Assembly (NCBI RefSeq): GCF_002162035.1
Contig: NZ_CP021138.1
Location: forward strand, 744,001-808,000
Length of the DNA: 64,000 nt
Direction: 5' to 3'
Origin: Sulfuriferula sp. AH1
GTDB taxonomy: Bacteria; Pseudomonadota; Gammaproteobacteria; Burkholderiales; Sulfuriferulaceae
Below, piece after piece: positions 1 to 64,000 of the stretch (the stretch's first letter is position 1; each line of letters opens with the position of its first letter). The position numbers and the translations under genes are program-made. Under the pieces are notes generated by a model, which saw only the letters and a list, made by a program, of their open reading frames with translations, searched no databases and was not told where the DNA came from.

Positions 1-55
1 CACCCACACTGACCCGCAAGGCGGCAGTGTGAGCGCGCCCAACGGAATAATGTAA
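1..55 (+). CDS. Phage baseplate assembly protein (gpV/Mu gp45-like), C-terminal end only
   Basis: Only the last 17 codons are inside the window, read in the frame starting at base 2 and ending at TAA 53-55. The tail reads THTDPQGGSVSAPNGIM, the kind of His/Gly/Pro-rich C-terminus typical of gpV/gp45 baseplate spike proteins. The stop overlaps the ATG of the next gene (TAATG), as expected inside a Mu-like tail operon. The family call rests on this short tail plus the following gp46-gp47-gp48 order. Confidence 0.6.
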   Translation, partial: THTDPQGGSVSAPNGIM

Positions 56-426
56 TGGATGCCTGGATCAATCCGTCCACGGGTGACTATGAACTGAGCA
101 ATGGTGCGGCTTTGCGCGACCCTGCAAATGGACTAGCCAATGCCGTCTACCTGCGCCTGATGACGCCGCTCGCCAGCTACTGGGCCGACACCACGCTGGG
201 CAGTCGTTTGCATGAGTTGCAGCGCGAGAAAGATGTGGCGCGTGTTGCGATTCTGGCTCAGCAATATTCAGAGCAGGCGCTGGCCCCGCTCAAGGCCGAT
301 GGGCGCGTGACGGACATAGCGGTAACTGTGGATCGCCCTGGCAATGGCTGGATGTATTTGTTCATACAGGTGACTGCCGCCAGTGGCGAGCAGTTGCCTT
401 TTACTTACCCCGTTAAAGTGATTTAA
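55..426 (+). CDS. Phage GP46-family baseplate/tail protein
   Basis: A 123-residue protein matching the Mu gp46 family in length, in its start (MDAWINPSTGDYEL) and in its central WADTTLGSRLHEL block. Mu gp46 is a baseplate component of the contractile tail, made between gp45 and gp47. The start codon overlaps the stop of the upstream gene and the stop lies 3 bases before the next ATG, so it is one link of a translationally coupled tail operon. The structural role is inferred from family and position; there is no catalytic motif to check. Confidence 0.82.
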   Translation: MDAWINPSTGDYELSNGAALRDPANGLANAVYLRLMTPLASYWADTTLGSRLHELQREKDVARVAILAQQYSEQALAPLKADGRVTDIAVTVDRPGNGWMYLFIQVTAASGEQLPFTYPVKVI

Positions 427-429
427 GAC

Positions 430-1500
430 ATGGCATTTTTAACGCTCGATTATCAGGCTGTGCGCGACGGTATATTGCGCGATATCGCTAATCAGCCGCG
501 CTCGGATGGCCAGGTGCCGAATGTGGCGCTGGATGGCGATTATGCTATCCGGGCGAATGCCACCGGCTCCGCCATCGAAGGGCTTTACCAGCATCAACAG
601 TGGATCGTGCGCCAGCTTTTCGCGGATACGGCTGACACGGACTACCTGGAGCGGTTTGGCGCGCGCTATAAAATCTATCGGCTGCAAGCCGTGGCAGCTA
701 CCGGCAGTATCGACTTCTCCGGCACGCCAGGTGCAGCCGTGCCCATTGGCACTGCATCCACGACGATAGATGGCGTTGCCTTTGTCACCACTGCGGCCAG
801 CGTGATCGGCGCCGGCGGTACGGTGAACATTGCCGCCCAGGCTTCGCTTGCCGGGGCGGCGGGAAACAAGCTTGCAGGCACGGCGCTGACGCTCACCGCT
901 GCGCCCCCCGGCGTGCTGTCACAGGCGGCGATCAATACCATGACCGGCGGTGCCGATGCGGAGACCAATGCCGCGCTGCTGGCGCGCATATTGTTCCGCC
1001 TGCAAAACCCGCCTTGCGGCGGTGCGGCCCATGACTATTACGCCTGGGCGATAGAGGTATCCGGCGTCAGCGCTGCCTATGTGTACTCCAACCGGCGCGG
1101 GCTGGGCACGACCGATGTAATCATCCTGACGAATGGCGGGCTTCCCAGTGCGGGCCTGGTGGCCAGCGTGCAAAGCCATATCGATGGCGTGCGCCCGGTG
1201 CAGGCGGATTTTCTGGTGTTCGCGCCAACGGCGGTAGCGGCCAACATCACTGCTACGCTGACCTTGGCGGCCGGGTATGTGCTGGCCGATGTTGCGGCGG
1301 CGATCAATACCGTGCTGGATGCCTATTTCGCCACGTTGAAACCCGGCGACACCTGCTACATCAACCGCATTCGCGCCATTATCTCGGATACGCCAGGCGT
1401 GCTTGATTTCAACCTCACCGCCCCGGCCGGGAATGTGGCCACGCTGGTGGACGCCACCCATACCGAGATTGCTGTTAAGGGCGTCGTGACTCTGACATGA
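430..1500 (+). CDS. Baseplate J / Mu gp47-like protein
   Basis: A 356-residue protein of the baseplate J (gp47) family, a wedge component of contractile phage tails that links baseplate to tail fibres. Family-like blocks are the N-terminal LDYQAVRDGILRDIANQ, the central NPPCGGAAHDYYAWAIEVSGV and a C-terminal domain with AINTVLDAYFATLKPGDT. Length is normal for the family. It sits between the gp46 and gp48 homologues exactly as in Mu. The stop overlaps the next start (ATGA), so the genes are probably translationally coupled. Confidence 0.9.
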   Translation: MAFLTLDYQAVRDGILRDIANQPRSDGQVPNVALDGDYAIRANATGSAIEGLYQHQQWIVRQLFADTADTDYLERFGARYKIYRLQAVAATGSIDFSGTPGAAVPIGTASTTIDGVAFVTTAASVIGAGGTVNIAAQASLAGAAGNKLAGTALTLTAAPPGVLSQAAINTMTGGADAETNAALLARILFRLQNPPCGGAAHDYYAWAIEVSGVSAAYVYSNRRGLGTTDVIILTNGGLPSAGLVASVQSHIDGVRPVQADFLVFAPTAVAANITATLTLAAGYVLADVAAAINTVLDAYFATLKPGDTCYINRIRAIISDTPGVLDFNLTAPAGNVATLVDATHTEIAVKGVVTLT

Positions 1501-2066
1501 ATCACGCCGACCTTCTAAAGCTGCTGCTGCCGCCGTCGAGCATCGACCCGAATGGGCTGGCGATATCGATCGAATTAGCCGCCGAAGGCAAGGCGCTCGA
1601 CACGGCCTATTACAGCGCCAACCAGCTGCTCGAGGAGGCAGACCCAAGCACCACGGTGATGATGCTTCCCGACTGGGAGCGCAACTACGGACTGCCCGAT
1701 GCCTGCGTGGCGGCCGCCGGGATCATCCAGTCAACTCAGGAGCGGCGCGCTGCACTGGTAGCCAAGGTGACTATGGTGGGCGGCCAGGATCCGGCGTTCT
1801 TCATCGGGCTGGCGGCCGATCTCGGCTACACAGTGAGCATCACCGAATGGCGGCCGCACACCACCGAGGACGATTCTGAGTACCCGGTAACCGACGAACC
1901 CTGGCGCTTCGTCTGGCAGGTCAATGCGCCGCTGAACACCATCCGCGAGCAGACCACCGAAGACGATACCGAAATGGCGCTTGAGGTTTGGGGAAACGAT
2001 CTTTTGGAATGCGTGATCAGCCGCTTCAAACCGGCGCATACGCATGTAATTTTCAGCTACGCATAA
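1497..2066 (+). CDS. Mu gp48/YmfQ-like tail protein (DUF2313)
   Basis: A 189-residue protein beginning MNHADLLKLLLPPSSIDPNG with a DWERNYGLPD motif, both characteristic of the YmfQ/DUF2313 family (Mu gp48). These proteins belong to the baseplate and precede the tail-fibre genes in Mu-like phages. The ATG overlaps the stop of the gp47 homologue by 4 bases. A good ribosome site for the following gene (aaggag) lies at its end, which marks the boundary between the baseplate block and the host-recognition block. Confidence 0.87.
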   Translation: MNHADLLKLLLPPSSIDPNGLAISIELAAEGKALDTAYYSANQLLEEADPSTTVMMLPDWERNYGLPDACVAAAGIIQSTQERRAALVAKVTMVGGQDPAFFIGLAADLGYTVSITEWRPHTTEDDSEYPVTDEPWRFVWQVNAPLNTIREQTTEDDTEMALEVWGNDLLECVISRFKPAHTHVIFSYA

Positions 2067-2080
2067 AGGAGAAAGACACC

Positions 2081-2380
2081 ATGCAGCGAGTCAAACGCAG
2101 TACCGCCATCGCCGTTTTACCGGCGGCTCCGGCTGGGGGCACACCGGGGTATTTTGCGGCCCCTAATCCGCAAGGCGGCGTGCCCGCCACGGTACCTGGG
2201 TACGAGTGGTACAACGGGGTGCAGGAAGAGCTTTGCAACGCGATTTTGGATTCCGGTCAGACCCTCGATCCTGATAATAACTCCCAGCTTAAGTACGCCA
2301 TTCAGGTGCACGACACCGCTGCGGTAAAAAGTTACCGGCTGGGCGTTTCCAACGGCGCGCTCGTCCTCATCGAACAATAA
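2081..2380 (+). CDS. Short tail-fibre-like protein
   Basis: 99 residues from the ATG at 2081, chosen over the upstream 1988 start because a strong aaggag site ends 9-10 bases before it and the longer reading would run inside gp48. The pattern (STAIAVLPA, then a Gly/Pro/Asn-rich stretch, then WYNGVQEELCNAIL and a QLKYAIQV block) is what is seen at the N-terminus of many phage tail fibre or collar proteins. It stops after this module, so it may anchor or replace the fibre stem with the DGR target protein as the tip. Function is inferred from position. Confidence 0.65.
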   Translation: MQRVKRSTAIAVLPAAPAGGTPGYFAAPNPQGGVPATVPGYEWYNGVQEELCNAILDSGQTLDPDNNSQLKYAIQVHDTAAVKSYRLGVSNGALVLIEQ

Positions 2381-2391
2381 GGAGGTTTTAC

Positions 2392-2718
2392 ATGTACGGA
2401 ATTCCGCGAATCCTGCAAACACGGGAAGACTTTGATCTTGCTGTCTCTCTGGCCCGGAGCGGAGAGGCAGACCGCCATGTTGTTGCTAATCAGCTGCATG
2501 GCTTGCTCGAGGCGGCTCAGCACTACGTCTTTGACCGAGTGCTTGCCGCTGGCGAGGCGCCGGATGGCGCCATGCCAGGCTACTGTGTTGTCGAGCCGAG
2601 CGATACGAATCCACAGCGCCAGCAGCTAAAAAGCATCATCGACAACGAGGCGCGGCTGTTTGCGCTTGGCTTCGCCCAGGCGGAAATTGAATCACTTATC
2701 ACTGAATTGGAGGCTTGA
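2392..2718 (+). CDS. Uncharacterised phage protein upstream of the DGR target
   Basis: A 108-residue acidic protein with a strong ribosome site (aaggaggt, ending 7 bases before ATG). It looks mostly helical, with no signal peptide, membrane segment or recognisable motif. It lies between the tail-fibre-like gene and the DGR target, and its stop TGA (2716-2718) sits just before the target's ATG at 2721, so the two are probably co-translated. A tail assembly or chaperone-like role would fit the place, but nothing in the sequence proves it. Confidence 0.55.
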   Translation: MYGIPRILQTREDFDLAVSLARSGEADRHVVANQLHGLLEAAQHYVFDRVLAAGEAPDGAMPGYCVVEPSDTNPQRQQLKSIIDNEARLFALGFAQAEIESLITELEA

Positions 2719-2720
2719 TC

Positions 2721-3770
2721 ATGGCTGTAGGCGACATCATTGCAATCCCGGCCATGTCGGCCGGTTATTTTCAGGTGCAGGGGCGGCTAGCCAAAACCAG
2801 CGGCGGCGATACCCTGGACATACCGGCCGGCATGCTGAACATCGGTGGCAACGGGTTTGGCTATATCCTCAGCGCCGCCACGGCCTGGAACCCCTATCTC
2901 GTTGCGAATAACGACGCGAGCTTTTCCATAATCACGCTCGGCGACGATATCTATGTCTATGCTGTCCAGCAGGCAAGCGGCGTGGCCAAACTGGTGGCCA
3001 GTAAAAATGCTACGGCGCCAACCGGATATAGCGCCAGCAATTCGCGCAAGATCGGCGGTTTCCACGTCGGCAGAACTCGGCCAATAGCCAATCGCTTCGA
3101 TGCCGCCTTCCTGCCAGCCATCGGTATCGTGCCCAACAGCGTCTGGGATCTCGCCACTCGCCCCAAGGCCGCCCCCGAGGGTATGGCCGAGTTCGTCCCA
3201 GGACGTTGGGGCAGCATTTACCTATTGTCGCCGATCTCAGGCGCATGGCCCAGCGTGGTCTTCGGCAGTCGCTACAACGTATCGCCAGTGCGATCGACGG
3301 GCGGCTATAACGAGCTGGATCTGCATCGTGGTGTGCATGCCGCCGGGATGCGCGAACCGACCTTTGAAGAATGGTTGATGATGGCAGACGGCGCACCGCA
3401 AGGGTTGGATGCTGCCAACGATACCGCGTGGAGCATGACGACCAACACCGGGCCATGCAACACGGGGTTCCTGCAGAAATCAGTGAGTTGCGCAAATTTC
3501 GTGGATTGTGTCGGAAATCTCTGGGAGCGCCTGAATCACCACTTTGACACCACCACTGGCGCCTATGCGTGGGATGCTACGGTGGTCAATACCGGGCAGG
3601 ACGCTGCTCAAGCGCGCGGCCAGGTGAACCACGTTGCCTGGCGCGACGCCGTCGCCGGTGGCAGTTGGGTTGAGGGTCTCCACGCGGGCGCTCGCACGCT
3701 CAGTTTGGGTGCCGCTGCCTGGGCTGCCGGTGGCAATATCGGCGTGCGCGGTGTCAGTGATTCCCTATGA
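2721..3770 (+). CDS. DGR target protein: variable C-type-lectin-fold phage receptor-binding protein (Mtd-like)
   Basis: 349 residues from ATG 2721 (ggagg at 2709-2713; the TTG at 2715 is a poorer start). The C-terminal half has the formylglycine-generating-enzyme/C-type lectin layout of DGR targets: MREPTFEEWLMMADG, NFVDCVGNLWERLN, GGSWVEGLHAGART and the closing NIGVRGVSD. The last 50 codons are the variable repeat (residues 298-347). Relative to the template, residues 328, 330, 332, 335 and 337 are Ser, Gly, Ala, Ala, Gly where the template encodes Asn, and 309, 311 and 320 also differ. In Bordetella phage BPP-1 the equivalent protein (Mtd) sits on the tail fibre tips and binds the host receptor; the position after the baseplate genes suggests the same role here. 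Confidence 0.88.
   Translation: MAVGDIIAIPAMSAGYFQVQGRLAKTSGGDTLDIPAGMLNIGGNGFGYILSAATAWNPYLVANNDASFSIITLGDDIYVYAVQQASGVAKLVASKNATAPTGYSASNSRKIGGFHVGRTRPIANRFDAAFLPAIGIVPNSVWDLATRPKAAPEGMAEFVPGRWGSIYLLSPISGAWPSVVFGSRYNVSPVRSTGGYNELDLHRGVHAAGMREPTFEEWLMMADGAPQGLDAANDTAWSMTTNTGPCNTGFLQKSVSCANFVDCVGNLWERLNHHFDTTTGAYAWDATVVNTGQDAAQARGQVNHVAWRDAVAGGSWVEGLHAGARTLSLGAAAWAAGGNIGVRGVSDSL
3613..3761 (+). repeat. DGR variable repeat (VR)
   Basis: 149 bp at the 3' end of the target gene, aligning without gaps to 4211-4359 (offset 598). There are 12 differences. Eleven fall at template adenines: VR 3651, 3703, 3708, 3709, 3714, 3723, 3729, 3730 are A to G, and 3678, 3715, 3724 are A to C. The exception is 3645 (template T, here G). 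The last 31 bp (3731-3761) are identical to the template although it has five adenines there, as expected for the initiation-of-mutagenic-homology (IMH) end. Confidence 0.95.
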
Positions 3771-4183
3771 GCATATCGCTTGATTTGCCTGGTCACGGCA
3801 GTGGCCGGGCGGCTGACTTGCCGAGGCTGAAGGTGCTGGAGCTGTGCGAGCAGCTGATTGTCGAGGCAATGCCTGTGCTCGATAAGATTCCGCGCTGCCA
3901 TCGCTACCGCTACGGTGCGCGGCTGGAATCGGCGTTGTTTGCACTGCCTGAACTGGTAGTGCAGGCAGCGAGCTCAGGCACCAAGACCAAGGTGTTTGCA
4001 TTAACAGACCATCTGGAAGTAACCAATGCCCTATTGCGCATTGGTGCGGAGCGCAAGCTGATCAGCCCGCGATTCGTGGGGCATATCATGAGCGCGCCTA
4101 CCGAAGTCTCGCCGCGAGGTGGACTACTGCGGCAGGTTGGTGCGATGGCAGCCTCCTGGCGCAAATCGATAAAAGGGCAGTAA
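3767..4183 (+). CDS. avd: DGR accessory variability determinant (Avd-like)
   Basis: 138 residues, predicted all-helical and basic, with the block IPRCHRYRYGARLESALFAL, which resembles the Avd/23S-intervening-protein four-helix bundle family (aromatic/Arg-rich start of helix 2, then an LE.AL pattern). Avd forms a pentamer that binds the reverse transcriptase and template RNA and is needed for mutagenic cDNA synthesis in Bordetella. The ATG overlaps the last codons of the target gene (stop at 3768-3770), and the template repeat starts 27 bases after its stop. Length (about 125-140) is right for Avd. Confidence 0.85.
   Translation: MSISLDLPGHGSGRAADLPRLKVLELCEQLIVEAMPVLDKIPRCHRYRYGARLESALFALPELVVQAASSGTKTKVFALTDHLEVTNALLRIGAERKLISPRFVGHIMSAPTEVSPRGGLLRQVGAMAASWRKSIKGQ
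3787..3810 (+). other. Candidate DGR target-recognition hairpin downstream of VR
   Basis: Arms 3787-3796 and 3801-3810 pair over 10 positions (eight Watson-Crick pairs and two G-T pairs) around a 4-base loop GGCA (3797-3800). Hairpin/cruciform elements a short distance after VR, with a GRNA-type loop, promote retrohoming in Bordetella and related DGRs. Here it lies 26 bp after VR, inside the start of avd. The G-T pairs weaken it as a DNA cruciform, so it remains a candidate. Confidence 0.5.
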
Positions 4184-4210
4184 TGCAACAAGGGATAAGG
4201 CGGGTTTCGA

Positions 4211-4359
4211 CGCGCGGCCAGGTGAACCACGTTGCCTGGCGCTACGCCATCGCCGGTGGCAGTTGGGTTGAGGGTATCCACGCGGGCGCTCGCACGCTCA
4301 ATTTGAATGCCAATGCCTGGAATGCCAATGGCAATATCGGCGTGCGCGGTGTCAGTGAT
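4211..4359 (+). repeat. DGR template repeat (TR)
   Basis: 149-bp non-coding donor copy of the VR, lying between avd and the reverse transcriptase gene. It carries 26 adenines; 11 are substituted in the VR. Six AAT codons in the target frame (4300-4335) form the hypermutable core, and AAT is the classic DGR design because A changes there avoid stop codons. The surrounding 4184-4523 gap (340 bases) holds no convincing gene: the open frame across it is a by-product of the template matching coding sequence. Confidence 0.95.
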
Positions 4360-4440
4360 GCAATAGCAGCAGAGCAATACTCAGATGCCCGGGCGGAATC
4401 TCGTGCACCCTGCATCCCCTATGGATCAGCCGCTTCATCC

Positions 4441-4462
4441 CAGCCAGGCAGTCGCCTGGCTG
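4441..4462 (+). ncRNA. Perfect hairpin in the spacer between TR and RT (candidate structured part of TR-RNA)
   Basis: Arms 4441-4449 and 4454-4462 are perfectly complementary (9 bp, GC-rich) with the loop AGTC at 4450-4453. It starts 82 bases after the end of TR. In the Bordetella DGR the RNA just downstream of TR (the Sp segment) is structured, binds RT-Avd and provides the priming site for cDNA. No U-run follows (the next bases are AT-rich with an A-run), so a terminator is unlikely. Confidence 0.5.
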
Positions 4463-4523
4463 AATATCAAAAAACGCCGTGCAGTCGCGATACCAAGCCG
4501 CTGCATGGCAACAACCTCCAAAT

Positions 4524-5537
4524 ATGAGTAAAAAACACGACCATCTAATCGAGCGGATTGCCGACTGGGATAACCTGCTGCTGGCCTACCAGAAAGCCCG
4601 CAGCGGCAAGCGAGATCGCGCTGAAGTGCAGGTGTTTTCCAGCGACCTTTGGCTGCACCTGGGGAATATCCAGCACCATCTGCTGCACGGAACCTACCGG
4701 ATGGGCGACTATCGTCGATTCGTTGTGTATGAGCCGAAGCGCCGGGAAATTCTGGCTGCGCCTTTCGCGGATAGGGTAATGCAGCATGCCATCCTGAATG
4801 TGATGCAGCCGATCTGGGATGCCTGCATGATCGAGGACACCTATGCATGTCGCCCCGGCAAGGGCACGCATGCCGGGGCTGACCGGTTGCAGCAGTGGCT
4901 ACGCGATATGGCGGCCAATCAGCCGTTGGCGGAGGTCTGGATTGCGAAGACGGATTTCAGCAAGTATTTCCAACGTATTCAGCATGCCGATCTAAAGCTG
5001 ATCTGCCGGCGCAAGATCATATGCGAGCGAACCCTGCAACTGCTGGATTCGATTATCGGCAGCACGCCCGGCGGTGTCGGCATCCCGGTTGGAAACCTAA
5101 CCAGCCAGTGGCTGGCCAACCTGCTAGGCAACGAGATCGACCAGTGGATCAAGCGTGAGTTGCGTGTGAAGCGCTATCTGCGCTATATGGATGATATGGT
5201 TGCCATCTTCTCCAGCCAGTCTGAGGCGCAGTGGTTCGTGCGGCAGATTGAAGATCGTGCTGGTCGATATGGGCTTACGTTTTCGCGGTGGAGCGTGCAC
5301 CGCGCAACGCAAGGTATTAATGCGCTTGGCTACCGTATCTGGCCAACTCATAAGTTGTTACGCCGCCGAGCGGTTGTGATGTTCAGGCGTGATATGCGGC
5401 ATCTGGTGCGCGGCAAGGAAGAGGGTTGGGCCAGTTCTGATCAGGTGATGGCTAGGGTTAAGGCATTCGTAGCCCATGCAAAACATGGGGATACATGGCG
5501 GCTTCGTAAAAAGCTATTTTCGTCTATTATTTTTTAA
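4524..5537 (+). CDS. DGR reverse transcriptase
   Basis: 337 residues from ATG 4524, chosen because the protein then begins MSKKHDHLIERIADWDNL, a usual DGR-RT start; no strong ribosome site is visible. It makes error-prone cDNA from TR RNA. Seen in order: an N-terminal LLLAYQKARSGK and RRFVVYEPKRREI block, motif A with Asp144 (AKTDFSKYF), the DGR-type motif 4 GIPVGNLTSQ (residues 186-195; group II introns usually have QG here) and the catalytic YMDD at 221-224. It lacks maturase or endonuclease domains, as DGR enzymes do. It is the last gene before the likely prophage end. Confidence 0.93.
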   Translation: MSKKHDHLIERIADWDNLLLAYQKARSGKRDRAEVQVFSSDLWLHLGNIQHHLLHGTYRMGDYRRFVVYEPKRREILAAPFADRVMQHAILNVMQPIWDACMIEDTYACRPGKGTHAGADRLQQWLRDMAANQPLAEVWIAKTDFSKYFQRIQHADLKLICRRKIICERTLQLLDSIIGSTPGGVGIPVGNLTSQWLANLLGNEIDQWIKRELRVKRYLRYMDDMVAIFSSQSEAQWFVRQIEDRAGRYGLTFSRWSVHRATQGINALGYRIWPTHKLLRRRAVVMFRRDMRHLVRGKEEGWASSDQVMARVKAFVAHAKHGDTWRLRKKLFSSIIF

Positions 5538-5543
5538 AATGTT

Positions 5544-5592
5544 TAGTGCCAAATAAATCGCAAATCAGTGCCAAATTGGCCGCGCCGTTACA
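5544..5592 (+). mobile_element. Candidate right terminus of the Mu-like prophage
   Basis: Read inward from 5592 (minus strand) the sequence begins TGTAACGG, and two 22-bp units at terminal positions 6-27 and 28-49 match at 13 of 22 bases, both containing ATTTGGCACT (plus-strand copies 5545-5554 and 5567-5576). Mu right ends begin with TG and carry two adjacent 22-bp MuA sites at these same positions. The left end and the 5-bp target duplication are outside the window, so the exact end is inferred. Confidence 0.6.
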
Positions 5593-5668
5593 AGCACGCG
5601 CAGTCGGCTTTGAGAATACTGACATCGGTGGTGTGACGCCGGATTTATTGGAAAGCTCCGGATGGAAA
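5593..5668 (+). pseudogene. Truncated 3' remnant of an unidentified gene next to the prophage end
   Basis: An open frame reads through the proposed prophage end and stops with TAA at 5666-5668, finishing in GFENTDIGGVTPDLLESSGWK. No start codon or ribosome site is nearby. It looks like the end of a host gene cut off by phage insertion, since Mu-like phages insert nearly at random. I do not recognise the protein. It may alternatively be meaningless open frame. Confidence 0.3.
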
Positions 5669-5701
5669 TAAAAAAGGCTTGCATCGCTGCAAGCCTTGTT
5701 T
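5668..5701 (-). terminator. Intrinsic terminator of tRNA-Lys
   Basis: A perfect 10-bp stem (5674-5683 with 5688-5697) and a TCGC loop. On the minus strand it is followed by a run of Ts (the A-run at 5668-5675 on plus), directly after the tRNA 3' end. A shorter T-run on the plus strand could let it also stop rightward phage transcripts. Confidence 0.85.
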
Positions 5702-5703
5702 TC

Positions 5704-5779
5704 TGGTGGGTCGGGCGGGATTCGAACCCGCGACAAACGGATTAAAAGTCCGCTGCTCTACCGACTGAGCTACCGACCC
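5704..5779 (-). tRNA. tRNA-Lys (TTT anticodon)
   Basis: 76 nt on the minus strand including an encoded CCA (5704-5706). The 7-bp acceptor stem is GGGTCGG with CCGACCC, the D arm has TAGCTCAGTCGGTAGAGC, the anticodon loop is CTTTTAA (anticodon TTT, reads AAA/AAG) and the T arm contains GGTTCGAATCC. It has its own promoter and terminator. It lies about 110 bp from the proposed prophage end, but no tRNA segment is duplicated at the phage side, so it is not evidently an attachment site. Confidence 0.97.
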
Positions 5780-5793
5780 GGTTGAGAGCCGCA

Positions 5794-5821
5794 ATTATAC
5801 TGGATTTCACAAATCCGTCAA
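5794..5821 (-). promoter_or_regulatory. Sigma-70 promoter of tRNA-Lys
   Basis: On the minus strand TTGACG (5816-5821), a 16-bp spacer, then a consensus TATAAT (5794-5799), about 15-20 bases upstream of the mature tRNA 5' end. The spacer region contains a perfect inverted repeat GGATTT-CAC-AAATCC (5802-5816). Confidence 0.85.
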
Positions 5822-5844
5822 GAAAGTAAATGCAAAAAAACGAA

Positions 5845-6102
5845 TCAGAATTTTATGAGGAGAAATTCTGGATGTAGCCGGGAGCCGTCCTCGACAAGGA
5901 CCGGGATGCTGATGGTGGTGCTGACTTCGCGGTGTGCGCGACCATGAACGTCGCTCTGAATGGCGTGATCAGGATGACATTTTTGCGCGATCAGGGCCGG
6001 CGGCTGGTCGATGATTTCGATGGCGATATAACGATCGTTTTTCCAGATGAAATTCAGTCCGATTATTTCGTGAAGTTCGTCGAGACTGATCGGCGGTTTC
6101 AT
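5845..6102 (-). CDS. Conserved small protein of unknown function
   Basis: 85 residues, cytoplasmic (no signal or membrane segment), beginning MKPPISLDELHEIIG. Its ATG shares one base with the stop of the upstream amidotransferase gene (TAATG), so it is almost certainly co-translated. I recognise no domain. A regulator or partner of the amidotransferase is possible but is pure inference from coupling. The tRNA-Lys promoter follows at once, so it ends the leftward operon. Confidence 0.6.
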   Translation of the reverse strand: MKPPISLDELHEIIGLNFIWKNDRYIAIEIIDQPPALIAQKCHPDHAIQSDVHGRAHREVSTTISIPVLVEDGSRLHPEFLLIKF

Positions 6103-6809
6103 TATTCTTTCAGGCCCTTGATCCAGCGGCTGTACATGCGGTCCGCCACGTGATTCAGGTCGTTCAGCCTGGTTTGCAGGTCGGCCTGCATTTCGGCCGG
6201 GGTTTGCACGGCGGGGCTGGCACTGGCGGCATTGATTTCGTCTGTACCGTGTTCACACCAGCTGTTGACCATGTCGGCCGTCATTTCGATGTGGCATTGC
6301 AAGGCCAGGTTTTTGCCGATGACGTAGGCCTGATTTGCGCAGTAATCGCTTTTAAGGATATGCGTTGCGCCTTGAGGCAGGCTGAAGGTTTCACCATGCC
6401 AGTGAAAGCTGCTGAACCGGGTGAGGCCGTCCAGCCATGCGCGCGCACTGTCGTTGTCGGTGGCGTAAACTTCGCCCCAGCCGATTTCTTTTACCGGATT
6501 GAGGTTGACAGACGCTCCCAGCGCTTTGGAAATGAGCTGGCCGCCAAGGCAGTGACCGAGGACGGGAATGTCAGCCGCTATGGCATCGCGTATCAGTTGC
6601 AATGACTGCGAAATCCACGGCAATGGATCATTTACGCTCATGCTGCCCCCCATGAATACCAGGCCGGAAAATGCCGTCGGGTCCGCGGGGATGGGTTCGT
6701 TTTCGTCAACCTTGATCAATACACTTGGAATCTGGTGCTGATCGAGAAAGTCGCTGAAATAGCCTGCGCCTTCAAACGGGATATGGCGAAAAATGGCTAC
6801 GGGTTTCAT
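6102..6809 (-). CDS. Type 1 glutamine amidotransferase (GMP-synthase-like)
   Basis: 235 residues of the class I glutamine amidotransferase fold. The nucleophile elbow is GHCLGGQ (Cys87), and the His-Glu pair appears in QCHIEMT. The upstream FMGGSMSVND loop and the FHWHGETFSLP segment are typical of stand-alone GuaA-N-like proteins of unknown substrate. There is no synthetase domain, so it is not guaA itself. It starts 22 bases after folE2 ends and is coupled to the following 85-residue gene. It could process a gamma-glutamyl compound or supply ammonia to an unknown partner. Confidence 0.82.
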   Translation of the reverse strand: MKPVAIFRHIPFEGAGYFSDFLDQHQIPSVLIKVDENEPIPADPTAFSGLVFMGGSMSVNDPLPWISQSLQLIRDAIAADIPVLGHCLGGQLISKALGASVNLNPVKEIGWGEVYATDNDSARAWLDGLTRFSSFHWHGETFSLPQGATHILKSDYCANQAYVIGKNLALQCHIEMTADMVNSWCEHGTDEINAASASPAVQTPAEMQADLQTRLNDLNHVADRMYSRWIKGLKE

Positions 6810-6831
6810 GGCGTTGGCATGCTGTCGCAGC

Positions 6832-7641
6832 TCAAAGCTTGCGTTTGTCGCGTTCGATCAATGCGTAGGCCGAATGATTATGGATGGATTCGAAATTCTC
6901 GCTTTCCACCACATAACTGTCGATACGCGGCTCCCTGTCCAGCGCTGCGGCAACATCGCGCACCATGTCTTCGACGAATTTCGGATTGTCGTAGGCGCGT
7001 TCGGTGACAAATTTCTCATCCGGGCGTTTGAGCAAGCCGTAGAGTTCGCAGGAAGCCTGCTTCTCGGCTACGGCAACGATATCCTCTATCCACATGAAGT
7101 CGTTGGTGCGCGCGCTGATGGTCACATGCGAACGCTGATTATGCGCGCCGTATTCCGAAATTTTCTTCGAGCACGGGCACAGGCTGGTGACCGGCACCAC
7201 GACCTTGGTGGTGTGCACGTACTGGCCATTCTCAATCGCGCCGATCAGCGTTACGTCGTAATCCATCAGGCTCTGCACGCCGGAAACAGGCGCGGTTTTG
7301 TTGATGAAATACGGGAAGCTCATTTCGATGTAGCCGGAATCTGCCTCCAGGCGCTGTACCATCTGGCGCAAAATGGATTCGAAATTCTCGATGGAGATCT
7401 CGCGCTCGTTGGTGTTGAGTATCTCCACGAAGCGCGACATGTGCGTGCCCTTGAAGTTATGCGGCAAGAACACGTACATGTTGAAATTGGCAATCGTGTG
7501 CTGTATGCCACTGCTTTTATCGGCCACCTTGACCGGGTGGCGGATCGATTTTATCCCCACCTTGTTGATGGCGATCTGGCGGGTATCCGCGTAGTTTTGC
7601 ACATCCGGCATGGGGGCAGTGATGTCACAACAGTCGTTCAT
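6832..7641 (-). CDS. folE2: GTP cyclohydrolase FolE2 (type IB)
   Basis: Converts GTP to 7,8-dihydroneopterin triphosphate, the first step of folate (and queuosine) synthesis. The protein (269 residues from the ATG at 7641, preferred over 7647 because the agga site is then properly spaced) shows the FolE2 start [16 protein letters not shown] and the core [24 protein letters not shown], which carries the family's conserved Cys/His residues. FolE2 differs from FolE in metal use and often serves under zinc limitation. It is downstream of dxs with a 60-base gap, leftward with the whole block. Confidence 0.93.
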
Positions 7642-7701
7642 GGTCATTCCTGTAGAGGCTAAATATGTGTTCAGTATAACGCGTGCGAATACCTGAGTAA
7701 A

Positions 7702-9555
7702 CTACTCGGATAAGGCGCGGTTGACGCTCGCGATGATGCCGTCCGCATCCAGTCCGCATTCGCGCAGCATTTGTGCATGGTCGCCGTGATCGATGTAGGT
7801 GTCAGGCAGGCCTAACTGGATAACACGAGTGGTCACCCCCAGTGTATGCAGGCATTCGCTCACTGCGCTGCCTGCGCCGCCCATTATTGCGTTTTCCTCC
7901 AGCGTGACGATCAGTTCATGATTGCTTGCCAGTTGTTGGATGAGCGTTTGGTCAATTGGTTTCACAAAGCGCATATCGGCGACGCTGGCGTCGAGCTTTT
8001 CTGCGGCGCTCAGTGCCGGGGTAACCAGGCTGCCGAACGCCAGCAAAGCGATGCGTTGTCCTTGTCGGCGGATGACACCCTTGCCTACCGGCAGCGCCTC
8101 CATGTCCTTGACGATAGGCGCGCCCGATCCGGTGCCGCGCGGGTAGCGTACGGCGCTGGGGGTATTCAGCTGCATGGCGGTGTACAGCATTTGCCGGCAC
8201 TCGTTCTCATCGGAGGGCGCCATGACTGTCATGTTGGGAATGCAGCGCAAATAACTCAGATCGAAGCTGCCGGCGTGAGTAGGGCCGTCAGCGCCGACCA
8301 GACCGGCGCGGTCGATCGCGAACACCACCGGCAGGTTCTGCAAGGCAATGTCGTGGATGAGCTGATCGTAGGCGCGTTGCAGGAAAGTCGAGTAAATGGC
8401 GACTACCGGTTTGTAGCCGTCAGCGGCGAGACCGGCGGCAAAAGTAAGCGCATGCTGCTCGGCGATGCCGACATCGAAATAGCGTTCGGGATACTGTTCG
8501 GAAAAACGCACCAGCCCGGAGCCTTCGCGCATCGCCGGCGTGATGCCGATGAGGCGGGGTTCGATCGCCGCCATGTCGCACAGCCAGTCGCTGAACACCT
8601 GCGTATAAGTGGGCTTGACGACGGGTTTTTCGAGTACGCCAAGTGCCGGATTAAAAGAGCTTACGCCATGATAAAGGCAGGAGTTCTCTTCTGCAGGGGC
8701 GTAGCCTTTGCCCTTTTTGGTGACGACGTGCAGAAACTGCGGGCCGGACAGATGCCGGATATTGCCTAATGTATCGATCAGTACATCCAGGTCATGGCCG
8801 TCTATCGGGCCGATGTAATTAAAGCCGAATTCCTCGAACAGGGTGCTGGGTGTGACGAAGCCCTTTACGTGCTCTTCTGCGCGTTTGGCCAGCTCAAGCA
8901 TGGGCGGCACATGCGCCAGGACTTTCTCGCTGGCGCGGCGCGCAGCCGCATAAAACTTGCCGGACATGAGCCGGGCCAGGTAATTGTTGAGCGCACCGAC
9001 GTTGGGCGAGATTGACATGTCGTTGTCATTGAGAATGACCAGCAGGTTGGCATCCATGTCGCCGGCGTTGTTCAGCGCCTCGAATGCCATGCCCGCCGTC
9101 ATCGCGCCGTCGCCGATGATGGCGACGGCGCGGCGATCCAGTCCGTCCAGCTTGGCGGCGACCGCCATGCCCAGCGCTGCGGAGATCGAGGTGCTGGAGT
9201 GCCCGGTGCCGAAGGTGTCGAATTGGCTTTCTTCGCGCTTGGGGAAGCCGGCAATGCCGCCAGCCTTGCGCAGGTCGGCCATCGCCGCGCGGCGCCCGGT
9301 GAGGATTTTATGCGGATAGCTTTGGTGGCCCACATCCCACACCAGACGATCGTCTGGTGTGTTGAACACATAATGCAAGGCGATGGCGAGCTCGACGGCA
9401 CCGAAATTCGAGGCGAAATGTCCGCCCGTCTGCGCGATGCTGGCGAGCATGAAATTGCGTAATTCCTGGGCTAATGCGGGGAGTTCATCGCGCGGCAGCT
9501 CACGCAGATCGAGCGGGTTGTTAATACGGTCTAGCAAAGGGTAAGTTTGACTCAA
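7702..9555 (-). CDS. dxs: 1-deoxy-D-xylulose-5-phosphate synthase
   Basis: 617 residues, full length. Thiamine-diphosphate enzyme joining pyruvate and glyceraldehyde 3-phosphate, the entry step of the MEP isoprenoid pathway. Visible are [19 protein letters not shown], the ThDP-binding region [21 protein letters not shown] split over residues ~150-170, and the transketolase C-domain ([15 protein letters not shown]). The start is TTG (9555), overlapping the ispA stop by 4 bases (TTGA); no earlier start fits and the N-terminus matches the family. The order xseB-ispA-dxs is the usual proteobacterial arrangement. Confidence 0.97.
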
Positions 9556-10442
9556 AATGATCTCTGTACGATAAAATCAGCGAGTTTTCGCAAGCGTTGG
9601 TTGTGCTCAAAGCCATTCAGGGCGTCAAGTGCATCGCGATGCAGTTCCTGAGCGAATGCCTTGGCAGCGGAAATGCCCATGAGGCTAACATAAGTCGGCT
9701 TGTTGTGTTCGGCGTCCTTGCCGGCCGTTTTACCCAGCGTTGCTGTCGGCGCCTCTGCATCCAGAATGTCGTCTACTACCTGGAATGCCAGCCCGACGCA
9801 CTTGGCATAATGATCCAGTTCGGCGTGCTGTGGCTCGGACAGCGGCTCACCGCAATAGGCGCCCAGCAGGACCGCCGCGCGGATCAATGCGCCGGTCTTG
9901 TGGATATGCATGAATTCAAGTTCTGGCAGGGTCAGGGTGACACCGACGCTGGCCAGGTCGATGGCCTGGCCGCCAGCCATGCCGCGCGAGCCGGAAGCAT
10001 GGGCCAGCAGTCGGATCATTTCGATCTGCCGGGCCGGGATGTCGCTTAAGACGTTATCCGCAAGCAATTCAAATGCCAGGCTTTGCAGGCTATCGCCGGC
10101 CAGCAATGCGGTGGCTTCGCCGAATTCGACATGGCAGGTGGGTTTGCCGCGCCTTAATACATCGTCATCCATGCACGGCATGTCATCATGCACCAAAGAA
10201 TAGGCATGGATAAGCTCGACGGCGCAGGCGACGATTTCCACCCGCGCAGGATCGGCGTGACATGCTTCGCCTGCAGCGAAAGCCAATAGCGGACGCACGC
10301 GCTTGCCGCCTTCCAGTACTGCATAGCGCATGGCTTGATGCAGGGTTTTCGGCGCATTGGCGCTATTGGGTAAATGCTGTTCCAGTACGATCTCGGTGCG
10401 CGCTTGCAGCGCAGTCGACCAAGTGAGAAAATCAGTTGTCAT
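9552..10442 (-). CDS. ispA: Farnesyl diphosphate synthase / polyprenyl synthetase
   Basis: 296 residues from ATG 10442 ([10 protein letters not shown]), which overlaps the 3' end of xseB by 11 bases; the longer open frame to 10511 lies inside xseB. It condenses IPP with DMAPP/GPP to farnesyl diphosphate. The first aspartate-rich motif is in [16 protein letters not shown] and the second is DDILD, with the GGKRVRP substrate loop near residue 50. Length is typical of IspA. It supplies precursor for quinones and undecaprenyl carriers and is coupled to dxs downstream. Confidence 0.96.
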
Positions 10443-10677
10443 CTTGAGTGCCGGGATTGGTAAAGGCCTGTAGTGTGCCGTTTTCGAGGATTTGCACTTG
10501 CTGCTGGGCATCAGCCAAAGCGCTCTGGCAGAATTTCAATAATTCTGCGCCGCGCTGGTACGCGCCGAGGGATTGTTCCAGCGTCAGCTGTCCCGATTCC
10601 ATTTCGGCAACAATGCGTTCCAGCTCGGCCATGGCCGCTTCAAAACTGGGGGGGTGGGGTGCGGTACGACGCGTCAT
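10432..10677 (-). CDS. xseB: Exodeoxyribonuclease VII small subunit
   Basis: 81 residues with the small-subunit signature SFEAAMAELERIVAEMESGQ, then LTLEQSLGAYQRGAELLKFC. XseB associates in several copies with XseA to make an ATP-independent single-strand exonuclease. It is the first gene of the leftward xseB-ispA-dxs-folE2 block and overlaps ispA. xseA is not in this window, as is common. Confidence 0.95.
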   Translation of the reverse strand: MTRRTAPHPPSFEAAMAELERIVAEMESGQLTLEQSLGAYQRGAELLKFCQSALADAQQQVQILENGTLQAFTNPGTQDDN

Positions 10678-10729
10678 TACTTTAATCTGGTCTGCAAAGT
10701 AATAAATCTTACCGAATAATTGCGCTTAA

Positions 10730-10743
10730 CGCTATTATTAGCG
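10730..10743. promoter_or_regulatory. Small perfect dyad in the xseB/Rieske divergent promoter region
   Basis: CGCTA-TTAT-TAGCG forms a 5-bp inverted repeat in the 186-bp gap between the divergent xseB and Rieske genes. It could be a regulator half-site pair. Nothing else identifiable stands in that gap. Confidence 0.25.
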
Positions 10744-10863
10744 ATAATCTCGCCTTTTATTTTCGTTTGGTTTGTTACTTACTCTATAGGGGGTTAAGCG
10801 GCTGTTGTGCCGTCTTAATAAACTTTTTGCTTTGGTCACTTCGCCTGGGGTGTACTCGATATT

Positions 10864-11979
10864 ATGTCCGATTTGGCTGTCGCGTCACAATTGACGCACA
10901 CTTCTCCTCAATTACCCATCAGCTGGTATTTCGATCCCGATATTTACGCGCTTGAGCTGCAACATCTGTTTGCAAACGGCCCCGGTTATGTCGGTCACCA
11001 ATTGATGACACCCAATGTCGGTGATTATCATGTGCTGGATACCGCTAATCAGGCCGCTTTGCTGGTGCGCAACGCCAATGGCGTGGAAATGCTGTCCAAC
11101 ATCTGCCGCCATCGCCAGGCGCTGATGTATGAAGGCCGCGGCCATACCCGCAATATCGTCTGTCCGCTGCATCGCTGGACTTACGATATGGAAGGCAAGC
11201 TGCTCGGCGCGCCGCATTTCCCCGGCAATCCGTGCCTGAATCTGGGCAAGACGCCGTTGCAGAACTGGAATGGCCTGCTGTTTAACGGTCCACGCGATGT
11301 TGCGGCGGATCTGTCGCGGCTGGGCGTGACGCAAGTCCTCGATTTCGAAGGCTATATGCTCGATCGCGTGATGGTCGAAGAGTATGCCTTTAACTGGAAG
11401 ACGTTCATCGAAGTCTATCTGGAAGACTACCATGTCGAGCCGTTCCATCCTGGTCTGGGCAATTTCGTTACCTGCGACGACCTGAAATGGGAATATGGCG
11501 ACTGGTACAGCGTGCAGACCGTTGGCGTAGCGCGCGGCCTGAGCAAATCCGGCAGTGCCGTCTACCGGAAATGGCAGGAGCAGGTATTGCAGTACCGCAA
11601 CGGTGCGGTTCCCGAGCAGGGCGCGATCTGGCTGACCTACTACCCGAACATCATGGTCGAGTGGTATCCGCATGTGCTGGTCATCAGCACCATCATTCCT
11701 ACCGGCGTCGAGTCGTGCCGCAATGTGGTCGAGTTCTATTATCCTGAGGATATCGCTCTATTCGAACGCGAGTTCGTGGAAGCGGAGCAGGCGGCTTATG
11801 CCGAAACTGCGGTCGAGGACGATGAAATCTGCCGGCGCATGCATGCCGGGCGTCGCGCCCTGTATCAGCAGGGACGTGAAGAGGCGGGACCATACCAGTC
11901 GCCGATGGAAGACGGCATGGTGCATTTCCACGAATTTGTCCGGCGCCAGCTGTCCCCGCATCTACCCCGAAATCCGTGA
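10864..11979 (+). CDS. Rieske-type aromatic ring-hydroxylating oxygenase, alpha subunit
   Basis: 371 residues. The N-terminal Rieske [2Fe-2S] domain uses Cys81-x-His83 (NICRHRQ) and Cys100-xx-His103 (CPLHRW). The C-terminal catalytic domain carries the mononuclear iron ligands in EDYHVEPFHPG (His190, His195). It resembles the single-component family that includes choline monooxygenase-like and Gram-negative housekeeping oxygenases. The substrate cannot be told from sequence, and no reductase or ferredoxin gene is adjacent. It overlaps the DUF1853 gene by 4 bases, so the two form a small rightward operon. Confidence 0.88.
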   Translation: MSDLAVASQLTHTSPQLPISWYFDPDIYALELQHLFANGPGYVGHQLMTPNVGDYHVLDTANQAALLVRNANGVEMLSNICRHRQALMYEGRGHTRNIVCPLHRWTYDMEGKLLGAPHFPGNPCLNLGKTPLQNWNGLLFNGPRDVAADLSRLGVTQVLDFEGYMLDRVMVEEYAFNWKTFIEVYLEDYHVEPFHPGLGNFVTCDDLKWEYGDWYSVQTVGVARGLSKSGSAVYRKWQEQVLQYRNGAVPEQGAIWLTYYPNIMVEWYPHVLVISTIIPTGVESCRNVVEFYYPEDIALFEREFVEAEQAAYAETAVEDDEICRRMHAGRRALYQQGREEAGPYQSPMEDGMVHFHEFVRRQLSPHLPRNP

Positions 11980-12908
11980 AATCCAGCCGCCTGCTGACCC
12001 TGTTCCATGACGCGCATGTGCGCGATCTGGTATGGGCGATGGCGGCACCCGGTCTGCTCGATCATGCGGACTGGGTGATCCCCGATAGCGAATGTCTGGC
12101 GCTGGTGACCCAGGCCATGCCGCAATTGCAGGCGCTGGACCGGCAGCCCGACGAGCTGCACGCATGGATTGCCGCGCGCAATCCCCAGCGTCTGGGGCGC
12201 TATTTCGAAACCCTGCTCGGTTACTGGCTCACCCATTTGATCGATGCGCGCTGGTTCGTCGCCAACCAGATCGTTAAATCCGGGCGCATCGTGGCCGGCG
12301 AATACGATTTGCTCTGGCGCGATGCCGGCGGCCAGCTGCATCATTGGGAAGCGGCGATCAAATTCTACCTGCAGGTCGATCCTGTTGCGGGTTTCGCCGG
12401 CTATGTCGGCCCCATGCGCCGCGATCGCCTGGATCTGAAGACCGCCCAGCTCCGCGATAAGCAATTGCAGCTGTCGCAAACGCCTGCCGGCGCGGCTACG
12501 CTGGCCGAGATGCTGCATACCTCCGATGTTGCAGGCCCGGTGCTGGCGCGAGCGTTGTTGAAAGGCTGGCTGTTTTATCCGGCGCATAGCCTCCCGCATC
12601 CGAGCACAGGCTTGTCGGCAAATCATCTGTCCGGCTGGTGGATGCGCTGGGCTGCGGCGGATTTCCACTTGCCGCCAGGGCTGCGTTGGCGCGTGCTGGA
12701 CAGGCTGGCATGGCTGTCGCCTGCCATGACCGGCGATGCGGCGGCATTGCTTGACGAAGCCGATTGCATTCGCCGGCTCTCTGCGCATTTTGCAATCGAC
12801 GGCGTGCCGCTGCTGATCGCAGGGCTGACGCACACCGCAACCGGCTGGCAGGAAGTGACGCGAGGTTTTGTGGTGCCTCCTGCGTGGAACGGACAGGAGG
12901 CGATCTGA
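11976..12908 (+). CDS. DUF1853 family protein
   Basis: 310 residues starting at GTG 11976, which overlaps the stop of the oxygenase gene (GTGA). The family signature is visible: a Trp-rich N-terminus (HVRDLVWAMAAPGLL), RLGRYFETLLGYWL and AGEYDLLWRDAGGQLHHWE, a nuclease-like E/D-x-D pattern. The biochemical function of DUF1853 is not established. The coupling to a Rieske oxygenase is noted but may be accidental. Confidence 0.8.
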   Translation: MKSSRLLTLFHDAHVRDLVWAMAAPGLLDHADWVIPDSECLALVTQAMPQLQALDRQPDELHAWIAARNPQRLGRYFETLLGYWLTHLIDARWFVANQIVKSGRIVAGEYDLLWRDAGGQLHHWEAAIKFYLQVDPVAGFAGYVGPMRRDRLDLKTAQLRDKQLQLSQTPAGAATLAEMLHTSDVAGPVLARALLKGWLFYPAHSLPHPSTGLSANHLSGWWMRWAAADFHLPPGLRWRVLDRLAWLSPAMTGDAAALLDEADCIRRLSAHFAIDGVPLLIAGLTHTATGWQEVTRGFVVPPAWNGQEAI

Positions 12909-12984
12909 GCTGCAGCCTCTGTCATTTTTGCTTCATAATAGCCATCCTGGCGTATTATGAAGGTCTCTTCAGGAGACTATGCAT

Positions 12985-15900
12985 ATGGTGCAAAGACGTC
13001 GCTTCCGGCGCATAACCGTTATCCAGCCCGCAACCTTGTTGAGCCAGCATACGGGTTCGATAGCAGGAGAAATACGCGATTTTTCGCCTAGCGGCGTGCT
13101 GTTCGCGCTGACGCGGCCGGTCGGCACTGCCGCTTTGCAGAATCAGCTCATCACCATCGAATTCCGGCCAAATCTGGCCGATACCCAGCAATACCGGATA
13201 ATCGGGCGGGTAGTACGGATCTTCGACCAGTCCGTCGGTATCGTCATCGAGCATTTCCCGGCAAATGCCTATCGCGATCTGGTGCTGTTGACGAATCAGC
13301 CCAAACAGCCGGTGCCGACCGCGGCGACGGCCGGATACAGCGAGGCGCAGATCAGCGATGCGCTGACGCAGTGTCATACCCGCTTCAAATCGTTCATCGC
13401 CCAAGTCATCACGCATTTTTATAACAGCCTGAGCGGAAAACAGGCGTTTTCTGCAGAACAGACGGCAAGTATGGAAGAGCGCTGGCTGGTGCAGGAGGCG
13501 TATCCCCGGATTGCGATGCAGCGCGCCGGATTGGAGCGGGCTTTTTTCGACGACGATTATCTGGATCGCGATATGCAGGATAATGCGTCCATCAAGGAAG
13601 AGAACCAGCCGCTGGCATTGGTCGACGTGGATGAATTCGATGACTGGCTGGCAGTGACGCAACTGGTGAACAGGCTGAATCTGGAATATTCGTATGAAGC
13701 CGGTAAATTCGAATCGCGTTATGCCGTGCTCATCGGCACGCAGTTGAGCCCGAATGCCAACCCGTTCGGGTCGCATTATATTTTTCAGACTTTTCGCGAG
13801 GTGTGGGCGGCAGTCGAATTCCCGCATCAGGTCAAGGCACTGCTTTACAAAACCTTCCATGAAGCGATGATGGTATTCATGGATGAGTTTTATCGTGACC
13901 TGAATGAAATAGTGGCATTTGTCCAGGTCTCGCCGCTCAAGCCGGTTGTATCCGAATCGATGGCCAGAGCGGTAGACACGGCAGCCGTGAACAGGGTTAA
14001 TGCCAGGACCGGCAGCGAGCAGTCCGCAGCCATTCCGTTGGAGGATTACCTGCAGACGCAAGGTCCGGGCACACAGCATGCCGCCAGGCAACGATCATCG
14101 AGCTCGTCGTCATCGGCGACAGGTATCCCGGGCCCGAATGCGGCGCTGGGCTACGGACTCAATCAGTTGCTGGAACAGCTCCATCTGTCGCAGAACAACG
14201 GCAGCGGCGAACCGGATTATCGCGCCCTGACGGACAGCCTGCGGGGCTTGCAAAGCGGGCAGGCTCGTACCAGCCGCTGGTCGGACAGCGTCATCCCGGC
14301 GATGCATCAATTGCTGGAAGCCGCCAACCCGCAGCTTCGGCAAACTGGTGCAGCCGCGCCGGGCGGTATGCAGGCAGGCGCTGTCATCGACAGCGATAAC
14401 CTCAGCCAGATCCTGGGCGTGCTTAACGTGATGCAGCAGCGTATGTTGCAGGGGGACGTGGCAGACGAGGCATCGATCAAGCGCCAGCTGATCGATGCGC
14501 TGCCGCAGTTTGGCAATGCATCGATGCAGGACCGGTTTTTCCATTCCGTTCATCTGTTTGACGAAATGCTGAGCACGCCGCTGTCCGACGCCGGATTGAA
14601 TTCGGATATTCGCGGTCTGCTGAAAAAGATCGAACTGACCCTGCTCAAGCTGGCGCTGATGGACGAGGATTTCCTCGAATCCAGCAATCATCCGGCCCAG
14701 CAGACCGTCAACCTGCTGGAACGGTTCTATGCCGCTGCGGACGACATGGGCAGGATTTTTGATCCGCGCTTGCAGCGCCTGCTCAATCTGCTGGCGAATC
14801 AGATCGTGGATCAGTTTGAAGGCAAGCCCGACGTGTTCGACGAGGTCAATAAAGTCCTCGATAATCTGCTGATCCCGATAGACGATATCCGCAAGAGCAA
14901 AGTCGAGCAGATTCAATTCGTCTGCCAGCACAGGGAGCAGCGTGCAGGCATCGAGCCTGCGGCAGAGTTTTTTGCTTCCAAGCAGAATGGCGAGACATCC
15001 GAGATCAACCTGTTGCGGCAGGATGACTGGCTGTCGGTGATGGTCGATGGCGTACTGGCGCCGTATCAGCTGGTGTGGTCGAGCCCGTCAGGGCGGATGT
15101 TCGTGATGACCAGCCGTTCCGCTACCACCGTGCGCGAGTTTACGCGTCAGTCGCTCATGCAGGCGTTAGCGACGGGGCAGGTGATACGTCTGCCCGAATA
15201 CGATATCCCGTTCATGGAGCGGTCCGCCCATAAACTCATGCTCAATGCGTATGAGCGCGTATATCAGCAGGCGACGCATGATCCGGTGAGCGGCTTGCTC
15301 AACCGCAAGGGCATGATTACGCAGCTGGACGTGATTTTTGCGAACGAGGATGTGCAAAAGCGGCGCGGCATCCTGTGCATGCTGATGTTCGACCAGCTCA
15401 GCCAGCTTTACCATAATTGCGATGCGGAAGAAGCCGAAGTATCGCTGATGGCGCTGATAGGCCTGATCGCCAATGAAGTGAAATCGACGGACCTGTTCGC
15501 CCGGCTCGGCGAGAATACGTTCGCCATTCTGTTGCATGACAGCGATCTCGCAAGTGCGCAGGCGAACATGCAAGGCCTGGTCGCCATCATCGAACAGCAG
15601 CGCATCAGCTGTCAGGGCAAGCAGTTCGTCATTGGCGTCAATGTCGGTATCGCGCAGATCGATGCTGTGGTCGACAGCGTTTCCAAGCTGTTTAAGAGCG
15701 TTGGCTCTGCCTGCGTCGCGGCAAAGGCGCAAGGCGTCAATTTCGTGCAGATCTACGAGGCCGGCAGCGCGCTGATCAGGCATGAGCAATCCCTGTTCGA
15801 ATGGGCCGGCGCAATCGACCAGGTGTTTAACGACAATCTGCTGTTCCTGCGTTGCCAGAAGATACAGCCGATCGATGCCGGTCGCGGCGCTTTGCCGCAC

Positions 15901-16542
15901 TATGAGATACTGCTGGGGGTAAACAAGCACCTCACCACCAATCCGCAGGAATTCATACTCGCCGCTGAAAAATGGAATCGTTCGGCCGATATCGATTTGT
16001 GGGTATTGCAGCAAAGCTTCGAATGGCTGGCTGCACAGGGCGGCAGGCTGGATGCACTCGGCGGGGTGTCGATCAATCTTTCCGGACATTCGCTGGCCAA
16101 TGAAAAGATTCTGGCTTATATCTACCAGACCCTTGAGGCCAGGCAGATACCGGCCGACAAGGTCATTTTTGAAATCACGGAAACAGCCGTTATCAGCCGG
16201 CTCGACAGCGCCCAGCGCTTTATCGAGACTGTGCGCGGATTCGGTTGCCGGTTCTCGCTGGACGACTTTGGCAGCGGCTATTCGTCGTTCGCCTATTTGA
16301 AGAACCTCAAAGCGGATTTCCTGAAAATAGACGGCGCTTTCATTCGCGATCTGGCCAAATCGCCCGCTGATCTTGCGATGGTCAAATCCATGCATCAGGT
16401 AGCGCATGCGCTTGGGTTGAAGACGATAGCCGAATATGTCGAGAATCCGGTCACGCTGGATATGCTGGGACGTATCGGCGTGGATTATGCCCAGGGCCAT
16501 GGCATAGAGGCCTCCAGAGCGCTCGACACGCTGGTATTGTAA
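12985..16542 (+). CDS. PilZ-DUF1631-GGDEF-EAL multidomain cyclic-di-GMP protein
   Basis: 1185 residues from ATG 12985, preferred over 12979 because the aggag at 12971-12975 is then 9 bases away. The N-terminal ~90 residues begin with an RRRFRR motif as in PilZ c-di-GMP receptors. A long DUF1631 region follows, interrupted by a Ser-rich linker (a run of 7 Ser), then GGDEF and EAL domains. The GGDEF motif is degenerate (LGENTF), so cyclase activity is unlikely. In the EAL domain Glu974 (YEILLG), INLSG, ITETAV, DDFGSG (from 1093), FLKIDG and YAQGHG keep most catalytic residues. It is probably a phosphodiesterase or c-di-GMP-sensing effector. No membrane segment is seen. Confidence 0.85.
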   Translation: MVQRRRFRRITVIQPATLLSQHTGSIAGEIRDFSPSGVLFALTRPVGTAALQNQLITIEFRPNLADTQQYRIIGRVVRIFDQSVGIVIEHFPANAYRDLVLLTNQPKQPVPTAATAGYSEAQISDALTQCHTRFKSFIAQVITHFYNSLSGKQAFSAEQTASMEERWLVQEAYPRIAMQRAGLERAFFDDDYLDRDMQDNASIKEENQPLALVDVDEFDDWLAVTQLVNRLNLEYSYEAGKFESRYAVLIGTQLSPNANPFGSHYIFQTFREVWAAVEFPHQVKALLYKTFHEAMMVFMDEFYRDLNEIVAFVQVSPLKPVVSESMARAVDTAAVNRVNARTGSEQSAAIPLEDYLQTQGPGTQHAARQRSSSSSSSATGIPGPNAALGYGLNQLLEQLHLSQNNGSGEPDYRALTDSLRGLQSGQARTSRWSDSVIPAMHQLLEAANPQLRQTGAAAPGGMQAGAVIDSDNLSQILGVLNVMQQRMLQGDVADEASIKRQLIDALPQFGNASMQDRFFHSVHLFDEMLSTPLSDAGLNSDIRGLLKKIELTLLKLALMDEDFLESSNHPAQQTVNLLERFYAAADDMGRIFDPRLQRLLNLLANQIVDQFEGKPDVFDEVNKVLDNLLIPIDDIRKSKVEQIQFVCQHREQRAGIEPAAEFFASKQNGETSEINLLRQDDWLSVMVDGVLAPYQLVWSSPSGRMFVMTSRSATTVREFTRQSLMQALATGQVIRLPEYDIPFMERSAHKLMLNAYERVYQQATHDPVSGLLNRKGMITQLDVIFANEDVQKRRGILCMLMFDQLSQLYHNCDAEEAEVSLMALIGLIANEVKSTDLFARLGENTFAILLHDSDLASAQANMQGLVAIIEQQRISCQGKQFVIGVNVGIAQIDAVVDSVSKLFKSVGSACVAAKAQGVNFVQIYEAGSALIRHEQSLFEWAGAIDQVFNDNLLFLRCQKIQPIDAGRGALPHYEILLGVNKHLTTNPQEFILAAEKWNRSADIDLWVLQQSFEWLAAQGGRLDALGGVSINLSGHSLANEKILAYIYQTLEARQIPADKVIFEITETAVISRLDSAQRFIETVRGFGCRFSLDDFGSGYSSFAYLKNLKADFLKIDGAFIRDLAKSPADLAMVKSMHQVAHALGLKTIAEYVENPVTLDMLGRIGVDYAQGHGIEASRALDTLVL

Positions 16543-16685
16543 TTTGCCGGTTGCTGGAAGCAGTACGTGGTTGGGCCGGTATTGCTGCCAGCTGACTGCG
16601 GTTTCGATTATGATAGCGCCGGTCAGCAGTTTCTTCGGCAGGCGGGTTGCTTTCAGCTCGCGCGCCGTTTTTCAAATCGTTATGA

Positions 16686-17537
16686 ATGTTGCGGATGTTA
16701 AGTCGATTTTTTAAAAAAATACTGAGCAAGGATGCAGTTGCGGCGAAAGCCGATACCAAGGGGAATGCAACTGCTTCAGGCGATCCGGAATTCGCGCTGC
16801 TTAACGAACTGGCGCCGCTAACGGCCAATGGCGGGGTGCAGCAACCGGTTCAGGATTCGGGGGCGGATGCCGGCGGTGCCGGCACCATGCCGTCATCTGT
16901 CGTTTGCCGCGAAGCCGTGTTGAATAAGGAGCGTCGGGTCGCAGGCTATTCCTTTACCCTGAGCCGCAACATCAACCAGCGTGTCCGCGCCTCTTCGGCC
17001 ATTGTCCAGCGGCTGTATGACGAAGTGCTGCTCAGAAACATCCTGTACATGGATATCAAGCGCCTGCTCGGTCACCGCCTGGCGTTTATCCCGGTGCTGC
17101 CGTCATCGCTGGGACACCCGCTGCTCGAGCAATTGCCGCGGGGAGGCGTCGTGCTCGTGGTAAACGCACTCGAGCAGCTGGCCAACGCCAGTGATATTTG
17201 CCTTGTTCAGCTCGGCACACTCAAAGCCGCCGGATTCCGTATCGCGTTGCAGGGCAATATCGACCTGCCCGGCCTGCAGCCATTCATCGAACTGGCGGAT
17301 TTCGTTTTTGTCGATATCGGCAACAACGACCTGCCGACCATTACCACGCAAATCGATGCGGTCAGCAAACTGGCTTTCGACAAGGCACTGGCGGCAACCA
17401 ACATCAGGACGCTGGACGAGTTCCGTGTGTGCGCCAAGCTGCCGTTTCTTTATTTTCAGGGCGCATTCGTTACCAGCCGGGAGGGGTGGGTCGCCCCAGG
17501 ATGGACGCAGGCCGGATCAGGATACTGGATCTGTTGA
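16686..17537 (+). CDS. EAL-domain half of a frameshifted EAL-HDOD (YuxH-type) protein
   Basis: 283 residues. After an N-terminal basic segment (MLRMLSRFFKKILSK) and low-complexity linker comes a divergent EAL domain (VCREAVLNKERRVAGYSF to FLYFQGAFVTSRE). The intact family carries an HDOD domain immediately after FQG..., and this frame instead runs into nonsense (GWVAPGWTQAG...) and stops at 17537. The HDOD sequence continues in the -1 frame, so the two pieces belonged to one protein. A one-base loss in the G-rich run at 17480-17490 would explain it. The EAL domain lacks the full catalytic set, as is usual in this family. Confidence 0.75.
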   Translation: MLRMLSRFFKKILSKDAVAAKADTKGNATASGDPEFALLNELAPLTANGGVQQPVQDSGADAGGAGTMPSSVVCREAVLNKERRVAGYSFTLSRNINQRVRASSAIVQRLYDEVLLRNILYMDIKRLLGHRLAFIPVLPSSLGHPLLEQLPRGGVVLVVNALEQLANASDICLVQLGTLKAAGFRIALQGNIDLPGLQPFIELADFVFVDIGNNDLPTITTQIDAVSKLAFDKALAATNIRTLDEFRVCAKLPFLYFQGAFVTSREGWVAPGWTQAGSGYWIC

Positions 17538-18118
17538 ACCGTATTCGCCAGGATGCCGAGAGCAGCGAGCTGGCGCAGATATTCAAGCAGGATCCCGCGC
17601 TGTCTTTCAAGATACTGCGCTACATCAATAGTGCCGGCTCCGGCCTGACCAGCAAGGTGGATTCCATCGACCAGGCGCTGCTTATGCTGGGACAGCAGAA
17701 TCTTTATCGCTGGCTCACGCTGCTGCTGTTTACCAGCGGGGGCAGCGATACGCCGGACTGGGCGCTGATGGAGAATGCGCTGGTACGCGCGCGTCTTGCG
17801 GAACTCTCTGCTGGCGATGCTTTGTCGGCAGGGGAGCGGGACGAGCTGTTTGTGGCCGGTATTTTCTCGTTGCTGGATATCCTGTTGCAGTTGCCGATGG
17901 CGCAAGTCCTGCAGCAGATCAGCCTGCCGCCGCTGGCTGAAGAAGCGTTGCTGCATAAACGCGGCAAATACGCCCCTTATCTGGAACTGTCCATCGCCTG
18001 CGAGGAGTTCGATCAGGAGCGCATCTCCGATCTGGCAGCGCAGCTCGGGCTGGAGTTGGCGCATGTCAATGCATATCATGCCGATGCGCTGATCTGGGCA
18101 GAACAGCTCAACGGCTAA
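17501..18118 (+). CDS. HDOD-domain half of the frameshifted EAL-HDOD protein
   Basis: 205 residues if translated from the ATG at 17501 (MDAGRIRILDLLNRI); otherwise it is the C-terminal continuation of the preceding gene in another frame. The HDOD core is clear: AQIFKQDPALSFKILRYINS, then VDSIDQALLMLGQQNLYRWL. HDOD proteins are signalling scaffolds related to HD-type hydrolases but lacking the metal-binding HD pair. A G-rich stretch precedes the ATG, so re-initiation is conceivable. Alternatives are a sequencing error, a pseudogene or programmed frameshifting. Confidence 0.72.
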   Translation: MDAGRIRILDLLNRIRQDAESSELAQIFKQDPALSFKILRYINSAGSGLTSKVDSIDQALLMLGQQNLYRWLTLLLFTSGGSDTPDWALMENALVRARLAELSAGDALSAGERDELFVAGIFSLLDILLQLPMAQVLQQISLPPLAEEALLHKRGKYAPYLELSIACEEFDQERISDLAAQLGLELAHVNAYHADALIWAEQLNG

Positions 18119-18135
18119 ATCCGCGCAGTCCCGGC

Positions 18136-19173
18136 TTACGGTGCCGGATTCATATAGCGCAGGTGGATAGCTTCGATCTCCGCGATGATGTCGGCGGACA
18201 GCGGCTTGTCCCAGGCCGACAGGTTTTCCTCCAGTTGCGCCATGCTGGTTGCGCCTATGATCGTGCTGCTGACGAACCAGCGCCGGTAGACGAACGATAG
18301 CGCCAGTTGCGCCGGCGTCATGCCGTGCTTGCGCGCCAGTTCGGCATAGGCGGCTACCGCCGGTTGCACGTTCGGTTTCTCATAACGCTGGGCGAAGCCC
18401 TGGAATTCGGTGACGCGCCCCGGCGCCTTGGAGTCGGCGAGGTATTTGCCGGACAGATGTCCGAAGGCCAGCGGCGAATAAGCCAGCAGGCCAACCTGTT
18501 CGCGATAGCTGATTTCGGTCAGGCCAAACTCGTATCCCCGGTTGATCAGGCTGTAGCAGTTCTGGATCGAAGCAATGCGCGGCAGATCGTATTCTTTGGC
18601 CAGGCGCACGAATTCCATGATTCCCCAGGCTTGTTCGTTGGATACGCCGATATGGCGTATCTTGCCTTCCTTCACCAGTTCGCCCAGCGCCTCCAGCTGT
18701 TCCAGGATGGAAACTCTTTCCTTTTCCAGCGCGGGGTCGAACTGATACTGGCCGAATATAGGTGTGTTGCGCTCCGGCCAGTGCAGTTGATAAAGATCGA
18801 TATAGTCGGTCTGCAGGCGCGTGAGCGAGCCCTCGATGGCTGCGCGGATGTTGCTGCGGTCGAGTGACTTGGGGCCGCCGCGTATCCACTCGATGGCGCG
18901 GCGCGGGCCGGCGACCTTGGTGGCAAGGATGATCTTGTCGCGCGGCTGCTTTCTGAGCCAGTTGCCGACGATGGTTTCGGTGCGGGTGTAAGTTTCGGCG
19001 CGCGGCGGCACCGGGTACATTTCCGCGGTGTCGATGAAGTTGATGCCTTGCCCGACAGCGTAATCCAGCTGGCTGTGCGCTTCGGCTTCGGTGTTCTGCT
19101 GGCCGTAGGTCATGGTGCCCAGACAGATGGCTGAGACCTTGAGTTCGCTGGTTCCGAGTTGGTGGTAATCCAT
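18136..19173 (-). CDS. tas: Aldo/keto reductase (Tas-like)
   Basis: 345 residues from ATG 19173 (MDYHQLGTSELKVS), the usual Tas start and length (E. coli Tas is 346); the open frame runs further upstream without support. The catalytic tetrad is visible as DTAEMY (Asp, Tyr), ATKVAG (Lys) and QLHWPE (His). The C-terminal IIGATSMAQLEEN binds NADPH. The physiological substrate of Tas proteins is unclear. It is convergent with the HDOD gene, only 17 bases apart. Confidence 0.9.
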   Translation of the reverse strand: MDYHQLGTSELKVSAICLGTMTYGQQNTEAEAHSQLDYAVGQGINFIDTAEMYPVPPRAETYTRTETIVGNWLRKQPRDKIILATKVAGPRRAIEWIRGGPKSLDRSNIRAAIEGSLTRLQTDYIDLYQLHWPERNTPIFGQYQFDPALEKERVSILEQLEALGELVKEGKIRHIGVSNEQAWGIMEFVRLAKEYDLPRIASIQNCYSLINRGYEFGLTEISYREQVGLLAYSPLAFGHLSGKYLADSKAPGRVTEFQGFAQRYEKPNVQPAVAAYAELARKHGMTPAQLALSFVYRRWFVSSTIIGATSMAQLEENLSAWDKPLSADIIAEIEAIHLRYMNPAP

Positions 19174-19388
19174 GGCTGAAATCCCGTACAGTTGGCTAAA
19201 TATTGATTCTATCACCAGCGGGGAGCGTATGGCTCCGGGAATTGGCAGGCCGCATCAGTGCTGGCCGCCTGCACGGTGCCCGGCGCTATGGCTTTCGGCC
19301 AAGAATCGGGCCGCGGTTCTGAACGGTTCGGGCTGGATGCGGGCGTCAAAACAGCGGCAGCGGTCGCCGAAGCTTGTGCGATGCCGGT

Positions 19389-20585
19389 TTATCCGGACGA
19401 TTCCACCCTGCAGTAGATCTGCCAGGTGACGCGCCCCAGCAGCAGGAATCCCATCATCCCCAGCGCCAGATACATGGGCGAGAATGACAGCATGGGGGAA
19501 ATGATGCCGGCGACGATGGCATTGAGCATGGTCTGCACGAAGCCCTGCATCGACGACACCAGTCCGCGATGCTGCGGGAACAGGTCGAGCGCGAGCAGGG
19601 TGATGCTGGGCATCGCCAGTGACATGCCCATGCCGTACAGCGCAATCGGCAGGATCGCCCAGGGCCAGGCGGGGATGAAGGTGCTGTTGTAGGCCAGGTT
19701 GATCGCGGCAGCGCTCAGCAGCAGTACATAGGCGTATTTGACCGTCTGCTGCTGCGTGATGCGACCGGCCAGACGCCCGGACAGGAATGCGCCGATCATC
19801 ACGCCGGTGATGGCGGGGATGAACAGCCATGCGAATTGATCCTCGCGCAAATGCAGGGTCCGCAATACGAATACTGGCGCCGAGGCGATGTACAGGAAGA
19901 ACCCGGCAAAATGCAGCGCCACCGTACCCGCCAGCAGCAGAAAATGCGGATGGCGGGCGACCTGATGATAGTTGCCGATCAGCGGACGCATCGAGAACGG
20001 GTGGCGTCCGGCCAGCGGATGGGTTTCCGGCAGGTAACGCCAGCTCAGCACCAGTAGCAGCAAGCCCAGCACGGCCATGAACACGAACACCGAATGCCAG
20101 CCGAACATCAGATGCAGCCAGCCGCCGATGATCGGCGCGATCGCGGGCGAGATCGCGAACATCATCGTGATCTGCGACATCAGGCGCTGCGCCTCCGCTC
20201 CGGCATACAAGTCGCGGATGATCGCGCGCCCGACGATCAGCCCGGCTCCTGCCGACAGACCCTGCATGCCGCGCAAGACGATCAGTGTATTGATGTCATT
20301 GGCGAACACGCAGGCGATAGATGTCAGCACGAACGCCACCAGCGAGCCGAGGATGATCGGGCGCCGTCCGAACGAATCGGAAAATGAGCCGTGGAATAGC
20401 ATCATCACCGCAAAGCACAGCAGATACACGCTCAATGTCTGCTGCACCTGCAGCGGCGTCGCGTTCAGGCTTTGCTGTATCGCCGGGAACGACGGCATGT
20501 ACGTGTCGATGGAAAACGGGCCTAAAGTCGATAAGCCTGCCAATAGCATGGCTAAAGTGGCGCGGTGCGGTTTGCGATGCGGCAT
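19389..20585 (-). CDS. Bcr/CflA-family MFS drug exporter
   Basis: 398 residues with 12 predicted membrane segments and the Bcr/CflA signature GPFSIDTYMPSFPAIQQSL at the N-terminus, plus SFSDSFGRRPIILG, the MFS loop 2-3 motif. This family exports bicyclomycin, chloramphenicol or sulfonamide-type compounds by proton antiport. Standing alone on the minus strand, it has a 215-base gap to the aldo/keto reductase start in which I see no gene or clear signal. Confidence 0.9.
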   Translation of the reverse strand: MPHRKPHRATLAMLLAGLSTLGPFSIDTYMPSFPAIQQSLNATPLQVQQTLSVYLLCFAVMMLFHGSFSDSFGRRPIILGSLVAFVLTSIACVFANDINTLIVLRGMQGLSAGAGLIVGRAIIRDLYAGAEAQRLMSQITMMFAISPAIAPIIGGWLHLMFGWHSVFVFMAVLGLLLLVLSWRYLPETHPLAGRHPFSMRPLIGNYHQVARHPHFLLLAGTVALHFAGFFLYIASAPVFVLRTLHLREDQFAWLFIPAITGVMIGAFLSGRLAGRITQQQTVKYAYVLLLSAAAINLAYNSTFIPAWPWAILPIALYGMGMSLAMPSITLLALDLFPQHRGLVSSMQGFVQTMLNAIVAGIISPMLSFSPMYLALGMMGFLLLGRVTWQIYCRVESSG

Positions 20586-20779
20586 GGGGTGGGTCGGGTT
20601 CCGTTGGTTTTGCTGGCGCCGGATTTTGGGGGTGTGGAGTCGATACCGGGGCGATCAGCCCTGATTTTATACCATACCCGCACATGCCTGAACATATCTT
20701 GCCAAATGACCTGCCATGTTGCGCACAGTTACTATAATGAATAAAACATCGACTGCATAACTAATGGATAGGGGATGAT

Positions 20780-21178
20780 ATGAGCGAACTGACGCAAGCG
20801 CAGCTAACCCGGATAAAACAGGTGCTGAATCAGCGTTATTGGGCATTGCTGGAAGAAGTCCGCGATGCGCTGGAGAATGCGGGGCAGCAGCAGTATATCG
20901 AGATTATCGGCAACGTACCGACCGACATCGGGGATGCCTCCATGGGCGACGCGCTGGCAGATCTGAATGTGGCGATGATAGACCGGCAGATTCATGAATT
21001 GCGCGATATCGAGGCTGCCCGCCAGCGTCTCGCGGACAAGGCTTACGGCGATTGCATGGACTGCGGTGAAGGCATTGCGTTCGAGCGCCTGATGGCTTAT
21101 CCCACCGCCAAACGTTGCTTTCGCTGTCAGCAGCAGCACGAAAAAACCTATCACGGCGAAAATACGCCTTCCTTGTGA
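20780..21178 (+). CDS. DksA/TraR-type zinc-finger protein
   Basis: 132 residues. An N-terminal coiled-coil region is followed by a four-Cys zinc finger (CMDCGEG ... CFRCQQQHE). Shorter than DksA (about 150) and lacking DksA's DxxDxA tip motif (here DIGDASMGDAL), so it is a DksA-like paralogue rather than the stringent-response DksA. Such proteins enter the RNA polymerase secondary channel. A ggggatgat site precedes the ATG. polX follows after 23 bases and may be co-transcribed. Confidence 0.85.
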   Translation: MSELTQAQLTRIKQVLNQRYWALLEEVRDALENAGQQQYIEIIGNVPTDIGDASMGDALADLNVAMIDRQIHELRDIEAARQRLADKAYGDCMDCGEGIAFERLMAYPTAKRCFRCQQQHEKTYHGENTPSL

Positions 21179-21201
21179 ACCGGGTAGCCGAAGGGAATAG
21201 C

Positions 21202-22926
21202 ATGCCGATCCACAACGCCGACATAGCGGCCATCTTCGACGAGATAGCGGATTTGCTGGAGATCCAGGATGCCAATCCGTTCCGCGTGCGTGCTTACCGC
21301 AATGCCGCACGGACGATAGAAGGACTGGGGCGTGATCTCCGCAGCCTGCTGCAGCAGGACGGTGTATTGCCGAAAATGAGCGGAATAGGTGCCGATCTTG
21401 ACGCCAAGATCCACGAAATCGTGGAAACCGGGCACTGCACCATCCTCGAACGGCTGCGCAAGGAATTGCCGTCCGCCATCATCGAATTGCTGAAGATTCC
21501 GGGGCTGGGGCCGAAGCGGGTGAAGGCGCTGTATCACGACCTCGACGTGCAAACACCGGAGCAACTCTACCGCGCCGCCAGGGATGGGCGTATCCGGGTT
21601 CTCCATGGCTTTGGCGAAAAGACCGAGCGCAATATCCTGGAAAGCATGGAAGCGCATATCAATCATACGCGACGTTTCAAGCTCGCCGTTGCCGCGCAGT
21701 ATGCGGATGCGCTCACCGCTTATCTGAAACAGGCGCCAGGCGTGCAGCGGGTGGTGGTGGCCGGCAGTTTCCGCCGCATGCGCGATACCGTTGGCGATCT
21801 GGATATCCTGGTGACCGCCGCCAGGGATAGCCCGGTAATGACGCGATTCATTGCCTATGACGAGATCGGGGAGATCCTGTCGCATGGCCCGACCCGTTCC
21901 AGCGTGGTGTTGCGCAGTGGCCTGCAGGTCGATATCCGTGTAGTCGATGAGGCTAGTTACGGCTCCGCGCTGCATTATTTTACCGGCTCCAAGGCGCATA
22001 ACATCGCGGTGCGCAAGCTGGCGCTGGCGCGTGGACTCAAGGTCAACGAGTATGGCGTGTTCCGGGGTGCCGAGCGCATCGCCGGAGAAACCGAGGAATC
22101 CGTCTATCGCACGGTGGGGCTGCCGTATATCGAGCCGGAGCTGCGGGAAAATCGTGGCGAACTGGAAATAGCGCGCCTCGGGCAGCTGCCGGACCTGATC
22201 ACGCTGAGCGATCTGAAAGGCGATCTGCATGCACACACCAAGGCCACGGACGGGCGTAACACCCTGCTGGAAATGGCGCAGGCAGCCAAAGCCATGGGCT
22301 TCGAATATCTGGCTATTACCGAGCATTCGCGGCACCTGACGGTCGCGCATGGCCTCGACCCGCAACAGCTGCTGCAACAGATGGATGAAATCGACAGGCT
22401 GAACGAAACCTTGCAGGGCATCACACTGCTCAAAGGCATCGAAGTCGACATACTGGAAGACGGCAATCTGGATCTGCCCGACAGCGTACTGGCGCGGCTG
22501 GATCTGGTGATCGGCGCGGTGCACAGCAAATTCGAGCTGTCCCGCGCAAAACAGACCGAGCGCATCGTGCGTGCGATGGCACATCCTCATTTTACCCTGC
22601 TCGCGCATCCGACCGGGCGCCTGATCGATCGGCGGGCGCCGTATGACGTGGACATGCTGCGCATCATCCGTGAAGCAAAACAGCGCGGCTGTTATCTTGA
22701 ACTCAATGCCCATCCGGAACGTCTGGATTTGCTCGATACCCAGTGCCAGATGGCCAAGGAAGAGGGCGTGCTGGTGAGCATCGATTCGGATGCCCACACA
22801 GCGCAGGATTTCGGCAATCTGCGTTTCGGCGTCGGTCAGGCGCGGCGCGGCTGGCTGGAGAAGAAAGACGTGCTGAACACGCGCACGTTACAGGAACTGT
22901 TGCCATTGCTCGGCGGGACGATGTAG
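21202..22926 (+). CDS. polX: DNA polymerase/3'-5' exonuclease PolX
   Basis: 574 residues from ATG 21202 (MPIHNADIAAIFDEIADLLE); the open frame extends into the upstream gene but the family starts here. The order is helix-hairpin-helix motifs (PGLGPKRVKALY), an X-family nucleotidyltransferase with GSFRRMRDTVGDLDILV and the third Asp in VDIRVV, then a C-terminal PHP domain with DLHAHTKATDGRN, ITEHSRH, GAVHSKF, LAHPTGR and SIDSDAHT. It fills gaps in base-excision repair and removes 3' ends through the PHP domain. All visible metal ligands are present. Confidence 0.94.
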   Translation: MPIHNADIAAIFDEIADLLEIQDANPFRVRAYRNAARTIEGLGRDLRSLLQQDGVLPKMSGIGADLDAKIHEIVETGHCTILERLRKELPSAIIELLKIPGLGPKRVKALYHDLDVQTPEQLYRAARDGRIRVLHGFGEKTERNILESMEAHINHTRRFKLAVAAQYADALTAYLKQAPGVQRVVVAGSFRRMRDTVGDLDILVTAARDSPVMTRFIAYDEIGEILSHGPTRSSVVLRSGLQVDIRVVDEASYGSALHYFTGSKAHNIAVRKLALARGLKVNEYGVFRGAERIAGETEESVYRTVGLPYIEPELRENRGELEIARLGQLPDLITLSDLKGDLHAHTKATDGRNTLLEMAQAAKAMGFEYLAITEHSRHLTVAHGLDPQQLLQQMDEIDRLNETLQGITLLKGIEVDILEDGNLDLPDSVLARLDLVIGAVHSKFELSRAKQTERIVRAMAHPHFTLLAHPTGRLIDRRAPYDVDMLRIIREAKQRGCYLELNAHPERLDLLDTQCQMAKEEGVLVSIDSDAHTAQDFGNLRFGVGQARRGWLEKKDVLNTRTLQELLPLLGGTM

Positions 22927-22953
22927 CGGGTCCGGATTCGTCCCGGCGTGACG

Positions 22954-23283
22954 TTAGCTTCGGGGTTTACGGGCCTTGCCGGTCGCAGGCCGGATGAAGG
23001 GCAATATTTTCAAGCCAAAGGACAGTAGCACAGGGTAATTGCGCCAGCATATCCTGGCAAAGCGGAGCAGCCCTTTGCGTCGCCACAGTACCAGCACTGC
23101 GACGCTGCCGATGACCATCCCCGGATGGGCGCGCAGGTAGCGTATCGCTTTTAATCCGGATTCTGCCGCCAGCAGCGGTTTGTGCCACTGTCGCGAGAGT
23201 GCGGCCACTTCCGTACGCTGCTCGTCTATTTTTGCCAGCAGTGTTCGCCGCCGGTCGATAACGTCTGTCAGGCAGTGCTTCAT
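22954..23283 (-). CDS. YqjK-like protein
   Basis: 109 residues from ATG 23283, whose first bases overlap the stop of the upstream YqjE-like gene (ATGA); the open frame reaches further back but inside that gene. A Lys/Arg-rich helical N-terminus (DVIDRRRTLLAKIDEQR) precedes one membrane segment (GMVIGSVAVLVLW). Length and position match YqjK in the E. coli yqjCDEK cluster. Function unknown; the yqjD partner is known to associate with ribosomes and the inner membrane. Confidence 0.72.
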   Translation of the reverse strand: MKHCLTDVIDRRRTLLAKIDEQRTEVAALSRQWHKPLLAAESGLKAIRYLRAHPGMVIGSVAVLVLWRRKGLLRFARICWRNYPVLLSFGLKILPFIRPATGKARKPRS

Positions 23284-23660
23284 AAGCGCGGCGCCAGCTG
23301 TTCGCGGTCCTTGCTTAATTCGCTCAGGCTGGCAGCAAACAGTCTGGGTCTTTCCCGGCACATGGCGCGGAACGTATTCAGCGCCAGCAATCCTGCCAGC
23401 GTGAATAACCCGGTAAGACCGCCTATCATCAGCAGGCGGTGGCTATCCCAGAACAGCACGATCAGGAATACCGTTGCCAGCAGTAACGCCAGCCCGAAGA
23501 AAAACAGCGTAAGGCCGCCGATCACCAGTATGCGGGTGAGACGTATCCGCTCTTCTTCCAGTTCGTTGGACAGCAGTTCGAGTCGCGTCTGGCCGATGGT
23601 CAATAAGGTACGCACGAGCCGTTTCAGCGACTCCATCAATCCGGATGTAACCTCCGCCAT
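23280..23660 (-). CDS. YqjE-like membrane protein (phage holin superfamily III)
   Basis: 126 residues with an amphipathic N-terminal helix (LKRLVRTLLTIGQTRLELLS) followed by two membrane segments (LFFFGLALLLATVFLIVLF and LLMIGGLTGLFTLAGLLAL). This is the YqjE/holin-superfamily-III layout. It is the middle gene of a yqjD-yqjE-yqjK-type set: 3 bases separate it from the yqjD homologue and it overlaps the yqjK homologue. Related genes in E. coli are stress-induced; no role in lysis is implied. Confidence 0.82.
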   Translation of the reverse strand: MAEVTSGLMESLKRLVRTLLTIGQTRLELLSNELEEERIRLTRILVIGGLTLFFFGLALLLATVFLIVLFWDSHRLLMIGGLTGLFTLAGLLALNTFRAMCRERPRLFAASLSELSKDREQLAPRL

Positions 23661-23663
23661 GAT

Positions 23664-23999
23664 TCAGCGTCGTGCGATCAGCATGCCGATGAGTACGCCC
23701 ACGCCAGCCCCTATCCCCACCGCCTGCCATGGATGTTCATGCACATATTCGTCGGTGGCCCTGGCTGCTTGCCTGGTGCGCTCCACCAGGGCGGCTTCGG
23801 CTGATGCCAGGCGAAGCCTGGCGCTGTGCAGGCTCTCCCTGATACGTTCGCGGGCAGAGGCGATGCCTTCGCCCGTCTGATTCGCAGTCGCGCGCAGCAG
23901 TTCTTCTGCATCGGTCACTACCGCACGCAGATCTTCCATGAGCTGTTCCTTGGGTGCCATGCTTGCAGCATCTTCAGTCACGGTTGGATTGGCTTTCAT
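23664..23999 (-). CDS. YqjD/ElaB-family (DUF883) tail-anchored protein
   Basis: 111 residues from ATG 23999, where an aagggagcg site is well placed (the open frame goes back to 24074 without support). A long helical, charged body (APKEQLMEDLRAVVTDAEEL) ends in the DUF883 motif DEYVHEHPWQAVGIGAGVGV plus a C-terminal membrane anchor. E. coli YqjD and ElaB bind ribosomes at the inner membrane in stationary phase. First gene of the three-gene leftward set. Confidence 0.88.
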   Translation of the reverse strand: MKANPTVTEDAASMAPKEQLMEDLRAVVTDAEELLRATANQTGEGIASARERIRESLHSARLRLASAEAALVERTRQAARATDEYVHEHPWQAVGIGAGVGVLIGMLIARR

Positions 24000-24167
24000 T
24001 GTTCGCTCCCTTTTTTTGAAAGATAGTTTAAGCATAGTCACCTTCTGCAGAGTATCAAGATGATTCTTTGGCATGTATTGCTGCGCGATGGGGAAGCGGC
24101 AGCCATTGCCGCAGCGAATCGGGCGGAACTTTGCTATAACTAAAGTAAACCCCTGTCAGGATAATTC

Positions 24168-25484
24168 ATGGAAATACTCTTTCTTGTCATACTGATACTG
24201 CTTAATGGCGCGTTTGCGATGTCGGAGATCGCGCTCGTCACCGCACGGCGCAGCCGGCTGGCCCGGCTTGCTGCCGACGGCGATGTGGCGTCCATCATTG
24301 CGATGCGCCTTGGCGAAGAGCCGACCCGGTTTCTGTCGACCATCCAGATCGGCATTACCGCGATCGGCATTCTGAACGGTATCGTCGGTCAGGCTGCACT
24401 CGCCGCGCCTTTCGCCGTCTGGCTGCAAGGCCTGGGCATCGCGCAGCGGGAGAGCGAAGTCGGCGCGACGGTGCTGGCGGTCATTGCGATTACCTACATA
24501 TCCATCGTCATCGGCGAACTGGTACCCAAACGCATCGGGCAGTTCAATGCCGAGGGCATCGCGCGGCGGGTGGCGCGGCCGATATCGGCTCTCGCGGCCA
24601 TCTCGCGGCCGTTCGTGCGCCTGTTGTCGTTTTCGACTGACAGCATCCTGCAATTGATGGGCAAGCGCGACATGGGCAGCGCGAACATGACCGAAGAAGA
24701 TCTCCATGCCATGCTGGAAGAAGGCTCCGAATCCGGCATCATAGAAAAACACGAACACGACATGGTGCGCAACGTGTTCCGTCTGGACGACCGGCAGATC
24801 GGATCGCTGATGATCCCGCGCAGCGATATCGTCTACCTGGATATTGATGAGCCGCTGGAGATCAACCTGACCCGCGTCGCTCAGTCCGACCACTCGCGCT
24901 TCCCTGTCTGCCGCAGCGGGATGCACGATATCCTGGGCGTGATTGCTGCCAAGCAATTGTTCAATCAGCTGTATAAAACCGGCAAGGCCGACCTGGCCTC
25001 GCAACTGCAGCCAGCCGTCTATGTGCCGGAATCGCTGACCGGAATGCAGCTGCTGGAACAGTTCCGCGCCTCCGGTACGCAGATGGTGTTCGTGATTGAT
25101 GAATACGGCGAGATACAGGGACTGGTGACGTTGCAGGACGTGCTGGAAGCCGTTACCGGTGAATTCAAGCCGCGCAATGCCGAGGAGGCCTGGGCCGTGC
25201 AGCGCGAAGACGGCTCATGGCTGCTGGACGGTATCATTCCGATCCCGGAACTCAAAGACAGGCTGGAGTTGAGAGAGGTGCCGGAGGAAGACAAAGGCCG
25301 CTATCACACTCTAAGCGGCTTGATTATGTGGCTGCTGGGGCGTCTGCCGCAAACCGGCGATGTGGTCGAATGGGAACAGTGGCGCCTGGAAGTAGTGGAT
25401 CTGGACGGCAAGCGCATCGACAAGGCCTTGGCCAGCCGGCTGCCCGACGCCGATGGGGAAGCGGGAATCGGCGCCGGACAATAA
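24168..25484 (+). CDS. CNNM/CorC-type hemolysin-family transporter protein
   Basis: 438 residues. An N-terminal CNNM (DUF21) membrane domain with three to four segments (LFLVILILLNGAFAMSEIAL; TVLAVIAITYISIVIGELVP) is followed by a CBS pair (LMIPRSDIVYLDIDEP; FVIDEYGEIQGLVTLQDVLE) and a C-terminal CorC_HlyC domain. Family members are tied to Mg/Co efflux; the hemolysin label is historical. Divergent from the yqjD homologue, with a 168-bp gap. Confidence 0.92.
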   Translation: MEILFLVILILLNGAFAMSEIALVTARRSRLARLAADGDVASIIAMRLGEEPTRFLSTIQIGITAIGILNGIVGQAALAAPFAVWLQGLGIAQRESEVGATVLAVIAITYISIVIGELVPKRIGQFNAEGIARRVARPISALAAISRPFVRLLSFSTDSILQLMGKRDMGSANMTEEDLHAMLEEGSESGIIEKHEHDMVRNVFRLDDRQIGSLMIPRSDIVYLDIDEPLEINLTRVAQSDHSRFPVCRSGMHDILGVIAAKQLFNQLYKTGKADLASQLQPAVYVPESLTGMQLLEQFRASGTQMVFVIDEYGEIQGLVTLQDVLEAVTGEFKPRNAEEAWAVQREDGSWLLDGIIPIPELKDRLELREVPEEDKGRYHTLSGLIMWLLGRLPQTGDVVEWEQWRLEVVDLDGKRIDKALASRLPDADGEAGIGAGQ

Positions 25485-25500
25485 GCGCCGGGCGTGCAGC

Positions 25501-25929
25501 TTACTCGCCTTTTTCCCTTGCGGCTTCATCCGGTGAAAGCGGGCGATCCCAATGCAGGATCACGTGTTTGCTGTGTTTGCCGTCCAGCGTCACCTTGCTG
25601 GATTGCGTTACGCCGTTGGATACGGCCTTGATGGTATATTTACCCTTGGGCAGACGCACATACAGCATCGGGCCGACATTGGACAGATTCAGAACCACCT
25701 TGTTATGTTCATCCGTGATGGTTACCGGAATATCGGCAACAAATGCGCCAGGCTTGCCTTCAGAGAATTCCATCTGCAGCGGGAATTCCTTGGCGATGCG
25801 CCGCATCATCGCCTGATCGCCTTCGCCGATGCCGCCGTTGACATAGCTGCATGAAGCGCCGTCTGCATAAGCCAATGGTAAAGCCGTGAATAGCGCTGTC
25901 GCCAGCAACAGTGAGTTTCGCAGTTTCAT
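25501..25929 (-). CDS. Secreted carboxypeptidase-regulatory-like protein
   Basis: 142 residues from ATG 25929, giving a clear signal peptide (MKLRNSLLLATALFTALPLAYA, written here as two parts: MKLRNSLLLATALF and TALPLAYA). The mature part has a transthyretin-like beta-sandwich pattern (VRLPKGKYTIKAVSNGVTQS). Probably periplasmic. Function unknown. It ends 16 bases from the convergent CNNM gene. Confidence 0.65.
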   Translation of the reverse strand: MKLRNSLLLATALFTALPLAYADGASCSYVNGGIGEGDQAMMRRIAKEFPLQMEFSEGKPGAFVADIPVTITDEHNKVVLNLSNVGPMLYVRLPKGKYTIKAVSNGVTQSSKVTLDGKHSKHVILHWDRPLSPDEAAREKGE

Positions 25930-26089
25930 AATGCGTTTCCTTTCATCAATTGAGATCGGTAATGGAGCGCTGGCATATGCCGTGTCCGAAGGAGTGGACG
26001 CGAACCTGTCGCTCCCGTTTGAAATGCTAGTTTTCAGTATAGAACGCAGGCGGGAATTCACAAGTGAATGAACCAGTCAGATCAGTTAA

Positions 26090-28132
26090 CTATCCTTTGG
26101 TAGCAAAACACGCATCCAGCAATTTCCGGATATCGTCCAGCGGCGGCGAGCATTGCGTGCCCTGGCAGATCCACGCGCTGACATCCTTGGTCAGCGGTTT
26201 TGCCAGCGCTGCCGGCAGTCTGGCGATCTCGCCTTCCAGCGCCAGTATCAGCTTGTCCGGCGCATAGTGGCTGAGCAATTGGCGGCGCCAGTAATCGCTT
26301 AGTCCCGGCGTGCTGCGCAGAATGACGATCTGCGGCGGGATGAGGTGTTCCTGCAAGGTAATCAGCAGGCTGGAAAAACCGCCGGTGTGCCGCGACATCG
26401 CCGGATAATACAGTGCCAGCGTGCGTTCGGCGGCATCCAGATAACGGGTGTCTCCGAGCAGATAACCCAGGCGTTGCAGCGCAAAGGCGGCGATGCCGTT
26501 GCCCGACGGCATCGCGCTGTCGTGACCGGGCTTGGGGCGGTGGATGAGCTGTTCGTGGTCGTGGCTGGTAAAGAAGAAGCCGCCCGCCTGTTTGTCCTCG
26601 AATTGTTCCAGCAGCGTATCGGCGAGCGTGCGCGCGAATTCCAGATCGCTCAGGCGGAACTCCGCCTGCATCAACTCCAGCAGGGCGTCGAGCAGGAAGG
26701 CGTAGTCGTCCAGATAGGCGTTCAGATGTGACTTGTCGTCCTTGTAAGTCGCCAGCAGGCGGCCGTTATGCCACATTCTGGCATGGATGAAATCCACTGC
26801 CTGTTGTGCCGAGGCGATCCAGACCGGCTGGCCCAGGATGTTGCCGGCGTGCGCCATGCCTTTGATCATCAACGCGTTCCAGCTCACCAGTATTTTTTCG
26901 TCGCGTCCCGGTTTTATCCGCTGGGTGCGGGCGGTGAACAGCTTCTGCTGCGCGCAGGCGAGCAGATGCTCGGCCTGTTCCAGTGGTATCTTGAGTGCGG
27001 CCGCGACATCGGCCAGCGGCTTGGCCACGATCAGATTCCAGTGTTTTTGTTCGAAATTGGGCGGCTGGTCCAAACCGTAATAAGCGGCCACGAGCGCGTA
27101 TTCGTCCACGTGTAGCAGACTGGCGATCTGATGCGGGGTCCACACGTAGAACTTGCCCTCTTCGTGTTCGGAATCCGCATCCAGGCTGGAATAGTAGCCG
27201 CCATGCGGTGCCTGCATCGTGCGCATGACCCAGCCGGCGATGCCGTGTGCCGTATGCTTGAACGCGGCCTCACCGGTCAGGACAAAAGCATCGGTGTACA
27301 GCGACAGCAGCGGGCCGTTGTCGTACAGCATTTTCTCGAAATGGGGGATCGCCCAGCGTTCGTCCACGCTGTAGCGGCAGAAACCGCCGCCGAGCTGATC
27401 GTGAATGCCGCCGTCCGCCATCTTGCGCAGCGTATGCAGCGCCATGTGCTGTGCGCTGGTGTTGCCGCTGCGTGCTGCGTATCTGAGCAAAAAGTCCATA
27501 TCCGTTGGATGCGGAAATTTGGGCGCGCTGCCAAAGCCGCCGTGGGTGACATCGAACGATTGCTGCAAGGCCTCAGTCGCGGCATCCAGCGGTGCGGTGT
27601 CGAAACTGGCCTGGCCCTGCGCGCTCGGCAGGGTGGTGTCGAAGGCCTGCAACAGCGAAGCATTCTGACTGGCGATGTCTTCCTGCCGCGTGCGGTACAG
27701 CTCGACTACGTGCTCCATCAGCGTGATGAAGCCGGGCAGATTGTGACGGGCCTCTTTGGGGAAATACGTGCCGCCGACGAACGGCGTCTGATCCGGCGTC
27801 AGGAACAGCGTCAGCGGCCAGCCGCCGTTGCGCTGGGTCAGCATGTAATGGGCGGTCTGGTAAATGTGGTCGAGGTCGGGGCGTTCCTCGCGGTCGACCT
27901 TGATGTTGATGAAATGCTTGTTCATCACTGCCGCCACTTCGGGGTCCTCGAACGACTCATGCGCCATCACGTGGCACCAGTGGCAGGCGGAATAGCCGAT
28001 CGACAGCAGTATCGGCTTGTTCTGTTCGCGCGCCAGCCGCAGCGCTTCTTCCCCCCACGGGTACCAGTCGACCGGATTATCCGCGTGCTGTTGTAAATAA
28101 GGGCTGGTTTCCTGGGCAAGTCGGTTGGGCAT
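26090..28132 (-). CDS. YyaL/DUF255 thioredoxin-domain protein
   Basis: 680 residues. The N-terminal third is the DUF255 thioredoxin-like domain with [20 protein letters not shown] and a CHWC active site ([14 protein letters not shown]). The remainder is an (alpha/alpha)6-barrel resembling N-acylglucosamine 2-epimerases ([20 protein letters not shown]). Homologous to bacterial YyaL and animal SPATA20. No signal peptide, so cytoplasmic. The reaction is not established for the family. Length is as usual. Confidence 0.9.
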
Positions 28133-28306
28133 GGTCGGCTCGATAGATAGGGTTAAGGGAATACGTTATCGGCTTTGCCGAATCCTTCCGGCAAGCCGTC
28201 ACCCGGGTTTTACGGCTGATTGAAAAATGGGCAGCCTCTTCGACCGCCCGACTCAACCATGTCTTCAGCGGCATACACTGAATCTCGCTGTCATGCATCG
28301 CACAGA

Positions 28307-28606
28307 CTAACGTGCGGCAAAGGTCATGCAATTTACCTGATTCTGGACATGGCCGACCATGATGTTGTCCGACATGCATTCGAGGCCGTCGTTAAACTTG
28401 CAGCCAGCGACCTTGCAGGCGCCTATTCCGGCTGAGCCCATGCCCGATTTGGCATGCTGCGAACTTTTCATGTAGGTGTCGCAGCCCGGGTGTATCCCGT
28501 CTCCGACGGAAATCGCCCGTGCCTGGCAGGCCTGGTCAAGATTATAGGCACATTCAGTAGCTGAACATCCAGCCACAACCGGCATTTCTATACAGATTTT
28601 CTCCAT
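28307..28606 (-). CDS. DUF1540-family cysteine-rich protein
   Basis: 99 residues with two repeats of a Cys pattern (CSATECAYNLDQACQARAI and CKVAGCKFNDGLECMSDNI), the DUF1540 signature, suggesting two small metal- or disulfide-stabilised units. No signal peptide. Function unknown. A gap of 234 bases to the RIO kinase gene holds nothing recognisable. Confidence 0.8.
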   Translation of the reverse strand: MEKICIEMPVVAGCSATECAYNLDQACQARAISVGDGIHPGCDTYMKSSQHAKSGMGSAGIGACKVAGCKFNDGLECMSDNIMVGHVQNQVNCMTFAAR

Positions 28607-28840
28607 GGTGTACTCCTTTCATGCAGATTGCTCGGTGCTGATCGGGACTGAAATAAACGTACGCTGGCAGCCACGGTATCAGCGGGGGTGCATCCAACTC
28701 GTTGTGGATTGGCTGTGTATCAGAGGGTTGCCCGAAGGCGTGAAGCGCCGGGATACACCTTATCAGCTTAGTCGCCAATGCGGGTTTTTCAAGTGGCAAT
28801 GCCCGCATTGAGCCTCTCGTCATTGGACTGTGCCGCGTGC

Positions 28841-29689
28841 TTACTGCGATGCCTGCATGCGCAGCCGCCGCGCAGTTTCTTCGGCCCGCGCATCGTCGAT
28901 CTCCCTGATCACGCCGTGCAGGTCCACCGGCTTGTCGCTTGCAGTGAAATGGCCGCTTAGCGGCGTATCCGGGCGCAGCTCGCCTTGCTCATAGAGTGCC
29001 CAGATTTCCTTGCCGTATGCAGTTTGCAGCAGCTCCGGCGCAAAGCGGCCGAAATAGCTGGTCAGGTTGGTGACGTCGCGCTCCAGCATGCTGCGGGCGT
29101 GGTTGTTGCCGGCGGCATCCACCGCCTGCGGCAGGTCGATGATGACCGGGCCGTCGCTGCCGAGCAGGATGTTGTATTCCGACAAATCGCCGTGGATCAC
29201 TCCGGCGCACAGCATCAGCACCACTTGCCTGAGCAGTGTATGGAAATGCGCCCGTGCCTGCTCCGGAGTGAAATTCACGTCGTTCAGCCGCGGCGCAGCA
29301 TTGCCGGTGTCGTCGGTGACCAGTTCCATCAGCAATACGCCAGCATGAAAATTGTAAGGCCTGGGCACGCGCACGCCCGCGGCGGCGAGGCGATACAGCG
29401 CATCGACCTCGGCGTTCTGCCAGGCTTCCTCCTGCGCTTCACGCCCGTAGCGCGAGCCTTTCGCCATGGCACGGGCCTGGCGGCTGTTCTTCACCTTGCG
29501 GTTTTCGGTGTAATCGACGCTCTGGCGGAAGCTGCGTTTGTTGGCTTCCTTGTACACTTTGGCGCAGCGTACTTCTTCGCCGCTGCGCACGACGAACACC
29601 ATCGCTTCCTTGCCGCTCATGAGCTGGCGGATAACGTCGTCGATCAGGCCATCTTCGAGCAGCGGGGCGAGTCTTTTCGGGATTTTCAT
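28841..29689 (-). CDS. RIO1-like serine protein kinase (PA4780 family)
   Basis: 282 residues. The RIO kinase elements are visible: glycine-poor ATP loop (SGKEAMVFVVRSGEE), the ATP-binding Lys in CAKVYKEAN, the catalytic loop VIHGDLSEYNILL and the metal-binding DLPQAVD. The N-terminus PKRLAPLLEDGLIDDVIRQL matches the proteobacterial PA4780 group. Substrates are unknown in bacteria; archaeal and eukaryotic RIO kinases act in ribosome maturation. Confidence 0.9.
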   Translation of the reverse strand: MKIPKRLAPLLEDGLIDDVIRQLMSGKEAMVFVVRSGEEVRCAKVYKEANKRSFRQSVDYTENRKVKNSRQARAMAKGSRYGREAQEEAWQNAEVDALYRLAAAGVRVPRPYNFHAGVLLMELVTDDTGNAAPRLNDVNFTPEQARAHFHTLLRQVVLMLCAGVIHGDLSEYNILLGSDGPVIIDLPQAVDAAGNNHARSMLERDVTNLTSYFGRFAPELLQTAYGKEIWALYEQGELRPDTPLSGHFTASDKPVDLHGVIREIDDARAEETARRLRMQASQ

Positions 29690-29743
29690 TAATCAGTTCA
29701 GGTATGGAGTGGATTCAATGCGACGGAGCATGGGGCGATGGTA

Positions 29744-30025
29744 TCACTCCTTGCCATGGGATCTGAAAATCTCCGGCAAGTAATCATCCAGCCGTCTCCC
29801 TGGGGCGGCTCGCGTACCGGATGTGGTTGGCAGACGTCCGCGCGGGCGCCGCATGGCGGCCAGTACGGTATAGGTTTCGGGCGTGAACGCTTCGCTTGCT
29901 GCAATCGCCTGCTTTAACCAGGCTTGAAAAAACTCAGGGCTATCCTGGTCGGGTATGCTTCCTGCATTGATGCCTGATGTTTCGTTGAGGGGAGGGGTGG
30001 CCGTACCGTTTTTAAACAGGGGCAT
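29744..30025 (-). CDS. Hypothetical protein
   Basis: 93 residues from ATG 30025 with a good site (aaagga) just upstream; the open frame to 30502 runs antiparallel inside the AsmA gene and is rejected. Contains an aromatic helix (PEFFQAWLKQAIAASEAF) and an Arg/Pro-rich stretch (AMRRPRGRLPTTSG). No recognised domain. It follows the AsmA gene by 44 bases and may share its transcript. Confidence 0.5.
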   Translation of the reverse strand: MPLFKNGTATPPLNETSGINAGSIPDQDSPEFFQAWLKQAIAASEAFTPETYTVLAAMRRPRGRLPTTSGTRAAPGRRLDDYLPEIFRSHGKE

Positions 30026-30069
30026 GATTTTCCTTTCTCGGTTGATGTTGCGCAAGGCGCCGGGATGCC

Positions 30070-32034
30070 TTATTGCGCAGGCGGCACCGAGCTTTTTGCC
30101 TGATGGATCAGGTGTCCGCATGCGCTGTCCTTGCCGGGGCCGGAATCGACCAGCGGGATGATTGCGAGGAACGGATTGAGTACCGCCAGCGCAGCTGCAC
30201 CCGCACCGCGCAACAGGATCCGGGTCTTGTCGATCGATACTTTCGGGTTGGCGAAGGGGCCGCGGATATAGATCGGGCTGCGCAGCGCTACCGGGCTGAG
30301 CACCTTGGTATGGGGTTCCAGATCGAGATTCAGGGTTTCCTGCGCCATGTTGATGTCGCCGCTGCCGATAATGGTATTGATCTCGGTGTCCAGCACCAGC
30401 GCCCGGGTTTGCATGTCGCCCTGCTTCACATCGAAATTGGCCACGGCGCAATTGAGCTTGATGTTCTTGTCGCCGGTGATCTTCAGCTGCAGCATCTCCC
30501 ACAGGTGCAGATTGATGGTTTCCAGCATCAGTTTGCTGATTTCGCCGCTGTCTATGAGCAGCACCACTTTGCCATCGGCGTCGGCGAGCATTTTGCCGAC
30601 CGCGTTACCTTTGCCGGCAAGATCGAATTCGCCGTTTACCTGGCCGATACTTGCCTTGCTCATTTTAATGGTCGGGAACAGCTTCTTGAGCAAAAGCTTG
30701 CGCGCCTGGATCTTCAGTTTGCCCTGGATGGGGTCGGTGTGGCCATTGAGCGTGACGGCGCCTTCCAGCGTGCCGCCCGCGACGCCGAATCTCAGCGGGT
30801 CGAGGGTCAATACCGAATCATTCATCTTCACGTGCGTCGCCAGATCCTCGATCGGCAAGGCTTGCGCACGCTGGATGCGCTTTGCCTGAATTTTCACATC
30901 GGCATCCACGCTGTTCCAGCGTTCGGTACGGAAAGGCAGCTCGGGCAGCACCTTGCGTTTGCCCGCGGCTGTGACGGGCTGCGTACCGGCATCCGCCGCC
31001 GTATCGGCCGTATCGTGCGCCGGTGCCTCGCCCTTGTTGCGGTTGCTCATGCCTACCAGCGATCCCAGGTCTTCCAGATTGAGCAATTGCAAAGTCAGAT
31101 CACCCCGTAAAAACGGTCGCTTGCCGCCCTGATCGATTTGCAGGTCGCCCGCTACGTCGCTTTTGCCGACGCGCGCGGTGAATTTTTCATAGCGCCATTG
31201 TCTGGCATGGCGCAGCAGATGCCCTTTGGTCTGGTACGCGGGCGTGCGCGGCAGCGCGATGCCGATCAGCGGGTAGAGCCGGTCCAGGCTGGCGCCGGCA
31301 AGCTGCATGTTCAGATCGACAATGCTGAACCGGGTCAGGCTGGTGACCGTGCCCGCCGCCTGCAGCCGGGTATGGCCGAGATCGACGTCGATGTCGAGCG
31401 GGTAGGGCGTGGTCTGGTCGTTTAGCGCCAGCACCGTGCCGCCGCTGCCCTTGGCCGTTAACGGCAAGCCCTTGAATCGACCGTCTGCGGCGAAGACAAT
31501 GTTTGCGGTGCCCTGCGATGCGCTCTGGCGGGTGGAAAGTGTCGCCTGAATGTGGGTGTTCTGTGCCGGATCGGCGTAACTGATATGGCCTTGATCCAGC
31601 ATGATGCGGCCAATCTCCGGCTGTGCGCTTTCATCCTTCTGGTGGTGATCCAGCAGCCAGTTCTTGCGGCCATCCGGGTTCTGTTCGAGGGATATCTGCG
31701 GTTGTTCGAGCCTGATCGTACCGATGGTGAGATGGTGCCTGAACAGCTGCGGCAAACTGATATCGCCGTCCATGCGCTTTACCGTAAACATCTGCGGCTG
31801 CTTGCACCAGTCGGGGTTGGCGAAGGTGACGTCCGCAACCTGAATGCGCGTCATCGGCCAGCCCAGCTTGACGTCGAGGTTGCCCTGGATGACCAGCGCG
31901 CGTCCGGTCTTGTCGGTCACCATGCGTTCGATCGGGTGGCGCAGCCAGTTCCAGTCGAAAAAAATGACCAATAGCACCACCAGCACGGCGATTCCGGCCA
32001 TGACATAGGCGAACCACTTAAAATCGCGGCGCAT
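30070..32034 (-). CDS. AsmA-family envelope protein
   Basis: 654 residues. A single N-terminal membrane anchor (WFAYVMAGIAVLVVLLVIFF) is followed by the periplasmic AsmA domain (RALVIQGNLDVKLGWPMTRI; VTFANPDWCKQP) and the C-terminal AsmA_2 region (GEFDLAGKGNAVGKMLADADG). The family is now viewed as lipid-transfer bridge proteins between inner and outer membrane. Length suits a mid-sized AsmA/YhjG-type member. The C-terminal IYIRGPFANPKVSIDK is also characteristic. Confidence 0.9.
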   Translation of the reverse strand: MRRDFKWFAYVMAGIAVLVVLLVIFFDWNWLRHPIERMVTDKTGRALVIQGNLDVKLGWPMTRIQVADVTFANPDWCKQPQMFTVKRMDGDISLPQLFRHHLTIGTIRLEQPQISLEQNPDGRKNWLLDHHQKDESAQPEIGRIMLDQGHISYADPAQNTHIQATLSTRQSASQGTANIVFAADGRFKGLPLTAKGSGGTVLALNDQTTPYPLDIDVDLGHTRLQAAGTVTSLTRFSIVDLNMQLAGASLDRLYPLIGIALPRTPAYQTKGHLLRHARQWRYEKFTARVGKSDVAGDLQIDQGGKRPFLRGDLTLQLLNLEDLGSLVGMSNRNKGEAPAHDTADTAADAGTQPVTAAGKRKVLPELPFRTERWNSVDADVKIQAKRIQRAQALPIEDLATHVKMNDSVLTLDPLRFGVAGGTLEGAVTLNGHTDPIQGKLKIQARKLLLKKLFPTIKMSKASIGQVNGEFDLAGKGNAVGKMLADADGKVVLLIDSGEISKLMLETINLHLWEMLQLKITGDKNIKLNCAVANFDVKQGDMQTRALVLDTEINTIIGSGDINMAQETLNLDLEPHTKVLSPVALRSPIYIRGPFANPKVSIDKTRILLRGAGAAALAVLNPFLAIIPLVDSGPGKDSACGHLIHQAKSSVPPAQ

Positions 32035-32117
32035 TTTCAGGATTCAAATGTATTCATAGTGAGGCAAGTGTTTCACGAAAACGAAAAGGCATCGGTTCGT
32101 TAGCGCACGGTTCACGG

Positions 32118-32519
32118 CTAGTAACAGCCGTTGCCTGACGACGACCAGCTTTCGACGATATTGGCGGGTGACACCTTGAACAATATTTTGCAGGAATAAG
32201 CGTAACTGGATACCGGCGTCGCCTGCTGCGTGGGAACGGAAATCCAGCTGCCGCCGCTGGCGCTGGGTACGTAAACCGGCTGGAAGGTCGTGTAGGAATC
32301 ACCGCCGCGCACGACCGTCTGGCTGGTGAAATACTCGAAGAGCCGGGCGCCGGTCGATAGCTTAAAGGACCTGGAAGGCGGTCCTTTCGCCAGCACCAGA
32401 TCGTCGGAGCTTTTGCCGACATGGATGTCAAGGCTGCGAGCGAACGTGGCCTTGCGCTGTTCCAGCGAAACGCAACCGGTCAGCGAGGCAAGTATCAGAA
32501 GGACAGGAATAAGGCGCAT
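32118..32519 (-). CDS. Small outer-envelope lipoprotein
   Basis: 133 residues from ATG 32519 (MRLIPVLLILASLTGCVSLE), a textbook lipoprotein signal with lipobox LTGC. The mature part contains GKSSDDLVLAKGPPSRSFKL and FEYFTSQTVVRG, a pattern seen in small BamE/SmpA-like or uncharacterised lipoproteins, followed by a Ser/Tyr-rich end. Probably outer-membrane attached. No known function. Confidence 0.7.
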   Translation of the reverse strand: MRLIPVLLILASLTGCVSLEQRKATFARSLDIHVGKSSDDLVLAKGPPSRSFKLSTGARLFEYFTSQTVVRGGDSYTTFQPVYVPSASGGSWISVPTQQATPVSSYAYSCKILFKVSPANIVESWSSSGNGCY

Positions 32520-32822
32520 GACAGGGCTCATAACGTGGGCGAATGCGTGCATGGTAGCCTCACTTCCCTGCGCGAGTAAAGCGGGCGTTTGCCGGGTATC
32601 GCTCCTGATATGTGATTATAGATGCTTTGAAAGTCATGACAGCGCAAGCGATGCAGGAACTGACTCCGATGCACGCAGGAGCGGTGATGACATATCCGGT
32701 TGGCATTTTTGTTTTTGTCCGCAACCATTTCGTTCCTGTGAACTCCAAAGAAGATATATCAGCAAGAAACATAAGGCTGGTATATGTATGGAATGTCCAC
32801 ATTGACAAGAAGGAAATCAAGC
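32520..32822. other. 303-base gap between the lipoprotein and alcohol dehydrogenase genes
   Basis: The flanking genes are divergent, so promoters for both should lie here. Apart from an aagga ribosome site at about 32812-32816 for the dehydrogenase I see no hairpin, repeat or convincing gene. A 78-codon open frame (32612-32848) has no ribosome site and no recognisable features. Confidence 0.6.
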
Positions 32823-33824
32823 ATGATCAAAGCCTTTGCCGCATTTGAACCACACGGAGAACTCAAGCCCTTTGAATATGATCCCGGCCAACTCAAGCCC
32901 GACGAAGTTGAAATCGACGTTCAGTATTGCGGTATCTGCCATAGCGATCTGAGCGTGATCGACAATGAATGGGGGATTACCGAATACCCGGTGGTTCCCG
33001 GACACGAAGTGGTTGGAACGATCGGCAAAATCGGCGCAGACGTCAAGCACCTGAAGATCGGCCAGGTGGTGGGGCTGGGCTGGCATGCCGGGTATTGCAA
33101 CGAATGCGAACCTTGCAAGACAGGCGACAACAATCTATGCGCGACCGCGCAGGCGACTATCGTCGGGCATCACGGCGGTTTTGCCGACAAGGTGCGTGCG
33201 TCAGCCAACAGCGTGGTTCCGATCCCGGAAGGCATTGATCTGGAGTCCGCCGGCCCGCTGTTTTGCGGCGGGATCACGGTGTTTAATCCGCTGGTCCAGT
33301 TTGATATCAAACCCACCGACAAAGTGGCGGTGATCGGCATTGGCGGCCTTGGCCATATGGCGTTGCAGTTCCTGAATGGCTGGGGCTGCGATGTCACGGC
33401 ATTCACCAGCAGCGAAAATAAAAAGAAGGAAGCTCTGGAGCTGGGCGCGCACCATACCTTGAACTCGCGCGATCCGAAACAAATCGAGGCGGCTGCCGGA
33501 CGTTTCGACATGATCATTTCCACAGTGAATGTGAAGCTGGACTGGAATCTCTATCTTGGCACGCTGAAGCCGCGCGGGCGTTTGCATTTTGTCGGCGCGA
33601 CGCTGGACCCGCTCGATATCAATGTGTTTTCGCTCATCATGGCGCAGCGTTCGATTTCCGGTTCTCCGGTCGGCAGCCCTTTAACCATTGCCAGAATGCT
33701 GGAGTTCGCCAAGCGCCACCACGTCAAGCCGGTCATCGAGAAATTCAGCTTTGCTGATATCAACAAGGCAATCGAAAGACTAAGAAGCGGTAACGCGCAC
33801 TATCGCATAGTGCTTCATCGCTAA
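32823..33824 (+). CDS. Zinc-dependent NADP alcohol dehydrogenase (YahK/CAD-like)
   Basis: 333 residues from ATG 32823 (aaggaa site upstream). The catalytic zinc ligands are in CGICHSD and GHEVVGTIG, the structural zinc site is the four-Cys loop CNECEPCKTGDNNLC, and the nucleotide-binding loop is GIGGLGHMALQF. The architecture is that of cinnamyl-alcohol-dehydrogenase-like aldehyde reductases (E. coli YahK, 349 residues) that detoxify aldehydes with NADPH. It is the last core gene before the accessory patch. Confidence 0.9.
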   Translation: MIKAFAAFEPHGELKPFEYDPGQLKPDEVEIDVQYCGICHSDLSVIDNEWGITEYPVVPGHEVVGTIGKIGADVKHLKIGQVVGLGWHAGYCNECEPCKTGDNNLCATAQATIVGHHGGFADKVRASANSVVPIPEGIDLESAGPLFCGGITVFNPLVQFDIKPTDKVAVIGIGGLGHMALQFLNGWGCDVTAFTSSENKKKEALELGAHHTLNSRDPKQIEAAAGRFDMIISTVNVKLDWNLYLGTLKPRGRLHFVGATLDPLDINVFSLIMAQRSISGSPVGSPLTIARMLEFAKRHHVKPVIEKFSFADINKAIERLRSGNAHYRIVLHR

Positions 33825-33895
33825 TGGTGTGCAACGGACATCGTGGACACGTCATGCGAAGGTAGAAACGGCGTCAAAAATCGGGTTAGTTCTTT

Positions 33896-33918
33896 GTTAG
33901 AATGTAGAGCTGACCCTA
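33896..33918 (+). repeat. Divergent copy of the 23-bp dispersed repeat
   Basis: Reads GTTAGAATGTAGAGCTGACC..., closely matching GTTGGAATGTTAGAACTGAC... at 35846 apart from one missing T and three substitutions. It lies between the alcohol dehydrogenase and the first toxin gene, at the left border of the accessory patch. Confidence 0.55.
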
Positions 33919-33935
33919 ACGTGCGTTTTATGGAC

Positions 33936-34202
33936 TCATTCATAGTGAGTCCACATCCGCAGAACACGAACGGTTTTTTCCTCGGCAAATACCTCGTACA
34001 CGATACGATGCTGAATATTGATGCGGCGCGAATATGCGCCAGCAAGATCGCCGACCAGTTTCTCAAAGGGTGGCGGGTTCTGAAATGGATTATTTGCAAG
34101 CACGGTGATCAGCGCTTGCGCTTTTGGCATGAGGCCGGTTGCAGCAAGCTTTTTTGCGTCTTTCATTGCGTGCTCGGCATAAACAACCTCCCAGCTCACC
34201 AA
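33936..34202 (-). CDS. Txe/YoeB-family toxin
   Basis: 88 residues with the YoeB/Txe pattern: WEVVYAEHAMKDAKKL at the N-terminus, NPFQNPPPFEKLVGDLAGAYSRRI in the middle (shown in part) and RIVYEVFAEEKTVRVLRMW, ending HYE. YoeB toxins are ribosome-dependent mRNA endonucleases; the catalytic Glu/Arg and C-terminal His-Tyr of the family appear to be present. The start overlaps the end of the antitoxin gene by 7 bases. Confidence 0.9.
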   Translation of the reverse strand: MVSWEVVYAEHAMKDAKKLAATGLMPKAQALITVLANNPFQNPPPFEKLVGDLAGAYSRRINIQHRIVYEVFAEEKTVRVLRMWTHYE

Positions 34203-34438
34203 TCAAGCTCCTTGGCGCTTTCTGTGAGGGGTTCGGCCATGCCTGCTTTTATTGATTTCCGCATGCCGGGTACGGCAAGCAAATGCAAGGTTTCCTGAAT
34301 GGCGCTCCAGTCTTCTATAGAAAGCAGCACAGCACTGCTACGCTTGCCGGAAATAATGATGGGTTGATGCGACTCCGCTGTTTCATCAATCAGCCGGTAG
34401 AGATTGGCGCGCGCTTCGCTGGCGGTAAGGGTGTGCAT
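34196..34438 (-). CDS. Phd/YefM-family antitoxin
   Basis: 80 residues from ATG 34438, where an aggagcg site fits (the open frame extends to 34540 through a REP element). The N-terminus MHTLTASEARANLYRLIDET is the DNA-binding Phd/YefM fold; the C-terminal part wraps the toxin. It precedes and overlaps the YoeB-like gene, the usual autoregulated order. Confidence 0.9.
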   Translation of the reverse strand: MHTLTASEARANLYRLIDETAESHQPIIISGKRSSAVLLSIEDWSAIQETLHLLAVPGMRKSIKAGMAEPLTESAKELDW

Positions 34439-34507
34439 TTTTCGCTCCTGAGAAGAAGTTAAAATGGTACGTAAATGCGTACGCAATGTCAAATCCGGAA
34501 TTTGATC

Positions 34508-34538
34508 GTAGGATGGGTAGAGCAAAGCGAAACCCATC
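34508..34538 (+). repeat. REP palindrome 1 (forward)
   Basis: 31-bp unit GTAGGATGGGT...ACCCATC with arms ATGGGT/ACCCAT around an AGAGCAAAGCGAA loop. It overlaps the stop codon of the RAYT gene. Confidence 0.85.
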
Positions 34539-35064
34539 ACAACTCCCCAGTCGCCATTGCTTCCACATCACCAGCCCAGTCCGCCGGATACACCCCCATT
34601 TCAACATGGCGGTGAAATGAAGAGTAAGGCCATTCCGCCACCGAATTCACATGCCCATGCTTCACCGGATTGATATGGATGTAGTCCACATGCCTCGCAT
34701 AATCCAGTTCGTCCCTGAGCGTGTGTTCCCAATAACGCCGCTGCCAGATACCGCGTTCGCCTTTGCCTAAACGGCTACGCGATATACGCTCCCTTTTTGG
34801 TATCGACCTCGAGAATCGGCTCTTGATCAAACGCCAGCGCATTGCATAATCGCAGTCGCCAGCAGGCAAAGTCCAGATGGTGTGCAAATGTTCAGGTAGC
34901 ACAACAATCGCATTGATTTCGAAAGGATGGCGGCTACGCGTATAGCGGAATGCTTCGCGTAATAGTTCGATATGTTCCGTGAGCAGGCTGGATTTACGCT
35001 CAGCGAGATTCACGGTGAAAAAGAAGCTGCCGCCCGCAACAAAGTTTCGTCGATAGTTTGCCAT
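34537..35064 (-). CDS. REP-associated tyrosine transposase (RAYT, Y1_Tnp/TnpA_REP)
   Basis: 175 residues. The HUH signature appears as VLPEHLHTIWTLP, and the family blocks NFVAGGSFFFTVNLAERKS at the start and IWQRRYWEHTLRDELDYARH, YIHINPVKHGHV in the middle are clear; the Tyr nucleophile is expected in the latter. RAYTs are domesticated single-strand transposases that process REP palindromes. Two inverted REP units flank this gene immediately (34508-34538 and 35096-35126), and three more lie within 2.4 kb. Confidence 0.92.
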   Translation of the reverse strand: MANYRRNFVAGGSFFFTVNLAERKSSLLTEHIELLREAFRYTRSRHPFEINAIVVLPEHLHTIWTLPAGDCDYAMRWRLIKSRFSRSIPKRERISRSRLGKGERGIWQRRYWEHTLRDELDYARHVDYIHINPVKHGHVNSVAEWPYSSFHRHVEMGVYPADWAGDVEAMATGEL

Positions 35065-35095
35065 GGGCGGTATCGTAGCAGAGGGTGGTGGTTTT

Positions 35096-35126
35096 GATGG
35101 GTATCGCTTTGCTTAACCCATCCTAC
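35096..35126 (-). repeat. REP palindrome 2 (inverted)
   Basis: Reverse-orientation copy (GATGGGTATCGCTTTGCTTA...CCTAC), 31 bp, just upstream of the RAYT start. With REP 1 it brackets the gene. Confidence 0.85.
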
Positions 35127-35227
35127 GGGATGACCGCAAATATTAATGGATGGCTGCTTAATTAAGACTATTATAAAGCTCTATTTTTAGAGGTATAATT
35201 AGCTTAATTTATGCGTAGGAGAATACC

Positions 35228-35479
35228 ATGCAAACCATCTTTACCGATCTGACCATCAGTATGTCGGACTTCAAGAAAAACCCGGCCAAGGTGCTGCGCG
35301 AGGCAGGCCAAAAACCGGTTGCCGTGCTCAACCACAACAAACCGGCGTTTTACATGGTTGATCCGCAGATGTTTGAGCTGCTCATTGAGCAGCTGGCTGA
35401 TAATCAGCTGATGCCGTTGTTGCAAGCACGTATGGCGCAACGTGCCAACGCAGTGGAAGTGAACATCGACGAGATTTGA
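35228..35479 (+). CDS. Phd/YefM/RelB-like antitoxin
   Basis: 83 residues with a tagga site before ATG. The N-terminus ISMSDFKKNPAKVLREAG and PVAVLNHNKPAFYMV is the prevent-host-death antitoxin fold. It is one base upstream of a RelE-like toxin gene, forming the second toxin-antitoxin pair of the patch, on the opposite strand from the first. Confidence 0.88.
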   Translation: MQTIFTDLTISMSDFKKNPAKVLREAGQKPVAVLNHNKPAFYMVDPQMFELLIEQLADNQLMPLLQARMAQRANAVEVNIDEI

Positions 35480-35480
35480 T

Positions 35481-35792
35481 ATGGCCGAACAATATAAATA
35501 CAAATTAAAGTTCGTGCCTGATGCGCTGGGAGAATGGAATCGGCTTGATGGTTCTGTTAAAGAGCCATTACGCAAATTGCTGAAAAAGCGGTTGAATGAG
35601 CCTTTCATGCCGGGTTCGGAATTGCATGGCGAGTTGCGGAATTGTTATAAAATCAAGTTGTTAAAGCAGGGTTACCGGCTGGTTTATGTAGTGGAAAATG
35701 ATGAGTTGGTGGTGCTTGTGCTGGCAGTGGACAAACGTGAAGATGCTACGGTTTACACTTCGGCAACGGCGCGGCTGAAAACTAAAATCTAG
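35481..35792 (+). CDS. RelE/ParE-family toxin
   Basis: 103 residues with YKLKFVPDALGEWNRLDGSV at the start, LRKLLKKRLNEP and a C-terminal YKIKLLKQGYRLVYVVENDE then VVLVLAVDKREDATVY, the usual RelE layout. RelE toxins cut mRNA in the ribosomal A site. Transcribed with its antitoxin one base upstream. A REP unit follows its stop codon at once. Confidence 0.88.
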   Translation: MAEQYKYKLKFVPDALGEWNRLDGSVKEPLRKLLKKRLNEPFMPGSELHGELRNCYKIKLLKQGYRLVYVVENDELVVLVLAVDKREDATVYTSATARLKTKI

Positions 35793-35795
35793 TTC

Positions 35796-35825
35796 GTAGG
35801 ATGGGTAAAGCAAAGCGAAACCCAT
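35796..35825 (+). repeat. REP palindrome 3 (forward)
   Basis: GTAGGATGGGTAAAGC...ACCCAT, 30-31 bp, 4 bases after the RelE-like toxin gene. Confidence 0.85.
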
Positions 35826-35845
35826 TACAAATAGATAGGGTAGTT

Positions 35846-35868
35846 GTTGGAATGTTAGAACTGACCCC
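35846..35868 (+). repeat. 23-bp inverted repeat, left copy
   Basis: GTTGGAATGTTAGAACTGAC followed by CCC. The exact reverse complement occurs at 36983-37005. The two enclose a 1.16-kb segment with two small membrane-protein genes and a RAYT fragment. Confidence 0.85.
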
Positions 35869-35918
35869 GTTGTCCCAAATGTGGCTTAAATGAGCGACGA
35901 AATTGTTCCGGAGTATTT

Positions 35919-36344
35919 ATGGCAATAATTGGTCTTATTACTTCGTTTGGTATGTTTACTGTTTATTTCTGTATGAAATATACCTATACCGTACGCGCAT
36001 TAGCGTATCAATCAAACATATCGTTTAAAGATGTATGGAATTTTTCTTTTGATGGGCATCCTATGCGTAGAAGCATTGTCCCAATGAAGTATATTGCAAT
36101 TTTCTTTGCATTTACGAGTTTATTTGGATGGGATCACGATCTCAGTTCAAAAGATATAAGGAGTTTATGGACCATGGTATTGATATTAATAGCGTATCTG
36201 GGTACATGGGCTCGCATTGCCATTTATGAGGCCACACATTGGAAACAAGGTGTTGAAAAGTCGCTGACTAAGAGTGAAATGTTTAAAAAAGCATTAAGGA
36301 TATTGGTTGGTTTCCGCAAGGTAAAGACTGGTTATCGAGAATAG
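35919..36344 (+). CDS. Hypothetical membrane protein
   Basis: 141 residues from ATG 35919. Segments MAIIGLITSFGMFTVYFCM, YIAIFFAFTSLFG and TMVLILIAYLGTWARIAIY look like three membrane helices. No family recognised. The gene is clearly AT-rich compared with the GC-rich core genes, which suggests horizontal origin. It lies just inside the left 23-bp repeat. Confidence 0.6.
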   Translation: MAIIGLITSFGMFTVYFCMKYTYTVRALAYQSNISFKDVWNFSFDGHPMRRSIVPMKYIAIFFAFTSLFGWDHDLSSKDIRSLWTMVLILIAYLGTWARIAIYEATHWKQGVEKSLTKSEMFKKALRILVGFRKVKTGYRE

Positions 36345-36411
36345 TTAATGTATCAAATATAGTTCTACTGAGTGTTGTTATATCACGCGTTATTTCTCTT
36401 TACTTTTACGG

Positions 36412-36430
36412 CTAGAATTGACCCCATTGT
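36412..36430 (+). repeat. Partial copy of the 23-bp repeat
   Basis: CTAGAATTGACCCCATTGT shares the TAGAA-TGACCCC part of the 23-bp repeat and is immediately followed by the decayed RAYT fragment. Confidence 0.5.
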
Positions 36431-36431
36431 G

Positions 36432-36510
36432 CACGCTCAGCGCTCAGCGAGATTCATGGTGAAGAAGAAGCTGCCGCCCGCAACAAAATTTCGTCGATAG
36501 TTTGCCGTGG
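36432..36510 (-). pseudogene. Decayed 5' fragment of a second RAYT gene
   Basis: Bases 36432-36570 match 34997-35126 (the first ~22 codons of the RAYT, its upstream region and its REP unit) nearly base for base. The start codon is lost (CAT on plus became CGT) and the rest of the gene is absent. It is a relic of a second RAYT-REP unit. Confidence 0.8.
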
Positions 36511-36539
36511 GAGGCATCGTAGCAGAGGGTGGTGGTTTT

Positions 36540-36570
36540 GATGGGTATCGCTTTGCTCAACCCATCCTAC
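36540..36570 (-). repeat. REP palindrome 4 (inverted)
   Basis: GATGGGTATCGCTTTGCTCA...CCTAC, attached to the RAYT fragment and followed by three CTACGGG repeats (36567-36587). Confidence 0.85.
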
Positions 36571-36620
36571 GGGCTACGGGCTACGGGCTTATTTGCCTCT
36601 ACCGATTAGCGCCTGTTTTT

Positions 36621-36905
36621 TTAAAGTAAGGCATACACATAAATAACCAATATCAGCTCAAGCAAAAGTACAGCTAAGCAAAGCAGGGTCAATCTTACAT
36701 CATGCAATTTAAAGAATTTAAACTTCCAAAGAAAACCTTGCAATGCCCATGCTGATCGACTTAGGTTGGAATCAGTAAGTTTTGGCTTACCCATTTCAGC
36801 ATATATACCAGAGTGGTGTTTAGAGAGATAACTTATTAATAAGTGGGAAATCAATAACGCAAACAAAAGTATCGGAAGGTAATATAAATCCATAAAAAAC
36901 TTCAT
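36621..36905 (-). CDS. Hypothetical small membrane protein
   Basis: 94 residues, two predicted membrane helices: LYYLPILLFALLISHLLISY near the N-terminus and LTLLCLAVLLLELILVIYVY at the C-terminus, joined by a basic loop. AT-rich like 35919-36344. Unknown family. It sits just inside the right 23-bp repeat and could be cargo of the same element. Confidence 0.6.
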   Translation of the reverse strand: MKFFMDLYYLPILLFALLISHLLISYLSKHHSGIYAEMGKPKLTDSNLSRSAWALQGFLWKFKFFKLHDVRLTLLCLAVLLLELILVIYVYALL

Positions 36906-36982
36906 TTAAATCACCCTTTCCACGCATAATCATAAGTACTACTTGCGGAAGTTCTGCCTCGTGGAGAAATTCGAGAAAATTT

Positions 36983-37005
36983 GGGGTCAGTTCTAACATT
37001 CCAAC
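36983..37005 (-). repeat. 23-bp inverted repeat, right copy
   Basis: Exact reverse complement of 35846-35868. It closes the 1.16-kb segment with the two small membrane-protein genes. Confidence 0.85.
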
Positions 37006-37047
37006 ACAACAAAAAATAGAATTTTAGTACGATTAAAGCATCCTACC

Positions 37048-37350
37048 TCAATGCCCCCGCTCCTGCACCAAGATCCACGGCGCTAGCACCACCGTCCAGA
37101 TTGCCGGCTTACGTTCTTCCCAGTCCAGCGCGGTTTTGTCGTCGAGTTTGACCAGTTGGCCGCTCATCATCCATTCGCGCACGCTCTCGGTGTCATCAGC
37201 AGCAATATGCGCGGCGACGTCGACTAAATCCAGCCGGTTATCCACTTTGATCAGCTGGCCTTTGGCGAAGAACGGGCGCAGCTCGGCCCAGTCGGTTTTG
37301 GCGGTTTCGGTGTTGAGTTTGGCGCGCATGAGTTCTATGGGCTCGGTCAT
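37048..37350 (-). CDS. DUF2288 family protein
   Basis: 100 residues from ATG 37350 (MTEPIELMRAKLNTETAKTD); upstream open frame is only REP sequence. Family pattern LRPFFAKGQLIKVDNRLDL, DVAAHIAADD and the closing TVVLAPWILVQE are clear. Small cytoplasmic protein of unknown function common in Gammaproteobacteria and Betaproteobacteria. Confidence 0.85.
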   Translation of the reverse strand: MTEPIELMRAKLNTETAKTDWAELRPFFAKGQLIKVDNRLDLVDVAAHIAADDTESVREWMMSGQLVKLDDKTALDWEERKPAIWTVVLAPWILVQERGH

Positions 37351-37372
37351 GGTGTTTTCCTTGATCTTTGCT

Positions 37373-37403
37373 GATGGGTTTCGCTTGGCTCTACCCATCC
37401 TAC
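37373..37403 (-). repeat. REP palindrome 5 (inverted)
   Basis: GATGGGTTTCGCTTGGCTCT...CCTAC between the DUF2288 gene and rmuC, the right-most REP of the cluster. Confidence 0.8.
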
Positions 37404-37420
37404 GGTTCGGTGATGATTTT

Positions 37421-38872
37421 TTAATCTTCGTCAGGCAGTAGCGACGGGGCAGGGGCACGCAGGTGCTCGAGGTCGACCGACTCTATCTGGCTGAAACGCT
37501 TGCTGATTTTCTGGCTGCTGATGTGGACTTCGGCGGCGTCTTCGTTAGCCTGGCGGATATGGTCGGCGAGCTTTTTCATGCGCGTGTCGAATCGGCTGAA
37601 ATCCTTGCCCAGTTTGGACAGCTCGTCCTTGATGATGTGCACCTGGCGGCGGGTTTCGACGTCCTTGATCACGGCGCGTGCGGTGTTGAGCACGGCCATC
37701 AGCGTGGTCGGTGATACGATCCACACGCGGCGCGACATGGCGTATTCCACCAGATCGCCGTGGTAGGCGTGGATCTCGGCGAATACCGCTTCGGCGGGGA
37801 TGAACATCACCGCGCCGTCGGAGGTCTCGCCCTCGATGATGTATTTGCTGGCGATGTCGTCGACGTGTTTCTTGACGTCGGCCTTGAACGCGCGGGTGGC
37901 CCCGGTGCGGTCGGCTTCTGCCGTTTCGCGCGAGAACATGCGGGTGTAGTTTTCCAGCGGGAATTTGGAATCGACCGCGACGCGCCCGGTCGGCTCCGGC
38001 AATACCAGCATGCAGTCGGCGCGGCTGCCGTTGGACAGCGTGGCCTGAAATTCGTAGGCGTCGGGCGGCAGGATGTTGCGCACCAGGCCTTCGAGCTGGA
38101 CTTCGCCGAAGGCGCCGCGCGAGCGTTTGTCGCCCAATAATTCCTGCAGGGTGACGACGTTGGTGGTGAGGCCGTCGATCTTTTTCTGCGCTTCGTCGAT
38201 GGTGGCGAGGCGCGCCATGACATTGGCAAAGGTCTCGTTGGTTTTCTTGAAGCCGTCATCCAGGCGCTCGGTGACTTTGCCGGAGATTTCCGCCAACCGG
38301 GTGTCGACGCCCTTGGCTAGCGTTTCCACGGCGGCGGCGAGCTGGGCGCTGGCCTGCTGCATGGTGGTCTGGATCAGCGCCTGCTCGGCGCGGGCCTGTT
38401 CGGCCAGCGTTTGCAGGGTCTTGCTGAGGAATTCGGCCTGCGCGGTTTGCAGCCCGGCGGCGAATTCGCCCAGCTGCTGGTTGAGCGCGGCGCGGCTGTT
38501 GGCCAACTCGGTCGCCTGCGATTGCGCCAGCGCGTGCATGGCCGTGCTCAGCGCCTCGCGGTTGGTGGCGAGCTGGGTGGATTGCTCCAGTTGCAGCACC
38601 TGTACCGCGCTGCGCGTGCTGGCCAGCTCGGTGCTGACCAGGTTGCGCAGGCGGTCGGAGACGTCGTTCAGCGCGTTATGGGTGCGGTCGGACTGCGTTC
38701 CCAGCCCCTGATGCAGGTCGCTCAACATGGCGCGATGGCGCTGCTCCAGTCCGGCGTCGAGCTGGGCGGGGAGCTGCGCCAGCGCGCTTTGCAGGGCGTT
38801 GATGCGTAATGCCAGCCAGATCAGCAGGGCAACGGCGACGAGAGCGGCAATAAGGGTGAGTGTCGTGAGCAT
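37421..38872 (-). CDS. rmuC: DNA recombination protein RmuC
   Basis: 483 residues. An N-terminal membrane helix (LTLIAALVAVALLIWLAL) is followed by ~200 residues of Ala/Gln-rich coiled coil and the RmuC nuclease-like domain (LGDKRSRGAFGEVQLEGLV, DSKFPLENYTRM, FIPAEAVFAEIHAYH). RmuC limits recombination at inverted repeats. It is immediately downstream of uvrD (1 base), so replication-repair functions are grouped. Confidence 0.94.
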   Translation of the reverse strand: MLTTLTLIAALVAVALLIWLALRINALQSALAQLPAQLDAGLEQRHRAMLSDLHQGLGTQSDRTHNALNDVSDRLRNLVSTELASTRSAVQVLQLEQSTQLATNREALSTAMHALAQSQATELANSRAALNQQLGEFAAGLQTAQAEFLSKTLQTLAEQARAEQALIQTTMQQASAQLAAAVETLAKGVDTRLAEISGKVTERLDDGFKKTNETFANVMARLATIDEAQKKIDGLTTNVVTLQELLGDKRSRGAFGEVQLEGLVRNILPPDAYEFQATLSNGSRADCMLVLPEPTGRVAVDSKFPLENYTRMFSRETAEADRTGATRAFKADVKKHVDDIASKYIIEGETSDGAVMFIPAEAVFAEIHAYHGDLVEYAMSRRVWIVSPTTLMAVLNTARAVIKDVETRRQVHIIKDELSKLGKDFSRFDTRMKKLADHIRQANEDAAEVHISSQKISKRFSQIESVDLEHLRAPAPSLLPDED

Positions 38873-38873
38873 G

Positions 38874-41030
38874 TCAGGCGGCTTCGAGTTTGGCGTATTC
38901 CAGTGCCAGCCATTTTACCCCATGCGCGCCGCCGAAGTTGATTTGCACGCGGGTGTCGGGGCCCTGGCCTTCGACGTTGATCACCACGCCGACGCCGAAT
39001 TTGGCGTGGCGCACGCTCATGCCCATGCGCCAGGGCGAGCTGCTGTGCTGCTGGGTAGAGCGGGAGACCGGTGCGGCGTAGACGTCGGCGTCGGGCGCAT
39101 AGCCCTTGTTGATCGGTTTCAGCAGTTCCATCGGGATCTCGCCGAGGAAGCGCGACGGGATGCCGTAGCGGGTCTGGCCGTGCAGCATGCGGCTTTGTGC
39201 GTGGCTGATGTACAGGCGGCGGCGCGCGCGGGTGATGGCGACGTACATCAGGCGGCGTTCTTCCTCGATGCCGCTCTGCTCGCCGATCGACTGCTCGCTG
39301 GGGAACAGGCCTTCTACCAGCCCGGTGAGGAATACCGCGTGAAACTCCAGCCCCTTGGCGGCATGCACGGTCATCAGCTGCAGCGCGTCGTGGCCTTCGC
39401 CGGCCTGATGCACGCCGGCTTCGAGCGCGGCATGAGCGAGGAAGCTGGCCATCAGCCCGCCGTTGTCGGCAGCGTCGGCCAGCGCGTCGGGGTCGTTGAT
39501 GAACACGGTGGCGGCGTTGATCAGCTCGTTGAGGTTGTCGACGCGGTCCTGGCCGTCTTTTTCGCTCAGGTAATGCGCCATCAGCCCGCTGGCTTGCAGG
39601 ATGTGCTCGATGGCCTCGGGCAGGGTGACGCCGAGGGTGGCTTCCTGCATGCTGCGAATGAGCTGGACGAAACCGGGCAGGCCTTTGCTGCCGGGCGCAT
39701 CGCCGGCCTTGGTGCTGGCGGCATGCCACAGGCTGGATGAACTTTGCTGCGCGGCGTCGATGAGCTGCTCCAGACTGCGCGCGCCGATGCCGCGGGTGGG
39801 GAAATTCACTACGCGGGTAAAGGCGCCGTCGTCGTCGGGGTTGGCGAGCAGGCGCAGGTAGGCCAGCGCGTGCTTGATCTCCTGGCGCTCGAAGAAGCGC
39901 AGGCCGCCGTAGACCTTGTACGGGATGCCGGCGCTGAACAGGGCGTGCTCCAGCACCCGCGACTGCGCGTTGGAGCGGTAGAGCACGGCCATGTCGTTGA
40001 GCGCGATGCCTTCGCGGTGCAGCGCCTGCGATTCTTCGGCGATGAAGCGCGCTTCTTCCTGATCGTTGTAGGCCAGATACACGCGGATCAGCTCGCCCTG
40101 ATCGGCGGCGGTCCACAGGTTCTTGCCCAGCCGCGCCGGGTTCTGGCTGATCAGCGCATTGGCGGCGTCGAGGATGTTGCCGTGGCTGCGGTAATTCTGT
40201 TCCAGCTTGATGATGTTGTCGTGGGCGTAATCGCGCTGGAATTCGTTCATGTTGCCGGTGTGCGCGCCACGGAACGCGTAGATGGACTGGTCGTCGTCGC
40301 CCACTGCCATCAGCGCCGAATCCGCGCCGGCGAAGTGCTTGAGCCAGCGGTATTGCAGGCGGTTGGTGTCCTGGAATTCGTCCACCAGTATGTAGCGGAA
40401 TCGCTCCTGATAATGACGGCGCAGGGCTTCGTTGCGCGCCAGCAATTCCTCGCTGCGCAGCAGCAGTTCGGCAAAGTCCACTACGCCTTCGCGGTTGCAC
40501 TGCTCGTCGTAGGCCGAATAGAATTCGACCAGACGGCGCGTGTATGGATCGTAGACGTCGACATGATGGGCGCGCAGGCCGGCGTCCTTGTTGCCGTTGA
40601 TGAAATTCTGCACTTTCTTCGGCTCGAATTTCTCGGTGTCCACGTTCATGGATTTGAGCAGGCGCTTGATCGCCGACAGCTGGTCGGCGCTGTCGAGGAT
40701 CTGGAACAGTTGCGGCAGCCCGGCCTCATGGTGATGGGTGCGCAGCAGCCGGTTCGCCAGCCCGTGGAAGGTGCCTATCCACATGCCGCGGGTGTTGATC
40801 GGCAGCATGCTGCTCAGGCGCGTCTGCATTTCCTTGGCGGCCTTGTTGGTAAAGGTGACGGCGAGGATGCCCAGCGGTGATACCTGCCCGGTCTGCAGCA
40901 GCCAAGCGATGCGCGTGGTGAGCACGCGGGTCTTGCCGCTGCCTGCACCCGCCAGGATCAGGGCCGATTGGTGCGGCAGGGTGACCGCGGCGAGTTGTTC
41001 CGGATTTAATCCGTCGAGTAGTGATGACAT
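38874..41030 (-). CDS. uvrD: UvrD-family DNA helicase II
   Basis: 718 residues from ATG 41030 (MSSLLDGLNPEQLAAVTLP). SF1A helicase motifs are seen in order: Q motif LNPEQ, Walker A GAGSGKTRVLTTR, DEFQDTN (motif II), GDDDQSIYAFRGA (III), VHAAKGLEF (V) and VAITRARR (VI). It unwinds DNA in mismatch and nucleotide excision repair. The length matches UvrD (720 in E. coli). The C-terminus (VNVEGQGPDTRVQINF, KWLALEYAKLE) is the usual UvrD tail. Confidence 0.96.
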   Translation of the reverse strand: MSSLLDGLNPEQLAAVTLPHQSALILAGAGSGKTRVLTTRIAWLLQTGQVSPLGILAVTFTNKAAKEMQTRLSSMLPINTRGMWIGTFHGLANRLLRTHHHEAGLPQLFQILDSADQLSAIKRLLKSMNVDTEKFEPKKVQNFINGNKDAGLRAHHVDVYDPYTRRLVEFYSAYDEQCNREGVVDFAELLLRSEELLARNEALRRHYQERFRYILVDEFQDTNRLQYRWLKHFAGADSALMAVGDDDQSIYAFRGAHTGNMNEFQRDYAHDNIIKLEQNYRSHGNILDAANALISQNPARLGKNLWTAADQGELIRVYLAYNDQEEARFIAEESQALHREGIALNDMAVLYRSNAQSRVLEHALFSAGIPYKVYGGLRFFERQEIKHALAYLRLLANPDDDGAFTRVVNFPTRGIGARSLEQLIDAAQQSSSSLWHAASTKAGDAPGSKGLPGFVQLIRSMQEATLGVTLPEAIEHILQASGLMAHYLSEKDGQDRVDNLNELINAATVFINDPDALADAADNGGLMASFLAHAALEAGVHQAGEGHDALQLMTVHAAKGLEFHAVFLTGLVEGLFPSEQSIGEQSGIEEERRLMYVAITRARRRLYISHAQSRMLHGQTRYGIPSRFLGEIPMELLKPINKGYAPDADVYAAPVSRSTQQHSSSPWRMGMSVRHAKFGVGVVINVEGQGPDTRVQINFGGAHGVKWLALEYAKLEAA

Positions 41031-41077
41031 GTTAGACTTTGCGCAGACCGCATATTGCAAATTGAAAGGGAATTATA

Positions 41078-41470
41078 ATGGCTAAACAGCTTGGCTGCTT
41101 TATTAAAGAAGCGCGCAGCCACATCGTGGAATGGGATGCGGAAACCGCAGAAGAAAATCTGGGTTCCGGCGAGGTGCTGGTGATCGATGTGCGCGAACCC
41201 GACGAATTCGATAGTGGGCACATCGCCGGTGCGCTCAACATTCCCCGCGGCATCCTCGAAGCCTCTGCCGACCCGACTACCAAGCATCGCCATCCAGTGT
41301 TGTGCACCGCGCACGACAAGACCATCCTGCTGTACTGCCATTCCGGCGGGCGTTCGGCGATGGCGGCCTGGGTACTCAAGCAGATGGGTTTCGGACAGGC
41401 GTATTCGCTGGCGGGTGGTCTTGAGTGCTGGGAAGCCGAAGGCTTCGAACTGGAAGCCAATTTAAGATGA
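41078..41470 (+). CDS. Rhodanese-domain protein
   Basis: 130 residues. The rhodanese fold shows VLVIDVREPDEFDSGHIAGA and the catalytic loop LYCHSGGRSAMAA, in which Cys is the persulfide carrier. Single-domain, cytoplasmic. It probably handles sulfane sulfur, though no sulfur-oxidation gene is near. Divergent from uvrD by 47 bases and overlapping the DUF2237 gene by 4 bases. Confidence 0.9.
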   Translation: MAKQLGCFIKEARSHIVEWDAETAEENLGSGEVLVIDVREPDEFDSGHIAGALNIPRGILEASADPTTKHRHPVLCTAHDKTILLYCHSGGRSAMAAWVLKQMGFGQAYSLAGGLECWEAEGFELEANLR

Positions 41471-41856
41471 ACCCATCCGATGTACGCCTGGCCAAAAACG
41501 TATTCGGCGAACCGCTGGTGGCGTGTTCATTCAAGCCGCTGACCGGCTATTTCCGTGACGGCGCCTGCCGTACCAATGAGGAAGATCTGGGTACGCATGT
41601 GGTGTGCGTGGTGGTGACGCTGCCGTTTCTGGAATTCAGTTTCCGCAATGGCAACGATCTGACCACGCCGCGGCCGCAATGGCAGTTTGCCGGACTGAAG
41701 CCGGGGGATCAGTGGTGTTTGTGCGCCAATCACTGGAAAACCGCCTACGAGGCCGGCGTGGCGCCGCAGGTGGTGCTGGAAAGTACCCACCAGCGCGTGC
41801 TGGATCTGGTAAGTCTGGAGGTGTTGCAGCGCTTTGCGCGTCCGCTCGAGGTGTAA
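41467..41856 (+). CDS. DUF2237 family protein
   Basis: 129 residues from ATG 41467, which overlaps the rhodanese stop (ATGA). Family signature: NVFGEPLVACSFKPLTGYFR, DGACRTNEEDLGTHVVCVVV, and DQWCLCANHWKTAYEAGVAP. The conserved Cys residues suggest a metal or redox role, but function is unknown. The pairing with a rhodanese hints at sulfur chemistry. Confidence 0.85.
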   Translation: MNPSDVRLAKNVFGEPLVACSFKPLTGYFRDGACRTNEEDLGTHVVCVVVTLPFLEFSFRNGNDLTTPRPQWQFAGLKPGDQWCLCANHWKTAYEAGVAPQVVLESTHQRVLDLVSLEVLQRFARPLEV

Positions 41857-41923
41857 GCTCTTATCGCAGCAGGCGTAAAGTGGTAAAATTAAAGCATTTT
41901 TTATTACCAGCTTAGAGGGTGTG

Positions 41924-42652
41924 ATGGCCGGACATAGTAAATGGGCGAATATCAAGCATAAAAAAGCGGCAACGGATGCAAAACGCGGCAAGATTTTTAC
42001 GCGGTTGATTAAAGAGATAACGGTCGCTGCCAAAATGGGCGGCGGCGATGCCAGCATTAACCCGCGCCTGCGTCTGGCGATGGACAAGGCGTTTGACGCC
42101 AACATGCCGAAAGACACTGTGGAGCGCGCGGTCAAGCGCGGCTGTGGCGAGCTGGAAAACGTGAACTACGAAGAAATTCGTTACGAAGGTTACGGTATCG
42201 GAGGCGCGGCGGTGATGGTGGATTGCCTGACTGACAACAAGGTGCGTACCGTGGCCGATGTGCGCCATGCGTTCAGCAAGTTCGGCGGCAATATGGGTAC
42301 CGACGGTTGCGTGGCGTTCCAGTTCAAGCATTGCGGCCAGCTGCTGTTCGCGCCCGGCGTCGATGAAGATACGCTGATGGAAGCCGCGCTGGAAGCCGGT
42401 GCCGACGATGTGCTGACGCACGAGGACGGCAGTATCGAAGTGATTACCCCGCCGTACGAGTTGCACAGCATCAAGCAGGCGCTGGAAACGGCAGGATTCA
42501 AGGCCGAATTCGGTGAAGTGAGCATGAAGCCGGAAAACGAGATCGAGCTGACCGGCGATGATGCGGTGAAGATGCAGAAACTGCTGGATGCGCTCGAATC
42601 GCTGGACGATGTGCAGGAAGTCTATACTTCGGCTGTGATCCACGAAGACTGA
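41924..42652 (+). CDS. yebC: YebC/PmpR family protein
   Basis: 242 residues from ATG 41924 ([20 protein letters not shown]); a GTG lies just before. The family is widespread, with members acting as transcription regulators (PmpR) or as translation factors easing polyproline stalls. Blocks [19 protein letters not shown] and [18 protein letters not shown] are diagnostic. Length is standard. In many bacteria it precedes ruvC; here riboflavin genes follow instead. Confidence 0.95.
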
Positions 42653-42685
42653 TGTTTCGTTCCGCCCATCAATTTAAGGACGTCT

Positions 42686-43282
42686 GTGTTTACTGGAATT
42701 ATTCAAGCTGTCGGCAGCGTGGCCGAAGTGAAGCCGCATAACGATGACGCGCGTCTGCTGATCAACGCGGCAGAGCTGGATCTGGGCGATGTCGCGCTGG
42801 GCGATTCCATCGCCTGCAACGGCGTGTGTCTGACGGTGATTGCGCTGTCGCCACAAGGCTTCAGTGTCGATGTGTCGGCGGAGACGTTCCGCTGCACGGT
42901 GGGCTTCCCGCCCGGTGCGCCGGTGAATCTGGAAAAGGCCTTGCGTCTGGCCGACCGCTTGGGCGGGCATCTGGTGTCGGGCCATGTCGATGGCGTCGGC
43001 GAAGTGGTGCGCTTTGCCCCGGCGGGCGACTGCTTCGAGCTGGTGATCTGCGCGCCCGGCGACATTGCCCGCTTCGTGGTGACCAAGGGTTCGATCACCG
43101 TCAACGGCGTCAGTCTCACCGTGAATCAGGTCGACGGCGACGAGTTCAGCATCAATCTGATCCCGCATACGCTGACACATACCAATCTGCATACTTTAAC
43201 AGCGGGCAGCCGCGTCAATCTCGAGGTTGACATGATGGCGCGCTACGCTGAACGTATCCTCAATTACCGGGAATCCACATGA
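42686..43282 (+). CDS. ribE: Riboflavin synthase alpha subunit
   Basis: 198 residues starting at GTG 42686 (aagga 6 bases upstream). Two similar lumazine-binding halves each begin MFTGIIQ-like or [10 protein letters not shown]...; visible [11 protein letters not shown]-type motif ([11 protein letters not shown]) and VNGVSLTVN in the second half. Dismutates two 6,7-dimethyl-8-ribityllumazine molecules to riboflavin. It overlaps ribBX by 4 bases and shares its operon with ribH and nusB. No FMN riboswitch is seen in the 33-base upstream gap. Confidence 0.95.
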
Positions 43283-44370
43283 GTTTAAGTCCTATCGAAG
43301 ATATTATCGCCGACATCAAGGCCGGGAAAATGGTGGTGCTGGTCGATGAAGAAGACCGCGAGAACGAGGGCGATCTGGTGATGGCGGCTGAATTTGCCAC
43401 CCCGGAAGCGGTCAATTTCATGGCCAAATACGGCCGCGGCCTGATCTGCCTGACGCTGACCGACGAACGTTGCAAACAGCTCGGCCTGCGCCAGATGGTG
43501 GCAGATAACCAGACCCCTTACAGCACGGCATTTACCGTGTCGATCGAGGCGGCTGAGGGCGTGACCACGGGCATTTCCGCGGCAGACCGTGCCACCACTA
43601 TTCAGGCGGCAGTGGCCAAGCACGCCAAGGCCACCGACATCATCCAGCCAGGCCATATTTTTCCGCTGCGCGCGCAGCCGGGCGGCGTGCTGATCCGTGC
43701 CGGGCACACCGAAGCCGGTTGCGATCTGGCGAGCATCGCCGGGCTGGAACCGGCCGCGGTGATTTGCGAAATCCTCAAGGAAGACGGCAGCATGGCGCGT
43801 CTGCCCGATCTGATCGAATACGCGCGAGAGCACGGGCTGAAAATCGGCGCCATCGTCGATCTGATCCATTACCGCAACCGGAACGAAAGCCTGATTGAGC
43901 GTGTAGGCAGCCGCGTTATCGACACCGTATTCGGTGAATTCGAGCTGATCGCCTACCGCGAGAAGATCTCCGGTGCGGCGCATCTGGCGCTGGTCAAGGG
44001 CGATATTCATGCCGATACCGAAACACTGGTGCGGGTGCATGAGCCGGTGTCGGTGATGGATGTGCTGGAGATGGACAGCCCGGTGCATGCCTACAGCGTC
44101 AACCGCGCCATGCAGAAGATCGCCGCCGCCGGCAAGGGTGTGATCGTGCTGCTGCATCGTGCAGAAACGCCAGCCGAATTGCTCAGCCATGCGTTGCCGA
44201 GCAACGAACCGAAGCCGGCGCAGAAGTGGGATGTGCGTAATTACGGTATCGGCGCGCAGATACTGAAAGATGTCGGCGTCGGCAAGATGCGGCTGCTGGC
44301 AACCCAGCGCAAGATGCCCTCGATGGCCGGTTTCGATCTGGAAGTAACCGGGTATAGCGAAGGCGATTGA
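43279..44370 (+). CDS. ribB: 3,4-dihydroxy-2-butanone 4-phosphate synthase with degenerate GTP-cyclohydrolase II-like domain (RibBX type)
   Basis: 363 residues. The N-terminal RibB half is complete: [20 protein letters not shown], then [20 protein letters not shown]. The C-terminal half aligns with RibA ([39 protein letters not shown]) but lacks the zinc-binding Cys cluster (C-x10-C-x-C) of active GTP cyclohydrolase II. Such hybrids, known as RibBX in proteobacteria, keep only synthase activity. A separate ribA should therefore exist elsewhere in the genome. Confidence 0.9.
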
Positions 44371-44420
44371 ATATCGGGTAGGATTACCCATTACAGCCTA
44401 TCAGGCATGAGGATAAAAAC

Positions 44421-44888
44421 ATGGCGACATACGACAATATTTATGAAATAGACAGCAACCTCGATGGCAGTGCATTGCGCATTGGTATCGTCATGAGCCG
44501 TTTCAATCGCGATATCTGCGACGGTTTGCTGGGTGCATGTGTCGCAGCGTTGACCAGGCGCGGCGTGAAATCGGACAATGTCCAGATCGCAACCGTGCCC
44601 GGAGCGCTGGAGATCCCGCTGGTACTGCGCAAAATGGCGCAGAGCGGTAAATTTGACGCGCTGGTGGCCATCGGCGCCGTGGTGCGCGGCGATACCTATC
44701 ATTTTGAGGTGGTATCCAACGAAATGGCGAGCGGAATCACTCGCGTGCAGCTGGATACCGGCATGCCGATCGCCAACGCCGTGCTCACCACCGATACCGA
44801 CGAACAAGCCCATAGCCGTACTTCCGCCAAAGGCGCGGAAGCAGCCGAATGCGCAATTGAAATGGCTAACCTGTTGAAAGTATTATGA
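44421..44888 (+). CDS. ribH: 6,7-dimethyl-8-ribityllumazine synthase
   Basis: 155 residues. Family blocks: [38 protein letters not shown] and [15 protein letters not shown] with the catalytic His. It makes lumazine from the RibB and RibD/PyrP products, forming the 60-subunit or decameric particle. The stop overlaps the nusB start by 4 bases, the common ribH-nusB coupling. Confidence 0.96.
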
Positions 44889-45316
44889 GCGGAAATAGAC
44901 GCAAGGCACGCGAATTCGCAGTGCAAGGGATATACCAGTGGCTGCTGAATCAGCAGCCGGTGAGTGACGTAGTCAAACAGTTGCGCGATGATCCCGGCTA
45001 TGCGGGTATAGACGAAAAAATGTTTCTGGCTTTGCTGAACGGCGCCATCAATGAGACGGCGCAGCTGGATCAGCGTCTGGCCAAATATGTGGACCGCCCC
45101 ATTGCCGAATTGAGCCCGGTCGAGCATGCGGTACTGCTGCTGGGCGCGCAGGAGCTGCTGCATCATCTGGAAGTGCCATACCGCGTGGTAATCAATGAAG
45201 CCGTCGAGCTGACCAAGACTTTTGGCGGTACCGACGGGCACAAGTATGTCAACGGCGTGATGGATAAACTTGCTGCCGAAGTGCGCAGCGTCGAAGTGAA
45301 CAAGCCGCGGCGTTGA
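44885..45316 (+). CDS. nusB: Transcription antitermination factor NusB
   Basis: 143 residues, starting [20 protein letters not shown], the NusB arginine-rich RNA-binding end. Core motifs: [38 protein letters not shown] and the C-terminal [14 protein letters not shown]. It binds BoxA RNA with NusE for rRNA antitermination. It overlaps ribH and abuts thiL. Confidence 0.96.
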
Positions 45317-45327
45317 ATACGACCAGC

Positions 45328-46287
45328 ATGTCCAGCGAATTCGATCTGATCCGCCAGTATTTTTCCCGACCTGCGGCCAATGTCGTGCTGGGGGTAGGCG
45401 ATGATTGTGCATTATTGCAGACTGGCGCCGGGATGCAGCTGGCGGTTTCCACCGACACGCTGGTTGCCGGGGTGCATTTTTTTCCTGACGCCGATCCGGC
45501 GTCACTGGGCTGGAAATCCCTGGCGGTGAATCTGTCCGACCTGGCGGCCATGGGCGCGACGCCGCGCTGGGCGACGCTGGCGATCACTTTGCCGTATGTC
45601 GATGACGAATGGCTGGCGGCTTATGCCGACGGCGTCTATCGCTGTGCGACAGACTATGGAATCAGTCTGGTCGGTGGCGATACTACGCGCGGCCCGTTGA
45701 GCATGACGTTTACCGTGATGGGTGAAGTGCCGGCAGGCCAGGCCTTGCGGCGTGATGGCGCACAGGCCGGGGATACCGTGTGGGTATCGGGTACCCTGGG
45801 TGATGCGGCCTTTGCATTGGCAGCGATACAAGGCCATCTTAATTTAAGCGATGCCGATTTTGCAACGCTGGGCACGCGTTTGCATGCACCCATACCGCGC
45901 GTCGCATTGGGCCAGGCGCTGCGCAGGCTCGCGCACAGTGCGATCGATATTTCCGATGGCTTGCTGGCCGATCTCGGGCATATCCTTGAAAATTCGCATG
46001 TCGGAGCCGAGCTGGATTATATCCGGTTGCCGGTGAGCGAGATCGTGCATGATCTGGCGGCGCATCCGGCGTTTGACCGCTGCGTGCTGGCAGGCGGCGA
46101 TGATTATGAATTGTGTTTCACTGCGCCTGCGGACAATGAGGATGCGATCGCAGCCGTTGGCGAAAAACTGGGCTTGCGCCTGACCGCCATCGGCCGGATC
46201 AGTGCGATGCCGGGGTTGCGCTTGATGGATGCCGAGGGGCTGCCGATTACGCTGGATGTTGCGGGGTATGACCATTTTGCAAGCTGA
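45328..46287 (+). CDS. thiL: Thiamine-monophosphate kinase
   Basis: 319 residues from ATG 45328 (a TTG at 45313 overlapping the nusB stop is possible). ATP-dependent conversion of thiamine phosphate to thiamine diphosphate. Visible: GVGDDCALLQ, DTLVAGVHFF, LAVNLSDLAAMGATPRWATL and the GGDTTRGP ATP loop, with ISDGLLADLGHI in the C-terminal domain. The pgpA start lies inside its last codons. Confidence 0.95.
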   Translation: MSSEFDLIRQYFSRPAANVVLGVGDDCALLQTGAGMQLAVSTDTLVAGVHFFPDADPASLGWKSLAVNLSDLAAMGATPRWATLAITLPYVDDEWLAAYADGVYRCATDYGISLVGGDTTRGPLSMTFTVMGEVPAGQALRRDGAQAGDTVWVSGTLGDAAFALAAIQGHLNLSDADFATLGTRLHAPIPRVALGQALRRLAHSAIDISDGLLADLGHILENSHVGAELDYIRLPVSEIVHDLAAHPAFDRCVLAGGDDYELCFTAPADNEDAIAAVGEKLGLRLTAIGRISAMPGLRLMDAEGLPITLDVAGYDHFAS

Positions 46288-46756
46288 CTGGCGATTCATT
46301 ACGCGCCATCCGGCGCATTTTCTGGCATTCGGTTTTGGTAGCGGTCTGGCGCCCGTGGCGCCGGGCACGTTCGGCACGCTGGCGGCCTTGCCTTCGTTTT
46401 ATATACTGGCAGCCGTACTCAATCCGGCGCAAATCTATGTGGCGATCGCGCTGGCGGCTGTGACAGGTATCTGGATCTGCGGCGTTGCCGGGCGCAATAT
46501 CGGCGTGGCCGATCACGGCGGCATCGTCTGGGATGAGATCGTCGCTTTCTGGCTGATACTGGCCTTTACGCCGCTTCAGCCGTTGTGGATCGCCGCCGCA
46601 TTCCTGCTGTTCCGCTTGTTCGACATCTGGAAACCGTTCCCCATCAACTGGTTTGACGCCCGCCTGAAGAATGGTTTCGGCGTCATGTTCGATGATTTGC
46701 TTGCCGCAGGTTATACGCTGGCGGTATTGCTGGGAGTGCAACATTGGCTGACATGA
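46268..46756 (+). CDS. pgpA: Phosphatidylglycerophosphatase A
   Basis: 162 residues from ATG 46268 (ggggt site), overlapping thiL by 20 bases. Membrane protein with the PgpA motifs GSGLAPVAPGTFGTLAALP, GIVWDEIVAFW and LFRLFDIWKPFPI near the middle. It dephosphorylates PGP to phosphatidylglycerol. The thiL-pgpA-pncC order is widespread in Betaproteobacteria. Confidence 0.94.
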   Translation: MTILQADWRFITRHPAHFLAFGFGSGLAPVAPGTFGTLAALPSFYILAAVLNPAQIYVAIALAAVTGIWICGVAGRNIGVADHGGIVWDEIVAFWLILAFTPLQPLWIAAAFLLFRLFDIWKPFPINWFDARLKNGFGVMFDDLLAAGYTLAVLLGVQHWLT

Positions 46757-47247
46757 GACCCACCGATTCCGAGCTGCATCAGCTTGCAGAACAAGTCGGG
46801 CACGCCCTGAAACGCCACGGCTATCAACTGGTGACGGCTGAGTCCTGTACCGGCGGCTGGGTCGGCATGGTGATGACCGCGATACCCGGCAGTTCGAACT
46901 GGTACGACCGCGGCTTTATCACCTACAGCAACGACGCAAAACAGATGCAGCTGGATGTGTCAGCGGAGACACTCGATACGCAGGGTGCGGTGTCCGAAGC
47001 GACCGTGCGCGAGATGGCCAAAGGTGCGTTGCAGCATAGCAAGGCCAATATCAGTCTGGCGATTTCCGGTATCGCCGGACCTGGCGGCGGTACGCCGTAC
47101 AAGCCGGTGGGCACCGTATGCATCGCCTGGGCGACGACGGACGGCAAACACCTGGAAACCACTTGCCGGCTCAGCGGCGACCGCGACGAGATCCGGGCTC
47201 GCGCTGTGGCGGCGGCTTTGCGCGGAGTGATTGAGTTGCTGGCCTGA
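46753..47247 (+). CDS. pncC: CinA C-terminal-type nicotinamide-nucleotide amidase
   Basis: 164 residues from ATG 46753, overlapping the pgpA stop (ATGA). Motifs of the PncC/CinA-C family: LVTAESCTGGWVGMVMTAIPG and GIAGPGGGTPYKPVGTVCIA. It hydrolyses NMN to nicotinate mononucleotide for NAD recycling. It lies just upstream of recA as in many proteobacteria. Confidence 0.93.
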   Translation: MRPTDSELHQLAEQVGHALKRHGYQLVTAESCTGGWVGMVMTAIPGSSNWYDRGFITYSNDAKQMQLDVSAETLDTQGAVSEATVREMAKGALQHSKANISLAISGIAGPGGGTPYKPVGTVCIAWATTDGKHLETTCRLSGDRDEIRARAVAAALRGVIELLA

Positions 47248-47352
47248 ATCACGCATAATCAACCGATAGACCTTTTCCCGATTGCTGAGCAGAGTTCGCA
47301 ATATCGTGCAAAGGCTTTTTACATTTTCAGCAGTTTCATTTAAGGAATATAC

Positions 47353-48390
<1,038 letters not shown>

Positions 48391-48401
48391 GCTGCCGGTT
48401 T

Positions 48402-48857
48402 ATGCATCAGCCCGTCGAAAAATCACTTCGCGCCCGCGCACTCGATGCGCTGGCGCGGCGTGAGCATACCCGTACCGAATTATTCCGCAAACTCAGCGCG
48501 CACACTGAAGACCTCGATGCGCTCAATCAACTGCTGGACGACCTGCAGACCCGCGGCTGGCTGTCGGACGCGCGTTATGCCGAACAGCGCGCCCACGCCC
48601 GTCAATCGCGTTACGGCAGCCGCAAGATCGGCCATGAGCTGCGTGAACAGGGAGTGTCGGAAACGCTGATCGCCGCAACGCTGGCCGGTCTCAAGACCAC
48701 CGAAGTCGAACGCGCCCGCGAAGTCTGGCAGAAGAAATTCGTCGCACCGGCTGCCACCCCGAAAGAGCGCAACCAGCAGATGCGTTTTCTGCAATCCCGC
48801 GGCTTTGATCTGGACGTGATTTACCGCGTGATCAATCAGACAGAAGATGATTGTTGA
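48402..48857 (+). CDS. recX: RecA regulatory protein RecX
   Basis: 151 residues with the three-helix RecX repeats: RALDALARREHTRTELFRKL, GWLSDARYAEQRAHARQSR and FLQSRGFDLDVIYRVI. RecX caps and disassembles RecA filaments. It follows recA by 11 bases, presumably on the same transcript. Confidence 0.94.
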   Translation: MHQPVEKSLRARALDALARREHTRTELFRKLSAHTEDLDALNQLLDDLQTRGWLSDARYAEQRAHARQSRYGSRKIGHELREQGVSETLIAATLAGLKTTEVERAREVWQKKFVAPAATPKERNQQMRFLQSRGFDLDVIYRVINQTEDDC

Positions 48858-48862
48858 TCGAC

Positions 48863-48896
48863 AAGCAGCCGTCTACGGATTAATAGATGGCTGCTT
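48863..48896 (+). terminator. Hairpin between convergent recX and AhpD-like genes
   Basis: Arms AAGCAGCC (48863-48870) and GGCTGCTT (48889-48896), extended inward by GTCTA/TAGAT with one G-T pair. No T-run follows, so it is only a candidate terminator for the recA-recX transcript. Confidence 0.45.
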
Positions 48897-48910
48897 ATGG
48901 TTGCTGACGC

Positions 48911-49444
48911 TCAGAAATCCCGTTCGAGTTTAAGCGTGTTGAAGATGGTGTCTCCGGCCAGCATATAGGCGCCGTGATTGAGTCCATCCAGAATATCCCC
49001 ATCGCTCCAGTCGAGCGCCTTTAATGCAGCAATGTCGGCCTGATTCACCGTTGCCGCTGCAGTCGTTGCCTTCAACACAAATAACAGCATGGCCTTGTCC
49101 TTGTCGGATAAAGGTGCGGCATGCGGGTCTTTCTTGGCGGCGACAACTTGCTCCATGGTCAGGCCGCCCATGTTGACCAGCATCGCCTCATTGAAGCCAA
49201 CGCAATATTCGCAGTGCGTGACTTCCGAAATCAGCATGCGCATCAGTGCCAGCAGATTGAATCCGAGTGCCGGATGCTGCATGTAATAGCCGATTTGCTG
49301 CCATTGTCTGGCCAGTAAAGCCGGGCTGCTGCTATAGATTTGCATGGCATTGGGGATAGATCCGAACGCGTTTTCAATCTGGGTGTAGATTTCCTTGACC
49401 TGACCTTCGGCGCTTTCAGGGGCTACAGTATGAATTAACGGCAT
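48911..49444 (-). CDS. AhpD-like carboxymuconolactone decarboxylase family protein
   Basis: 177 residues with the redox motif of AhpD-type proteins, ISEVTHCEYCVGFNEAMLV, in which the CxxC pair and following His/Glu act as a disulfide reductase or peroxidase partner. Start ATG 49444 has an aggagaagg site. A palindromic operator 21 bases upstream matches the one before the TetR gene, so it is probably repressed by that regulator and induced by some small molecule. Confidence 0.85.
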   Translation of the reverse strand: MPLIHTVAPESAEGQVKEIYTQIENAFGSIPNAMQIYSSSPALLARQWQQIGYYMQHPALGFNLLALMRMLISEVTHCEYCVGFNEAMLVNMGGLTMEQVVAAKKDPHAAPLSDKDKAMLLFVLKATTAAATVNQADIAALKALDWSDGDILDGLNHGAYMLAGDTIFNTLKLERDF

Positions 49445-49464
49445 TTCCTTCTCCTTGAGTAAAA

Positions 49465-49486
49465 GATACCAACCATTTGGTATCTT
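49465..49486. promoter_or_regulatory. Palindromic operator of the AhpD-like gene
   Basis: AGATACCAA-CCAT-TTGGTATCT, 9-bp perfect arms, 21 bases upstream of the start codon. The same half-site AGATACCAACC occurs before the TetR gene. Confidence 0.75.
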
Positions 49487-49585
49487 AAAAATCGATACCG
49501 GTCACCAAAACCCGGCACCGTACTTACCGATAGCGTTAGACTGTCGGTTTAATCCTGTTCGCCGCCCGCTTGCGGGCAGACGTAT

Positions 49586-50200
49586 TCAAGCTTTCATCAG
49601 GCTTTGCACATAGCCCTGCAGTTGCGCCACGCACATCTTGAATGAAGCCGGCGATTGCTTGTTTTTGGCGATACTGAAACAGCCTTCCCAGGCGGAGACG
49701 ACGAACAGGGCTGCTGCCTGGCAATCAACTTCGGCTTTGATTACGGCGTTTTTCTGGCCATGTTCCAGCGCCGAACGTATCGCTTGCTGCCAGGTTTCGA
49801 GGATGCCATTCAAATGATGCCGGAACTGCTCATCCAGCGGGCTCATTTCCTGCATCAGGTTATTCAGCGGGCAACCGAGCATGATGCCTTCGTCACCCAT
49901 GAACGACTCCACGCCGGCGATGATATCCAGCAATGTGGCGACCGGATGCGCACTGTCGCGCAGCTGTCGAAACACCACCGTATCGAGTTTTGGGGCGATG
50001 ATTTCATCGATCACTGCCAGACCCAGCGCGTGTTTGGTCGGGAAATGATGATACAGCGCGCCCTTGGTCAGCCCGGTCGACTCCAGGATGTCGGCAATAC
50101 TGGCGCTCTGATAGCCCTTGCGGTGGATTTCGCAAAAAGCCGACGCCAGCAGTTTTTCTCTGGTGATGTCGTACTGTTTGATTTTGATTTCGGTACTCAT
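49586..50200 (-). CDS. TetR-family transcriptional regulator
   Basis: 204 residues from ATG 50200 (MSTEIKIKQYDITREKLLAS). N-terminal helix-turn-helix: IADILESTGLTKGALYHHFP. The C-terminal ligand domain contains GCPLNNLMQEMSPLDEQFRHH, resembling AcrR/TetR_C regulators with Cys-containing pockets. The operator-like sequence lies 10 bases before its own start, so autoregulation is likely, and it precedes the AhpD-like gene on the same strand. Confidence 0.9.
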   Translation of the reverse strand: MSTEIKIKQYDITREKLLASAFCEIHRKGYQSASIADILESTGLTKGALYHHFPTKHALGLAVIDEIIAPKLDTVVFRQLRDSAHPVATLLDIIAGVESFMGDEGIMLGCPLNNLMQEMSPLDEQFRHHLNGILETWQQAIRSALEHGQKNAVIKAEVDCQAAALFVVSAWEGCFSIAKNKQSPASFKMCVAQLQGYVQSLMKA

Positions 50201-50209
50201 AAGTTTATT

Positions 50210-50232
50210 AGATACCAACCGGTATGGTTGTG
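50210..50232. promoter_or_regulatory. Operator-like palindrome of the TetR gene
   Basis: AGATACCAACCGGTATGG contains ATACC-AACC-GGTAT and shares AGATACCAACC with the operator at 49465. Immediately upstream of the regulator start codon. Confidence 0.65.
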
Positions 50233-50268
50233 TCAAGGCGGTTAATATAATAAGATAAAAACCCTGGG

Positions 50269-50733
50269 TCAGACGCCGCCGGCGTATCCATTCTGCCGCC
50301 AGGCTTCGAAGACGACGACGGCGACGGTGTTGGACAGGTTCAGGCTGCGGCTGGTGGGCATCATCGGCAGCCGGATGCGCTGCCCGGCACTGAATTCCGC
50401 CAGGATATCGGCGGGCAGTCCGCGGGTTTCCGGGCCGAACAGCAGCACATCGTCGGGTTGGAACTCGACGTTGGCAAATGCGGCCGCACCTTTGGTGGTA
50501 AGCGCAAAGATGCGGCGGTCGCCCAGATATTGGCGGCACGCAGCCCAGTCAGCATGAATGTGGAGACTGGCATATTCGTGGTAATCTAGTCCTGCGCGGC
50601 GCAATTGCCTGTCCTCCAGCTTGAATCCCAGAGGTTCGACCAGATGTAGGGTACAGCCGGTGTTGGCTGCAAGACGGATGACGTTGCCGGTATTCGGCGG
50701 AATTTCAGGCTGATAAAGAACGATATGGAACAT
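50269..50733 (-). CDS. trmL: tRNA (cytidine(34)-2'-O)-methyltransferase
   Basis: 154 residues from ATG 50733 (MFHIVLYQPEIPPNTGNVIR). SPOUT fold motifs: NTGNVIRLAANTG, LFGPETRGLP and IRLPMMPTSRSLNLSNTVAV at the knot that binds SAM. Methylates the wobble ribose of tRNA-Leu isoacceptors. Length exactly as TrmL. Divergent from gshA. Confidence 0.95.
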   Translation of the reverse strand: MFHIVLYQPEIPPNTGNVIRLAANTGCTLHLVEPLGFKLEDRQLRRAGLDYHEYASLHIHADWAACRQYLGDRRIFALTTKGAAAFANVEFQPDDVLLFGPETRGLPADILAEFSAGQRIRLPMMPTSRSLNLSNTVAVVVFEAWRQNGYAGGV

Positions 50734-50861
50734 AAAAAGGCTGTTTTCCGGAAATGCGTTATTAAACCGCCAACCCGGAGAATACGCAAAGCGAATTTTG
50801 GGTAAATTCGCTGGCAAAGAGTTTATCCGGTTTGTTATAGAAATGATAAAAGAGGCATTGC

Positions 50862-52139
50862 ATGGTCCCACATTTAACAACAGCATTAACCGGTCCGCTG
50901 CTCGATCTGGAACGTCACGTAATGGCCGCAACGCCGAAAATCGAACGCTGGTTTCGCACGCAGTGGCAGGAACACGAAGCGCCGTTCTATACCTCGGTCG
51001 ACTTGCGCAATAGCGGTTTCAAGCTGGCCCCGGTCGATACCAATCTGTTCCCGGGCGGATTTAACAATCTGAATGCGGATTTCATTCCGCTGGCAGTGCA
51101 GGCAGCAATGAGTGCAGTAGAAAAAATATGCCCGGACGCGCAGCGCTTGCTGCTGATTCCGGAGAACCATACCCGCAACACGTTCTATCTGCAAAACGTA
51201 GCGCGGCTGGTCAGCATCCTGCGTCAGACCGGCCTCGAGGTTCGCATCGGCAGCATGATTCCGGATCTGGCTGAGCCGATGCAGCTGGATCTGGCGGAAG
51301 GTGAAACCTTGACCCTGGAGCCTGTGGTGCGTCACGGCAATCGCATCGGTCTGGCTGATTACGACCCGTGTGCGGTACTGCTGAATAACGATTTGTCGGG
51401 CGGCGTGCCGGAGATCCTGCGCGGCATCGAGCAGTCACTGTTGCCGCCGCTGCATGCCGGCTGGCACGTGCGTCGCAAATCGAATCATTTCGCTGCCTAT
51501 AATCAGGTGGCCGAGGAATTTGCCGAGTTGATCGATATCGACCCGTGGCTGATCAACCCTTATTTCGCAACATGCGGTGCCATCGATTTTCAGGCGCGTC
51601 AGGGCGAGGAATGTCTGGAACATCACGTTACCATCATGCTGGAAAAGATCCGCGTCAAATACGCGGAATACAATATCGATGCGCCGCCGTTCGTGATTAT
51701 CAAGGCAGATGCGGGCACTTACGGCATGGGTATCATGACGGTGAAAGACCCTTCGGAGGTGCGCGACCTCAACCGCAAGCAGCGTAATAAGATGGCGGTA
51801 GGCAAGGAGGGCTTGCAGGTGTCCGAGGTGATCATTCAGGAAGGCGTCTACACTTTTGAGAGCATCGACGACGCGATCGCCGAGCCGGTGGTGTACATGA
51901 TGGATCATTTTGTCGTTGGCGGCTTTTACCGCGTGCATACCGGAAGAGGTGTCGATGAAAATCTCAATGCGCCCGGTATGCATTTTGTACCGCTGGCATT
52001 CGAAACCCCGTGTTGTGCGCCGATTCAGTTGACCAATCCCGACTCGATGCCGAACCGTTTCTATACTTATGGCGTCGTGGCGCGGCTGGCGATGCTGGCT
52101 GCTTCCATCGAGCTTGAGCGCACGGAGCCTGCCGCATGA
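50862..52139 (+). CDS. gshA: Glutamate-cysteine ligase
   Basis: 425 residues of the PF08886-type GshA found in Betaproteobacteria (unrelated in length to the E. coli 518-residue form). Seen: FKLAPVDTNLFPGGFNNLN, LIPENHTRNTFYLQN and the ATP-grasp-like FVIIKADAGTYGMGIMTV. First step of glutathione synthesis. Overlaps gshB by 4 bases (ATGA), so glutathione synthesis is one transcription unit. Confidence 0.93.
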   Translation: MVPHLTTALTGPLLDLERHVMAATPKIERWFRTQWQEHEAPFYTSVDLRNSGFKLAPVDTNLFPGGFNNLNADFIPLAVQAAMSAVEKICPDAQRLLLIPENHTRNTFYLQNVARLVSILRQTGLEVRIGSMIPDLAEPMQLDLAEGETLTLEPVVRHGNRIGLADYDPCAVLLNNDLSGGVPEILRGIEQSLLPPLHAGWHVRRKSNHFAAYNQVAEEFAELIDIDPWLINPYFATCGAIDFQARQGEECLEHHVTIMLEKIRVKYAEYNIDAPPFVIIKADAGTYGMGIMTVKDPSEVRDLNRKQRNKMAVGKEGLQVSEVIIQEGVYTFESIDDAIAEPVVYMMDHFVVGGFYRVHTGRGVDENLNAPGMHFVPLAFETPCCAPIQLTNPDSMPNRFYTYGVVARLAMLAASIELERTEPAA

Positions 52140-53077
52140 GATTCGCTTTCGTTCTGGACCCCATCAGCCAGCTCAAGGCGTACAAGGACAGCAGCGTCGC
52201 CATGATGCGCGAAGCAGCGCTGCGCGGGCATGCCTTGCATGTGCTGCGCCAGGAAGACTTGCTGTTGCGCGATCAGAAAGTGCTGGCACGGGCCAAGCCG
52301 CTGCAAATGCTGGAGCACGCCGAGCAGTGGTACAGCCTGGGCGAGATGGAGGAAATCGCGCTCAGCCAGTTCGATGCGGTGGTGATGCGCAAGGACCCGC
52401 CGTTCGATACGGAATACCTGTACGCCACCCATTTGCTGGAGCTTGCCATGACTCAGGGCGCGCGGGTAGTGAACCGGCCCTCGGCGCTGCGCGATTTCAA
52501 CGAAAAGCTGGCTATCGCGCGTTTCCCGCAATTTACTGCGCCGACGCTGGTCAGTTGCCGGGCTGACGCGATCAAGGCTTTTCTGCACGAACACGGCGAC
52601 ATTATTCTGAAGCCGCTGGACGCGATGGGCGGCACCGAGATTTTTCGGGTACGCACCGGCGAGGTCAATCTCAATGTCATCATCGAAGTGCTGACTCGGC
52701 TGGGCGCGCGCACGATCATGGCGCAGCGCTACATCCCGGAGATACGCGACGGTGATAAGCGCATCCTGCTGATAGACGGCGTGCCGGTGCCTTACGGGCT
52801 GGCGCGGATTCCGGCAGCAGGCGAAACCCGCGGCAATCTGGCCGCAGGCGGACGCGGTGTGGCGCAGGCGTTATCCCCGCGCGATCTGGAAATCGCGACC
52901 ACCATAGGCATGGCCTTGCGCGAATTGGGGCTGTTCCTGGTCGGGCTGGACGTGATCGGCGATTACCTGACAGAAATCAACGTCACCAGTCCGACCGGCT
53001 TCGTCGAGATCACGCAGCAGACCGGTTGTAATGTCGCGGCGCTATTCATGGATGTGCTGGAGCTGCGATGCCGCTAA
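52136..53077 (+). CDS. gshB: Glutathione synthase
   Basis: 313 residues. ATP-grasp ligase adding Gly to gamma-Glu-Cys. Motifs: MRFAFVLDPISQLKAYKDSS, VVMRKDPPFDTEYLYATHLL, PLDAMGGTEIFRV and the C-terminal INVTSPTGFVEI. Length matches E. coli GshB (315). It overlaps the following apbE by 10 bases. Confidence 0.97.
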   Translation: MRFAFVLDPISQLKAYKDSSVAMMREAALRGHALHVLRQEDLLLRDQKVLARAKPLQMLEHAEQWYSLGEMEEIALSQFDAVVMRKDPPFDTEYLYATHLLELAMTQGARVVNRPSALRDFNEKLAIARFPQFTAPTLVSCRADAIKAFLHEHGDIILKPLDAMGGTEIFRVRTGEVNLNVIIEVLTRLGARTIMAQRYIPEIRDGDKRILLIDGVPVPYGLARIPAAGETRGNLAAGGRGVAQALSPRDLEIATTIGMALRELGLFLVGLDVIGDYLTEINVTSPTGFVEITQQTGCNVAALFMDVLELRCR

Positions 53078-54093
53078 GCTGGATGCGCTGGACGCTGCTG
53101 CTGGTCGTGCTGCTGCTCGCAGGTTGCGGCAAGCCGGCACTCTATTCCCAGGAAAGTTACGTGTTCGGTACGCGGGTCGAGGTGAGCATCTACGGCGAAC
53201 CCGAGGACAAGGCGCGGCGCGTGACGGCGCAGGTACTGCGCGATTTCGACCAGATGCACCATACCTTGCACGCCTGGGAGCCGGGCACGCTGGCGCGGAT
53301 GAACCAGATATTCAGCATGAGCCCCGCTCAGGCCGCGATTGCACCGGGGATGATCCCGATCATTCGGGATGCGACCCAATATTCGATACAGTCAGGCGGG
53401 TTGTTCAATCCGGCCATCGGCAACCTGATCCGGTTGTGGGGATTCCAGTCCGATCATTTCGAGGCGAAGCTGCCTGACCCGGCTGCGATACAGGCGCTGG
53501 TGAAAGCCAACCCGCGCATGCAGGACATCGTTGTCGACGGCATCATGTTCCACAGCAATAATCCGGCAGTGCGGCTGGATCTGGGCGGCTATGCCAAAGG
53601 CTATGCGCTGGATCTGGCTGCCGCCTATCTGCGTTCGCAAGGGGTGCATAATGCGCTCATCAATATCGGCGGCAATATTCTGGCACTGGGCCAGCACGGC
53701 GACCGGCCCTGGCGCGTGGGCATTCAGCATCCGCGCAAGCCCGGCCCGATCGCCACGCTGGACCTGCACGATGGCGAAGCGATCGGCACATCGGGCGATT
53801 ACCAGCGCTTTTTCGAGCTGAACGGCAAGCGCTATTGCCACATCATCGATCCGCGTAGCGGATGGCCGGCACAGGGTGTGCAGGCGGTGACGGTACTGCT
53901 TGCGCCGGGGGCGCATGCAGGTACACTATCGGATGTGGCCAGCAAGCCGATTTTCATTGCCGGTGTTTCCGGCTGGCGCCAGGCTGCGCAACAAATGGGG
54001 GTCAGTCAGGCGATGCTGATAGATGATCACGGCAAGATTCACCTGACGCCCGCGATGCAAAAACGTTTGAATTTCGAAGAGATTAAGGATTAG
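53068..54093 (+). CDS. apbE: FAD:protein FMN transferase (ApbE), lipoprotein
   Basis: 341 residues. Lipoprotein signal TLLLVVLLLAGCGKPA near the start (lipobox LLAGC). ApbE motifs: YVFGTRVEVSIYG, RLDLGGYAKGYALDLAA, HNALINIGGNILALG and the Mg site CHIIDPRSGWPA. Transfers FMN from FAD to threonine of periplasmic targets such as Rnf/Nqr subunits. No such target gene is in the window. It begins inside gshB. Confidence 0.93.
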   Translation: MPLSWMRWTLLLVVLLLAGCGKPALYSQESYVFGTRVEVSIYGEPEDKARRVTAQVLRDFDQMHHTLHAWEPGTLARMNQIFSMSPAQAAIAPGMIPIIRDATQYSIQSGGLFNPAIGNLIRLWGFQSDHFEAKLPDPAAIQALVKANPRMQDIVVDGIMFHSNNPAVRLDLGGYAKGYALDLAAAYLRSQGVHNALINIGGNILALGQHGDRPWRVGIQHPRKPGPIATLDLHDGEAIGTSGDYQRFFELNGKRYCHIIDPRSGWPAQGVQAVTVLLAPGAHAGTLSDVASKPIFIAGVSGWRQAAQQMGVSQAMLIDDHGKIHLTPAMQKRLNFEEIKD

Positions 54094-54096
54094 CTG

Positions 54097-54507
54097 ATGA
54101 TAGGCATACTCATCGTCGCGCACGGCACTTTGGGCGAAAGCCTGATCCAGTGCGCGACGCATGTATTAAGTGAGCGTCCGCCGTTGCTGGCGGCACTGGA
54201 TGTCACCGCACAAACGCAGCTTAGCATGCTGGGCAAGGCAGAGAAATTACTGGTGGAGCTGGATCAGGGCGAAGGCGTATTGCTGCTGTCGGATATTTAC
54301 GGGGCGACGCCTTGCAATACCATGTGTCGCTTGCTGGTTCCCGGGAAAGTGGAAGGCATTGCCGGAGCGAATCTGCCCATGCTGATGCGTGCCATTACTT
54401 ATCGCGATGAGCCACTCGACCTGCTGGTGAAAAAAACCGTGGCTGGCGGACAGGAAGGCATTTTATATATCTCACCGGAGTTTTGTGATGCTGCAACAGG
54501 ACGTTGA
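54097..54507 (+). CDS. PTS EIIA-Man family component
   Basis: 136 residues of the mannose-type IIA domain: MIGILIVAHGTLGESLIQ with the phosphorylatable His9, then GVLLLSDIYGATPCNTMC. It accepts phosphate from HPr. With ptsH and ptsI directly downstream and no sugar permease, it suggests a regulatory PTS as in many Betaproteobacteria. It overlaps ptsH. Confidence 0.9.
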   Translation: MIGILIVAHGTLGESLIQCATHVLSERPPLLAALDVTAQTQLSMLGKAEKLLVELDQGEGVLLLSDIYGATPCNTMCRLLVPGKVEGIAGANLPMLMRAITYRDEPLDLLVKKTVAGGQEGILYISPEFCDAATGR

Positions 54508-54757
54508 AATTACCAATAAATTGGGTTTGCATGCGCGCGCGTCGGCCAAACTGACACAAACGGCGGGGCAGTTTCAAAGCGAAATCTGGATTACGCGCAA
54601 TCAGCGCCGGGTCAATGCCAAGAGCATCATGGGGGTGATGATGCTGGCCGCAGCCAAGGGCACGGTCATCCAGCTGGAGGCGGAAGGTCTGGACGAACAG
54701 CCGGCAATGACTGCGATCCTGGCTTTGATCAACGACAAGTTTGGGGAAGGCGAGTGA
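54488..54757 (+). CDS. ptsH: Phosphocarrier protein HPr
   Basis: 89 residues from ATG 54488 (a GTG lies 3 bases before). Active-site His is in NKLGLHARASAKLTQTA, and the KSIMGVMMLAA loop holds the regulatory Ser region. Carries phosphate between enzyme I and IIA. Overlaps both neighbours. Confidence 0.95.
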   Translation: MLQQDVEITNKLGLHARASAKLTQTAGQFQSEIWITRNQRRVNAKSIMGVMMLAAAKGTVIQLEAEGLDEQPAMTAILALINDKFGEGE

Positions 54758-56478
54758 GCTTTACCCTGCATGGTATAGGCGTATCGGCCGGCATCGCTAT
54801 CGGCGTGGCGCGGCTGGCTTCGCACAGCCGGATCGAAGTCGCGCATTACGTTTTGTCGCAGCAGTATCTGGACAAGGAAATCGCGCGGTTTGACGATGCC
54901 ATCGCGGCGGTGCGCAAGGAAATGGAAGTGTTGCGCACCCAGATTCAGCCCAATGCGCCTGCGGAATTGCCGGCATTTCTCGACATGCATTTGATGATAC
55001 TGAATGATTCCATGCTGTCGGAAGTCCCCAAGCAATTGATACGCAGCCAGCAATGCAATGCGGAATGGGCGCTGACGCAACAGATGGAACAGCTGGTCGC
55101 CCAGTTCGAGGCGATAGACGATCCGTATCTGCGCGAGCGCAAAACCGATGTGGTGCAGGTCGTCGAGCGGGTGCTCAAGGTATTGCTGGGGCATCCGGAT
55201 AACCTGCCTTCGGAGGAAAGCAATCTGACCGACTGCATTCTGGTCGCGCATGATCTGTCGCCAGCCGACATGATCGGTTTCAAGCGCCAGCAATTCGCCG
55301 CATTCATCACCGATGCGGGCGGCGCGACTTCACATACCGCGATTCTGGCGCGCAGCCTGAATATTTCCTCGGTGATGGCGCTGCATAACGCGCTCAGTCT
55401 GATCCGCGATAACGAAATCATCATCGTCGATGGCGAGCAGGGTGTGGTCATCGTCGACCCTGACGATGCGGAGCTGGAAGAATATCAGCTGCGCAAGGAA
55501 CAGTGGGAAATCGAGCATCAGAAGCTCAAGCGCATTACCACCAGCCGTGCAGCGACGCTGGATCGCGTCGCCATCGAACTGCACGGCAACATCGAATTGC
55601 CGCAGGACATCGCTGCGGTGAGGGAGTCAGGAGCGACCGGGATCGGGCTGTTCCGCAGCGAATTCCTGTTCATGAACCGCACCGATTTGCCCACCGAAGA
55701 AGAGCAATTCAGCGCTTACCGGGATGTGGCCGCCGCGATGAGCGGCATGCCGGTTACCATCCGTACGCTGGACGTGGGCGCCGACAAGCCGCTGGGCGGG
55801 CTTACCGAACATACGCTTAACCCTGCTCTGGGGCGGCGTGCGATTCGTCTGTGTCTGTCGGAGCTGGGCCTGTTCCATACGCAGCTCCGGGCCATCCTGC
55901 GCGCCTCGCATTACGGCAAGGTGAAGATACTGATCCCGATGTTGAGCAATCTCACCGAGCTGCGGCTGACCTACGCCGCGATAGATCGGGCCAAAGCCAG
56001 CCTCGCGGCGGAAAACATCCCTTTTGACGACGCAGTTGAAATCGGCGGCATGATCGAGATACCTGCGGCGGCATTGATGGCGTCTGCCTTTGCCGAGCGC
56101 ATGGATTTCCTGTCCATCGGCACCAACGATTTGATCCAGTACACGCTGGCCATCGACCGTGCCGATGACAGCGTCGCCTATTTGTACGACCCGATGCATC
56201 CGGCAGTGCTGCAGCTGATCGCAATGACGCTGCGTGCCGGTGAAAAGGCCGGCAAACCGGTATCGGTGTGCGGGGAAATGGCCGGCGATCCCAAACTGAC
56301 GCGCCTGCTGATCGGGCTGGGATTGCGCCGGTTCTCCATGCAGCCGTCCAGCCTGCTCAGCGTGAAACAGCAGGTGCTGAAGACCGACTGCAGCGAGACC
56401 ACGATACTGGTGCAAAAGATACTCAAGGCCACCGATACCGACAAGCTGGAAAATCTGCTGGCGCGATTGAATCAGTAA
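54754..56478 (+). CDS. ptsI: PTS enzyme I (PEP-protein phosphotransferase)
   Basis: 574 residues starting at GTG 54754. Phospho-His in TDAGGATSHTAILARSLNI, PEP-binding region RSEFLFMNRTDLPTEEEQF and catalytic MIEIPAAALMASAFAERMDF, FLSIGTNDLIQYTLAIDRAD. It starts the phosphorelay to HPr and IIA. No N-terminal GAF domain, so this is ordinary EI rather than EI-Ntr. Its end overlaps the convergent merR by 7 bases. Confidence 0.96.
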   Translation: MSFTLHGIGVSAGIAIGVARLASHSRIEVAHYVLSQQYLDKEIARFDDAIAAVRKEMEVLRTQIQPNAPAELPAFLDMHLMILNDSMLSEVPKQLIRSQQCNAEWALTQQMEQLVAQFEAIDDPYLRERKTDVVQVVERVLKVLLGHPDNLPSEESNLTDCILVAHDLSPADMIGFKRQQFAAFITDAGGATSHTAILARSLNISSVMALHNALSLIRDNEIIIVDGEQGVVIVDPDDAELEEYQLRKEQWEIEHQKLKRITTSRAATLDRVAIELHGNIELPQDIAAVRESGATGIGLFRSEFLFMNRTDLPTEEEQFSAYRDVAAAMSGMPVTIRTLDVGADKPLGGLTEHTLNPALGRRAIRLCLSELGLFHTQLRAILRASHYGKVKILIPMLSNLTELRLTYAAIDRAKASLAAENIPFDDAVEIGGMIEIPAAALMASAFAERMDFLSIGTNDLIQYTLAIDRADDSVAYLYDPMHPAVLQLIAMTLRAGEKAGKPVSVCGEMAGDPKLTRLLIGLGLRRFSMQPSSLLSVKQQVLKTDCSETTILVQKILKATDTDKLENLLARLNQ

Positions 56479-56894
56479 GCGCTTTGCGGCGGCTCGTCCT
56501 CTTCAAGACTGTCGATGATCGGGCAGCCGCGCCCTCCTGTCGTAGTCGTACAGGAGGTGATCAGGGCTTTGAGCGTTTCCTGGATCGCGGCAAGGTCAGC
56601 CATCTTCTCTTCAACTATGGCGAGCTTGGCTTCGGCCAGCTCCCTGGTTTCAGTACAGTGTTTGTCATCCGCAAGTCCCAGCAAAAGCCTGATCTCGTCC
56701 AGTGAAAAGCCGAGGTGCTGCGCGCGCCTGATAAAACGCATCTGTTTCAGGTTTTCGCCGGTATAGCGGCGGATGCGCCCATAGTCGCGCATCGGGGTCG
56801 GCAGCAGGCCGATGCGCTGGTAGTAGCGGATGGTTTCCACGTTGACGTTGCTCGCCTTGGCGAGCGCGCCGATAGTGAATTGATCGTTAATCAT
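56472..56894 (-). CDS. merR: Mercuric resistance regulator MerR
   Basis: 140 residues. The helix-turn-helix is in FTIGALAKASNVNVETIRYY, followed by the winged GRIRRYTGENLKQMRFI region and the dimerisation helix. Three Cys, one near 80 (DKHCTE) and two in the C-terminal loop (SCTTTTGGRGCP), match the Hg(II) site of MerR. Divergent from merTPA over a promoter with the 19-bp spacer that MerR untwists. It overlaps the end of ptsI by 7 bases. Confidence 0.9.
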   Translation of the reverse strand: MINDQFTIGALAKASNVNVETIRYYQRIGLLPTPMRDYGRIRRYTGENLKQMRFIRRAQHLGFSLDEIRLLLGLADDKHCTETRELAEAKLAIVEEKMADLAAIQETLKALITSCTTTTGGRGCPIIDSLEEDEPPQSAY

Positions 56895-56903
56895 AAAACC
56901 CTC

Positions 56904-56934
56904 TTGATTCCGTACCTGACTCCGTACTTAAGCT
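56904..56934 (+). promoter_or_regulatory. merT promoter/operator with 19-bp spacer
   Basis: -35 TTGATT (56904-56909), a 19-bp spacer, and -10 TAAGCT (56929-56934). The over-long spacer is the hallmark of MerR-family promoters. The spacer holds CCGTAC twice (56910-56915, 56922-56927) as a direct repeat, where Tn21/Tn501 have an inverted CCGTAC/GTACGG. Confidence 0.75.
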
Positions 56935-56969
56935 TAGCATGTCTTTTATCAAAGGAGAAAGTCGTGGGA

Positions 56970-57320
56970 ATGAACTCAACTAAATCCGGGGCGTATTCCC
57001 TGGTTGCCGGGGGTATAGCGGCTATCCTGGCTTCCGCATGCTGTCTGGGTCCGTTGGTGCTGGTGCTGCTCGGGTTCGGTGGCGCCTGGATGTCCAATCT
57101 GCAAGTGCTGGAACCCTTCCGTCCGTTCACCTTGGCTATTGCCATCGTGTTTCTGGCATTGGCCTATCGCAAGCTATGGCAACCGGTAACGCCATGTCAG
57201 CCCGGCACCATGTGTGCCGTGCCTCGTACCCAGCGCATGTATAAAGCTTTATTCTGGCTGGTGGCGCTGCTGGTTGCCATATCGATTGTTTCCCCTTACG
57301 TTGCCCCCTTTTTCTACTAG
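56970..57320 (+). CDS. merT: Mercuric ion transporter MerT
   Basis: 116 residues from ATG 56970, the exact MerT length. Three membrane segments; the first contains the vicinal Cys pair (LASACCLGPLVLVLL), and the loop before the third has PCQPGTMC. It brings Hg(II) from MerP across the inner membrane to MerA. An aaggag site stands upstream. First gene of merTPA. Confidence 0.93.
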   Translation: MNSTKSGAYSLVAGGIAAILASACCLGPLVLVLLGFGGAWMSNLQVLEPFRPFTLAIAIVFLALAYRKLWQPVTPCQPGTMCAVPRTQRMYKALFWLVALLVAISIVSPYVAPFFY

Positions 57321-57328
57321 GCGCTATC

Positions 57329-59262
<1,934 letters not shown>

Positions 59263-59359
59263 AGACCGGCCGGACTAAAAATCATGCCGACGCCAGCCGT
59301 AAGCCGGTATCGGCACACACATCTGACAGCATGGCCGCCGGTTTAGGTAAGGCAGGCAA

Positions 59360-59779
59360 TTAATGTTTGCCCGGATCCAGCTTCACTCCGCGTCGCTCCT
59401 CGGTAATGTAGGCCTGCAGTGCGATCATTTTGTAGTCGTCGGCGGCGAGCGCCTTACCTTCCAGCGGATTGCGGATGCACCAGTTAATCATTTCCCACAT
59501 GGGTGCTACCTTGCCGAGCTGTTTCTGGAATTTCGGATAGGTTTCCGGATGCGTATTCGCGGCATTGGGATGGCACTGTACGCAAGCCACGCCGTTGCTG
59601 CCCAATTTGGAGCTGGTCCAGAGTTCGCGGCCATCCTTGACCACTTTCGCATATTGTTCCTGCCAGCGATTCAAATCCGCCTGTGTGAATTCATCCGCCT
59701 GTGCCGGCGCAGACAATACGCCCGTCAGGCCCGTCACGACTATCCACAAGACAGCAAATTTCAGTTGTTCGAAATGCAT
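59360..59779 (-). CDS. Periplasmic c-type cytochrome
   Basis: 139 residues with a signal peptide (cleavage after APAQA) and one haem c site (CVQCH). The following WEMINWCIRNPLEGKALAAD resembles monohaem cytochromes of the SoxX/SoxA-like or peroxidase-partner type. It is the last gene of a three-gene leftward operon with a Tat phosphoesterase and a di-haem peroxidase, and could be the peroxidase's electron donor. Confidence 0.8.
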   Translation of the reverse strand: MHFEQLKFAVLWIVVTGLTGVLSAPAQADEFTQADLNRWQEQYAKVVKDGRELWTSSKLGSNGVACVQCHPNAANTHPETYPKFQKQLGKVAPMWEMINWCIRNPLEGKALAADDYKMIALQAYITEERRGVKLDPGKH

Positions 59780-59799
59780 GGTCTCACTCCCTAATATCC

Positions 59800-60876
59800 T
59801 TAATATTGGGTTTGCGGTGGAATACGCTTGTCCGGCGACTGGAATACGGTATCCTCAGGTTCGCCGGTTTTGGTATTGAAAGCCACGGTACGGCTGGTAT
59901 TGCTAAACAGGTTATAGCGCATGTCCACATTGCCGTTCGCCATGTTAATAAATTGCCAGCCCGTTGCATCCCGCTCGAAGAACGGGTCGGCACGGTTCAT
60001 CGGCACCGTGAGTTTTGGCAGATATTGTTCAGCTTGCGCATAAGTGGAAGGGTAAGGCCAGGGCCAGGCGGTCGACATGACGGAGTTGAAGCTGATGTTG
60101 CCGATCTGGTTGTACTGTATCTGATGCACATGCCCATACAGCACGGTCACCTTGTTGAACGGCCGCAGTAGCGCCTGCACCTGTTCGGCATCGTCCGTCC
60201 AGAAATTCCAGTTCTTGTAGATTTTTTGTAACGGTGAATGGGAGACGACGACGATGGGCGTGGTTTTGCTGATTTTTGCCAGATCTTGCTTCAGCCATTC
60301 ACGCTGCTTGTCGCCGACCATGAACGGTGATCCGTTAGGATTGTCCAGATCAGCCATTTCCAGCATGCGCTGTTCGGCAGTGGGCCAGCGTTTGTAAGTC
60401 CAGTCGTCATAGGTAAGAATGCTGTTCAGCACGACGAAATGCACGCCTTTGTGGTCAAAGCTGTAGTATTGCGGCCCGAACAGTGTTTCCCAATATTGCC
60501 CGAGATCCAGGTAATAGTCGTGCTCGCCCATTACGTGATAAACCTTGTTGCCGCGCAACGCGGAGAGGATTTCAGCGCCGTGATCCAGTTCCGCTTTTTT
60601 GCCGAGCTGGGCAAGATCTCCACCAAACAGTATGAAGTCGGGTTTGGGTGTAAGCAGGTTGGTTTCCGCTACAGCGCGGATCAGACCACGATCCCAGTTG
60701 TTCACGAACTTGGTGCCCTTGATTTGTTGGAGATGCGCATCAGATATATAGGCAAAGCTGAAGTTTTGTGTCGTGTCGGCAAACACCAGTTCTACCATGC
60801 TGACAGGCAATGCGCTTGCTGCCGCCAGCACACCAGCACCTTTCAGGAAATCCCGGCGATTGATTGATTTGTTCAT
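59800..60876 (-). CDS. Tat-exported metallophosphoesterase
   Basis: 358 residues from ATG 60876 (aggggatgagc upstream; a second ATG lies 6 bases earlier). Twin-arginine signal NRRDFLKGAGVLAAAS. Calcineurin-like phosphoesterase motifs: ISDAHL, GGDLAQ, GEHDYY, VVSHSPL and GHVHQ coordinate two metals. Periplasmic; substrate unknown. The gene lies between the peroxidase and the cytochrome, an unusual partner for redox proteins. Confidence 0.88.
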   Translation of the reverse strand: MNKSINRRDFLKGAGVLAAASALPVSMVELVFADTTQNFSFAYISDAHLQQIKGTKFVNNWDRGLIRAVAETNLLTPKPDFILFGGDLAQLGKKAELDHGAEILSALRGNKVYHVMGEHDYYLDLGQYWETLFGPQYYSFDHKGVHFVVLNSILTYDDWTYKRWPTAEQRMLEMADLDNPNGSPFMVGDKQREWLKQDLAKISKTTPIVVVSHSPLQKIYKNWNFWTDDAEQVQALLRPFNKVTVLYGHVHQIQYNQIGNISFNSVMSTAWPWPYPSTYAQAEQYLPKLTVPMNRADPFFERDATGWQFINMANGNVDMRYNLFSNTSRTVAFNTKTGEPEDTVFQSPDKRIPPQTQY

Positions 60877-60930
60877 GCTCATCCCCCTATTTCTTGGCGG
60901 TTTTGACAGTTTTTGCATATTCCGGACTGG

Positions 60931-62010
60931 TCAGTGCCCCATAAAAGCAACCAGATCCGAAATCTGCCGTTCGCTCAAATTCAACGGGCGGATGCCTCCA
61001 CTCAAGAAATCATTGACCCGATCGCCTTTTCTGGTAACTCCGCCATTGTTATAGTGAACGACCACTTCCTTCAGGGTTTTCAAGCTGCCGTCGTGCATGT
61101 AAGGCGCTGTCATGGCGATATTGCGCAGTGTCGGGGTTTTAAACGAACCCATGTCGTCCAGCGTATCGGTCACTGCAAAACGTCCCAGATTTGAGGTTTT
61201 TGGATTGCCGAGCACAGCTTTGTCCACATCACCACCTTGCATTTTGGCTTTGAGGAATTCGCCTGCCAGGCGCGGTACATCCTTCTGCATCTGGTTAATG
61301 CCTATGCCGATATTGTGGAAGCGATTATCGGTGAACAATGCCTGATCCTGCTCGACTGTATGACAGGAAACGCAACGACCTTGATCCATAAATACCTTGA
61401 AGCCGCGAATTTGTGCTGCCGTCATCGCGTTCTTGTCGCCGCCGAAATAATAATGGTCAAAAGGTGAATTTCCCGCAACGATAGTGCGCTCAAAACTGGC
61501 GATGGCCTTTTTTACTTCTTCCATCGTCAACTGCTCGCCACTCTTACCGAATACCGTTTTAAATGCCTGTACATATTCGGGATCTGTACGAACCAGTTTA
61601 AGCACCGGCTCATGATTCGGCAGCCCCATTTCTACCGGATTAATCATGGGGTCTTTGGATTGCTCTTCCAGACTGGGTTCTCGCCCATCCCAAAATAGTC
61701 GATGAAAATACGCCGCATTTATCACGGTCGGGGCGTTGCGGGTACCCTTGAGTTTATTGATGCCCCGGGAAACCGGCAGCGGACTGTCAGTAAAGGTTTT
61801 TTTGGCATCATGGCAGGTGGCGCAGCTTACCTGCCCGGTGGAACTGAACCTCGTGTCATGGAATAACTTGTCCCCAAGCTTGATTTTTTCAGGGCTTTGT
61901 GGATTGTCCGCCGGAATGGGGACAGGCGGCAGACCCAGTGGCGTAGCCATTGCCGCCAGGGAGATCGATATTGCTGTAATTGTCGATGCACCAGAAAAAC
62001 AAGCCTTCAT
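60931..62010 (-). CDS. Di-haem cytochrome c peroxidase / MauG family
   Basis: 359 residues from ATG 62010 (aaggag site). Two haem c sites, CATCH and CVSCH, with PPVPIPADNPQSPEKIKLGD at the start and a family core RNAPTVINAAYFHRLFWDG. Signal peptide present. It reduces H2O2 in the periplasm with electrons from small cytochromes, or, as MauG-like enzymes, oxidises protein residues. A promoter is visible upstream at 62064-62091. Confidence 0.9.
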   Translation of the reverse strand: MKACFSGASTITAISISLAAMATPLGLPPVPIPADNPQSPEKIKLGDKLFHDTRFSSTGQVSCATCHDAKKTFTDSPLPVSRGINKLKGTRNAPTVINAAYFHRLFWDGREPSLEEQSKDPMINPVEMGLPNHEPVLKLVRTDPEYVQAFKTVFGKSGEQLTMEEVKKAIASFERTIVAGNSPFDHYYFGGDKNAMTAAQIRGFKVFMDQGRCVSCHTVEQDQALFTDNRFHNIGIGINQMQKDVPRLAGEFLKAKMQGGDVDKAVLGNPKTSNLGRFAVTDTLDDMGSFKTPTLRNIAMTAPYMHDGSLKTLKEVVVHYNNGGVTRKGDRVNDFLSGGIRPLNLSERQISDLVAFMGH

Positions 62011-62063
62011 ATCAGCAACTCCTTTACAGGACATGGTTGAAATGCATAGCGGCTAAAATTTTG

Positions 62064-62091
62064 AGTATAGGATGGTCAAAGATTCCTGCAA
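62064..62091 (-). promoter_or_regulatory. Promoter of the peroxidase-phosphoesterase-cytochrome operon
   Basis: Minus-strand TTGCAG (62086-62091), 16-bp spacer, TATACT (62064-62069), about 55 bases upstream of the peroxidase start. The rest of the 229-base gap is AT-rich without a clear gene. Confidence 0.55.
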
Positions 62092-62239
62092 GGTAAAAAA
62101 TGAAGAATTTTTCATGACAATGAAATTCAGTATGACTTATAAAAATCAGAAAGATAAAATCATTCCGTCATGGAAACATGGATTGCATAATAGGTCTAGT
62201 GCGATGGTGTTAACAGCGTGTCGCAAGCCTTTTTATCGT

Positions 62240-63322
62240 TTATTTCATCAGCATGTCATTCGCTAAACGGTAGATCATGCCTTCCTCATCGGCAGGTATG
62301 ATCAGTATCGGTTTGCTGTCACTAGCGCTAATTCGCAGTTCATTGCCGGAATTGGCATTGGTGTTGAGCTGGAACCCCAGGAAGCGCAAGGGTTCACATA
62401 CCTTGGTGCGTATCAGCGGCGCATGTTCGCCGATGCCGGCGGTGAATACCAGCGCGTCGATACCGCCGGCCTTGGCCGCGAGTGCGCCAATGGTACCGCG
62501 CACCTGGCGGCAGAAATAGTCAACGGCAAAACGGGCGGCTGCGCTGTCGCTGGCAAGCAGTTGCGCCATGTCGCTGCTTTCGCCATCGGATAGCGCGATC
62601 AGGCCCATGCGGTGATAGACCAGATCGCTGAGTTGCGCCGCTGTATGGCGCTCGGCGAGCGCCAGCATCACGCCGGGGTCGAGATCACCGCTGCGCGTAC
62701 CCATCGGGATGCCGCCTGCGGGGGTGTAGCCCATCGTGGTGTCCACCGATTGCAGGTTTTGCAGCAGGCACAGGCTGGCGCCGTTGCCGAGATGCGCCAC
62801 CACGATGTTGCCGGTGGCAGCATCGCCCAGCAGTGCGGGCAGACGCTGTGCGATATGGGCGTAATTGATGCCGTGAAAGCCGTAGCGGCGCAATCCATAC
62901 GCTTGCGGAAGCGGTAGCCGCTGCGCTGCTGGCGGCATGCTGGCGTGAAATGCGGTATCGAAACAGGCGATCTGCGGCACGTCAAAACGCTCGCGGCATA
63001 AATCCACCCCCAGCAAATTGCCGGGCAGGTGCAGCGGCGCCAGCGGGATGAGCGCTTCCAGCCGGGCGCGCTCGGTGGCGTCGATCAGCCGTGCCGGCAT
63101 CGTGACTTCACCGCCGTGCACCAGCCGGTGCCCGATGGCTAGGGGCGTGTCTGTGCCCAGATCGCGCAGCAGGGCGTCGAACGCTTCACGGTGGTCGTGC
63201 GGGAAACCCTGGCCGATATGTTCATAACGAAAATCCCGGCGCGTACCGTCACCGTGGAACAGGCTGGCCTTTAGCGACGACGAGCCGCTGTTGATGGTGA
63301 GGATGGCTGCTGATTCGGACAT
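62240..63322 (-). CDS. ackA: Acetate kinase
   Basis: 360 residues from ATG 63322 ([20 protein letters not shown]), coupled to the phosphoketolase stop (TGATG). ASKHA-fold motifs: NSGSSSLKASLF, GHRLVHGGE, YGFHGINYAHIA and GDLDPGVM. Converts acetyl phosphate plus ADP to acetate and ATP. Slightly short of the usual ~400. Sits directly downstream of phosphoketolase, which produces acetyl phosphate. Confidence 0.95.
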   Translation of the reverse strand: MSESAAILTINSGSSSLKASLFHGDGTRRDFRYEHIGQGFPHDHREAFDALLRDLGTDTPLAIGHRLVHGGEVTMPARLIDATERARLEALIPLAPLHLPGNLLGVDLCRERFDVPQIACFDTAFHASMPPAAQRLPLPQAYGLRRYGFHGINYAHIAQRLPALLGDAATGNIVVAHLGNGASLCLLQNLQSVDTTMGYTPAGGIPMGTRSGDLDPGVMLALAERHTAAQLSDLVYHRMGLIALSDGESSDMAQLLASDSAAARFAVDYFCRQVRGTIGALAAKAGGIDALVFTAGIGEHAPLIRTKVCEPLRFLGFQLNTNANSGNELRISASDSKPILIIPADEEGMIYRLANDMLMK

Positions 63323-64000
63323 CAGTAGGGCCATTCCCAATCGCGGATGGACGGCATGTCTTCGCCATAACGCTCGATATACTGCTTGTGCTCGATAATG
63401 CGATCATGCATGGCCTGCTTGATATGTGCGGCGCGAGGCTGCATCTTCGGCACGCGATTCATCACGTCGATGACCAGATGGAAACGATCGAGATCGTTGA
63501 GCACCACCATGTCGAACGGCGTGGTGGTGGTGCCTTCCTCCTTGTAGCCGCGCACATGCATATTAACGTGGTTGGTGCGGCGATAGGTGAGGCGATGAAT
63601 CAGCCACGGATAGCCGTGATAGGCGAAAATCACCGGCTTGTCGACAGTGAATAGCGAATCGAAATCCATGTCCTTGAGGCCGTGAGGATGCTCTTCCGCG
63701 GGTTGCAGTGTCATCAGGTCGACGATGTTGACTACGCGTATCCTGAGTTCGGGCACCCACTGACGCAGCAGGTCTACCGCAGCCAGCGTCTCCAGCGTGG
63801 GCACGTCGCCGCAGCATGCCATGACGACATCGGGCGCTTCCTTTTGATCGTTGCTCGCCCATTCCCAGATGCCGATCCCCGCCGTGCAATGCTTGATGGC
63901 AGCATCCATCGACAACCATTGCGGCGCAGGCTGCTTGCCGGCGACGATGACGTTGACGTAATTGCGGCTCCTGAGACAATGGTCGGCCACCGAGAGCAGG
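63322..64000 (-). CDS. Phosphoketolase, C-terminal part (runs off the window end)
   Basis: 226 residues of the C-terminal domain, open to the window edge. Family blocks: [40 protein letters not shown], and [20 protein letters not shown]. Phosphoketolase splits xylulose 5-phosphate or fructose 6-phosphate to acetyl phosphate with ThDP. Its product feeds the coupled acetate kinase. The N-terminal ThDP-binding half lies outside the window. Confidence 0.95.

Follow-up and report, generated by a model that had tools for sequence, protein, structure and literature searches.

Layout of the locus

The window analysed here is a 64,000-nucleotide stretch of the genome of Sulfuriferula sp. AH1 (NZ_CP021138.1, positions 744,001 to 808,000, forward strand). 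It opens in the tail genes of a prophage, which are followed by the components of a diversity-generating retroelement (DGR) and the prophage end. The features, in window coordinates, are:

1..5592 (+), right part of a Mu-type prophage, the left end lying outside the window
55..426 (+), gp46-type baseplate protein (PF07409, 3.4e-17, above the Pfam cut-off)
430..1500 (+), gp47-type Baseplate_J protein (PF04865, 5.1e-70, above the Pfam cut-off)
1497..2066 (+), Mu Gp48-type baseplate protein (PF10076, 4.6e-29, above the Pfam cut-off)
2081..2380 (+), 99-aa protein resembling a tail fibre N-terminus (phrog_1858 tail fiber, 1e-9, over a small portion of the profile)
2392..2718 (+), unassigned 108-aa protein, immediately 5' of the DGR target
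2721 (ATG)..3770 (stop) (+), DGR target, a predicted Mtd-like receptor-binding tail protein (PF21916, Mtd 1yu3, phrog_11262)
3613..3761 (+), variable repeat (VR), from its ungapped alignment with TR
3740..3761 (+), invariant GC-rich 3' end of VR, candidate IMH of putative function
3767..4183 (+), Avd-like accessory protein (phrog_3206, NF033474, PF22296)
3788..3809 (+), inverted repeat able to form a hairpin or cruciform (9-bp stem of 7 Watson-Crick and two T.G pairs, loop GGCA)
4211..4359 (+), template repeat (TR), from its ungapped alignment with VR
4524..5537 (stop) (+), DGR reverse transcriptase (RT) with YMDD, frame open from 4479 (8ub7, phrog_1423, BPP-1 Brt)
5545..5575 (+), right-end pair of AGTGCCAAA sites, matching two left-end sites in inverted orientation
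5593..5597 (no strand), right copy of the 5-bp duplication AGCAC at the right end of the element

The original prediction is supported in that the DGR is complete and its host is not Bordetella. Target with VR, Avd-like gene, TR and YMDD RT were all found in the predicted order within 2721..5537; the RT has its motif and an uninterrupted frame, and the Avd-like and target frames are also open. The cassette does lie after the gp46-gp47-gp48 baseplate genes, but not directly as had been claimed, since the ORFs at 2081-2380 and 2392-2718 intervene. The 108-aa product of the latter had no Pfam or PHROG match at 0.01; in 39 of 41 relatives, tblastn places a match to it 5' of the target.

The assignment to a Mu-like prophage is firmer than originally claimed. 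The whole element (G000:C1:712143-749592; 37,450 bp) has TG...CA ends and is flanked on both sides by the target duplication AGCAC. It encodes transposition proteins (Mu-transpos_C, 2.9e-17, and rve, 2.7e-9; an AAA_22 and TniB ATPase) and head and contractile-tail proteins (Portal_Mu, sheath, DNA_circ_N, GP46, Baseplate_J and Gp48). The element is inserted in a DUF5669 gene; both flanks adjoin in two other genomes (L044 and L045), and a third (L046) matches the left flank only. Two relatives of the prophage, L010 and L011, cease matching at 5592. The element is an apparently complete Mu-type insertion. The AGTGCCAAA repeats, which are probably transposase-binding sites, were considered as the extreme ends and rejected, as inspection by eye found no matching duplication beside them and the sites are internal. 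A tRNA-Lys gene (5704-5779) was likewise rejected as an attachment site because the element stops at 5592 with TG...CA and the 5-bp duplication.

Adenine-linked variation and the downstream hairpin

VR and TR lie 598 nt apart and align over 149 bp without gaps. The alignment reproduces the reported 12 differences, 11 at TR adenines and one at a TR thymine. Adenines account for 26 of the 149 TR positions, and the chance of at least 11 of 12 differences falling on them is 6e-9 (hypergeometric, assuming differences spread evenly along TR). The claim of past A-specific mutagenic retrohoming is supported by these differences, which are nearly confined to adenines. The exception is T4243 in TR against G3645 in VR, and the VR base is the changed one, since six relatives (L007, L009, L010, L011, L013 and L021) carry T in both repeats at this site. 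Only the last 9 nt of the target gene lie beyond VR. A search of the AH1 genome with TR at E 0.001 returned TR itself and VR only.

The same pattern extends to relatives, which are metagenome or genome contigs, that is, assemblies. Among 23 non-redundant VR/TR pairs, 259 of 264 differences are at TR adenines, so that 45% of 574 TR adenines are changed versus 5 of 2,399 other TR bases. L058 and L083 were left out of this count as duplicates of L049 and L082, and so was L062, in which the repeat is a tandem copy of the target gene rather than a VR/TR pair. Non-adenine differences occur in 5 of the 23 pairs, and the one in AH1 is therefore not rare. A VR/TR pair was not found in 16 of 42 sequences examined, 13 of which stop no more than about 350 nt past the target match; L068, L076 and L078 extend about 6 kb past the target match with neither a VR/TR pair nor an RT match. 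L010, L011 and L021 are contigs that are 96-99% identical. Their TRs are identical over 148 bp, and pairwise comparison of the VRs gives 8, 15 and 14 differences, every one at a TR adenine. Judged from the adenine bias of the pairs and from this VR variation over identical TRs, the DGR family has been active in nature.

Within the last 20 nt of the repeat, none of 22 TR adenines differs across 12 pairs (L016, a duplicate of L007, not being counted). A hairpin with a GRNA loop lies 26 nt past VR in AH1. The target-site hairpin of BPP-1 also lies 3' of VR with a GRNA loop, and the distance in AH1 is inside the 4-34 bp range given in PMC3240598. Such a hairpin is present in 17 of the 23 pairs and lacking in the other 6, compared to 57 of 5,000 stretches drawn at random from these sequences under the same test. 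The AH1 stem carries an extra T.G pair when set beside that of the near relative L007, and the full hairpin is absent as a whole from the predicted minimum-energy DNA fold. The stems of L010, L011 and L021 likewise carry a mismatch.

Encoded proteins and alternative explanations

The target contains the second domain of Mtd (PF21916, 5.5e-21, above cut-off) and matches the solved Mtd structure (1yu3, 1.8e-7) over residues 65-349, up to the C-terminal part, and the tail protein family phrog_11262 (8.2e-38). It is best regarded as an Mtd-like tail-tip protein with predicted receptor binding. A C-type lectin fold, expected of BPP-1-type targets, is putative here: the Mtd match would fit it, but an AlphaFold2 model from a 13-row alignment had a mean pLDDT of 46.7, with residues 148-349 under 50. 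The Avd-like protein matches phrog_3206, 'Avd protein of DGR' (5.4e-12), as well as NF033474 (1.5e-13) and PF22296 (3e-9), the latter two under their curated cut-offs (50.9 of 80 bits and 37.8 of 40 bits). A phmmer search of the PDB with this protein gave only four matches, to DARPin/repeat proteins, which were taken as chance.

The RT is 40.4% identical to BPP-1 Brt and matches phrog_1423 (4.4e-113). The closest solved RT is 8ub7 (5.5e-67), with a group II intron RT a distant second (1.6e-15). Matches to 62 PADLOC models, mostly of other RTs, were weaker than that to the general RT model among the best 25 of the 62. A group II intron or retron RT was rejected on the basis of these affinities and the lack of any Rfam intron match in 2500-6000 up to E 1; the NCBIfam group II model scored 98.1 of 300 bits and the St85 retron model 41.9 of 235.

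Taken as a whole, the cassette is very likely (probability roughly 0.93) a BPP-1-type DGR that occupies the extreme right end of what appears to be a complete Mu-like prophage and would diversify a tail-tip gene. In such a system, a TR-containing transcript would be reverse transcribed by the RT with Avd, with errors arising at adenines, and the cDNA would replace VR at the 3' end of the tail-tip gene. Replacement may be guided by the common 3' end of the repeats and by the hairpin 26 nt downstream, and would yield phage particles differing in their receptor-binding surfaces. Predicted from sequence are the RNA step and what the hairpin does, as well as binding to a receptor and any activity in the AH1 strain.

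Two near-identical repeats 598 nt apart could come from any duplication, with later drift or protein-level selection accounting for the differences and no mutagenic reverse transcription involved. The adenine bias of this and 22 other pairs leads to rejection of ordinary duplication, which is also at odds with VRs that differ over identical TRs and with the RT and Avd-like genes flanking TR; it is hardly conceivable as an explanation. It is very improbable that the target is instead an iron enzyme of the SUMF1/EgtB/PvdO type, an auxiliary metabolic gene, as ORF53 of Chromohalobacter phage YPCBV-1 is annotated and described. The Mtd matches argue against it, and no enzyme domain is among the Pfam matches of the target up to E 0.01. 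Moreover, the gene sits in the tail module, and its C-terminus is VR, so that diversification would scramble the catalytic domain. A DGR that once worked and is now dormant or decaying is more plausible than either, although still unlikely. The substitution of G for T at 3645 in VR, the additional T.G pair and the predicted fold that omits the full hairpin would fit a drifting VR and a weakened stem. However, all three frames are open, the mismatched stems of L010, L011 and L021 accompany diversified VRs, and non-adenine differences recur among the pairs. Since the AH1 copy does carry a non-adenine VR difference and an additional T.G pair compared to L007, its present-day activity is considered putative.

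Known systems and a possible exchangeable tail-tip module

DGRs were first seen in Bordetella phage BPP-1, in which the order is target with VR, avd, TR and RT (mtd-avd-TR-brt). The AH1 element shares this order, an Mtd-like target whose 3' end holds VR, the related RT and adenine-specific mutagenesis, but it differs in residing in a Mu-type prophage with a transposase and a 5-bp duplication. The targets of Bordetella phages BIP-1 and BMP-1 are 28.8% identical to the AH1 target over 83% of its length; the BPP-1 record itself was absent from the four records found at 1e-5. Bacillus phage BalMu-1, presumably Mu-like from its name, encodes an RT close to the right end of its 39.9-kb record that shares 36.3% identity with the AH1 RT across 99% of the query.

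The original prediction implied that a DGR on a Mu-type tail module is new. This was an overstatement because Mu-like DGR phages have already been published. YPCBV-1 (OP380511) is an isolated Mu-like DGR phage of a salt mine host (PMC9769972) and has the same order in print, gp46-gp47-DUF2313-orf-orf-target-avd-RT, together with the MuA C-terminal and Mu portal families. Its target and RT are 48.3% and 51.2% identical to those of AH1, its VR and TR differ over 126 bp at 14 positions, all at adenines, and it has a hairpin with a GGCA loop. Its RT ends 64 bp from the end of the record, which is labelled partial. It differs in its host, Chromohalobacter, and in the annotation of the target as a SUMF1-type enzyme; the sequence comparison suggests that this published metabolic gene is better read as a DGR target. 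The Bacteroides Hankyphage, likewise a transposable Mu-like prophage, makes 5-bp duplications and diversifies a tail protein through a DGR whose activity has been measured (PMC6199706, PMC12135933). It differs in that its hosts are Bacteroides and its target, a large ORF in which residues 2188-2225 hold VR, resembles no characterised protein (PMC6199706). The AH1 DGR is a well-preserved further example of a known system and not a new mechanism.

IMG/VR relatives (L007-L021 and L049-L085) carry the same target family, with 35-89% identity over the matched parts, and VR precedes TR in the pairs found. Sixteen records, 15 from IMG/VR and YPCBV-1, were taken from among the longer of 41 (long records such as L061, L076, L078 and L085 were left out). 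A tyrosine integrase was present in 8 of the 16 and the MuA C-terminal family in YPCBV-1 only. With the RT as query, genome contigs gave one relative (37% identical). Matches were found in 26 of 100 genomes, including that of AH1; outside its own genome the best long matches, both from other families, had identities of 41% and 38%, and the genus itself gave five weak ones (25-30%).

The evidence is evenly poised on whether the Mtd/Avd/TR/RT cassette and the small upstream protein form a tail-tip module exchanged between phages of the Mu and integrase types. In the former, such a module would fill the slot of the invertible tail-fibre segment of Mu, one tropism-switching device replacing another there. 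AH1, a sulfur-oxidising bacterium from mine tailings that can be cultured, provides a well-bounded tail-diversifying retroelement in a closed genome. It has natural relatives in which the template is identical and the variable repeats differ, and the comparison suggests that a published phage 'metabolic gene' is a retroelement target instead. The AH1 prophage is a concrete site at which to ask if tail diversification goes on in a dormant prophage.

The DGR cassette and its protein families

The original prediction described a complete diversity-generating retroelement (DGR), with a target gene carrying the variable repeat (VR), Avd, template repeat (TR) and reverse transcriptase (RT) in that order. 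The anatomy of the window bears this out, with the target, Avd-like gene, TR and RT following one another along it.

Parts of the DGR cassette, in window positions
2721-3770: target gene, 349 aa
3613-3761: variable repeat
3767-4183: Avd-like gene
4211-4359: template repeat
4524-5537: reverse transcriptase, frame open from 4479

The gap-free alignment of VR with TR spans 149 bp and has 12 mismatches. At 11 of these the TR base is adenine, exactly as first counted (8 are changed to G, 3 to C); at the remaining one it is T. TR contains 26 adenines, and the chance of at least 11 of 12 differences falling on them is p = 6e-9. The VR differences alter eight target residues, seven via adenines (TR to VR: I311V, I320L, N328S, N330G, N332A, N335A and N337G) and one via T to G (Y309D).

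The target matches the second Mtd domain of Pfam above cut-off (5.5e-21), and its residues 65-349 match residues 97-378 of the solved Bordetella Mtd, 1yu3 (phmmer, 1.8e-7). A C-type lectin fold is predicted for the target from sequence homology. The best match of the RT is 8ub7 (5.5e-67), far above group II intron and other RTs. The structure table labels 8ub7 'Reverse transcriptase' and nothing more; we take it to be the BPP-1 DGR enzyme. The RT is 40.4% identical to the brt gene in the BPP-1 record. Something similar is encoded in 161 phage records at 1e-5, some of which may encode RTs other than DGR enzymes; in 113 the similarity covers 80% or more of the RT. The Avd-like protein is similar to PHROG 3206 ('Avd protein of DGR', 5.4e-12) and, under their cut-offs, to the NCBIfam and Pfam Avd models; its only PDB matches were four of DARPin type, taken as chance.

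Adenine-linked variation and the target-site hairpin

Two scans of viral contigs returned overlapping sets of 15 and 40 loci. Repeat pairs were surveyed in 42 sequences (the window, Chromohalobacter phage YPCBV-1 and the 40 loci of the larger scan) and found in 26; once two duplicates and a tandem copy of a gene were removed, 23 pairs remained. TR adenines carry 259 of the 264 VR/TR differences in these pairs, 45% of 574 adenines being changed versus 5 of 2,399 other bases. The five non-adenine differences fall one each in five pairs, the window pair among them. Three viral contigs that are 96-99% identical over 5.7-7.3 kb (L010, L011 and L021) have one and the same TR along 148 bp. Compared two by two, their VRs show 8 (L010-L011), 15 (L010-L021) and 14 (L011-L021) differing sites, all at TR adenines. 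This comparison is near the population test proposed with the original prediction, made on assembled relatives and not on this strain, and it did not refute the reading.

Change is unevenly spread over codons of the target frame. In 12 pairs, adenines were changed at 123 of 198 positions in AAT and AAC codons, 8 of 13 in ATC, 2 of 13 in ACG and 3 of 11 in GAC, versus none of 61 in CAC, AGT, CAG, GAG, TAC and GAT codons together; none of the 22 adenines in the final 20 nt of the repeat was changed. Either protein-level selection or the enzyme itself may account for this contrast between codons.

Phage DGRs have been described with hairpins of GC-rich 7-10 bp stems and 4-nt GRNA loops, 4-34 bp past VR, and the hairpin is required for homing in BPP-1 (Guo et al. 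2011, PMC3240598). The window carries CCTGGTCAC-GGCA-GTGGCCGGG 26 nt past VR. A test for a GRNA loop on a stem with 7 or more Watson-Crick pairs out of 9, no more than 80 nt past VR, found a hairpin in 17 of the 23 pairs (12 distinct forms) versus 57 of 5,000 stretches drawn at random from these sequences. The five loop-proximal stem pairs differ in their letters between forms and keep pairing (Watson-Crick or G.T) in every one of the 12; some outer pairs are mismatched. The selecting test is itself biased towards pairing. The stem includes two T.G pairs in the window and one in the viral contig L007. When the window was folded as single-strand DNA, the best predicted structure did not include the whole hairpin. 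In six pairs (L066, L069, L072, L073, L075 and L079) no GRNA-loop hairpin was found within 80 nt past VR. Their differences also lie nearly all at adenines, with one C to T in L075, and these elements may use a different recognition signal.

Six adenines of the L012 TR (L012:6485-6631) are missing from the L014 TR (L014:4937-5083), all as A to G, and at these sites the L014 TR equals the L014 VR; VR sequence may have been transferred into TR, or the assembly may be chimaeric. In L062 an Mtd-like target gene lies in tandem copies (~5390-7063) with 65 differences over all four bases in 562 aligned nt. Neither RT nor Avd matches were found at this locus, which is apparently a family member without a DGR. 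L068, L076 and L078, with Mtd-like targets and ~6 kb of downstream sequence, gave neither a VR/TR pair nor an RT match and are possibly further such members.

The Mu-type prophage and possible exchange of the tail-tip cassette

The claim that the element lies in a Mu-like prophage is supported by its genes and ends. Ten proteins upstream of the DGR were scanned for families; seven gave phage-type matches, two had none and one, DUF5669, is encoded by the host gene on the left border. The seven are a repressor carrying an S24 domain, a MuA-type transposase, a MuB-like ATPase, a Mu portal, a tail sheath, a tail tape-measure type protein and a DNA-circulation protein. Comparison with the uninterrupted host gene of two other genomes from the genus (L044 and L045; a third, L046, matches the left side only) delimits a prophage of 37,450 bp with TG...CA ends and AGCAC, a duplication, flanking both sides. 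Copies of TTTGGCACT/AGTGCCAAA, inverted relative to each other, lie near both ends. The right end is 55 bp from the end of the RT, and two related viral contigs lose similarity exactly at window 5592. The adjoining tRNA-Lys was considered as an attachment site and rejected, given the TG...CA ends and the AGCAC on both sides. The DUF5669 gene (G000:C1:711942-712178, chromosome coordinates) is broken close to its 3' end; because the prophage interrupts it, its left part ends in phage-encoded residues.

Integration type was searched in 16 of 41 phage records, 15 from IMG/VR and YPCBV-1 (L082 and L083 have the same cassette). Some of these records may be incomplete, and an integrase found in one could come from flanking host DNA. 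Eight carry a tyrosine integrase, all eight with a VR/TR pair; the MuA C-terminal family occurs in one (YPCBV-1) and the Mu portal in three (YPCBV-1, L073 and L079), L073 having an additional rve-type match above cut-off. Five have none of these four. The distribution suggests that the same tail-tip cassette is carried by phages of different integration modes. Phage Mu holds an invertible tail-fibre segment at the corresponding slot. A 108-aa protein (window 2392-2718) precedes the target in 39 of 41 relatives, integrase-bearing records included; it had no Pfam or PHROG match and is possibly a tail-tip adaptor or chaperone.

Known Mu-like DGR phages and YPCBV-1 ORF53

The facts of the original prediction held and its reading largely did, with the qualification that Mu-like phage DGRs, those of Hankyphage and YPCBV-1, were already described. 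Hankyphage, a Mu-like prophage flanked by 5-bp duplications, has a DGR (PMC6199706), the activity of which was measured in cultures and particles (PMC12135933); the former report also describes five phages with hypervariable proteins resembling the BPP-1 tail fibre. For YPCBV-1, a Mu-like phage obtained as an isolate, Avd and RT were reported by its authors (PMC9769972), and the gene order at its right end is that of the window cassette. Its ORF53 (L006:3983-5032) was discussed as a SUMF1/EgtB/PvdO iron enzyme and auxiliary metabolic gene; the words 'template' and 'variable region' are absent from the main text of that paper. ORF53 shares 48.3% identity with the window target, and its 126-bp VR has 14 differences, every one of them at a TR adenine. 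Therefore, judged by sequence, ORF53 is better read as the DGR target than as the published enzyme.

The main text of the two Sulfuriferula sp. AH1 papers (PMC5552976 and PMC12285272) contains neither 'prophage' nor 'retroelement', and the literature search made did not find the window element in print. The AH1 DGR is a further case of the already known DGRs of Mu-like phages.
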